Below are positions 1 to 30,346 of a DNA stretch of 30,346 nt, one piece after another. The notes beneath the pieces are model-generated. The model ran no database searches, had not been told where the DNA came from, and saw only the letters and a program-made list of their open reading frames with translations. Every line of letters begins with the position of its first letter. Position 1 is the first letter of the stretch. Both the position numbers and the translations under genes were made by a program. The stretch spans positions 1 to 30,346 of the IMG/VR virus record IMGVR_UViG_3300020055_000103. One strand, 5' to 3'. The stretch comes from a virus.

Positions 1-613
1 CATGAAACGTGGCGCTGTCTTGATCCTTGATGAGATTGATCGTGGATCAAACAAGTTGATGTGTCTACAGGCAATCCTTGAAGGCAAACCCTACTTCAAC
101 AAAAAGACTGGCGAAGTTGTTACTCCCGCCTCTGGTTTCAATGTGATCGCTACTGCGAACACCAAGGGCCGTGGTTCTGATGACGGTAAGTTCATGGGTG
201 CTCAGGTTCTTGATGAGGCATTCCTCGAACGATTCGCAATCACGGTTGAACAGGAATACCCGTCTTCCGCTCAAGAGAAAAAAATTGTTCTCAACAAGAT
301 GGAAGTCGCTGACTGCGTTGATGATGAATTCGCCGACAAGTTGGTACTGTGGGCTGATGTGATCCGAAAGACTTTCTATGAGGGTGGCATTGATGAGTTG
401 GTTTCAACCCGCCGTCTAGAACACATTGTCAAGGCATACGCCATGTTCAAAGATCGCCTCAAGGCAATTCAGTTGTGTGTCAACCGTTTCGACACTGACA
501 CCAAGTCTGCCTTCATCGATCTTTACACCAAGGTTGATGCTGGTGTTGATCTTGATGCCCCTGCTGAAGACCAGAATGATGACAACCCAGAGGCAGATAA
601 CTATGACTTCTAA
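1..613 (+). CDS. cobS: CobS-like AAA+ ATPase, 3' part
   Basis: Partial gene cut by the left edge; the ATG at base 2 is probably internal, since the Walker A region is missing. The visible 203 residues start at the Walker B strand (GAVLILDEIDRGS), followed by a sensor-like FNVIATANTKGRGSD and the arginine-containing DEAFLERFAITV. This is the MoxR/CobS type of AAA+ ATPase. In bacteria CobS is the ATPase subunit of aerobic cobaltochelatase; CobS-like genes are common in marine T4-like phages, usually without the other subunits, so a B12 role is uncertain. The acidic tail (DAPAEDQNDDNPEAD) is low complexity. The stop overlaps the start of the next gene by 11 nt, so the two are probably translated together. 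Confidence 0.8.
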   Translation, partial: MKRGAVLILDEIDRGSNKLMCLQAILEGKPYFNKKTGEVVTPASGFNVIATANTKGRGSDDGKFMGAQVLDEAFLERFAITVEQEYPSSAQEKKIVLNKMEVADCVDDEFADKLVLWADVIRKTFYEGGIDELVSTRRLEHIVKAYAMFKDRLKAIQLCVNRFDTDTKSAFIDLYTKVDAGVDLDAPAEDQNDDNPEADNYDF

Positions 614-878
614 GAAAGATTACAAATACAATGAGGGTCAGCTGATCGCTGACCTTCAAGCATATGTTGATAGTACATATGATGAACACTATGCTCAGAA
701 CAAAGTACAAACCACCGAGTTTGTTATAGATACTGGACATGGCGAAGGATTTTGCCTTGGTAATATTATCAAATATACGCAAAGGTATGGTAAAAAAGAG
801 GGCAAGAACCGTAAAGACTTGCTAAAAGTACTGCACTATGCGTTAATTGCACTACATGTTCATGACTTAGAACAGTAG
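603..878 (+). CDS. DUF3310-like small protein
   Basis: 91 residues. The ATG at 603 lies inside the end of the CobS-like gene; a longer reading from 426 only extends into that gene in another frame. The C-terminal half, with GNIIKYTQRYGKKEGKNRKD followed by LLKVLHYALIAL, has the pattern of the phage DUF3310 family (a G-N-x-I-K-Y-x-x-R helix, then D-L-x-K-A-x-x-Y). The biochemical function of the family is not established as far as I know; members often sit in phage nucleotide or replication operons. It is the last gene before the strong terminator at 901-957. Confidence 0.7.
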   Translation: MTSKKDYKYNEGQLIADLQAYVDSTYDEHYAQNKVQTTEFVIDTGHGEGFCLGNIIKYTQRYGKKEGKNRKDLLKVLHYALIALHVHDLEQ

Positions 879-886
879 TAAAGGTT

Positions 887-957
887 CCGCCTTAGGGCGG
901 ATCGGGGACTGGCGGCCTCTCTCACTCTCTCTCAATTCGCCAGTCCCCGATTTTTTT
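887..957 (+). terminator. Intrinsic terminator with CU-rich loop
   Basis: A 14-bp perfect stem pairs 901-914 (ATCGGGGACTGGCG) with 938-951 and runs directly into seven T residues. The 23-nt loop is unusually long and almost wholly C/U (CCTCTCTCACTCTCTCTC). A small hairpin CCGCC-TTAG-GGCGG at 887-900 precedes it. It ends the CobS/DUF3310 transcription unit and separates it from the late promoter at 960. Confidence 0.88.
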
Positions 958-959
958 GT

Positions 960-967
960 TATAAATA
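960..967 (+). promoter_or_regulatory. T4-type late promoter TATAAATA
   Basis: Exact match to the T4 late -10 consensus, directly after a terminator and 36 nt before the start of the next gene. In T4 this box is read by RNA polymerase carrying gp55/gp33 with the gp45 clamp. The same octamer recurs at 5514, 12202, 17504, 20436, 26421 and 28580, each time at a gene boundary. Confidence 0.75.
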
Positions 968-1003
968 AGAGAGTAAATTACCATTTAACTTTTGGAGAGA
1001 ATA

Positions 1004-1339
1004 ATGGCTTATCGAATTAGAATTACATTTACCCGTCAATCTGAGAGTGTAGAGTGGCCTTTTTGGGCAGCTGACCTCTTAGGATCAACCTATGAAACCA
1101 AGGCGTCTGCATTTCAAGATTGGTTGACTGGTAGAGACGAAGCTGATGTGGTGTTTGATGCAGAACCAGACGGCAATACCGTTTATTGTGATATCATGTT
1201 TGCTAATGAAGATGCATACGATGATTATACTTCTGCTTGGACATCAGCTGGTCTTGAAGACCAATTCCAAGATCAGGCTTTCCTAGATTATTGTACGACA
1301 AATAACGTCACCATTGCTCATACTACGGAAAATGTATAA
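1004..1339 (+). CDS. Hypothetical protein, paralogue of next gene
   Basis: 111 residues from the ATG at 1004, preceded by GGAGAGA at 994-1000; a TTG at 992 would lie inside this ribosome binding site and is rejected. I do not recognise the family. It is acidic and rich in aromatic residues, with a central KASAFQDWL and a later MFANEDAYDDYTSAW. The next gene has KASQIFHDWL and VFDDEEHYNDYERQF at matching places, so the two look like diverged tandem duplicates. Expression should be late, from the TATAAATA at 960. The stop overlaps the next start. Confidence 0.75.
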   Translation: MAYRIRITFTRQSESVEWPFWAADLLGSTYETKASAFQDWLTGRDEADVVFDAEPDGNTVYCDIMFANEDAYDDYTSAWTSAGLEDQFQDQAFLDYCTTNNVTIAHTTENV

Positions 1340-1700
1340 ACTTGAGTATGTTTTAAAAAGACCTACACTTAGTACAAAATGGTATCAACAATCAGAAGAA
1401 AGAACTGTTGAACACAAAAAAGCATCACAGATATTTCATGATTGGTTAAGACAACAAGAAAGAGTTGAGGCCCATAGTACGTTTTCATCTGATGGATTGA
1501 CTTATAAGTGGACAATGGTTTTTGATGATGAAGAACACTACAATGATTATGAAAGGCAGTTTAAAGAATTGATCAGTGATGAACCGTTTAACGGAATTCC
1601 AATTACCTCTTTCCCATGTCTTCTAGAATATCACAAGAAGCATGGGATTGAGTGTAGTTTGCCAGAAAATGAAATTTTGGAAAAACCTTTTGAAATTTGA
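1332..1700 (+). CDS. Hypothetical protein, paralogue of previous gene
   Basis: 122 residues from the ATG at 1332, eight bases inside the end of the previous gene; ACGGAAA just upstream may serve as a weak ribosome binding site. It shares spacing and sequence with its neighbour (K-A-S then D-W-L, then a D/E-rich Y-x-D-Y block), suggesting an ancient duplication with strong divergence. It has no signal peptide or membrane segment. Function unknown; co-expression with its partner is expected. Confidence 0.72.
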   Translation: MYKLEYVLKRPTLSTKWYQQSEERTVEHKKASQIFHDWLRQQERVEAHSTFSSDGLTYKWTMVFDDEEHYNDYERQFKELISDEPFNGIPITSFPCLLEYHKKHGIECSLPENEILEKPFEI

Positions 1701-1702
1701 TC

Positions 1703-1731
1703 TTGACTTTTCCTTTTTTATTTGTTATTAT
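1703..1731 (+). promoter_or_regulatory. Sigma70-type early promoter of the replication block
   Basis: TTGACT (1703-1708), a 17-nt spacer, then TATTAT (1726-1731). It lies between the stop of the upstream gene and the sliding-clamp start at 1757. The same -35/17/-10 layout occurs at 7078, 13856 and 15263, which makes chance unlikely. Confidence 0.78.
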
Positions 1732-1756
1732 GTAATTTGTTTGATCGGAGTATATT

Positions 1757-2413
1757 ATGATGAAAGTTTCCAAACCAACCCTCGACACATTTAAGAACTT
1801 TGCCTCTATCAATACGAATCTTTTGGTTCGTGAGGGACAAACTCTTGCTACTGTGTCAAACTCAATGAACATTTTGTGCCGTGCCACGGTAACAGAAAGT
1901 TTCCCCAAAGAATTTGCCATCTATGATTTGAATCAGTTCTTGTCTTTGTTGACTATGGATGAGAATGCTGATCTCCAGTTTGGAGATGAATCTGTCACGG
2001 TACAAACTAATGCTGGCAAGTTTGAATTCTACTATGCTGAACCGTCTGTGATTAAAGCTGCACCAGATCGCTCGATTGAAGTAGAACCACTCTACACATT
2101 TCATATCGCCAAAGAAAATATTCAGACAATTTATCGTGCTGCATCTGCCATCTCTGCTCCATTCTTGCGAGTAGTTGGCAATGGACAACAGGTATTAATG
2201 TCTGTTGGTGATCCAAATACCCCCAAGAGTAATTCTTTTACGACAGTTCTTGGTGATAGTGATTTGGAATTTGATGCTAGGTTGTCAATTGAATCATTGA
2301 AGATCATTCCAGACACATACGATGTGACCATTGGCACAAAACCAGTAATGATGTTTTCCAATAGTGAAAGAACCTATTGGTTGGCACTTGACCCAAGTTC
2401 AAAAACTCAGTAA
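1757..2413 (+). CDS. 45: Sliding clamp (DNA polymerase processivity factor)
   Basis: 218 residues, close to the T4 gp45 length of 228. The N-terminus (MKVSKPTLDTFKNFASINTN) and the block FAIYDLNQFLSLL align with T4 gp45 (MKLSKDT...LKNFATINS; VAIYDLNGFLGIL). In T4 the trimeric ring tethers gp43 to DNA and, as a mobile activator, also drives late transcription. There are two consecutive ATGs; GGAG at 1747-1750 is 6 nt from the first and 9 nt from the second, and T4 homology favours the second (1760). It is the first gene of the block after the early promoter at 1703, and the clamp-loader genes follow after a peroxiredoxin insertion. Confidence 0.93.
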   Translation: MMKVSKPTLDTFKNFASINTNLLVREGQTLATVSNSMNILCRATVTESFPKEFAIYDLNQFLSLLTMDENADLQFGDESVTVQTNAGKFEFYYAEPSVIKAAPDRSIEVEPLYTFHIAKENIQTIYRAASAISAPFLRVVGNGQQVLMSVGDPNTPKSNSFTTVLGDSDLEFDARLSIESLKIIPDTYDVTIGTKPVMMFSNSERTYWLALDPSSKTQ

Positions 2414-2424
2414 GGTGAATTAAA

Positions 2425-3030
2425 ATGATTGAAGTAGGACAGCGATTTCCAATGGATGTCGTTTTTAAAACACGGGTTCGTGATGAATCCGTTGGTGGTA
2501 CTAATCCATATCGATGGCAAGATGTAGTTTCTGGTGATTTGTTTAGGGACAAGAGGGTAATTATCTTTGCATTGCCTGGGGCATTTACTCCAACTTGTTC
2601 TGCTTTCCAGTTGCCTGGGTATGAAGAAAACTATGAAGTGTTTAGGTCAAAAGGTATTGACGAAATCTATTGTTTATCTGTAAATGATTCGTTTGTTATG
2701 AACATGTGGTTCCGATATCAACAGATCAATGGAGTTAAACCTATTCCAGATGGTTCTGGTATGTTTACTTCTGAGATAGGGATGTTGGTTGACAAAGATA
2801 ATCTTGGATTTGGCCAAAGATCATGGAGATACTCGGTACTTTTGAATGATGGTGTTGTTGAAAAAGCCTTTGTTGAAGATGGTTTTGGAGACAACGTTGA
2901 AAATGATCCGTATGAAGTTTCTGATCCAGCTACGATGTTTGAATACATTATGAACGAGAGTCCAGTTGGCGGCAGTCAATTAGAACTCAATCTGGAAGAG
3001 TCTCTTGGTACAAAGGATAAAATTGGATAA
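2425..3030 (+). CDS. Peroxiredoxin (Prx5-like)
   Basis: 201 residues. The peroxidatic site is PGAFTPTCSAFQLPGY with the reactive cysteine at about residue 58, preceded by the strand RVIIFALPG; a further cysteine is at about residue 83 (DEIYCLSVND). This is the Prx5/hybrid peroxiredoxin type, which reduces peroxides using thiols. The C-terminal 30 residues are acidic and hydrophilic and go beyond the core fold. It sits between the sliding clamp and the clamp-loader genes, 11 nt after the clamp stop, with AAGGTGA as ribosome binding site. An auxiliary gene protecting DNA synthesis from host oxidative stress is a reasonable inference, unproven here. Confidence 0.9.
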   Translation: MIEVGQRFPMDVVFKTRVRDESVGGTNPYRWQDVVSGDLFRDKRVIIFALPGAFTPTCSAFQLPGYEENYEVFRSKGIDEIYCLSVNDSFVMNMWFRYQQINGVKPIPDGSGMFTSEIGMLVDKDNLGFGQRSWRYSVLLNDGVVEKAFVEDGFGDNVENDPYEVSDPATMFEYIMNESPVGGSQLELNLEESLGTKDKIG

Positions 3031-3038
3031 GGAGTATT

Positions 3039-3200
3039 ATGGCTTCTGCATGGAGAAGTAAGAACGCTCGTGGTCGGCGTATGGTGGCACTTGAAAACCT
3101 CAAGAGTGCCAAGTTTTTCCCCAAAGGTGATCGCACCGAAGAGAAGTGGGAAGAGAAACGACAACAACAGATTGAGGTTCTTGAAAAAAGGATACGGTGA
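3039..3200 (+). CDS. Small basic protein, unknown
   Basis: 53 residues, too short to be obvious as a gene but well placed: GGAG at 3031-3034 is 4 nt before the ATG, the gene starts 8 nt after the peroxiredoxin stop, and its TGA shares its last base with the ATG of gp44. The product begins MASAWRSKNARGRRMVALEN and continues as a charged, probably helical segment (EEKWEEKRQQQIEVLEKR). I do not recognise it. Its place between two replication genes suggests a replication-associated or simply co-expressed small protein. Confidence 0.65.
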   Translation: MASAWRSKNARGRRMVALENLKSAKFFPKGDRTEEKWEEKRQQQIEVLEKRIR

Positions 3201-4129
3201 TGAATGAATTTCTCTGGGTGGAGAAGTACAGACCCCAAACTATTTCGGAGTGTGTTCTCCCAAATAGACTGAAGGATGTATTTCAATCTTTTGTTGACCA
3301 GAAAGAAATTCCTAACATGTTGCTCTGTGGTACTGCCGGTACAGGCAAGACCACAGTGGCACGTGCTCTTTGTAATGAATTAGAATGTGACTACATCATT
3401 ATCAATGGATCGGATGAGTCCGGCATTGATGTTCTCAGAACAAAGATTAGGGACTTTGCAAGTACGGTCAGTTTCGGCGGTAAGACCAAGGTAGTTATCC
3501 TTGACGAGGCGGACTATCTAAACCCCAACTCTACGCAACCAGCGTTGCGTGCCTTTATCGAAGAGTTCTCCAAGAACTGTCGATTTATTTTTACATGTAA
3601 CTTCAAGAATCGAATCATCGAACCGCTTCATAGTCGGACAACGGTGGTAGAATTCAAACTCAAGAAAGAAGAGAAACCTCAGATGGCATCTGCCTTCATG
3701 AATCGTATCTCTGACATCCTTGATCAAGAAAGTATTCAGTATTCAGAAAAAGTTCTTGCTGAACTTCTGATGAAATATTTCCCAGACTATCGTAGGACGC
3801 TAAACGAACTACAACGGTACTCAAAGTCTGGTGCAATTGATGAAGGTATTCTGAGTAACATTGCTGAAGTCAACATGAAGGGATTGTGTGATAGTCTCAA
3901 GGACAAAGACTTCAAGAAGATGCGCCAGTGGGTTGCTAACAATGTAGACACCGACCCACAAGGGTTGTATCGTAAAATCTATGATACTCTGATGGACAAA
4001 GTGGTACAGGTTCCTCACTTGGTGTTGTTGATTGCTGACTACCAGTACAAGTCGGCATTTGTTGCTGACCAAGAAATTAATCTTACAGCATGTCTTGTTG
4101 ATATTATGGCCAACGTGGATATGAAATGA
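3200..4129 (+). CDS. 44: Clamp loader large subunit
   Basis: 309 residues (T4 gp44 has 319). AAA+ ATPase: N-terminal FLWVEKYRPQTI typical of RFC/gp44, Walker A CGTAGTGKTT (lysine at about 50), Walker B VVILDEADYL (about 98-107), and a sensor/arginine-finger segment with LHSRTTVVEF where clamp loaders carry the SRC motif. It forms a 4:1 complex with gp62 that loads the gp45 ring. A GTG at 3197 is in frame, but the ATG at 3200 is better spaced from AAAAGG. The TauD-like gene overlaps its stop by 4 nt. Confidence 0.95.
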   Translation: MNEFLWVEKYRPQTISECVLPNRLKDVFQSFVDQKEIPNMLLCGTAGTGKTTVARALCNELECDYIIINGSDESGIDVLRTKIRDFASTVSFGGKTKVVILDEADYLNPNSTQPALRAFIEEFSKNCRFIFTCNFKNRIIEPLHSRTTVVEFKLKKEEKPQMASAFMNRISDILDQESIQYSEKVLAELLMKYFPDYRRTLNELQRYSKSGAIDEGILSNIAEVNMKGLCDSLKDKDFKKMRQWVANNVDTDPQGLYRKIYDTLMDKVVQVPHLVLLIADYQYKSAFVADQEINLTACLVDIMANVDMK

Positions 4130-4923
4130 GATTTGCAAAATACGATTTAACAAAAGCAACCGAATCAGTAGCACATGCAATTGCAGAAGAAGTTCTTGAT
4201 CACGGTGTGATTGTCTTTCGTAATCAGAATCTAACCCCAGATGATGAGGTTAGGTTTTGCCAAATGATTGGTGAGTGTCAGCAGTTGCAGAACAAGCCAG
4301 GCGAACGTGGTGAGCATATTGCAGTCAATGATCATATCATTCGGGTCACTGGTGAGAAGAATCAACACGGCGAGCCTGGGTTGTTTGGTCACACCTCTGC
4401 TCTTGACTGGCATGCCAATCAGGCAAGCAGTTATGATCGTGCTCCACTTATTTGGTTGCATGGTGTCAAGGATACTGTTGGTAGTTGTACCAGTTGGATT
4501 GACATGCGACAGGCATATGAAGACCTTTCCGACAAAGATAAAAAAAGAATCAACAAACTTCATATTACCTTGGGATATAAAACTGGTTCGTATTCTGAAA
4601 GTGATTTTTTTATTGAACATCATGCTACAGATAAACCATTCCCATTAGTCTATACCAATGAAGCAGGAAAAACTGGACTTTACTTTCCTTTCCTACAGAT
4701 ATTTGGTATAGTAGAATATGAACAACCTCAGTTTGAAGAAACTATGGATTGGTTGAAGGAACATGTATTGCAAGATAAGTATAGGTACGATCATCACTGG
4801 CAAGATGGTGATGTTGTTATTAGTGAACAGTGGTTGACTATTCACAAGAGGTGGGAGTGCGACAACATGGAGAATAGAGTGTTGCATCGCATCGCATTTG
4901 ATTATTCCAAGGTGAAGTTATGA
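4126..4923 (+). CDS. TauD/TfdA-like 2OG-Fe(II) dioxygenase
   Basis: 265 residues. Family features are GVIVFRNQNLTPDD near the N-terminus, the metal-site segment SALDWHANQAS (H96), a central VYTNEAGKTGLYFPFLQIFG, and the distal DVVISEQWLTIHKRW (H240) followed by RVLHRIAFDY with the arginine expected to hold 2-oxoglutarate. TauD enzymes oxidise small substrates such as taurine with O2 and 2OG. Oddly, the usual H-x-D/E is H-A-N here, so the metal site may be altered. It is inserted between the two clamp-loader subunits, with 4-nt overlaps on both sides. The substrate cannot be read from sequence. Confidence 0.85.
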   Translation: MRFAKYDLTKATESVAHAIAEEVLDHGVIVFRNQNLTPDDEVRFCQMIGECQQLQNKPGERGEHIAVNDHIIRVTGEKNQHGEPGLFGHTSALDWHANQASSYDRAPLIWLHGVKDTVGSCTSWIDMRQAYEDLSDKDKKRINKLHITLGYKTGSYSESDFFIEHHATDKPFPLVYTNEAGKTGLYFPFLQIFGIVEYEQPQFEETMDWLKEHVLQDKYRYDHHWQDGDVVISEQWLTIHKRWECDNMENRVLHRIAFDYSKVKL

Positions 4924-5069
4924 GTAAAAAGTTGGCGATACAAAGAATAAAAAATTGTCTGGAAGCTAGTAAACGTACCATTGATCCACAGTGGCGTGCT
5001 TACTGGATAGACACTGCAAAGAAACTATCAGTCAAATACAAAGTGAGTGTTGTAGATAAAAATGCTTGA
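4920..5069 (+). CDS. Small basic protein, unknown
   Basis: 49 residues starting MSKKLAIQRIKNCLEASKRT and including PQWRAYWIDTAKKL. The ATG overlaps the TGA of the TauD-like gene by 4 nt, and its own stop overlaps the gp62 start by 8 nt. The tight overlap on both sides is the main evidence that it is real. gp62 has no visible ribosome binding site of its own, so translation of this small gene may be needed to couple gp62 expression. Function unknown. Confidence 0.65.
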   Translation: MSKKLAIQRIKNCLEASKRTIDPQWRAYWIDTAKKLSVKYKVSVVDKNA

Positions 5070-5508
5070 AGATTTAGGAACACCCAAACCAACTTACAAT
5101 CCAGAGGACTATCAGACAAAGAAGAAGTCTATTAGTCCATTTGATTTTACAAACAGCATTACTTATACCAAAGAGAATCTGATTGTAGATGATTGGTCAG
5201 AGAAACAGTATAATCCATTTTTGGTAAACAAGTCTCTGTCTCATGGTAATGATACTGTACATGTGGCAAATGAAATGAATTCTAGACCACACATAGATAA
5301 GAAGATGCAGTACGATTTCCTGATCGGTATAGTTCGTAAGAAAAAACGATTTAACAAGTGGATCAAACCCGAGCGGGAAAGTAATGTTGAGATCGTGAAA
5401 GAATATTTTGGGTACACTGATACCAAGGCGATTGAGGCTCTGAGAATATTATCCGATGATGACCTCCAGTCTATTATTAAACTATTAAATAAGGGTGGGA
5501 AAAATTAG
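5062..5508 (+). CDS. 62: Clamp loader small subunit
   Basis: 148 residues, shorter than T4 gp62 (187). Assigned from position between gp44 and RegA and from weak but ordered similarity: an N-region with YNPFLVNKSLSHGNDTVHVA resembling the T4 block around MVENALSQFPECM, and KKKRFNKWIK corresponding to KRYGKWAK. It stabilises the gp44 tetramer and contacts DNA in T4. The start lies within the preceding small gene and lacks a Shine-Dalgarno sequence, which implies translational coupling. The C-terminus ends KLLNKGGKN just before a late-type promoter. Confidence 0.85.
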   Translation: MLEDLGTPKPTYNPEDYQTKKKSISPFDFTNSITYTKENLIVDDWSEKQYNPFLVNKSLSHGNDTVHVANEMNSRPHIDKKMQYDFLIGIVRKKKRFNKWIKPERESNVEIVKEYFGYTDTKAIEALRILSDDDLQSIIKLLNKGGKN

Positions 5509-5513
5509 CATTT

Positions 5514-5521
5514 TATAAATA
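5514..5521 (+). promoter_or_regulatory. T4-type late promoter before regA
   Basis: Exact TATAAATA in the 55-nt gap between gp62 and RegA. By T4 geometry the transcript should start about 6 nt downstream (around 5527), which is inside the left arm of the hairpin at 5524-5552. Confidence 0.65.
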
Positions 5522-5523
5522 AT

Positions 5524-5553
5524 CTTCATAAACAATAATAATAATTATGAAGG
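5524..5553 (+). promoter_or_regulatory. Hairpin that hides the regA ribosome binding site
   Basis: CTTCATAA (5524-5531) is perfectly complementary to TTATGAAG (5545-5552), with a 13-nt A-rich loop. The right arm contains most of the AAGG (5550-5553) that is the only plausible Shine-Dalgarno sequence for the ATG at 5564. RNA reading through from the clamp-loader genes can form the full hairpin, whereas RNA from the late promoter at 5514 would lack much of the left arm. Confidence 0.6.
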
Positions 5554-5563
5554 TAACTTTAAA

Positions 5564-5980
5564 ATGAGTGAAGATTTTTTTGCTATTAATTTTCCAGATT
5601 ATACTCCAGTGGAAATAAAATTAAAAAATGATGATGACTTTTTGAAAGTGAGAGAAACCCTATCTAGAATAGGTGTTGCATCCAAAAAAGAAAAAGTCTT
5701 ATATCAATCTTGTCATATCTTGCACAAGCAGGGTAGGTATTTTATCACCCATTTCAAAGAGCTCTTTGCTCTTGATGGTAAGTCTGCTGAACTCAGTGAC
5801 AATGATTTGATGAGAAGAAACTCGATTGCCAAACTGTTGAGTGATTGGGGTCTGATTGAACTTTGCAGTCCTATTGCAGAGGAAAAATTAGCACCAATGA
5901 GTCAGATCAAGATTCTGCCTTACAAGGAGAAAAACGATTGGACTCTGGTCACTAAATACAATATTGGTAGGAAAAAATAA
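5564..5980 (+). CDS. regA: RegA translational repressor
   Basis: 138 residues, against 122 in T4; the extra length is an N-terminal extension of about 15 residues. The core matches T4 RegA closely: VEIKLKNDDDFLKVRETLSR then VLYQSCHILHKQGRYFITHF, a basic RRNSIAKLLSDWGLIE, and the terminal WTLVTKYNIG. RegA binds early mRNAs around start codons and represses their translation, including its own in T4. It sits in its conserved place between gp62 and gp43. Its leader carries both a late promoter and an RBS-hiding hairpin, so its synthesis is probably staged. Confidence 0.95.
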   Translation: MSEDFFAINFPDYTPVEIKLKNDDDFLKVRETLSRIGVASKKEKVLYQSCHILHKQGRYFITHFKELFALDGKSAELSDNDLMRRNSIAKLLSDWGLIELCSPIAEEKLAPMSQIKILPYKEKNDWTLVTKYNIGRKK

Positions 5981-6000
5981 TTATATAAGGCAAGAAGTCT

Positions 6001-6033
6001 TATATATATTATCGTATCGCCGTAAGGGATACG
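6001..6033 (+). promoter_or_regulatory. Structured leader of the hsp20 gene
   Basis: The 84-nt gap before hsp20 holds a TATATATA run (6001-6008), which could be a weak late-type box, and a compact hairpin at 6013-6033: CGTATC pairs with GATACG, one G (6019) bulges, CC pairs with GG, and the loop is GTAA, a GNRA tetraloop. The ribosome binding site AAGGAG (6052-6057) lies outside the hairpin. No clear -35 box is visible. Confidence 0.4.
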
Positions 6034-6063
6034 CAATTTAAACTCGCTGAAAAGGAGACTATT

Positions 6064-6543
6064 ATGGTCACACGCAAATTTGGTGTCGCCGACATCGACA
6101 AAATTATGGATCAGTATCGCCCATTCACTATTGGTTTTGACTCGGTATTTGATAACCTTGTAACCTGTAGTGAAGTTGCCAACAATTATCCCCCCTACAA
6201 TATCGTTCGGGTAGATGATGAAAATTTCATCATAGAAATTGCCGGCGCTGGTTTTACTGAAGATGAATTCAATATCCACGTTGTCCCCACCGGCAACAAA
6301 CTCATTGTTCAAGGTGTTCAAGATCGTGGAGAAGACAAGAGAGAATATCTCCACAAAGGAATTGGCGCAAGAAACTTCACTCGCACTTTCGCACTAGCGG
6401 AAGATGTAGAAGTACTTGGTGCTGACTTTGTAGATGGTATGTTGAATATCACTCTACAAAAAATTATTCCCGAAGAGAAAAAGGCTCGTGAAATCCTAGT
6501 AAACAAAAAGTCTAACCCAAAATTTCTCAAAGAGGAAAAATGA
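6064..6543 (+). CDS. hsp20: Small heat-shock protein (Hsp20/IbpA-like)
   Basis: 159 residues with an alpha-crystallin domain: YNIVRVDDENFIIEIAGAGF opens the beta-sandwich, then KLIVQGVQD, and the family-typical GIGARNFTRTFALAEDVEV followed by ADFVDGMLNITLQK. The C-terminal PEEKKAREI contains an I-x-x-like anchor region. Hsp20 proteins hold unfolding proteins; versions are very common in marine T4-like phages, where help in folding virion proteins is inferred. Start supported by AAGGAG 6 nt upstream. The next small gene overlaps the stop by 4 nt. Confidence 0.95.
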   Translation: MVTRKFGVADIDKIMDQYRPFTIGFDSVFDNLVTCSEVANNYPPYNIVRVDDENFIIEIAGAGFTEDEFNIHVVPTGNKLIVQGVQDRGEDKREYLHKGIGARNFTRTFALAEDVEVLGADFVDGMLNITLQKIIPEEKKAREILVNKKSNPKFLKEEK

Positions 6544-6671
6544 AAACTTTAATCCAAATGGCCAAGGATTGTGATGGACGATTCTGTGAACAGGTAACCG
6601 AAACAGTATTTGTTTTGGGAACTCTAGCAGTAATGATTTATTCAGTTGTTGGTCTACAAACTGTAGCTTAA
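6540..6671 (+). CDS. Small single-TM protein, unknown
   Basis: 43 residues starting MKTLIQMAKDCDGRFCEQ, followed by a hydrophobic stretch (TVFVLGTLAVMIYSVVGL) long enough for one membrane helix. The ATG overlaps the hsp20 TGA, and GAGG of the hsp20 tail is 6-7 nt upstream. The length, clean overlap and membrane segment support a real gene. Function unknown. Confidence 0.6.
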   Translation: MKTLIQMAKDCDGRFCEQVTETVFVLGTLAVMIYSVVGLQTVA

Positions 6672-6687
6672 TGGAGACTATATTGTT

Positions 6688-7074
6688 ATGAGTGAAGAAA
6701 TTGTAGATGCAAATTTGAATGAAGAAGTGGTGGAAACCCCACAACCTCCTAGTAAACCAGTTAGTATTGGTATTAAACTTCAGGGTTGTACGCAAGATAT
6801 CATTGGATATCTTTCCGATGATAAAGAGGGTAACCGATGGATGGTTCAGAACCCAGCTGAAATTCACTATAAATCTGACGAGAAGAATAGGGAGGGAGTA
6901 TTTAGAATAGTCTTTGTTCCTTGTTCTCCTGCTAGTGAAGGGGTTTTGTTTGTCCCCTACGGTCAAATAAATTATGTCTTTGAACCAAAGGCAGATATTA
7001 AGTTGGAATACGAAGCAAAGTTCCAACACACTGCTACTTCTACTAGTTCTAGGACACCAAAATTTGAAGGATAG
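6688..7074 (+). CDS. Conserved phage protein, beta-rich, unknown
   Basis: 128 residues. After an acidic, proline-rich N-terminus (about 25 residues), the body alternates short predicted strands: VSIGIKLQGCTQDIIGYLSD, WMVQNPAEIHY, FRIVFVPCSP and EGVLFVPYGQINYVF. The pattern recalls small beta-barrel proteins of the Sm/LSM type, but I cannot claim homology. The C-terminus is a disordered T/S-rich tail. It precedes the DNA polymerase gene, separated by that gene's own promoter. GGAG (6673-6676) is 11 nt upstream. Confidence 0.7.
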   Translation: MSEEIVDANLNEEVVETPQPPSKPVSIGIKLQGCTQDIIGYLSDDKEGNRWMVQNPAEIHYKSDEKNREGVFRIVFVPCSPASEGVLFVPYGQINYVFEPKADIKLEYEAKFQHTATSTSSRTPKFEG

Positions 7075-7077
7075 GGA

Positions 7078-7106
7078 TTGACATTAACCATCTGTTGTGA
7101 TACTAT
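7078..7106 (+). promoter_or_regulatory. Sigma70-type early promoter of gp43
   Basis: TTGACA (7078-7083), a 17-nt spacer, then TACTAT (7101-7106), overlapping the end of the upstream gene's stop region. Transcription should start near 7113, leaving a leader of about 26 nt before the polymerase ATG. Confidence 0.8.
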
Positions 7107-7138
7107 GTTACTTTGATTTATTATTTTGGTTATGATTG

Positions 7139-9646
7139 ATGTCTCAAAACTTCTACACTTATGCATGGCAATACGGTAACTCCATTTTAGTTAGGGGCGT
7201 GAGGAATGGTAAGCGTTTTACGGAACGTCATCCCTTCGCCCCTACACTTTATGTAAAGTCTGCCGAACCATCTCAATTTAAATCTATTGACGGTCAAAGT
7301 CTGAAAGAAATTACTTTCGGAGACAATGCTGACTGTAAAGAATTCTTAGATAATTATTCTAAGATCGAAAACTATCCTATCTACGGTCAGACCGATCTGA
7401 CCTATCAATACCTTTCTTCAATGTATCCAAGTGCGATTGAATTTGACATGAGTCAAATGAAAATCTTGTCCATCGATATTGAGACAACCGCCGAACACGG
7501 ATTCCCAGATGTAGAGAACCCCATCGAAGAGGTTCTTCTTATCTCTGTCATTGACAATGCCACCAAAGAAATCCATACATGGGGTTCTGGTGAATGGAAG
7601 TGTGTGTCAGAAGAAGTCGAAGGACTGCCCGTGACCTATCACTATTGCAGTGATGAATATGATTTGCTAGAACAATTCATGCAGTGGTGGGCAAGTGATT
7701 ATCCAGACATTGTTACTGGATGGAACATGGAACAGTTTGATATGCCATACTTAGTCAACAGGATTGACCGAGTGTTTGGCAATGATGCCAAGAACAATCT
7801 CAGTCCGTACAACATGACTCGTAAACGTATGGTGCGAGGACACAACCGAGAGATCATGAAGATTGATATCAAGGGTGTGATCCAACTGGACTACATGGAT
7901 TTGTACAAAAAGTTTACTTACACTTTCCAAGAGTCCTACCGACTCGACTACATTGCCGAAGTAGAACTTGGGAAGAACAAACTTGACACGGGGTTTGAAA
8001 CTTTCCGTGAGTTTTATGAGAATGATTGGAACAGGTTCATCGACTACAACATCATCGATACCAAACTCGTTGACGAACTTGATGATAAGATGAAGTTCCT
8101 TGAGTTGATTATCACGATGGCATATGACTGTAAGTGTAATTACAACGACATCTTTTCTTCAGTGCGTACATGGGATTGCCTGTTGTATAACCATCTGCTA
8201 GAAAAAAATATCATGATCCCCCAGAAGAAAGAACACTTCTCCAAGGGATTTCCAGGCGGTTATGTGCAAGAACCCAAGACAGGAAAATACAAGTGGGTTG
8301 TGTCTGTTGATGCTACAAGTCTGTATCCTTCTATCATCATGCAACACAATCTATCTCCCGAGATGCTTGCAGAAAACCACAAACCAATTGACTGTACCGT
8401 GGACAGTATCTTGGAACGGAAACATCAGTTGAAACTGGCAGATAGCGGGTTGTCCATGGCTGCTAATGGATATCTCTATCGAAAAGACAAACAGGGTTTC
8501 ATGGCAGAGATTACTCAGAAGTTTTTTGATGACCGACAACGGTATAAGAAACTGATGAAACAGGCAGAACAAGAGTATGAGGATACAAAGAATCCTAAAC
8601 TCAAGAATGACATTGCCAAGTATCACAACTTTCAGATGGCAAGAAAAATTCAGTTGAACTCTCTCTTTGGTGCGATTGGTAACAAGTGGTTCCGATACTT
8701 TGATGAGCGAATCGCAGAGTCAATTACTTTGACGGGTCAGTTGATTATCCGTGACACTGCCAAGGTAATTGATGAATTCATGAACAAGTTTCTTGGCACA
8801 GATAATGAAGTGTACTCTTTCTACACCGACACCGACTCTTGTTATTTGACACTGGATACGATGGTGGAGAAACATCTGAAGGACAAACCATTCGATGAGA
8901 TTATTGACATCCTCGACAAGTTTGTTGACCAGAAACTTGAACCAGTTATCAATGGCCGGATGCAGGAACTTGGTGATTACATGAATGTATTTGACAAGAA
9001 GATTGTGTTCAAACGTGAAGGTATTGCTGACACTGGCATTTGGGTTGCGAAGAAAAGATATGCAATGAATGTGTGGGACAACGAAGGTGTCCGATACAAG
9101 GAACCCAAACTAAAAGTGATGGGGTTGGAGATTGTTCGATCATCTACTCCCGCACCAGTCCGTAGTTGGTTGAAGGAGGCAGTCAGTCTGTGTCTCAGTG
9201 CTGATGAAAAAGAGTTGCAGGACTACGTTGAAGAGACATGGCAGAAGTTTAAGAGTATGCCTCCCGAAGACATTGCCTTTCCTCGTGGATGCAATAACAT
9301 TGATAAGTATGTTTCCCGTGAAACAGTTTACACTAAAGGAACTCCGATGCATGTTCGTGGTGCTTTGGTGTATAATCACCTTGTTCGCACCCAGAAGATT
9401 GAAAAGAAGTATCAGTTGATTCAAGATGGTGACAAGATTAAGTATCTGTATCTCAAGGAACCAAATCATGTCCGAGAAAATTGTGTCGGTTTCAATGGTC
9501 TGATGCCGAAGGAGTTCGATCTCCATCGATACATCGATTATGATACCCAGTTTCAGAAAGCATTTCTTGACCCACTAAATACAATTGTTGAAAGTTTGAA
9601 CTGGAATACAAAACCAGTTGCTACATTAGAAGGATTATTTTTATGA
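7139..9646 (+). CDS. 43: Family B DNA polymerase
   Basis: 835 residues from the ATG at 7139 (T4 gp43 has 898). Exonuclease motifs are present: ILSIDIETT (about 110-118), TGWNMEQFDMPYLVNR and YNIIDTKLVDEL. Polymerase motifs follow in order: VDATSLYPSIIMQHNLSPE (motif A, aspartate at about 391), KIQLNSLFGAIGNKW (motif B) and FYTDTDSCY (motif C, about 562), then KKRYAM. All catalytic acids are visible, so both activities should be intact. The last residues (TKPVATLEGLFL) resemble the clamp-binding tail of T4-type polymerases. No good Shine-Dalgarno sequence precedes the start. UvsX overlaps the stop by 4 nt. Confidence 0.97.
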   Translation: MSQNFYTYAWQYGNSILVRGVRNGKRFTERHPFAPTLYVKSAEPSQFKSIDGQSLKEITFGDNADCKEFLDNYSKIENYPIYGQTDLTYQYLSSMYPSAIEFDMSQMKILSIDIETTAEHGFPDVENPIEEVLLISVIDNATKEIHTWGSGEWKCVSEEVEGLPVTYHYCSDEYDLLEQFMQWWASDYPDIVTGWNMEQFDMPYLVNRIDRVFGNDAKNNLSPYNMTRKRMVRGHNREIMKIDIKGVIQLDYMDLYKKFTYTFQESYRLDYIAEVELGKNKLDTGFETFREFYENDWNRFIDYNIIDTKLVDELDDKMKFLELIITMAYDCKCNYNDIFSSVRTWDCLLYNHLLEKNIMIPQKKEHFSKGFPGGYVQEPKTGKYKWVVSVDATSLYPSIIMQHNLSPEMLAENHKPIDCTVDSILERKHQLKLADSGLSMAANGYLYRKDKQGFMAEITQKFFDDRQRYKKLMKQAEQEYEDTKNPKLKNDIAKYHNFQMARKIQLNSLFGAIGNKWFRYFDERIAESITLTGQLIIRDTAKVIDEFMNKFLGTDNEVYSFYTDTDSCYLTLDTMVEKHLKDKPFDEIIDILDKFVDQKLEPVINGRMQELGDYMNVFDKKIVFKREGIADTGIWVAKKRYAMNVWDNEGVRYKEPKLKVMGLEIVRSSTPAPVRSWLKEAVSLCLSADEKELQDYVEETWQKFKSMPPEDIAFPRGCNNIDKYVSRETVYTKGTPMHVRGALVYNHLVRTQKIEKKYQLIQDGDKIKYLYLKEPNHVRENCVGFNGLMPKEFDLHRYIDYDTQFQKAFLDPLNTIVESLNWNTKPVATLEGLFL

Positions 9647-10704
9647 GTTTGATTGATAAGTTAAAAAAGAATTCCACAATTAAAGAGTCATCTGTATTGA
9701 CTGACTCCAAGTTTTTCAACACGAAAGATTTGATCCAGACATCTGTGCCTGCTTTGAATGTGGCACTCTCTGGTAAACTTGATGGTGGACTTACGCCAGG
9801 ATTGACGGTGTTCGCTGGGCCTTCCAAACACTTCAAGACTGCCTTTGCTATGCTTCTTGCCAAGTCTTATCTAGACAAGTATGATGATGCGGTGATTCTG
9901 TTCTATGATTCAGAGTTTGGTGCGCCTCAGGGTTACTTCCAATCTTTTGGTATTGATACTGACCGAGTTGTACATACTCCAATCACAGACATCGAACAGT
10001 TGAAACATGACTCCATGTCTCAGTTGAATAACATCGAACGGGGTGACCGTGTGATGATTATCGTTGACTCTGTTGGTAACTTGGCATCTAAAAAGGAAGT
10101 GGAAGATGCACTTGATGGCAAGTCAGTGGCTGATATGACTCGTGCTAAACAGATGAAGTCTCTGTTCCGTATGATCACTCCTCACTTGACACTGAAAGAT
10201 ATCCCTGCTGTAGTTGTCAATCATACTTACAAAGAGATTGGTATGTTCCCAAAAGATATCGTCTCTGGTGGTACAGGTATCTACTACTCTGCCGACAACA
10301 TCTATATTATTGGCCGTCAACAAGAAAAGACGGGCACAGATTTGACGGGATACAACTTTATTATTAATGTTGAGAAGTCTCGTTATGTCAGAGAGAAGTC
10401 TAAGATTCCAATCGAAGTTTCTTTTGAAGGTGGTATCAGCAAGTGGTCTGGTCTACTGGACATGGCACTTGAATCTGGTCATGTTGTGAAACCCAGTAAC
10501 GGATGGTATCAAGTTGCGGCAAATGGCGATGACAGTAAGAAGTATCGCACCAAAGAAACATATCAGAAAGAATTCTGGTTACCAATTTTGAAAGACGATA
10601 CGTTTGTCGAATGGATTTCTCAGAGATACCTAATCTCTTCTGATTCTATCATGCAAGCAGAGGTAACCGAGGAGGATATTAAAGATGCCTACAGTGAATT
10701 GTGA
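9643..10704 (+). CDS. uvsX: UvsX RecA-like recombinase
   Basis: 353 residues (T4 UvsX has 391). The Walker A motif has the UvsX-type form GPSKHFKT (about 59-66), and Walker B is DRVMIIVDSVGNL (about 135-147). VVVNHTYKEIGMFPKDIVSGG follows, as in UvsX/RecA DNA-binding loop regions, ending in the E-rich tail EVTEEDIKDAYSEL. It promotes strand exchange and recombination-dependent replication. Translation is coupled to gp43 through ATGA overlap; the next small gene starts inside its 3' end. Confidence 0.95.
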   Translation: MSLIDKLKKNSTIKESSVLTDSKFFNTKDLIQTSVPALNVALSGKLDGGLTPGLTVFAGPSKHFKTAFAMLLAKSYLDKYDDAVILFYDSEFGAPQGYFQSFGIDTDRVVHTPITDIEQLKHDSMSQLNNIERGDRVMIIVDSVGNLASKKEVEDALDGKSVADMTRAKQMKSLFRMITPHLTLKDIPAVVVNHTYKEIGMFPKDIVSGGTGIYYSADNIYIIGRQQEKTGTDLTGYNFIINVEKSRYVREKSKIPIEVSFEGGISKWSGLLDMALESGHVVKPSNGWYQVAANGDDSKKYRTKETYQKEFWLPILKDDTFVEWISQRYLISSDSIMQAEVTEEDIKDAYSEL

Positions 10705-10861
10705 TCGTTGTGAAACTGCGATAGACCTTGACAATGATCCTGCAATATGTTTTAATAGTGCAGATGATAAGGTTTACTTATGTGAACCATGTGTGGAAGA
10801 TGTAAAGAGAGAATTTATTGATGAGATTAGAGACAGAAATATTATCGAATCTGATATTTGA
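10685..10861 (+). CDS. Small four-cysteine zinc-finger-like protein
   Basis: 58 residues from the ATG at 10685, overlapping UvsX by 20 nt and gp41 by 41 nt. It has two CxxC pairs, CDRC at 6-9 and CEPC at 33-36, the usual arrangement of a small zinc ribbon, and a charged helical C-terminus (VEDVKREFIDEIRDRN). An in-frame GAGG from the UvsX tail (about 10670) is a possible ribosome binding site. Its position between recombinase and helicase suggests a replication accessory role, which is inference only. Confidence 0.68.
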   Translation: MPTVNCDRCETAIDLDNDPAICFNSADDKVYLCEPCVEDVKREFIDEIRDRNIIESDI

Positions 10862-12206
10862 TGAGGAATATGCACGAAAGGTTATTGCATTTCTAAGAGA
10901 GGATTACTTTCTTGATGTAGAACATAGAACAGTGTTTGCATCAATTGCCGAACATTTTCAAAAGTACAATGCATGTCCATCAAAAAATGCTCTACTAATC
11001 TCTTTACAAAACAATAGAAAAATTACTGAAGACTTGTATGCCAAGTCGGAAGAACTTATCAATGGATTGTCTAATGTCTCTTCTGATTTGAATTGGTTAG
11101 TTGATCAGTCAGAAAAGTTTTGCAAGGATAAGGCAGTTTACAATGCCATCATGCAGTCTATTCAAATCATCGATGGTCAAGACAAACTACACACCGTAGA
11201 TTCTTTGCCTAGTATATTGTCAGATGCACTCAGCGTAGGATTTGATAACCACGTTGGTCATGATTATGTTGCTGATGCTGACATGCGATATGATTTTTAC
11301 CACCGAGAAGAAGAGAAATTGCCATTTGATCTTGACTACTTCAACAGGATCACCGAGGGTGGACTGAGTAACAAGACTCTCAATGTGGCACTTGCTGGTA
11401 CTGGTGTTGGTAAGTCTCTGTTCATGTGTCACTGTGCCGCAGCCTGTATCGAACAGAGTAAGAATGTTTTGTATATCACACTGGAAATGGCAGAGGAACG
11501 CATCGCAGAACGTATCGATGCCAACATGATGAATGTGCCAATCACAGACTTGCGTGATCTGTCTAAGAAAATGTTTGATGATCGGGTCGAAAAGATCAAG
11601 AACAAGATCGATGGACGTTTGATTATCAAAGAGTATCCGACTGCCTCTGCTCACGTTGGACACTTCCGTACACTACTTGAAGAACTGAAAGTCAAACAGA
11701 ACTTCATCCCAGACATCATCTATGTTGACTACCTAAATATCTGTGTGAGTCAAAGACTCCGTGGAAATGTTGGTGCGAATTCCTACACCATTGTCAAGAG
11801 CATTGCAGAAGAAATGCGTGGACTTGCTGTTGAGTTTGATGTGCCGATTGTCACTGCAACACAGACAACCCGTGGTGGATACAACAACAGTGATGTTGAT
11901 CTGACAGATACTTCAGAATCTTTTGGTCTCCCCGCAACCGCAGACTTGATGTTTGCCCTAATTTCCACCGAAGAGTTGGAACAACAGGGTCATATCATGG
12001 TGAAACAGTTGAAGAATCGTTACAGTGATCCTACTCGCAACAAACGATTCATGATTGGTGTTGATCGTGCTAAAATGAGATTGTATGATCTCGATGAAGC
12101 GGCACAAGATGGTATCCACGACTCTGGACAATCCATTCCAGACGAACCAATCTTTGATAAAACCGATTTCGGTTCTCGTGCTAACTTAGGTTCAATTAAA
12201 TTATAA
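10821..12206 (+). CDS. 41: Replicative DNA helicase/primase-helicase gp41
   Basis: 461 residues (T4 gp41 has 475). An N-terminal helical domain with FLREDYFLDVEHRTVFASI is typical of DnaB-type helicases. The RecA-like core carries Walker A LAGTGVGKS (about 191-199), the catalytic-glutamate strand LYITLEMAEERIAERID, Walker B PDIIYVDYLN (around 300) and the arginine-finger segment VKQLKNRYSDPTRNKRF. It unwinds the fork and partners with gp61 primase in T4. The ATG at 10821 lies within the zinc-finger gene. Its TAA is embedded in the late promoter at 12202. Confidence 0.95.
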   Translation: MRLETEILSNLIFDEEYARKVIAFLREDYFLDVEHRTVFASIAEHFQKYNACPSKNALLISLQNNRKITEDLYAKSEELINGLSNVSSDLNWLVDQSEKFCKDKAVYNAIMQSIQIIDGQDKLHTVDSLPSILSDALSVGFDNHVGHDYVADADMRYDFYHREEEKLPFDLDYFNRITEGGLSNKTLNVALAGTGVGKSLFMCHCAAACIEQSKNVLYITLEMAEERIAERIDANMMNVPITDLRDLSKKMFDDRVEKIKNKIDGRLIIKEYPTASAHVGHFRTLLEELKVKQNFIPDIIYVDYLNICVSQRLRGNVGANSYTIVKSIAEEMRGLAVEFDVPIVTATQTTRGGYNNSDVDLTDTSESFGLPATADLMFALISTEELEQQGHIMVKQLKNRYSDPTRNKRFMIGVDRAKMRLYDLDEAAQDGIHDSGQSIPDEPIFDKTDFGSRANLGSIKL

Positions 12207-12209
12207 ATA
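12202..12209 (+). promoter_or_regulatory. T4-type late promoter abutting the i-spanin start
   Basis: Exact TATAAATA; positions 3-5 of the octamer are the TAA stop of gp41. Only 5 nt separate the box from the next ATG (12215), so by T4 geometry transcription should begin at or next to the A of the start codon. Confidence 0.7.
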
Positions 12210-12214
12210 TAATT

Positions 12215-12598
12215 ATGTTTAGTAAAATACTATTTGGTGTCATTCTTGCTGGCGGTGCGGTAGGGTATCTCTACTACACCCAGACCCAAGCTGAGCTCAT
12301 TGAGTTGAGAGAATACAACATGGCGTTGGAACTCAAGACTCAAACCCAAGATGAAACCATAGATAAAATGAATAGTCAGTACCAATTGCAAGCACAGGCT
12401 CTCATGGATTTGACATCCAAAAATGCAGAGATTATTGCTGAAAGAGATCGGTATTTGGATATTTTTCGTAGACATGATTTGTCTAAACTGGCCGCTGCAA
12501 AACCAGGCTTAATAGAACCGAGAGTTAATAATGCTACCAAAGAAGTTTTCGACAGTTTGGAAAGCGACAGTAATTACGACTTCGATCCTGATCCTTAG
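12215..12598 (+). CDS. i-spanin (Rz-like)
   Basis: 127 residues with a single N-terminal membrane helix (KILFGVILAGGAVGYLYY), then a long predicted coiled coil (about 25-95, rich in Q/E/L) that would lie in the periplasm, and an acidic tail. This is the Rz type of inner-membrane spanin. The next gene starts inside it and encodes a lipoprotein, which is the classic overlapping Rz/Rz1 layout. The pair fuses inner and outer membranes in the last step of lysis. There is no Shine-Dalgarno sequence, and the late promoter is 5 nt upstream, so it may be a leaderless message. Confidence 0.78.
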   Translation: MFSKILFGVILAGGAVGYLYYTQTQAELIELREYNMALELKTQTQDETIDKMNSQYQLQAQALMDLTSKNAEIIAERDRYLDIFRRHDLSKLAAAKPGLIEPRVNNATKEVFDSLESDSNYDFDPDP

Positions 12599-12950
12599 TG
12601 GATGTGCGCTGATGAAACAGGCGCCCAGAGAAGTTGAAATTAGAACTGTCGAGATGAAGATTCCAATTCAGCATCCCGTCATGCCGAGACCCATCGACAT
12701 GAAAGACCCCAATTGGTATGTGGTGTCTGAAAAGAATATCGAAGAGTTCATGCAGCGAATTCAAAAAGAAACTGGCGGTGTATTCTTTGCAATGACCCCA
12801 GGCGATTACGAACTAATGGCTTACAACCTCCAAGAAATCAAGAGGTTTGTAAAAGAAACTAGAGAAGTGATTATATATTATCGTACTGTGACTTCAAATG
12901 ATGAAGAACCTAAAGAGGAAGTTACAGATGACGGAAGAAACAACGAGTAA
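12531..12950 (+). CDS. o-spanin-like outer-membrane lipoprotein
   Basis: 139 residues beginning inside the i-spanin gene in another frame (68-nt overlap). The signal peptide ends in the lipobox ILSGC, with the lipidated cysteine at residue 25. The mature part has a proline-rich segment (KIPIQHPVMPRPIDMKDP), as in many Rz1 proteins, and a helical C-terminal half. It is longer than lambda Rz1 (60 residues). Together with the upstream protein it should form the spanin complex, placing the host among Gram-negatives. The next gene starts 23 nt before its stop. Confidence 0.78.
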   Translation: MLPKKFSTVWKATVITTSILILSGCALMKQAPREVEIRTVEMKIPIQHPVMPRPIDMKDPNWYVVSEKNIEEFMQRIQKETGGVFFAMTPGDYELMAYNLQEIKRFVKETREVIIYYRTVTSNDEEPKEEVTDDGRNNE

Positions 12951-13254
12951 AGAATTTCATCCAGCCGACACCAACGGTGATGGTAAAGTAAGCGCAGAAG
13001 AACATGCGATGTACATGGAATTCAAGAGGAAAGAACTTGAAGATCAGGATGCCATGCGAGACAGTCAACGAAAGATGGCTTGGTTTGCCCTCTTTGGAAT
13101 GTTGCTTTACCCGTTTGCAGTGGTTATTGCTTCTCTCGCCGGTCTTGATCAAGCACAAGGTACTCTTGGCGACATGGCACCTACTTATTTTGTTGCTGTT
13201 GCTGGTATTGTTGCCGCTTTCTTTGGCGCACAGGCTTTTAGTAAAGGTAAATAA
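12928..13254 (+). CDS. EF-hand, two-TM protein; holin candidate
   Basis: 108 residues from the ATG at 12928, with AGAGGA 8 nt upstream. Residues 14-25 form a textbook EF-hand calcium loop (DTNGDGKVSAEE: D1, N3, D5, S9, E12). A charged helix follows, then two membrane segments (about 50-73, WFALFGMLLYPFAVVIASL; and about 87-104, YFVAVAGIVAAFFGAQAF). Size, topology and position directly after the spanin pair fit a holin. Calcium control of the pore is speculation. An alternative is an unrelated small membrane protein. Confidence 0.65.
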   Translation: MTEETTSKEFHPADTNGDGKVSAEEHAMYMEFKRKELEDQDAMRDSQRKMAWFALFGMLLYPFAVVIASLAGLDQAQGTLGDMAPTYFVAVAGIVAAFFGAQAFSKGK

Positions 13255-13755
13255 TTGTTATATTTTGATATTGAAGACTCTTTGACACAAAGACAAAAAC
13301 ACCTTTTCCTTGAACTTGGCAGACACTCCTTTTTCGACCACACTACTGGTGGTGACGATACTCACTTAGATATTGCTGTGATTTGGGATTACGATTTTGT
13401 GCAAGAGATTTCTGCCAAGTATCAAGTCAAACCAACAATGATTTCTCTAATGAGAATCAAGTCTGGTGATGAAGTTGTCCCTCATGTGGACAATCCATCC
13501 CACAAAAGACCAACCAGCGTTGTCTTTCCTTTGATGCCCAAGTCAGACAACTATGCTCCTTGCACCATGTATGACCCCGATGATCACCGTACAATCAATA
13601 TATCATGGAGAGACTGTTATGCCTTTGATACTACAAAATTGCATGGTGTCAATAATAATACCGATTATGACCGATATCAGGCCCAAATCTGGTTTGATCT
13701 GCCTCTAGAAGAGGTTTTTTCCCTCTACAAAAGCAAAAAATTTCTAAGTGTTTGA
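13255..13755 (+). CDS. 2OG-Fe(II) oxygenase-like protein
   Basis: 166 residues from a TTG start. An in-frame TAA lies just before it, AAAGG is 7 nt upstream, and the next in-frame ATG would remove a third of the protein. The double-stranded beta-helix metal site is complete: VVPHVDNP gives H77-x-D79, LHGV gives H130, and R140 in DYDRYQAQIWFDLP is the likely 2OG-binding arginine. Small enzymes of this kind in marine phages have no known substrate. Unlike the TauD-like protein at 4126, this one keeps the canonical H-x-D. Confidence 0.78.
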   Translation: MLYFDIEDSLTQRQKHLFLELGRHSFFDHTTGGDDTHLDIAVIWDYDFVQEISAKYQVKPTMISLMRIKSGDEVVPHVDNPSHKRPTSVVFPLMPKSDNYAPCTMYDPDDHRTINISWRDCYAFDTTKLHGVNNNTDYDRYQAQIWFDLPLEEVFSLYKSKKFLSV

Positions 13756-13771
13756 TTTGTAAGGATATTTT

Positions 13772-13842
13772 TTTCCTTTAAAATCAATGACTTACATTTT
13801 TTTTAATTTTTTTTGCTTTTCCTTTTAAATCAATGGCTTACA
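13772..13842 (+). repeat. Pair of 25-bp direct repeats before an early promoter
   Basis: Copies at 13772-13796 and 13818-13842 share TTTCCTTT, an A-rich joint, and TCAATGRCTTACA, differing at only two or so positions. They are 46 nt apart, separated by an A/T tract with two runs of eight T. The second copy ends 13 nt before the -35 box at 13856. The 163-nt gap between 13755 and 13919 contains no gene. Confidence 0.7.
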
Positions 13843-13855
13843 GATGTTTAAAAAC

Positions 13856-13884
13856 TTGACATCTGCCCCAATAGCTGTCATAAT
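13856..13884 (+). promoter_or_regulatory. Sigma70-type early promoter of the small-gene operon
   Basis: TTGACA (13856-13861), a 17-nt spacer, then CATAAT (13879-13884). It lies 35 nt before the ATG at 13919 and directly after the direct repeats, which may be regulatory. Confidence 0.78.
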
Positions 13885-13918
13885 ATATGTGTAAATTGAG
13901 TTGAGAGAGGTTTTTTTG

Positions 13919-14305
13919 ATGTTTAGATTGTTTCAGTTAGATGTTCCCCGTTCCGAGTTTGATGCCGTCAATGAGATGGGTTGGACGGAGGCGATGGAAA
14001 AGTTTCCCCGAGTTGAGGCTCACATGGCACTGACCATGCGTGGTTCCGAGGCCTATGTGACCGAGTATGATCAATACTTCCAACATGTCGCTGACATCGA
14101 TGTAAACGATTGTGAACAGGCATTTTTGGTTCACAATAATCCGCATGGCAATGAGGATTACGAAAAGTTGATCACTCGCCATGCTCAACAACATTCGATG
14201 TCAGTTGGTGACATTCTCGTTGGAGAATATGGTGAAGTCCTAATGGTTGATCCAATGGGTTTCACTCAGTTGATGAGTTCTTTTGTTGGTGCGGAGGCTG
14301 CCTAA
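13919..14305 (+). CDS. YodL-like domain protein
   Basis: 128 residues from the ATG at 13919, with a strong GAGAGAGG 8 nt upstream. The C-terminal half, with QAFLVHNNP, QQHSMSVGDILVGEYGE and VDPMGFTQL, fits the pattern I know from YodL-like domains (an N-x-P segment, then H-S-x-S-V-x-D-V, then V-D-x-x-G-F). Such domains are found in mobile elements, with unclear function. It leads an operon of small overlapping genes driven by an early promoter, a typical place for host-takeover or anti-defence proteins. Assignment is by eye and moderate. Confidence 0.6.
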   Translation: MFRLFQLDVPRSEFDAVNEMGWTEAMEKFPRVEAHMALTMRGSEAYVTEYDQYFQHVADIDVNDCEQAFLVHNNPHGNEDYEKLITRHAQQHSMSVGDILVGEYGEVLMVDPMGFTQLMSSFVGAEAA

Positions 14306-14514
14306 TGCATACTGATAATTATCCCGTTACTGTTGCTATGACCAAGTATCATTTGAAAGGTACTTTGGAAGGTATAAAAACCAAAGAACGCATGGGTTTC
14401 ATGTCTTGGGCTGATGCATGTGCGTGGGCTGGTGAAGTTACCATGTCTGTTCGGGTTCCCTATGTTATTCTTGAGATGACCAACGAAAAGACTGGTCAGA
14501 TGGAGGCTTTTTAA
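14305..14514 (+). CDS. Small hypothetical protein
   Basis: 69 residues; the start shares its A with the TAA of the YodL-like gene, and GGAGG (14293-14297) is 7 nt upstream. The sequence contains MTKYHLKGTLEGIKTKERMG and a tryptophan-rich WADACAWAGEVTMS. There is no signal peptide or membrane helix. I do not recognise the family. Coupled expression with its neighbours is likely. Confidence 0.65.
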   Translation: MHTDNYPVTVAMTKYHLKGTLEGIKTKERMGFMSWADACAWAGEVTMSVRVPYVILEMTNEKTGQMEAF

Positions 14515-14660
14515 TGACTCTAAGTAAAGCAGGACGTATTATCAACGCTGAGGCCGAGTTCCTTGGCAAGACATGGGATTGGGTGATGAATGCTGTCGCC
14601 ACTAATCCCATGATGTTCCCCAACCGTGTCATCGAGGCACACAAGGTTTTGACATCATGA
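14514..14660 (+). CDS. Small hypothetical protein
   Basis: 48 residues starting MTLSKAGRIINAEAEFLGKT, then WDWVMNAVATNPMMFPN. The ATG shares its A with the preceding TAA, GGAGG is 8-9 nt upstream, and its TGA overlaps the next ATG by 4 nt. These junctions are the main evidence that it is coding. Function unknown. Confidence 0.6.
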   Translation: MTLSKAGRIINAEAEFLGKTWDWVMNAVATNPMMFPNRVIEAHKVLTS

Positions 14661-14854
14661 TAGATTGGAAGACCGAGTGGCCTGTGCGGGTGTTCGATGA
14701 AGAGCGTAATCGTATTTTAGATGATCCATACTGGTTTGTGGATCGCCATGTAACGATTCGTAAAGACGGCACACAAGTGTTAGTCTTTGGAGTCGAGCAG
14801 ATGGAGACCGAGTTGAGAGCTTTGTTGAACGCTGTAAGAAGAGGTGAAAGATGA
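14657..14854 (+). CDS. Small hypothetical protein
   Basis: 65 residues beginning MIDWKTEWPVRVFDEERNRI, with 4-nt ATGA overlaps at both ends. The C-terminus (METELRALLNAVRRGER) is a predicted amphipathic helix. Charged and soluble; not recognised. Part of the early small-gene operon. Confidence 0.62.
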   Translation: MIDWKTEWPVRVFDEERNRILDDPYWFVDRHVTIRKDGTQVLVFGVEQMETELRALLNAVRRGER

Positions 14855-15078
14855 AACTGGTATTTGCTTTGGTTGTTTTGATCAATAATTTGCCCAACAA
14901 TACTGATGGTATGTATTTCCAAAATGCCGCTGACTGTAATCGCAAGGCCTTTGAGACCGAGACGGGTTTCGCTGGTTCTGGCCCAGACGGTGCTGTAAAA
15001 AGTTGGAAGTCGAATGGAGTAAACATTCGTGCGTATTGTGAACCCCGACTAGTTGATAAAGATGCGAGGGCATTTTGA
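14851..15078 (+). CDS. Small, possibly secreted protein
   Basis: 75 residues from the ATG overlapping the previous TGA; AGAGG is 8 nt upstream. The N-terminus MKLVFALVVLINNLP is hydrophobic but short, so either a signal peptide or a buried strand is possible. Two cysteines (NAADCNRKA and RAYCEPRLV) could form a disulphide if exported. CEPR-containing small proteins of this kind occur in other marine T4-like phages by my recollection. Function unknown. Confidence 0.62.
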   Translation: MKLVFALVVLINNLPNNTDGMYFQNAADCNRKAFETETGFAGSGPDGAVKSWKSNGVNIRAYCEPRLVDKDARAF

Positions 15079-15266
15079 AAAGATACTTCAAAGAAATAAC
15101 CAAGTGGGACAAAGTTGAACACACTGTCCCCAATCACACATATATATTTGAAGACTCAAAGTGTGTGGGATACATCAAGACTGGCACTAAAGAAGAAATC
15201 ATTTTTTCAAAACCTTCCCGCCAGTTTTCAAAAAGTTATCGAAAATTTGTTGAAATATTTCCTTGA
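15075..15266 (+). CDS. Small hypothetical protein, TTG start
   Basis: 63 residues. The TTG at 15075 overlaps the previous TGA, and GAGGG (15066-15070) is 4 nt upstream, which decides this start; no ATG is available. The product contains TYIFEDSKCVGYIKTGTKEE and a basic tail (SRQFSKSYRKFVEIFP). It is the last gene of the operon, and its stop overlaps the -35 of the next early promoter. Function unknown. Confidence 0.58.
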   Translation: MKRYFKEITKWDKVEHTVPNHTYIFEDSKCVGYIKTGTKEEIIFSKPSRQFSKSYRKFVEIFP

Positions 15267-15291
15267 CTTTAGTTGATACTTTTGTTAGTAT
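15263..15291 (+). promoter_or_regulatory. Sigma70-type early promoter
   Basis: TTGACT (15263-15268), a 17-nt spacer, then TAGTAT (15286-15291). The -35 box overlaps the stop of the preceding gene. It should drive the gene at 15326 and probably the tRNA beyond it. Confidence 0.75.
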
Positions 15292-15325
15292 AGTAAATTG
15301 AAATTGATAAAAAAGGTATTTCATA

Positions 15326-15604
15326 ATGAGTTCTAGTTCAAAAGAACATTTAAACAAAATTGCGGATGGCATCAAAGAGATGTCAAACCCAGAAGTTGCA
15401 CAGAATATTCTTGAAGCATATACATTTATCTGGTCTCTTTTAGACCCAGATAAATTTGGTTTTTCTTGTTCTGCTGAAGTTCGTGATGAAGCTAGACATG
15501 TTTTGGGTTTGAAAAAAGTTGAGACAAATCAGTTAAACTATGCAAAATCTCTTGGTTTGGATGAAAATACTCCAGAAATTAAAACCATTGTAGATAAGTT
15601 ATAA
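15326..15604 (+). CDS. Small helical protein, unknown
   Basis: 92 residues, predicted mostly helical and mildly acidic, with NILEAYTFIWSLLDPDKFGF in the middle and ENTPEIKTIVDKL at the end. AAAGG (15313-15317) supports the ATG. It is the first gene after the promoter at 15263 and is followed 5 nt later by the tRNA. Not recognised. Confidence 0.65.
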   Translation: MSSSSKEHLNKIADGIKEMSNPEVAQNILEAYTFIWSLLDPDKFGFSCSAEVRDEARHVLGLKKVETNQLNYAKSLGLDENTPEIKTIVDKL

Positions 15605-15609
15605 TTTTT

Positions 15610-15686
<77 letters not shown>

Positions 15687-15700
15687 ATTTAGGAAAGTAA

Positions 15701-16003
15701 ATGCCAACTTATAATTTTAGAAACAAAGAAACTGGTGAAGAGTGGGAAGAGTTCATGGGAATTTCTGCTTCCGAAGAGTTTCTTAAAGAGAATCCACACG
15801 TTGAAAAAGTTTTCAACGGTAAGGCGCCTGGTTTGGTTGGCGGCCATGGAGATAGAACAAAACCAGACGGCGGGTTCAAGGAAGTCCTGTCTAGAATTGC
15901 AGAAGCTAATCCAACATCAGCTCTTGCAAATGATTACGGCAAAAAGGACGCCAAGTCGGTTGCAGTGAGAAATCTATCACAAAAATATCGCTCATCTGAT
16001 TAA
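15701..16003 (+). CDS. Degenerate FmdB-like protein
   Basis: 100 residues from an ATG with AGGAAAG upstream. The start MPTYNFRNKETGEEWEEFM has the outline of FmdB-type zinc ribbons (MPTYxYxCxxC) but without any cysteines, so no zinc is expected. A glycine-rich linker (APGLVGGHGDRTKPDGG) leads to FKEVLSRIAEAN. Similar cysteine-free proteins are widespread in marine T4-like phages by my recollection. Function unknown. Confidence 0.72.
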   Translation: MPTYNFRNKETGEEWEEFMGISASEEFLKENPHVEKVFNGKAPGLVGGHGDRTKPDGGFKEVLSRIAEANPTSALANDYGKKDAKSVAVRNLSQKYRSSD

Positions 16004-16020
16004 TTTTGTGTTTCTTTCTG

Positions 16021-16030
16021 CTATATATAT
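16021..16030 (+). promoter_or_regulatory. Possible variant late promoter
   Basis: CTATATATAT, a TATATATA box differing from TATAAATA at one base, lies 37 nt before the lipoprotein start; the same variant is found 56 nt before hsp20. There is no -35 box. Weak evidence on its own. Confidence 0.3.
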
Positions 16031-16066
16031 TTAGAACCGTTTAGTAAGCAACAAGAGGGATTTTTT

Positions 16067-17008
16067 ATGACACGGTTATTGACGGTTGCATTGGCTTTTA
16101 TGGTCATGGCAACAAATGTGGGGTGTGCTTCAGCCTCAGGAAGTGAATATTACGAAGCAATTCGCAAGACCGCAGAAGCCCAGGCTCTTGCATCCGAAGC
16201 GAAGTATCGTGCGCTCGCACAAGTCGCTGCAAGTGGTGATGGTCAGGCTGCATCCGCAGCTGTTATGGCTATCGCACTGTCTCAAGACAAAACCGTTACC
16301 CCGCAGTACGTTGAGTCTTCCGCTCTGAAATGGGCGCAAGTTCTTACGCCTACTGTTGGTACTTTGGGTCTTGGTTTGATCCAGGCCGGTGTATCGAAAA
16401 ATGCATCTAATAACGCTGCTAAAGTCCAGATGGCAAGTATGGCTAGTAACGAAGCCATTCAGCTTGGTCAACAGGAAATGGTTGGTGGTTTGGTCGGTGA
16501 TCTGAGTACTGGTTGGTCTACTACCGCAGCTGCTGGTGGTGCCGCTACTGCTGAGATTGCAATCGCAGGATTCAATGCACTGAATACTGCTGGTGGTCAA
16601 ACTGTTGATGTCGCAGTCGCTGGTTTGAATACTGCGGATAGTATCGCAACCACTGGCATGACTACCCTTGGTGATGTTGCTACCGCCGGTTTCACTCAGA
16701 TTGGTGCTACTGCTGAAGACGGTATCAATGCAACGGGTGCAGTCGGTCTTGCTGGTATGACTAGTCTTGTGACTTTGGGTACTACTGGAATTGCCGCTAC
16801 TGAGAACACTGGTATTAGTCTTGGTACTACGGGAATGACTAGTCTCGTGACTCAGAATGATGCTTGGTTGGACTACTCTACAACAAGAGATGCTAACATT
16901 CAATCAATTCTTGCAGACTTCAATTCCACGATTCAACAGTTAGGTACTGATCTTGCAACACCGATCACATGTGCTGATGATGGAACAGGTACTATTGTTT
17001 GTAACTAA
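16067..17008 (+). CDS. Repeat-rich lipoprotein, unknown
   Basis: 313 residues with AGAGGGA 6 nt upstream. The signal peptide MTRLLTVALAFMVMATNVGC ends in a lipobox-like NVGC with cysteine 20. A helical alanine-rich part follows, then a hydrophobic Gly/Ala/Thr region (about 145-275) with imperfect repeats such as GMTTLGDVATAGFTQIG, GMTSLVTLGTTGI and GMTSLVTQ. Two cysteines near the end (ITCADDGTGTIVCN) may form a disulphide. Secretion to the envelope is likely. Possible roles are superinfection exclusion or lysis, but nothing in the sequence decides. A terminator follows. Confidence 0.75.
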   Translation: MTRLLTVALAFMVMATNVGCASASGSEYYEAIRKTAEAQALASEAKYRALAQVAASGDGQAASAAVMAIALSQDKTVTPQYVESSALKWAQVLTPTVGTLGLGLIQAGVSKNASNNAAKVQMASMASNEAIQLGQQEMVGGLVGDLSTGWSTTAAAGGAATAEIAIAGFNALNTAGGQTVDVAVAGLNTADSIATTGMTTLGDVATAGFTQIGATAEDGINATGAVGLAGMTSLVTLGTTGIAATENTGISLGTTGMTSLVTQNDAWLDYSTTRDANIQSILADFNSTIQQLGTDLATPITCADDGTGTIVCN

Positions 17009-17023
17009 TTACATCAAAAGTGT

Positions 17024-17031
17024 GATAAATA
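17024..17031 (+). promoter_or_regulatory. Variant late promoter GATAAATA
   Basis: One mismatch from TATAAATA (T1 to G). It abuts the terminator stem; the predicted start near 17037 would be at the end of the left arm, so RNA made here would escape termination. Confidence 0.4.
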
Positions 17032-17055
17032 AGGGGGGTAACACCCCCTTTTTTT
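17031..17055 (+). terminator. Intrinsic terminator
   Basis: AAGGGGG (17031-17037) pairs with CCCCCTT (17044-17050) around the loop GTAACA, and seven T residues (17049-17055) follow. It should stop transcription after the lipoprotein gene. Confidence 0.82.
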
Positions 17056-17068
17056 ATGGAGAATGATA

Positions 17069-17494
17069 ATGAAAGAAGAAGATATCAAAATACTTGAAGA
17101 GAAAGTAGAAAAAGAATTTTTAAAAAGTCAAGAACTCTTAGATAATAACCTAGAACAGGCTGAAGTAGATTCTTTATCTGAGGCTCTTGCTATAGACTAT
17201 GTGGAAAAGTGGAAGGTTTATGCGAGGATGAAACTTGCAGAAAGCAATTTGGAAAAATCTGAAAATCTTCGCAAAAGTCTGACGCAAAAATTAGTCCATG
17301 TGAATGCGAACCTTGAAGTGACTCTAAAAGCATTAGAAGATAAGAAAATCGCTGTTGCATTTGAGATCAATGAGAAAGAGAAACTCAAGGAAGAGATGAA
17401 GGTATTGAAGGCAGAACTAAGGTCGCTCAAAAAACCTAAAGAGGTTTCAAAGCGTTCGGCCCCCGAAAAAAAGTCCGTGGCCAAAAACGCTTGA
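17069..17494 (+). CDS. Coiled-coil protein, unknown
   Basis: 141 residues from the ATG at 17069; GGAG (17058-17061) is 7 nt upstream, whereas the in-frame ATG at 17063 would be too close. Almost the whole protein is predicted helix with heptad-like leucines (about 1-120: EEKVEKEFLKSQELL, KSENLRKSLTQKL, KLKEEMKVLKAELRSLKK). The tail is basic (KRSAPEKKSVAKNA). It lies between a terminator and the ligase-like gene. A scaffold or structural role is possible; nothing specific is recognised. Confidence 0.7.
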   Translation: MKEEDIKILEEKVEKEFLKSQELLDNNLEQAEVDSLSEALAIDYVEKWKVYARMKLAESNLEKSENLRKSLTQKLVHVNANLEVTLKALEDKKIAVAFEINEKEKLKEEMKVLKAELRSLKKPKEVSKRSAPEKKSVAKNA

Positions 17495-17503
17495 GAGGTT
17501 TTT

Positions 17504-17511
17504 TATAAATA
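17504..17511 (+). promoter_or_regulatory. T4-type late promoter abutting the ligase-like gene
   Basis: Exact TATAAATA, 5 nt before the ATG at 17517. By T4 geometry the +1 falls on the A of the start codon, so the message would be leaderless. Confidence 0.7.
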
Positions 17512-17516
17512 GTGGT

Positions 17517-17546
17517 ATGTATAGTTTTTCATCTTATTTAAATGAA
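17517..17546 (+). other. Capsid-targeting-like peptide, ligase-like protein
   Basis: Encodes MYSFSSYLNE followed by DA. T4 internal proteins start MKTYQEFIAE and are cut by gp21 after glutamate 10. Here the aromatic and aliphatic positions and E10 coincide, and L-N-E fits the [LI]xE cleavage rule. Confidence 0.6.
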
Positions 17547-18776
17547 GATGCCCAAGGGAAGAATCTTCACCTAGAACACCTAGAAGACGAAATTATTAAT
17601 TTCGGAATTGGTGGGGCTAGGGGCGCAATTAATTTTTTACAGTCTTTGCGTGATATGCTTTCTGGTAGTTCTCGTTCCTCTGTTCACATGACAGTGAAGT
17701 GGGATGGGGCCCCTGCTATCTTTGCTGGTGTAGACCCCTCGGATGGGAAGTTTTTTGTCGCAAAGAAGTCTGTGTTCAACAAAACACCGCTACTATATAA
17801 GACAAAAAAAGAAATACAAGACGATGCTAAACTACCACAAGCATTGAAAATTCCTTTTAGTATCGCATTAGAAGAATTTAGCAAACTCGGTATCAGGGGA
17901 GTTCTACAGGGTGATTTGATGTTTACCTCTGGTTCCCTTGAAACCGAGACCATTGATAATGTTAGGTATACAACATTTCAACCAAATACAATCGTTTATG
18001 CAGTTCCCCGTGGTTCTGATCTTGACAATCAGATAAGGGCTGCGAGAATTGGTGTTGTATGGCATACCACATATACTGGCAACAGTTTGCAAAATATGCA
18101 AGCGTCTTTTGGTGCAAATATCAGTGGTCTCAAAAAAATAAAAAGTGTGTGGATGGATGATGCTAGTTATCGTGATGAAAGTGGCACTGCTACCTTTACA
18201 AAATCTGAAACTGCATCGGTAACTGCAAAACTTTCCGAGGCAGGAAAGTTATTTCGCAAAATCGATGCTGTACAGTTAAAGAATTTTATGAGATTGCAGT
18301 CTGCTTTGGAAGCTGATAGTAAAACTACTGGCGCTACACTCAAAACATACAATAACTCCAAAGTTAGGGTTGGAGAGAAAATTGCCAATGTTTCCACCCA
18401 TGTTTCTGGTTATGAAACTTGGGTGTCGGAAAAGTTTGACCTTGCTGCTAATAAACTAAAGACCCCCGATGCAAAGAAGAGAGTGGAGAAAAAGAAAGTA
18501 GAAACTCTCAGAGAAATAAAAAAACATAGGGTTTTACTTGGAAATATTGTTGCTTTTCAAAATGCTCTGGTAGATGCGAAGATGATTATTGTGAGGAAAC
18601 TAAATTCTATCAAACAGTTGATGGATACTTTTGTTCGCACCAAACAGGGATTCAAGGTTGTCAATCCAGAAGGTTATGTTGCTATCGATAGAGTTGGTGG
18701 TAATGCAGTTAAACTTGTTGACCGCATGGAATTCAGTTACAATAATTTCACTGCAATCAAGGCGTGGGACAGATGA
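17517..18776 (+). CDS. Ligase-like nucleotidyltransferase with capsid-targeting N-terminus
   Basis: 419 residues. The first ten, MYSFSSYLNE, resemble the T4 internal-protein capsid-targeting peptide. The body shows ordered motifs of the ATP-dependent DNA/RNA ligase superfamily: motif I VKWDGAP (candidate AMP-accepting K61), FVAKKS after it, GVLQGDLMF (128-136, motif III-like), IVYAVPRG (motif IIIa-like), EGYV (385-388, motif IV-like) and VKLVDR (398-403, motif V-like). The region 230-370 between these is helical and basic, an insertion compared with short ligases. Homologues in marine T4-like phages are unannotated or DUF-labelled. Ligation or another nucleotidyl transfer is inferred. There is no Shine-Dalgarno sequence. 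The NMNAT-like gene overlaps the stop. Confidence 0.75.
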   Translation: MYSFSSYLNEDAQGKNLHLEHLEDEIINFGIGGARGAINFLQSLRDMLSGSSRSSVHMTVKWDGAPAIFAGVDPSDGKFFVAKKSVFNKTPLLYKTKKEIQDDAKLPQALKIPFSIALEEFSKLGIRGVLQGDLMFTSGSLETETIDNVRYTTFQPNTIVYAVPRGSDLDNQIRAARIGVVWHTTYTGNSLQNMQASFGANISGLKKIKSVWMDDASYRDESGTATFTKSETASVTAKLSEAGKLFRKIDAVQLKNFMRLQSALEADSKTTGATLKTYNNSKVRVGEKIANVSTHVSGYETWVSEKFDLAANKLKTPDAKKRVEKKKVETLREIKKHRVLLGNIVAFQNALVDAKMIIVRKLNSIKQLMDTFVRTKQGFKVVNPEGYVAIDRVGGNAVKLVDRMEFSYNNFTAIKAWDR

Positions 18777-19417
18777 GAATAAAAGAAGAAAAAGAAAAAC
18801 ATATCGTGTTTGCATTTGGAAGAATGAATCCGCCTACTGCTGGTCACAGTAAATTGGTAGACAAGGTTCATGCAGAAGCAAAATCGAGGAATGCTGATCA
18901 TAGAGTTATAGTTAGTCACTCTCAGGACAAACACAAAAACCCGCTCTCAGCAAAACAAAAATTGAGGTATCTCAAACATGTTCATCCCCACGGAAAGTTT
19001 GAAGCATCTTCGCAATCCCATCCTCACTTTTTTGCACACCTCAGTAAAATGCACCAAGAGGGTCACACCCATGTCACAATGGTGGCAGGATCAGATCGTG
19101 TTCATGAATTCCAGAAACTTGCAGACAAGTATAATGGCAAAAAGGGTTCTCACGGATATTATAAGTTTAAGCACCTCAAAGTTGTATCTGCTGGTGCTCG
19201 TGATCCTGATGCTTCGGGTGTTGCTGGAATAAGTGGAACAAAGATGCGATCTCACGCATCTAACAATGATTATAAATCTTTTAAGTCTGGTTTGCATAAG
19301 AACACCTCTCATGAAGAGGCAAAAAAATTGTTCCATGCTACCAGAAAAGGTATGGGTCTTCATGAAGACCAAGTGAGAATGTCCTTTTCAATGTTTCTGA
19401 AGGAGTCAAATAAATGA
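18773..19417 (+). CDS. NMN adenylyltransferase-like nucleotidyltransferase
   Basis: 214 residues from the ATG overlapping the previous TGA by 4 nt. It is a Rossmann-type adenylyltransferase: FAFGRMNPPTAGHSKLV (13-29) carries the TxGH version of the HxGH nucleotide site, VTMVAGSDRVHEF matches the central strand of NMNAT/NadM proteins, and GISGTKMRS (152-160) is the ISxTxxR signature. Such enzymes join NMN and ATP to make NAD+. Histidine is unusually frequent. The C-terminus ends MSFSMFLKESNK, resembling a capsid-targeting peptide. A role in restoring NAD+ or in supplying a packaged enzyme is inference. There is no NAMPT gene in the window. Confidence 0.85.
   Translation: MRIKEEKEKHIVFAFGRMNPPTAGHSKLVDKVHAEAKSRNADHRVIVSHSQDKHKNPLSAKQKLRYLKHVHPHGKFEASSQSHPHFFAHLSKMHQEGHTHVTMVAGSDRVHEFQKLADKYNGKKGSHGYYKFKHLKVVSAGARDPDASGVAGISGTKMRSHASNNDYKSFKSGLHKNTSHEEAKKLFHATRKGMGLHEDQVRMSFSMFLKESNK
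19378..19414 (+). other. C-terminal capsid-targeting-like peptide of the NMNAT
   Basis: Encodes MSFSMFLKESNK at the very end of the NMNAT-like protein, in frame and directly followed by its stop. The pattern x-F-x-x-F-L-x-E matches the N-terminal peptides of the genes at 17517, 20450 and 22759. Confidence 0.5.
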
Positions 19418-19860
19418 ACAGAGAGGCAGTATACGAACAATTAAAGATAGACGAGGGTGTAGTGTATGAAATCTACAATGATCACCTTGGATATCCTACT
19501 TTCGGAGTCGGACACCTCATCGTTGAGGGTGACGAGGAGATCGGAAAACCAATTGGAACTCCAGTGGACGAAGAAAGAGTCAGAGAGGTATTTGATAGAG
19601 ATTTGGAGACAGCAATCCGAGAATGTGATGCTTTATACGGGGAGGGGTGTTTTCGAGATTTTCCCGATGAAGTCCAGCAGATATTGGTCAACATGATGTT
19701 TAATATGGGACGTACCCGATTATCCAAGTTTAAAAAAATGAATGAAGCTCTCTTAGAGGGTGATTGGAAAAATGCCGCAGTAGAGGGAAGAGATTCTTTG
19801 TGGTATAAACAGGTCACCAACAGAGCAGAGAGGTTGATGAGTCGTTTGGAGTCAGTATGA
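19414..19860 (+). CDS. e: T4-type lysozyme (GH24 endolysin)
   Basis: 148 residues (T4 lysozyme has 164). The N-terminus aligns with T4 gpe: IDEGVVYEIYNDHLGYPTFG, giving catalytic E14, D23 and T29 for T4 E11, D20 and T26, then VGHLIVEGD. The C-terminal lobe has ILVNMMFNMGRTRLSKFKKM and RDSLWYKQVTNRAERL, both typical. It hydrolyses peptidoglycan and is probably released to the periplasm by a holin. There is no signal peptide. The ATG overlaps the NMNAT TGA, and GAAGGAG lies 11-17 nt upstream. It is about 6 kb from the spanin and holin-candidate genes. Confidence 0.95.
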   Translation: MNREAVYEQLKIDEGVVYEIYNDHLGYPTFGVGHLIVEGDEEIGKPIGTPVDEERVREVFDRDLETAIRECDALYGEGCFRDFPDEVQQILVNMMFNMGRTRLSKFKKMNEALLEGDWKNAAVEGRDSLWYKQVTNRAERLMSRLESV

Positions 19861-20228
19861 AAGGTTTTTTAGTTGGTGTTTTAACAACGGTATTGGTTGG
19901 GTGTTCTAGCCTTAGCAATTTAATACCAGATAAGTTTGATAATGTGGAATATGGTAATTTGGTACACTTGGGTGTAATTTCAGAAAACACAAAGGATTGT
20001 TCCTCAGACCAGATTCAACTGGCATGGTCTTATTCTGCTTTCTTGGAAAAGTATTCAGAACATACCATGAACGAAACAAATCAAAAAATCTATACACAGA
20101 TTCATGATCTAACCACTGAGTTGAGAAACAGACAAGACCCGTCTGAGGGTTATTGTAGAATCAAGTGGGGAAATATTTCCTCTATAGTAGAAGAGGCACT
20201 TGCCGTAGCTGGGAGTAGAATGAAATGA
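19857..20228 (+). CDS. Small lipoprotein, unknown
   Basis: 123 residues coupled to the lysozyme gene by ATGA overlap. The signal peptide MKGFLVGVLTTVLVGC has a lipobox LVGC with cysteine 16. The mature part is helical with two further cysteines (TKDCSSDQ and GYCRIKW). An envelope location is likely, and the position after lysozyme suggests a lysis or exclusion role. It is not the o-spanin partner of the gene at 12215 by position. Function unknown. Confidence 0.72.
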   Translation: MKGFLVGVLTTVLVGCSSLSNLIPDKFDNVEYGNLVHLGVISENTKDCSSDQIQLAWSYSAFLEKYSEHTMNETNQKIYTQIHDLTTELRNRQDPSEGYCRIKWGNISSIVEEALAVAGSRMK

Positions 20229-20440
20229 GCGAAGACGCATTAATTAAGAAGTACGAACAAAAAGTCAGAGAACTCAATGAACTCTTAGACGGTGGTATGA
20301 TTTCCCAAGATGAATACGAAGAACTTGTTCAAGACTTTACTGATATCGAATCAATCAGAGAAGATATTAAAGATGAGAGTATGAAAATTCTTGCTGCTAA
20401 GGTTGTTGATGCTATCTCTAAGTTAGTTAAGGTATTATAA
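20225..20440 (+). CDS. Small helical protein, SHOCT-like pattern
   Basis: 71 residues, ATGA overlap with the lipoprotein gene. The middle, LNELLDGGMISQDEYEELVQ, has the SHOCT-like pattern of a short helix, G-x-I-[ST], then EEY/F. The rest is helical with an amphipathic end (KVVDAISKLVKVL). The TAA stop lies inside the late promoter at 20436. Function unknown; SHOCT segments often mediate oligomerisation. Confidence 0.65.
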   Translation: MSEDALIKKYEQKVRELNELLDGGMISQDEYEELVQDFTDIESIREDIKDESMKILAAKVVDAISKLVKVL

Positions 20441-20443
20441 ATA
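20436..20443 (+). promoter_or_regulatory. T4-type late promoter abutting the kinase polyprotein gene
   Basis: Exact TATAAATA whose positions 3-5 are the TAA stop of the upstream gene; 6 nt separate it from the ATG at 20450, predicting a leader of 0-1 nt. Confidence 0.7.
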
Positions 20444-20449
20444 GTCCTT

Positions 20450-20491
20450 ATGGATAAGACTTTCAAAGATTTTCTACCTCTAGAAGAAGGT
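20450..20491 (+). other. Capsid-targeting-like peptide, kinase polyprotein
   Basis: Encodes MDKTFKDFLPLEEG. The F-x-x-F-L core matches T4 MKTYQEFIAE, and L-E-E before G fits the gp21 rule ([LI]xE, then a small residue). Confidence 0.6.
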
Positions 20492-22762
20492 GTCAATGAC
20501 CCTGCCATCTTCAAAGCGGTTTTCTTAGCCGGCGGGCCTGGTAGCGGTAAGTCATTTGTCGTTGGACAAACTGCACTGTCTACTTTTGGGTTAAAGACTG
20601 TCAACTCTGATGATGCGTTTGAGAATGCATTAAAGAAAGCTGGAGTTATGCAATCATACTCTTCTAGAAGAGACCCGGCGAAAAAAGCAATTACTGACTT
20701 CATCTCTAGCCCAAAAGGTCAGGCGATGCGTGACCGAGCAAAATACATAACTAATAAAAGGCAAGACCAATATATTGAAGGGCGTCTTGGTCTTGTCATT
20801 GACGGTACTGGTAAAGATTACGCTAAGATAGAAAAACAGAAAAACGCACTTGAGACTCTAGGTTACCAGACAATGATGATTTTTGTCAATGCTGACAGAG
20901 AGACTGCTAGAAAAAGAAATGCAAATCGATCCAGAACTATTGACAATGTTTCACTGGGTTTCATGTGGAAAGAAACACAAAAGAATATTGGTAAGTTTCA
21001 GAACTTGTTTGGAAACGATTTTGTTATTATTGATAACTCAGAGGGTTCAGACTATCAAAGTGGAATTATGCACGCCTATCGCAAGGTTGGTCGGTGGGTA
21101 AAAACTTCCCATAATTATATCGCTCAACGATGGATTCGTGACCAAAAACAACAGAGGGGCATAAGAGAAGACCTCCGTAATTGGTTTAGTAAAGATCATC
21201 CCAAAGGTGATTGGGTTCGTGTAGGTACGGATGGAGAAATCAAAGGTCAATGTGCAAGAGAGCCTGGCGAAGGTAAACCCAAGTGTATGCCGAGACAAAA
21301 GGCACACAGTATGGACAAGGACGATAGGGCGACTTCTGCCAGACGCAAGAGAAGAAAAGACCCCGTTGCCGATAGAAAGGGCAAGGGTGGTAAACCCATC
21401 ATGGTCAAGACGGATGTCAAAGAGGCAGCAAAACTTTCTGCAGCAGAACGTCTCAATAGACGACTCAAAACTCACCACGGTATAGATTTGGAAGCCCGTC
21501 AAAAGTTTTATACGGATATGATCAAGAAAATGAAGGATACTTCTGCAAAAGCAGTTGATTCCTCAAAAACTCAAAAAGAAACATTTCAGTGGATGAAAGA
21601 CCCACTTGCCAAAACTGTTCATAGAGTTCACTATAACACCGCACTCAAAACTCTGAAACCTATTATCGATAGAAAGAAGAGAGAAGGTGGCGGCAAACTC
21701 AAACACGGTATTGAATACTATGCTGCACAAGTAGCAAGAACGATTTCCGACAAGGTTGATGCTAGAACTCTGGCAAAAATGTATCAGAAGGAAGACAAAC
21801 AGATTAGTCGATACGAGTGGGGAAGACCAGAAGGTACACAATACTTCAAGGCCTTGACTCCAGGCGAACCAGGCTCTACTACCAAGAAAAATCAAACCAC
21901 CAACAAATATCACTACAAAACAAAGATCGAAGAAGGTGAGAATCATTCGTGGAAAACCGATGGTCACTATAAGAAAGATGGTACTGAATGGAAGGGTGAT
22001 CAACACGCCCACGATGGACAAGTTATGACTGGTAAGAAACACACAAAGGATAGTGAAAACCTATATCACTTCAAAGACCTTGGCCAAAAAGCTAGACAGA
22101 TGGTTCTTGATAAACTAAAAATAAAAGAACACTGTGGATGTGAAGAAGAGATGGAAGTTTTGGAAATGGATGTTGATTCTATCTTCACATCGGAAGATAT
22201 TGCCGACATGGAAGTTCAAATTGACAATATGGATTTTGATGAGATGATAGGTCTGGGTATGTACGATTCAGAAGAATTAGAAGACTTTGATTCAGCAGAA
22301 GAAGATGACGATGAAGAATCAGATATTCACGACAACGTGGACATTCTTGAAGCCCTGTCTATTCAAGGTAGAATGAAGAGGCGTTTTAACGCTAGAAGAA
22401 ACAGACAGAAACTCAAAGTTGCTAGAATGAGAGCATCTAGGAGAGCCGCCGATCCTGCTAGGGTTAAGAGAAGGGCAACTCGTGGTGCAAGAAACATGAT
22501 TAAGTCCAGACTTGCTAGAGGGAGAGACATGTCTTCCATGCCTCCTGCCGAAAAGGCTAGAATTGAGGCTATGTCAAAACGATTTACAGGACTGATCTCT
22601 AGACTTGCACAGAGAATGGTTCCAATCATTAGAAAGAATGAATTGAAACGACTTACATCTACCAACAAAAAACCACAGAAGGCGAAGAAGTATAAAGCTT
22701 CATCCGCAAAGTCTTCTGCTTCGGCACAAAAGGCTAAGAAATTTAAGGTGAAAAAGAAATGA
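20450..22762 (+). CDS. Zeta-toxin-like kinase fused to basic virion modules
   Basis: 770 residues. Order: capsid-targeting-like MDKTFKDFLPLEEG (1-14); a P-loop kinase (about 20-215) with Walker A LAGGPGSGKS (K34), VIDGTGKD and a lid-like RETARKRNANRSR, resembling zeta-toxin/kinase folds; a module around 238-305 with GDWVRVGTDGEIKGQCARE and CMPRQKAHSM, which recurs in phage proteins; further basic segments; a very acidic stretch (about 564-630); and an extremely basic C-terminus (635-770). Possible prohead-protease sites are LEE|G (13), IRE|D (240), IEE|G (495) and ILE|A (634). I infer a packaged polyprotein. The kinase substrate is unknown. There is no Shine-Dalgarno sequence. Arginines in the basic tail are nearly all AGA/AGG. 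Confidence 0.75.
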   Translation: MDKTFKDFLPLEEGVNDPAIFKAVFLAGGPGSGKSFVVGQTALSTFGLKTVNSDDAFENALKKAGVMQSYSSRRDPAKKAITDFISSPKGQAMRDRAKYITNKRQDQYIEGRLGLVIDGTGKDYAKIEKQKNALETLGYQTMMIFVNADRETARKRNANRSRTIDNVSLGFMWKETQKNIGKFQNLFGNDFVIIDNSEGSDYQSGIMHAYRKVGRWVKTSHNYIAQRWIRDQKQQRGIREDLRNWFSKDHPKGDWVRVGTDGEIKGQCAREPGEGKPKCMPRQKAHSMDKDDRATSARRKRRKDPVADRKGKGGKPIMVKTDVKEAAKLSAAERLNRRLKTHHGIDLEARQKFYTDMIKKMKDTSAKAVDSSKTQKETFQWMKDPLAKTVHRVHYNTALKTLKPIIDRKKREGGGKLKHGIEYYAAQVARTISDKVDARTLAKMYQKEDKQISRYEWGRPEGTQYFKALTPGEPGSTTKKNQTTNKYHYKTKIEEGENHSWKTDGHYKKDGTEWKGDQHAHDGQVMTGKKHTKDSENLYHFKDLGQKARQMVLDKLKIKEHCGCEEEMEVLEMDVDSIFTSEDIADMEVQIDNMDFDEMIGLGMYDSEELEDFDSAEEDDDEESDIHDNVDILEALSIQGRMKRRFNARRNRQKLKVARMRASRRAADPARVKRRATRGARNMIKSRLARGRDMSSMPPAEKARIEAMSKRFTGLISRLAQRMVPIIRKNELKRLTSTNKKPQKAKKYKASSAKSSASAQKAKKFKVKKK

Positions 22763-23043
22763 AAACTTTCCTAGAATTTTTGGGCGAAGAAGGTATGAAG
22801 GGTATGACCGTCAAGGGTGGTCATAAACTTCCTGTTAGCAAAGGTGCTGGCTTAACCAAAAAAGGTGTCGAAAAGTATCGCCGCCAAAACCCAGGCTCTA
22901 AATTGCAAACCGCAGTTACTACTCCGCCCAGTAAACTAAAGCCTGGTAGCAAAGACGCAAAGAGACGCAAATCATTCTGCGCTCGATCTCGTAGTTGGAC
23001 AGGCGAAAGAGGTAAGGCCGCAAGAAGAAGGTGGAACTGCTAG
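22759..23043 (+). CDS. Internal-protein-like, DUF6321-type basic protein
   Basis: 94 residues, ATGA overlap with the previous gene. The start MKTFLEFLGEEG is nearly the T4 IP targeting peptide (MKTYQEFIAE), with E10 conserved. The rest is strongly basic: GAGLTKKGVEKYRRQNPGSK, then RRKSFCARSRSW and a terminal RRRWNC, a pattern I recall as DUF6321, found in large viruses and phages. After cleavage the product would be about 84 residues, the size of a T4 internal protein. Packaging with DNA is inferred; its action in the host is unknown. Confidence 0.72.
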   Translation: MKTFLEFLGEEGMKGMTVKGGHKLPVSKGAGLTKKGVEKYRRQNPGSKLQTAVTTPPSKLKPGSKDAKRRKSFCARSRSWTGERGKAARRRWNC

Positions 23044-23561
23044 TGACTACTGTATTTAGAAATTTCGTAGAACAATTGGGTGGGTCTGACGCAACCACCT
23101 TTGTGGGTTCTGCTGGAGAAATTTTCTATGATCCCACCACCACTACTCTCAGAATTTCTGATGGTTCTACTCCAGGCGGTGTTATTATAAACACTGGTGG
23201 GGGTGGTTCCTCACAAACAATTTCTTGGGATTCTGGGACAAATACTCTATCCATTTCTGGTGGCAATAGTGCTGATCTAAGTTCTTTGTCAGGACAGAAT
23301 ACTGATTCGCAGACACTTAGTATTGCTGGTACTGATTTAACTATAAGTAATGGTAATACAGTTGACTTATCTGCATTTTTACAGACCGCAAACTTGGATA
23401 CAGAGTTGGCCACCGCTACCACAATTACAGAACTGCAAGATGGTTCTGGTTGGAATCTGCCTGGCCCATATACAAATGAATCATCTGCTGCTTCTGCTGG
23501 CATTGCAATCGGCCAAGCATACTACGATAACGGTGGAACTGTTCGTGTTAGGTTGACATAA
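23043..23561 (+). CDS. Tail-fibre-like or collar structural protein
   Basis: 172 residues from a GTG at 23043 that shares its G with the preceding TAG; AGGTGG is 8 nt upstream. A GTG 12 nt earlier is possible. The N-terminal GSAGEIFYDPTTTTLRISDG is a common module at the start of phage fibre and adhesin proteins. It is followed by beta-repeat sequences typical of fibres: TNTLSISGGNSADLSSL, then QTLSIAGTDLTISNGNTVDL. The short length suggests a small fibre, a trimeric spike or an adaptor. Virion location is likely from composition. Confidence 0.7.
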   Translation: MTTVFRNFVEQLGGSDATTFVGSAGEIFYDPTTTTLRISDGSTPGGVIINTGGGGSSQTISWDSGTNTLSISGGNSADLSSLSGQNTDSQTLSIAGTDLTISNGNTVDLSAFLQTANLDTELATATTITELQDGSGWNLPGPYTNESSAASAGIAIGQAYYDNGGTVRVRLT

Positions 23562-23577
23562 GGTTATTTAATTTATT

Positions 23578-24534
23578 ATGAAAGTTGATAAAGTTTTAGA
23601 ATATGTAAGAACTTATTTGGGACGAGGCCTCGGGTGGGAACATAGTATATGTCTACCGCAAGAAGAACTGGTGAACCTAAGAAGGTCTATTGGTGGTGTC
23701 AATTTACAGTTTGCTGAAACAGAATATCAAGAAAACAGAGATCATCTTGTTCACTGGATGTCAACTGATAATTTAGACGCATTTAAAAAAAACAAAAAAG
23801 ATAAAGTAAGGTTAAAGTGTTTGGAACACTTTGGGTGGATAACCGAGAAAGGTGTTCCAGTAGCAATCAATTATAATTTAAACTCGGATGGGTTTAGAAT
23901 TGATGATAGTTATGATAAAGAGGGGATTGTGTTTTATGGATGCAGTCACACTTTTGGTGTCGGATTGCCAAAAGAAAAAACTTTCTCACACATAGTATCT
24001 AAATACTTTGATTGTGCGGATTTCAACTTTGGTGTTCCTGGCACTGGATTGGATTTAGCAGTTTTACATGCTATGTTTATGTTAAGAACCGATGTAAAAA
24101 ATCCAAAAGCAATTGTTGTGTTGAATCCCCCTCCTAGACGATGGAATTTTTTTTCTGGTTTTAATATAAGGTCTTGTTCTGCAAATACAATAAAGAAAAA
24201 CCCAACGAAAGAAGAAATGTACAGTATGGAATATTGTTCTATCTTAAACGATATGAACAACCTTGTCCAAACATCAAAAAACATTGTTATGCTTCAAACA
24301 ATAGCAAAAGAAATGAAAATTCCAGTTTTTATTGTTGATTCTGCACATGAATTTCGTAAAGAGTATAGAGCATGGGGCCACTATGAATGGCAGCTGGCTA
24401 GAGGAAATGATTCTTTTGATGGTATAAGTATGGCAAGAGATTTGATACACCCAGGCGCTGAAACTCATAAAATCTGGGCGGATGATATTATTGGTTTGAT
24501 AGGCCCGTCTATGAATACCCTTAACTTTGCTTGA
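23578..24534 (+). CDS. SGNH/GDSL-like hydrolase
   Basis: 318 residues. The SGNH blocks are visible: VFYGCSHTFGVGL (nucleophile S123), DFNFGVPGTGLD (block II glycine), VVLNPPPRRW (block III region) and ARDLIHPGAETH (catalytic D288 and H291). Enzymes of this fold are esterases or lipases, often removing acetyl groups from polysaccharides. The N-terminal 110 residues have no assigned domain. It follows a fibre-like gene, so modification or removal of host surface groups is a fair inference. The ATG lacks a clear Shine-Dalgarno sequence; AAGG lies 14 nt upstream. Confidence 0.78.
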   Translation: MKVDKVLEYVRTYLGRGLGWEHSICLPQEELVNLRRSIGGVNLQFAETEYQENRDHLVHWMSTDNLDAFKKNKKDKVRLKCLEHFGWITEKGVPVAINYNLNSDGFRIDDSYDKEGIVFYGCSHTFGVGLPKEKTFSHIVSKYFDCADFNFGVPGTGLDLAVLHAMFMLRTDVKNPKAIVVLNPPPRRWNFFSGFNIRSCSANTIKKNPTKEEMYSMEYCSILNDMNNLVQTSKNIVMLQTIAKEMKIPVFIVDSAHEFRKEYRAWGHYEWQLARGNDSFDGISMARDLIHPGAETHKIWADDIIGLIGPSMNTLNFA

Positions 24535-24543
24535 GGAAATCAA

Positions 24544-24792
24544 ATGAAATGGTTAATAGAAAAAATCAAACTATGGTTCACAGAAGAATATGAACTTACT
24601 GTATTCTTCCCAGGCCCAGCGCAAGTTATGCCGGATGGTTCACGAATTGAGTCTGGGGCCCCAAAGACATATCATTGTAAAAAAATAGTAAAACTTACTA
24701 CCAAACATATTATTTTTGTTGATATGGAAGGAAAGAGACACGAAATAAAAATGGTGGGTGATGTTGGGTACGATTTGAAAAAAATTTATTAA
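24544..24792 (+). CDS. Small conserved-looking protein, unknown
   Basis: 82 residues with GAGG 7 nt upstream. A possible amphipathic N-terminal helix (KWLIEKIKLWF) is followed by beta-rich sequence: YELTVFFPGPAQVMPDGSRI, then IIFVDMEGKRHEIKMVGDVG. No metal or catalytic motif. Lies between the SGNH hydrolase and radical SAM genes. Function unknown. Confidence 0.68.
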   Translation: MKWLIEKIKLWFTEEYELTVFFPGPAQVMPDGSRIESGAPKTYHCKKIVKLTTKHIIFVDMEGKRHEIKMVGDVGYDLKKIY

Positions 24793-24814
24793 TATCTTTA
24801 TGAATGGATAAAAA

Positions 24815-26425
24815 ATGTCAAAAGTTGATGTGTTACTTTTTACTGGAATGGCGGGATATGCAAATACAGTAAAAGAGTTTGGTGATGAACCAGTGTATGA
24901 AACCAGAAGTAGAACTTCTGGAACATATAGAATTGCTACCTACATAAGAGATGAGTTTGATCTTGATGTTGAGGTGGTAGATTTTATCTTTTCTTGGACA
25001 ATTGAAGAACTAAAAGAACTTTGTAAAAGTAGGATTGGGCCAGATACCAGACTTGTTGGTATTGGCGGAATCTTTTTTCTTAGCGCCCCAGTAGTTCTTG
25101 AATTGTTCAAACACATCAAAGAAACTTATCCACATGTCACCACATGCGCTGGTAGTCAAGATGTGTGGTCTATTGTACAGATACCAAACATAGATTACTA
25201 CGTCTCTGGATACGGAGAACTTGGTATCAAAGCAGTATTAGAAGGAAACCCCAAGTGTGTCGATCTTCAGATGTTTCCACATATGCCAGTTGTGAAACAT
25301 GTTGATTGTTGGAGAACAAAAGAATACAACGCATGGCCATGGCCAATACTCTCCATCAAATACGAGGAAAGAGATTTTATCAAACCTTATGAAGTTGTTT
25401 CTATGGAGACATCTCGTGGTTGCCGTTTCAAGTGTTCTTATTGCAACTTCCCGATTCTAGGGGTTAAAGAAGACTACACTCGTAGCAAAGAAGACTTTGA
25501 AACAAACATCAAAGAAAATTACGACAAGTGGGGTCTTACAGAATACATTATTACAGATGACACATTCAATGATTATGTTGAAAAAATAAGAAAGTACGGT
25601 GATGTTGTTCAATCATTGGACTTCAAACCAAATTTCACTGGATATGTTCGTGCTGATCTAATGACCATGAGGGAAGGTGATCTGGAAGAACTGGCAAGGA
25701 TGAGATTTAACAGTCACTTGTATGGCATCGAATCTACGAATCATGCATCTGCTAAAGCAATTGGTAAAGGGGGAGACCCAGAAAAAATCCTGCCTGGTAT
25801 ATTAGAAGCAAAGAAATATTTCCTCAAACACAATGATTTTTATCGTGGCGAAATGAGTTTTATTTGGGGACTACCTCACGAAACCAGAGAAACACTGGAC
25901 AAAACATTCAAATGGATTGACGAAAATTGGTATGGTGAGGCAGTATCAATGTTTCCTCTACACATCATTAGGGATAGCGGGTTTTCGAGACCCAATGATA
26001 TGTCCAACAATATGGATAAATATGGATATACAACCTTGCAACCAATAGAAATTAAACCAGTTGGGGATAGACTGGATCATATTTACAACAACCCAAATAT
26101 TGCTGACTATTTTAAGTGGAGAATTAAGAAAATGGTTCCAGATGTAAACTCACCACAGTTTCAAATGGGTAGTTACCTCTGGAAAAACGAACACTTTGAC
26201 TATATTGAAGCATTCATTGGCGTGCAGGAAGAAATATTTGGACACGAAAGATACTGGGATCGTGGTGTACCTATCTTTAATCAGTCAAATTGGCAGGGAG
26301 TTGGATTTACAAAGAATGATATGTTGACCAAAACATTTAGAGAACTGCCTAGTATGATGAATCCACCCAGAGAAATGGTCAAAGATTCTATAGAAGAGTA
26401 CAAACAGAAGAAGTTATCTTTATAA
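24815..26425 (+). CDS. B12-binding-type radical SAM protein
   Basis: 536 residues. The N-terminal half (about 1-150) has the Rossmann-like outline of a cobalamin-binding domain (VDVLLFTG, RLVGIGGIFFLSAPVVLELF, YYVSGYGELGIKAVL), though no classic DxHxxG is seen. The radical SAM core begins METSRGCRFKCSYCNF, with cluster cysteines 203, 207 and 210, and continues with EYIITDDTFNDYVEKI, YGIESTNHASAKAIG and FIWGLPHETRETLD. The C-terminal 150 residues have no assigned domain. Such enzymes carry out methylations and other radical modifications; the substrate is unknown. The TAA is embedded in the late promoter at 26421. Confidence 0.88.
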   Translation: MSKVDVLLFTGMAGYANTVKEFGDEPVYETRSRTSGTYRIATYIRDEFDLDVEVVDFIFSWTIEELKELCKSRIGPDTRLVGIGGIFFLSAPVVLELFKHIKETYPHVTTCAGSQDVWSIVQIPNIDYYVSGYGELGIKAVLEGNPKCVDLQMFPHMPVVKHVDCWRTKEYNAWPWPILSIKYEERDFIKPYEVVSMETSRGCRFKCSYCNFPILGVKEDYTRSKEDFETNIKENYDKWGLTEYIITDDTFNDYVEKIRKYGDVVQSLDFKPNFTGYVRADLMTMREGDLEELARMRFNSHLYGIESTNHASAKAIGKGGDPEKILPGILEAKKYFLKHNDFYRGEMSFIWGLPHETRETLDKTFKWIDENWYGEAVSMFPLHIIRDSGFSRPNDMSNNMDKYGYTTLQPIEIKPVGDRLDHIYNNPNIADYFKWRIKKMVPDVNSPQFQMGSYLWKNEHFDYIEAFIGVQEEIFGHERYWDRGVPIFNQSNWQGVGFTKNDMLTKTFRELPSMMNPPREMVKDSIEEYKQKKLSL

Positions 26426-26428
26426 ATA
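26421..26428 (+). promoter_or_regulatory. T4-type late promoter of the modular polyprotein
   Basis: Exact TATAAATA with the TAA stop of the radical SAM gene at positions 3-5. The leader to the ATG at 26464 would be about 30 nt and includes GGAG (26452-26455). Confidence 0.75.
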
Positions 26429-26463
26429 TATTGAAACATTAAATATTATTTTGGAGAATTTAC

Positions 26464-28584
26464 ATGCCAGTTGAAAGAAATATCAGGGATATTCTTGCTT
26501 CTGGACAGACAGACCTATTGGAAGCAGATATGTCAAGAAGACTTGATATGTTGGTCAGACAGGGTTTGATGTCAACAGGCAAACTTCCCATCCTAAAACG
26601 TGGTTTAGAAAAACTACAAATGGGAAAAGTTGGAACGCCACAGGAAAGAGATGCAGTAAACACTCTGTTGAATTCTATGATGTATATCGTTCTTGGTGAC
26701 GATACGGTATTTCAACGGGCAAGACAACACACCCAAAAGAATCGCTATCAGACCGAAGAGAGTGAGATCAACTCGGCCGATGAAAGTGATGATGTAGAAC
26801 TGAATGAATGGGAAACATTTTTGTTGGACATTGAAACTCTTGAAGAGAAGAATGTCCCAACAAACCCAAAATTGTGGTCTAAGTATAAGTCGCAGGCAAA
26901 ATCAAAGTTTGATGTCTACCCTTCTGCTTACGCCAATGGTTGGGCCGCCAAGATGTATAAAAAGGCCGGTGGTAGTTGGAAGACTGTCAGTGAAGAAGTT
27001 GACACTGGACAGTATGATGCAAGAAAGAAACCGCAGTCCAGTGAAAAGGAAAAACAAGCTGTTTTCGACAAGCATCGTGAAAGGATGAAAAAACTAAAGA
27101 AAGAAGAAGTCGAACTTGACGAAAAGTTAGAAACAGAACGCATTAAACATCCAGTTGGCAAAAGACCCCCAGGCATAGGGTGGACTCTTAAACAGGCGGG
27201 TGAACAAACTGGAAAAGACCATAGTGTGTGGGAACGCAAATTCAAAAGAGTAAAACCCACAAACGAAGAAACAGAACTTGACGAAAAGATCGAAGACATG
27301 GACATGGGTGAAGTTATCAAAGACTTCCAAAAGTCTGATGCCCCTCAGTTTAAAGGTAAGTCAAAAGAAAAAAGAAGAGAGATGGCAATTGCCGCTAAAC
27401 TCTCCAAAGAAGAGACCGAAGAGGAAACTACTGTGAACACGAACAACCCCTTTGCTGCAGCTAAGAAGGCAAAATTAGACGAGTATAGAACTAAGAACCC
27501 TGCCGCCGATGCAGAAGATTCTCGCCAACGTGCCAAGAAGGCTGCTGAGAGACTTTCTCGTAAAGTTGCAAAGACCGAGAAGGAAACAGACCCAGGCATC
27601 AAGGAAGAAGTCGAAATTGAAGAGGGTATGACTGCAAAAGATATTAAGATGGGCGTGGGTATTGCTCGTGATAAGAGATATGCTGGTGGAAACATGACAG
27701 GTGCATCTAAGGCGATGGAAAAGGTCAAGAAAGGTCTCTCTGATCATCCTCGTGTTAGGAAAGAATTGCAGAAACAGAACGAAGAGTCTCAAGAAGATTC
27801 TGTTGATGAAATCGCAGAAATGTCCTACAAAGAAAAGTTTCAGGCCATGTTGAAGAAAACTGGCAAGTCTCTTGCATCAATGTCTGACGAAGAGAAGAAG
27901 AAGTTTTTCAACAGTGTAGATGACGCACACAAGGCGAAGAACGAAAACTACACCATGAAGAACTCTTACGCTAAGTCTGGCAAGATGTCAAAGGATAAGG
28001 AATCACATGACACGGGTGGTTTCCGTATTTCTAACAAAGATGCCGCTGCTGCAAAGGATAGACTCAAGGCGAAGAAGGGTATCAGTGAAGTTGCAATCGC
28101 TGGTATCAACGCACCTTCACAGGGTGGTACTCGCAAAGAACTTCTCGACAAACTTAGAAAAAATCCAAAAGACACTAAACTTGCAAACTCTGCTTGGAAG
28201 GCTGGTGCAACTAGCAAAGAGATCAAAGGTGCCATTGCCAACGAAGAGATTGAAGAGAGCGCTGCTAACAGGGCTTTTGCTCAGGCAAAAAGAGATTACG
28301 ATGCGGATGACAAGAAAGGTCTTGCTCCTACCAAGAAAGACTCTAAACCCGCAAAAGTCAGTGACGCATCTAATGCAAAAGAAATCGAACACATTGTACC
28401 TCAGATGCGAAAAGCAATTACTGTTGGTAAAGAGGTTCAGTTTCAAGATGGGAAGACGCACAAGATCAGCAAGGGCCATGCTGCCAAATTTTTGAACAAG
28501 TATATGAACAGTAAACCTGCTGACAAACATAAGATGCAAACGTCTGCCCATAAGAGTCACGATCACTTTATGAAGCATGTATAA
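26464..28584 (+). CDS. Modular virion polyprotein with prohead-protease-like sites
   Basis: 706 residues, highly charged. Segments include a helical N-terminus (1-110), a DUF5872-like module with FDVYPSAYANGWAAKMYKKA (133-172), a RPPGIGWTLKQAG module, SDAPQFKGKSKEKRREMAIA (291-310), DKRYAGGNMTGASKAMEKVK (403-422), MSYKEKFQAMLKKTGKSLAS (453-472) and a C-terminal module with VQFQDGKTHKIS. Between them stand acidic [LI]xE motifs: LLE20, LNE115, LEE128, LDE220, LDE273, LDE340, IEE387, IAE452 and IEE598. That spacing suits cutting by a gp21-type protease into short basic peptides. Packaged cargo or a scaffold core is inferred. Supported by GGAG and a late promoter. Confidence 0.75.
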   Translation: MPVERNIRDILASGQTDLLEADMSRRLDMLVRQGLMSTGKLPILKRGLEKLQMGKVGTPQERDAVNTLLNSMMYIVLGDDTVFQRARQHTQKNRYQTEESEINSADESDDVELNEWETFLLDIETLEEKNVPTNPKLWSKYKSQAKSKFDVYPSAYANGWAAKMYKKAGGSWKTVSEEVDTGQYDARKKPQSSEKEKQAVFDKHRERMKKLKKEEVELDEKLETERIKHPVGKRPPGIGWTLKQAGEQTGKDHSVWERKFKRVKPTNEETELDEKIEDMDMGEVIKDFQKSDAPQFKGKSKEKRREMAIAAKLSKEETEEETTVNTNNPFAAAKKAKLDEYRTKNPAADAEDSRQRAKKAAERLSRKVAKTEKETDPGIKEEVEIEEGMTAKDIKMGVGIARDKRYAGGNMTGASKAMEKVKKGLSDHPRVRKELQKQNEESQEDSVDEIAEMSYKEKFQAMLKKTGKSLASMSDEEKKKFFNSVDDAHKAKNENYTMKNSYAKSGKMSKDKESHDTGGFRISNKDAAAAKDRLKAKKGISEVAIAGINAPSQGGTRKELLDKLRKNPKDTKLANSAWKAGATSKEIKGAIANEEIEESAANRAFAQAKRDYDADDKKGLAPTKKDSKPAKVSDASNAKEIEHIVPQMRKAITVGKEVQFQDGKTHKISKGHAAKFLNKYMNSKPADKHKMQTSAHKSHDHFMKHV

Positions 28585-28587
28585 ATA
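28580..28587 (+). promoter_or_regulatory. T4-type late promoter
   Basis: Exact TATAAATA containing the TAA stop of the polyprotein gene at positions 3-5. The next gene's AAAGGAG lies in the short leader before the ATG at 28619. Confidence 0.75.
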
Positions 28588-28618
28588 TCAAAACAAAAAC
28601 CTCTAAAGGAGAATAACA

Positions 28619-29020
28619 ATGTCCGCTTGGTCTAAGTCCACAAAACCCGTAGTTACGGGTATTCCTGCTTCAGAAATCTTCATGGTTGACGAAGCAGAAG
28701 TTGCCGCAACCCCAGGCATCGCACAGCCTGGTTGGGTTCGCCGTAAAGTACAGGGTTCTAGAGTTGTCTATGAAACTCTTGTTGCAATGGCAGATGCCGC
28801 TACTGATGCTGAATACGAAGCCGCAGTTGGTGTTGTTGCTACAGCACTTGTTAATGGTACAGAGTACAAAATTCTTACTACAGGTGACACCGACTTCACA
28901 TTGGTTGGCGCCACAGACTCTAACCCAGGCACAGTCTTCACCGCTACTGGTGCTGGCGTAGGAACTGGTACTGCTGTTGCAACTGCCGATGATGACGATG
29001 ACGAGTTCCCAGACTCCTAA
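28619..29020 (+). CDS. Small structural protein with inserted beta module
   Basis: 133 residues with AAAGGAG upstream. The start (SKSTKPVVTGIPASEIFMVD), the GWVRRKVQGSRVVYETLVAM block and the acidic end DDDDDEFPDS resemble small virion proteins of marine T4-like phages. Between them, about residues 76-122, lies NGTEYKILTTGDTDFTLVGA followed by GTVFTATGAGVGTGT, a fibre-type beta module that looks like an insertion. Head decoration or a minor capsid role is possible. Driven by the late promoter at 28580. Confidence 0.68.
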   Translation: MSAWSKSTKPVVTGIPASEIFMVDEAEVAATPGIAQPGWVRRKVQGSRVVYETLVAMADAATDAEYEAAVGVVATALVNGTEYKILTTGDTDFTLVGATDSNPGTVFTATGAGVGTGTAVATADDDDDEFPDS

Positions 29021-29046
29021 TAAATACTTTTAGATTAGGAGTATTT
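29019..29046 (+). promoter_or_regulatory. Variant late promoter overlapped by a hairpin
   Basis: AATAAATA (29019-29026) is one base off the late consensus. AAATACT (29022-29028) pairs with AGTATTT (29040-29046), whose first bases belong to the Shine-Dalgarno AGGAG (29037-29041) of the next gene. RNA from upstream could fold this; RNA starting near 29032 could not. Confidence 0.42.
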
Positions 29047-29047
29047 C

Positions 29048-29491
29048 ATGGCTGATGCAAAACTTTCAGAACTAAATGCGGCTACTTCTGTAGCCGCTGA
29101 TGACACACTTTATGTGGTTCAGAGTTCGGATAGCAAAAAGGTAACTGTTGCCAATGTTTTTGGTCAGGTTCCGACACCTACTGTTTTTGCCGATAAAGTT
29201 TCTATTGGCGATCATGAAACAATTACTGGTGCAGGTGCGTTGTCTAACCTTGTCAACGTACATCTTATCAATAGTCCAGGCGCAAGCGGAACACTCACAA
29301 TGTCCGCTGGTGTAGAAGGACAAATGAAAATAATTATAATGACATCCAATTCTAGTCAGATTAATATGATATTGGATGACAGTGATCTTGGTCATGACAC
29401 CATCACCTTCTCTAATGTTGGTGATACTGCTACTCTAATTTTTGCAGGGTCAAAATGGTGGATGATTGGGGGAACGGCTGTAGTAACATAA
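29048..29491 (+). CDS. Small fibre- or decoration-type structural protein
   Basis: 147 residues with AGGAG upstream. The N-terminus MADAKLSELNAATSVAADDT followed by LYVVQSSDSKKVTVANVFG is a frequent opening of phage tail and baseplate-associated fibre proteins. The rest is beta-rich, T/S/G-rich (LSNLVNVHLINSPGASGTL, TITFSNVGDTATLIFAGSKW), with no catalytic motif. Virion location is likely; the exact role is unknown. Confidence 0.7.
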   Translation: MADAKLSELNAATSVAADDTLYVVQSSDSKKVTVANVFGQVPTPTVFADKVSIGDHETITGAGALSNLVNVHLINSPGASGTLTMSAGVEGQMKIIIMTSNSSQINMILDDSDLGHDTITFSNVGDTATLIFAGSKWWMIGGTAVVT

Positions 29492-29506
29492 GATAAGAAT
29501 AATAAT

Positions 29507-29884
29507 ATGGTAGAATTGAGTGAAGATAATTATCTTGTTTATGCTTTAAAACACTACAATAGTCCAGAATGTTCTGGCATGGAAGATTTTGAAGAAGACA
29601 TAAAAAGATTTAAATATTTGAAGAGATTGTTCAGAAGGTATGAAAGAACTGGAGTACTGAACGATAGATTAATTTTGAATCACTTAATTGTGTTGTATAA
29701 TGTCCTTGACGGTGCTGCGACACCACTATTGTTTTTTAAGATTGATAAAAAACATTGGCCAATTTTAAAAACTTTTTTAGTATTCATTAATAGAATGCCT
29801 ATAGAATCAATAGTTAGTGGTGGAGTAAGGGGTGATGAGATACCACTCGACTTTCATGTTATAAACATACTTAGGAATATTTAA
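29507..29884 (+). CDS. Conserved-looking helical protein, unknown
   Basis: 125 residues, predicted helical and basic: EEDIKRFKYLKRLFRRYERT, then LNDRLILNHLIVLYNVLDGA and TPLLFFKIDKKHWPILKTFL. The ribosome binding site is weak (AGATAAG). The stop overlaps the next ATG by one base. I recall similar proteins beside structural genes in marine T4-like phages, but I cannot name the function. Confidence 0.68.
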   Translation: MVELSEDNYLVYALKHYNSPECSGMEDFEEDIKRFKYLKRLFRRYERTGVLNDRLILNHLIVLYNVLDGAATPLLFFKIDKKHWPILKTFLVFINRMPIESIVSGGVRGDEIPLDFHVINILRNI

Positions 29885-30346
29885 TGTCAAGAGTAGTAGA
29901 CACGCTAATTGCTTACAGAATATTGAGAATGTTTTCTCAACCTATTACTCAGCACCCAGCATATATTCAAGGTATTGTTGATAAAGACGGTAACAAGATC
30001 AAAGAACCTAGTACTTCATCCGAACTAGATTCTTATACAATGCTCGATAGATTAGCCTTCAAAATTAAAAGATCATTGATGAAATCTCCAGATAGAAATG
30101 CAAAGAGACTGTTGACATTTGCTGCTGCCATCGCTATTTTGAGAGAACAGAGTGATGTAGATGAAATGTCAGAAGAAGACTTTGATATTTTAATTGATAT
30201 GTATTCTCAAGATGAAAACATTATCAGCGAGGCAAAAATATTAGAATCGGGAAAACTCCCATTTAGATATTTTGCAATGGGAGAGGAAATAGCCAACGCT
30301 GCTGGGCCTATGGTAGGTGGAAACATCGCCGGATTAGGAACAGACA
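29884..30346 (+). CDS. Conserved phage protein, 5' part
   Basis: The open frame runs off the right edge after 154 codons. It begins MSRVVDTLIAYRILRMFSQP, contains GIVDKDGNKIKEPSTSSELD, a helical region with LTFAAAIAILREQSDV, and ends with a glycine-rich segment (NAAGPMVGGNIAGLGTD). It is coupled to the previous gene by a TAATG junction. Probably a virion-associated protein of T4-like phages; I cannot assign a name. Confidence 0.65.
   Translation, partial: MSRVVDTLIAYRILRMFSQPITQHPAYIQGIVDKDGNKIKEPSTSSELDSYTMLDRLAFKIKRSLMKSPDRNAKRLLTFAAAIAILREQSDVDEMSEEDFDILIDMYSQDENIISEAKILESGKLPFRYFAMGEEIANAAGPMVGGNIAGLGTD

Follow-up and report, generated by a model that had tools for sequence, protein, structure and literature searches.

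Why should several enzymes encoded close together in a phage genome carry almost the same short peptide at one end? The question is raised by the window analysed here, which is the whole stretch of 30,346 nt of IMG/VR record IMGVR_UViG_3300020055_000103 from a Kyanoviridae-like marine phage. A preliminary description of the sequence had proposed that the peptides resemble those of the T4 internal proteins, and that the enzymes are a cargo packed in the head and delivered with the DNA. All of the features are on the + strand. The first is a protein of 419 residues with a KWDG motif (17517..18776; Pfam PF19782, DUF6267, E 5e-99), which starts with the tag MYSFSSYLNE (17517..17546; F4, Y7, L8, E10). 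The following frame (18764..19417; NMNAT/cytidylyltransferase-like; PF01467, CTP_transf_like, E 6.9e-5) encodes what is, judging by its motif and PHROG 3041 (E 2.8e-64), a member of the nucleotidylyltransferase family. It probably starts at the ATG at 18773, overlapping the DUF6267 stop, and its tag, MSFSMFLKESNK, is C-terminal (19379..19414), directly followed by the stop at 19417. A multi-module protein of 770 residues (20450..22762) starts with MDKTFKDFLPLEE (20450..20488), which is off by one in register and ends LEE before GVND. On the basis of Pfam, PHROGs and charge, it is composed of a P-loop kinase (Zeta_toxin, E 8.3e-9; AAA_33, E 5e-8), a WVR/CAREPGEGKPKC module (M5), an acidic linker and a basic C-terminal module. 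The DUF6321 protein (22759..23043; 94 residues, net charge +19; PF19846, E 3.3e-12, 47.3 bits against a cut-off of 28.5) has the tag MKTFLEFLGE (22759..22788), read in the sequence. Further along there is an untagged protein of 706 residues (26464..28584), a candidate polyprotein of small modules common to relatives, with 15 [LIVM]xE sites.

The three N-terminal peptides, all within 5.5 kb of the window, the C-terminal peptide of the NMNAT-like ORF, and Glu10 in two of the three were thus all seen as described. The enzyme labels likewise found their Pfam counterparts (DUF6267, CTP_transf_like, Zeta_toxin/AAA_33, DUF6321), the ligase-like nature of the first holding only tentatively. The likeness to T4 IPI, IPII and IPIII is in an N-terminal targeting peptide with aromatic residues at 4 and 7, an aliphatic residue at 8 and Glu10, as read in ipII and ipIII. 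The start MKTYQEFIAE, earlier given for T4 internal proteins generally, is correct for these two, whereas ipI starts MKTFKEFTSTTTPVSTITE. The available text of PMC9026906 assigns residues 4 and 7 of IPIII to targeting, and 8 and 10 to processing. Two of the three N-terminal tags in the window have the aromatics at 4 and 7 in register and the third has them shifted by one residue, the NMNAT tag being C-terminal instead. The N-terminal tags end LNE, LEE and LGE, that is, in processing sites of the (L/I)xE type.

A search pattern (^M.{1,3}[FYWH]..[FYWH][ILVM].{1,3}E) was set before any relative was scanned. ORFs came mostly from a greedy ORF caller, not annotation; for S-CREM2 the 219 annotated CDS were used. 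The pattern matches 3 of the 46 greedy ORFs of the window. As proof, a tag count from a single genome was rejected as too weak: a 165.6-kb record of this virus has 4 matches in 209 ORFs, against 3, 1 and 2 for mirrored or re-spaced controls, which is only suggestive. Across relatives, the frequency of the pattern is far above chance, with 94 matches in the 1165 ORFs of the 85 related contigs listed, which were picked around DUF6267, whereas mirrored and re-spaced versions of it gave 6, 5 and 1. Swapping the Glu for K, S or D gave 52, 20 and 28 matches in the same ORFs and swapping the aliphatic residue gave 10, these counts being high because the loose spacing allows residues beside the Glu to match. 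By family, the matches in these contigs include 42 of 83 DUF6267 proteins and 3 of 5 DUF6321 proteins, with 32 of 977 ORFs (3.3%) outside the tagged families. The N-termini of 13 other families in fetched contigs gave 0 of 202, and the 208 ORFs of S-BM3 gave no match.

The residues conserved within the tags are those that matter in T4. The relatives were taken from IMG/VR scans (the best 80 of at least 600 matches per scan), and the windows aligned were chosen to end in hydrophobic-or-polar-x-Glu, a choice that fixes the Glu and in part the aliphatic residue, but leaves the aromatics free. Among the matches listed, aromatics occupy the two targeting positions at frequencies of 0.68 and 0.62 in DUF6267 tags (115 unique; at most 0.10 at other positions), and 0.72 and 0.56 in NMNAT tags (n=39; at most 0.15 elsewhere). 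They are less sharp in kinase tags (n=57; 0.44 and 0.49, two other positions reaching 0.30 and 0.28) and weak in basic-module tags (n=21; 0.33 and 0.14). The comparison of N-termini across marine T4-like phages that had been suggested therefore shows relatives keeping the T4-type positions (aromatic 4 and 7, aliphatic 8, Glu10), most sharply in DUF6267 and NMNAT. An [LI]xE lies just upstream of the domain in 139 of 142 DUF6267 copies (37.2 in shuffled sequences) and, for the kinase, in 58 of 65 N-terminal copies (14.7 shuffled), again among the matches listed. The same enzymes without a conserved peptide, which were to count against the proposal, do occur in some relatives, and P-RSM6 DUF6267 is untagged, as are about half of the long NMNATs at the N-terminus.

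The prohead protease gp21, which the preliminary description had proposed seeking elsewhere in the genome, is indeed present: the 165.6-kb record, which is the same virus as the window (99.967%), encodes both gp21 (G001 72168-72809; PF03420, E 2.5e-41; 54% identical to Melnitz) and gp23 (73% identical).

Published virion proteomes of relatives contain tagged proteins; for the window phage itself no proteome turned up. In S-CREM2 virions, gp6 (MKDFDSFLEE), gp14 (GTG start; MKRFDAFLTE) and the NMNAT gp154 (MKNFSSFLTE) were all detected, the tagged proteins besides NMNAT being a SAM hydrolase and an APH-like kinase. The virion NMNATs of S-SCSM1 (published proteome/GenBank label) and S-SZBM1 (published proteome) are tagged MKSFLQFLKE and MRFRQFIIE. 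A protein with a DUF6321 region was detected in S-CREM2 virions (gp137), and another carries the virion-protein label in S-SCSM1 (gp29), so that detection covers relatives of two window proteins, the NMNAT and the DUF6321 type. The detected sets are the 30 proteins of Table 1 for S-SZBM1 (a few others are given as detected in the running text of the paper) and the 48 GenBank 'virion protein' labels for S-SCSM1 (the paper states 45). Pooling the three genomes, 6 of 14 pattern matches were detected, against 124 of 719 other proteins (p = 0.024); S-SZBM1 gp192, absent from the greedy scan behind this count, would add one undetected match. The signal is driven by S-CREM2 (3/3), with S-SZBM1 (1/6) and S-SCSM1 (2/5, one a probable structural protein) not significant alone, and the association is modest. 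A strict-register pattern gave 4 of 7 detected (p = 0.021). When S-CREM2 and S-SZBM1 were scored with a profile of 57 unique DUF6267 cores, 7 of its top 15 were detected (p = 0.038); the profile was set aside as noisy, with p = 0.052 for the non-structural proteins of S-CREM2. A broadened pattern adding S-CREM2 gp13 and gp136 (7 of 16 detected, p = 0.013) was made post hoc and was likewise rejected. In the virion data, tagged S-SCSM1 gp30 and S-SZBM1 gp191 and gp192 were undetected, as was the DUF6267 copy of S-SZBM1, which is untagged; the DUF6267 motif was not found in S-CREM2 or S-SCSM1.

Taken together, it is likely that the tagged proteins are cargo of the phage head, targeted by the tag, cut by gp21 and leaving with the DNA, with some chains being polyproteins. 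Packaging by a T4-type peptide, with processing by gp21, is well supported by the conserved positions, by gp21 in the same virus and by tagged NMNATs in three virion proteomes; the original claim as a whole, with its putative injection and early action, is supported in part. Our confidence is tempered because the virion support leaves out DUF6267 and the window kinase family, and only about half of the long NMNATs are N-tagged. Since relatives of two tagged proteins occur in virus particles, it is probable that a ready-made set of proteins is injected along with the phage DNA. Aromatics 4 and 7 would bind the prohead core, and gp21 would cut after the Glu of (L/I)xE, freeing the protein inside the head to exit together with the DNA. 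In the host it would act immediately, probably on NAD and nucleic-acid ends.

The first picture was incomplete in two respects, in that it missed how widely short NMNATs keep the C-terminal tag and the polyprotein look of the 770- and 706-residue proteins. Regarding the first, the NMNAT set among the matches listed consists of 62 ORFs, of which 59 unique ones were counted for tag ends. Within the final 22 residues of the short NMNATs, an aromatic-x-x-aromatic-aliphatic core is present in 22 of 23 unique sequences (window virus included), against 0.81 on average and at most 5 after shuffling, and the C-terminal tag is therefore a conserved trait of this group; among the long ones, 17 of 36 are tagged at the N-terminus. 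A C-terminal tag may thus also be able to target, in which case the cut site would be optional. It is without proteome support among S-CREM2, S-SZBM1 and S-SCSM1: strict C-terminal tags number none in the first and two ORFs in each of the others, all undetected.

Regarding the second, a hydrophobic-x-E recurs at the same position ahead of fused modules in relatives, with a background of 3-6% for the kinase, basic, M5 and M6 modules. Among internal copies it is present in 22 of 32 for the kinase, 23 of 31 for the basic module (background 3%), 9 of 11 for M5 and 5 of 5 for the VPTNP module (M6). Among N-terminal copies the figures are 17 of 40 for the basic module, 2 of 2 for M5 and 1 of 1 for M6, and the window is included in the counts for M5 and M6. 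In the window, the putative gp21 sites are IRE ahead of M5 (21161..21169) and ILE ahead of the basic module (22343..22351) in the 770-residue protein, and LEE ahead of M6 (26839..26847) in the 706-residue protein. Only junction copies with identical upstream sequences were removed as duplicates, so that kinship inflates the p-values. The fixed site suggests that the 770-residue protein, and perhaps the untagged 706-residue one, are polyproteins with internal gp21-type sites. In such a chain the targeting residues would be needed only in the first tag, and later modules would need the cut site alone. It is rather doubtful that the full-length proteins are packaged with these sites left uncut as ordinary acidic linkers or domain starts. 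Glu alone makes up 9-20% of the junction stretches, the kinase Glu may be part of the domain itself, and [LI]xE is common even at control N-termini (82 of 202, 60.6 expected); M8 has no fixed position (0 of 18; [LI]xE in 11 of 18 internal copies at varied positions, 4.6 shuffled). However, composition-keeping shuffles fall short for most modules, and four modules keep one fixed hydrophobic-x-Glu position in both fused and free copies. A fixed site was found in 4 of 18 DUF6321 copies and 2 of 7 NMNAT copies; [LI]xE as such occurs in 2 of 7 internal NMNAT copies (1.6 shuffled), and the single copy of M7 has none. For DUF6267, the fixed-position test selected a Glu that lies within the domain, and this run was not used. 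Modules also occur apart. The basic module stands alone (21-27% identical) in Melnitz (MKKFSELTSELIE) and C48C1 (MLSFKQFVSE), S-SZBM1 gp192 starts MKTFKQYITE and ends in a DUF6321 region, and single modules of the 706-residue protein are matched in S-BM3, Melnitz, P-TIM68, Sf-CH8 and others, one of them adjoining, in S-BM3, a module of the 770-residue protein.

Phages counter NAD-depleting and tRNA-cutting defences. A fuller reading, which we offer tentatively, is that of a two-part code, with a targeting signal at either end of a protein and a separable gp21 cut site making many head-packed proteins from chains. The cargo might then be an injected repair kit, ready before phage gene expression, in which the ligase-like protein and the P-loop kinase would mend cut RNA and the NMNAT would restore NAD; these roles are suggested by motif and enzyme class. 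The DUF6267 protein is only tentatively polynucleotide-ligase-like: Foldseek gave no match at E 0.001, and VIA-align gave 1xdn (Z 6.6; 126 residues, 3.8 A), 6n0v (5.6) and 6vtd (5.2) behind an unrelated transporter (6.7), where Z below 8 may mean little. It is improbable that the proteins are packaged for head assembly, as scaffold or core, with their enzyme folds incidental. In T4, gp21 likewise cuts core proteins at (L/I)xE, and Pfam and PHROGs assign no activity to the basic or DUF6321 modules, but K61, W62, D63 and G64 of the KWDG motif are invariant in 29 DUF6267 sequences, and the kinase P-loop motifs are kept in alignments, as are those of NMNAT (GRxNPPTxGH-type; N22, P23, P24, G27 and H28 invariant in 8 sequences). 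Least probable is that the enzymes act only in the infected cell as auxiliary genes, with the peptides as non-targeting leaders and virion detection as carry-over of abundant proteins (named as possible in the available text of PMC9602691 and PMC10665884), since, although some relatives are untagged and the detection link is modest, unrelated families share the conserved positions that 13 others lack, every pattern-matching S-CREM2 protein was detected, and the short NMNATs keep their C-terminal core.

The head-packaged system is best read as a variant of the T4 internal-protein system. T4 internal proteins are small and basic, whereas the tagged set here adds a ligase-like protein, an NMNAT, a kinase and chained modules. 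T4 Alt, compared by description only, is similarly an enzyme that is packaged in the head, ejected and processed by gp21, including at its C-terminus, but is an ADP-ribosyltransferase. The ejection proteins of SPN3US, a giant Salmonella phage, are described in the accessible part of the literature as being carried in the head and matured by a prohead protease; the likeness is one of description. Closest in cargo are the NMNAT-like proteins detected by MS in virions of S-SM1, S-SCSM1, S-SZBM1 and S-CREM2, which belong to the same broad nucleotidylyltransferase family; the published accounts, as far as their available text goes, do not discuss a targeting peptide. The claim that a ligase/NMNAT/kinase cargo is undescribed must therefore be narrowed, NMNAT-like virion proteins being already published; what stands is the link to a capsid-targeting tag, as a search of the open-access literature found no publication linking such a peptide to NMNAT or the other window enzymes. 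The tag offers a mechanism for the repeated finding in cyanophage virions of enzymes that have been suspected to be contaminants, and the proteins that marine T4-like phages package in the head may be predictable by a sequence rule. If this is true, some supposed auxiliary metabolic genes would be reclassified as injected proteins.

Two minor observations may be added. S-SCSM1 gp93, labelled a virion protein, ends RTFKEFLEYIE, a mere resemblance to the C-terminal tag; and the neighbour of the NMNAT in S-BM3 is a protein other than DUF6267.

The T4-like peptides (tags) named in the preliminary description, three N-terminal and one at the C-terminus of the NMNAT, are read in the window exactly as claimed. 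The DUF6267 protein (17517..18776) begins MYSFSSYLNE and the DUF6321 protein (22759..23043) MKTFLEFLGE, the third N-terminal tag being on a 770-aa kinase protein (20450..22762); these are of the same type as the N-terminus of T4 ipII and ipIII, which reads MKTYQEFIAE. The NMNAT (18764..19417) carries MSFSMFLKESNK at its C-terminus. The core idea, that such tags mark enzymes packaged in the head, holds, with cleavage, injection and early function putative. NMNAT in virions is already known, and no link between a capsid-targeting peptide and these enzymes was found in the open-access literature searched. What the sequence comparison adds is that the positions for targeting and for cutting can be told apart in proteins that are not related, together with the internal junctions and the C-terminal tag.

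The window, a virus record of 30,346 bases, aligns at 99.967% over 30,345 bases, among the matches listed, to an IMG/VR record of 165,637 bases (G001) from the same virus. A homologue of the prohead protease gp21, suggested earlier as something to look for elsewhere in the genome, is present there together with gp23, and the 406-aa ORF between them has a short stretch resembling, by eye, gp22 of Melnitz. Melnitz methylophages (Kyanoviridae) are the top isolate matches of the window DUF6267 protein (63.7% identity).

For T4 IPIII, the relevant part of PMC9026906 assigns targeting to residues 4 and 7 and processing to residues 8 and 10; Asp at position 10 blocks processing but not targeting, and gp21 cleaves after L/I-X-E. 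Tags were compared in stretches picked to end in hydrophobic-or-polar-x-Glu, so that Glu and partly the aliphatic residue are built in but the aromatics are not: in 115 unique DUF6267 tags the aromatic frequencies at the two targeting positions are 0.68 and 0.62, and at most 0.10 elsewhere, while the second residue ahead of Glu is aliphatic in 0.88. NMNAT tags (n=39) give 0.72/0.56 and 0.82. Kinase tags (n=57) are less sharp, with aromatics at 0.44/0.49 but also at two further positions (0.30 and 0.28), and basic-module tags (n=21) are weak (0.33/0.14).

The pattern ^M.{1,3}[FYWH]..[FYWH][ILVM].{1,3}E was set from the earlier finding before any scan of relatives. It matches 3/46 window ORFs and 4/209 in the whole virus (the three named and one other), against 3, 1 and 2 for mirrored or re-spaced controls, so a single genome gives little proof. 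Among relatives, on 85 contigs picked around DUF6267, 94 of 1165 ORFs match, 41 of them DUF6267, compared with 6, 5 and 1 for the controls. With Glu in the pattern exchanged for K, S or D the same ORFs still give 52, 20 and 28 matches, and with the aliphatic position exchanged 10, because the loose spacing admits neighbouring residues. The pattern alone is therefore better evidence for the aromatic-aliphatic spacing than for Glu. By family, it is found in 42/83 DUF6267, 3/5 DUF6321 and 6/45 NMNAT proteins, in 32/977 ORFs outside the tagged families, and in 0/202 N-termini of 13 other families. In Melnitz, the gene preceding DUF6267 (L001:12203-13288) starts MQGFKTFLSE; 4/19 of its family match, and none of the window ORFs falls into its cluster.

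Published virion proteomes of cyanophages show a modest association between tag and detection. Table 3 of the S-CREM2 report gives 52 detected proteins, and all three pattern matches among the 219 annotated CDS are detected (p = 0.013): a SAM hydrolase (gp6), an APH-like kinase (gp14) and an NMNAT (gp154). The association has p = 0.0022 among the 193 non-structural CDS, 0.010 for those of at least 100 aa and 0.047 for those of at least 200 aa. Three further detected proteins were spotted after the fact as tag-like: gp13 (MKDLHSFLTE), gp136 (MQTFSMFFSE) and gp12 (L093:7704-10313; FASFMAE at residues 19-25), the last of which would be a packaged nuclease if its Cas9/Csn1 annotation is correct. 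The NMNATs of S-SCSM1 and S-SZBM1 are both tagged and virion-detected. A citidylyltransferase cluster (T4-GC190) is reported among the proteins detected in S-SM1; the S-BM3 NMNAT, labelled T4-GC_190 in its record, starts MKTLKFFLE, outside the pattern. Pooling the three proteomes, 6/14 matches are detected versus 124/719 others (p = 0.024). S-SCSM1 gp30 and S-SZBM1 gp191 and gp192 are tagged, small and undetected, the S-SZBM1 table holding 30 proteins only. Strongly tagged proteins of 105-106 aa (MKSFKSFLSE, MKTFKQFMSE) that adjoin DUF6321-bearing genes in S-SZBM1 and S-SCSM1 (L099:26311-26628 and L101:44215-44535) are undetected by MS. In S-SZBM1 the DUF6267 protein gp141 is untagged and undetected, whereas the adjacent NMNAT is tagged and detected, a single case that fits tag-dependent packaging. 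No virion detection of DUF6267 or of a window-type kinase was found in the literature examined.

The NMNAT tag may lie at either end. Among 62 NMNAT ORFs, the strict motif is in the last 30 residues of 17/25 short and 0/37 long proteins, and before the domain in 1/25 and 18/37, so that about half of the long ones have no strict tag at either end. A relaxed core is present in the last 22 residues of 22/23 unique short NMNATs (shuffled mean 0.81, maximum 5), seven having Gly or Asp in place of Glu; it is C-terminal in 2/36 unique long NMNATs, before the domain in 17/36 (shuffled 2.6), and C-terminal in 120/2368 of the other ORFs that are 80 aa or longer. Where the tag is C-terminal, a cut after Glu would not remove it from the protein; any processing of such a tag would therefore be different.

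The 770-aa protein runs from kinase through a cysteine-bearing basic module and an acidic linker, whose net charge is -26 across 60 residues, to a basic domain with +40 across 141. In Melnitz and C48C1 a domain sharing 21-27% identity with this basic domain forms a gene of its own, tagged MLSFKQFVSE in C48C1. In S-BM3, one protein joins modules of the window 770-aa and untagged 706-aa (26464..28584) proteins and a DUF6321 domain, which KKSFKDFTE immediately precedes. With the Glu position fixed from N-terminal copies of each module and then checked in internal copies, hydrophobic-x-Glu is found in 22/32 kinase, 23/31 basic, 9/11 M5 (WVR module, 770-aa protein) and 5/5 M6 (VPTNP module, 706-aa protein) copies, over a background of 3-6%, and in 4/18 DUF6321, 2/7 NMNAT and 0/18 M8 (another module); copies were deduplicated solely by identical upstream sequence, so relatedness inflates the p-values. 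The aromatic positions are filled less often at these junctions (basic 0.04/0.00, kinase 0.32/0.09, M5 0.25/0.00, M6 0.00/0.20). This is compatible with a scheme in which each chain would be targeted once and cleaved at every joint, though the kinase Glu may be part of the domain itself.

As to the cargo, the window NMNAT preserves its GRMNPPTAGH motif intact, as the window kinase does its P-loop, GGPGSGKS. In DUF6267, K61, W62, D63 and G64 are invariant in 29/29 aligned sequences. Its AlphaFold model (mean pLDDT 76) gave no significant Foldseek match; VIA-align returned several RNA and DNA ligases over approximately model residues 55-222 (best 1xdn, Z 6.6, 126 residues, 3.8 A), with an unrelated transporter first at 6.7 and DnaK at 6.3, and the protein can be called ligase-like with caution. 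DUF6321 also occurs in smaller phages, including T7-like S-TIP28 and Pelagibacter HTVC010P, and is thus not bound to the T4-type head system.

It is worth adding that directly after the tag of the S-SCSM1 NMNAT comes a 52-residue module (L102:39846-40001), present in 104 further phage records, that cyanophage NMNATs share with genes carrying a serine/threonine kinase annotation. By eye it stands behind the tags of S-CREM2 gp12 and gp14 as well, and could be a second cargo module in common use. A Melnitz RimK-like ATP-grasp protein (L001:82-1131) starts MTQKFSQFITE and is another tagged enzyme. A 1287-aa ORF of G001 (reverse-complement coordinates 56074-59937) has PTFKEYIKE at residues 7-15, missed by the N-terminal pattern. 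Within the tagged cluster of the window lies an untagged lysozyme-like gene (19414-19860; PF00959, E 1e-8; best PHROG tail lysozyme).
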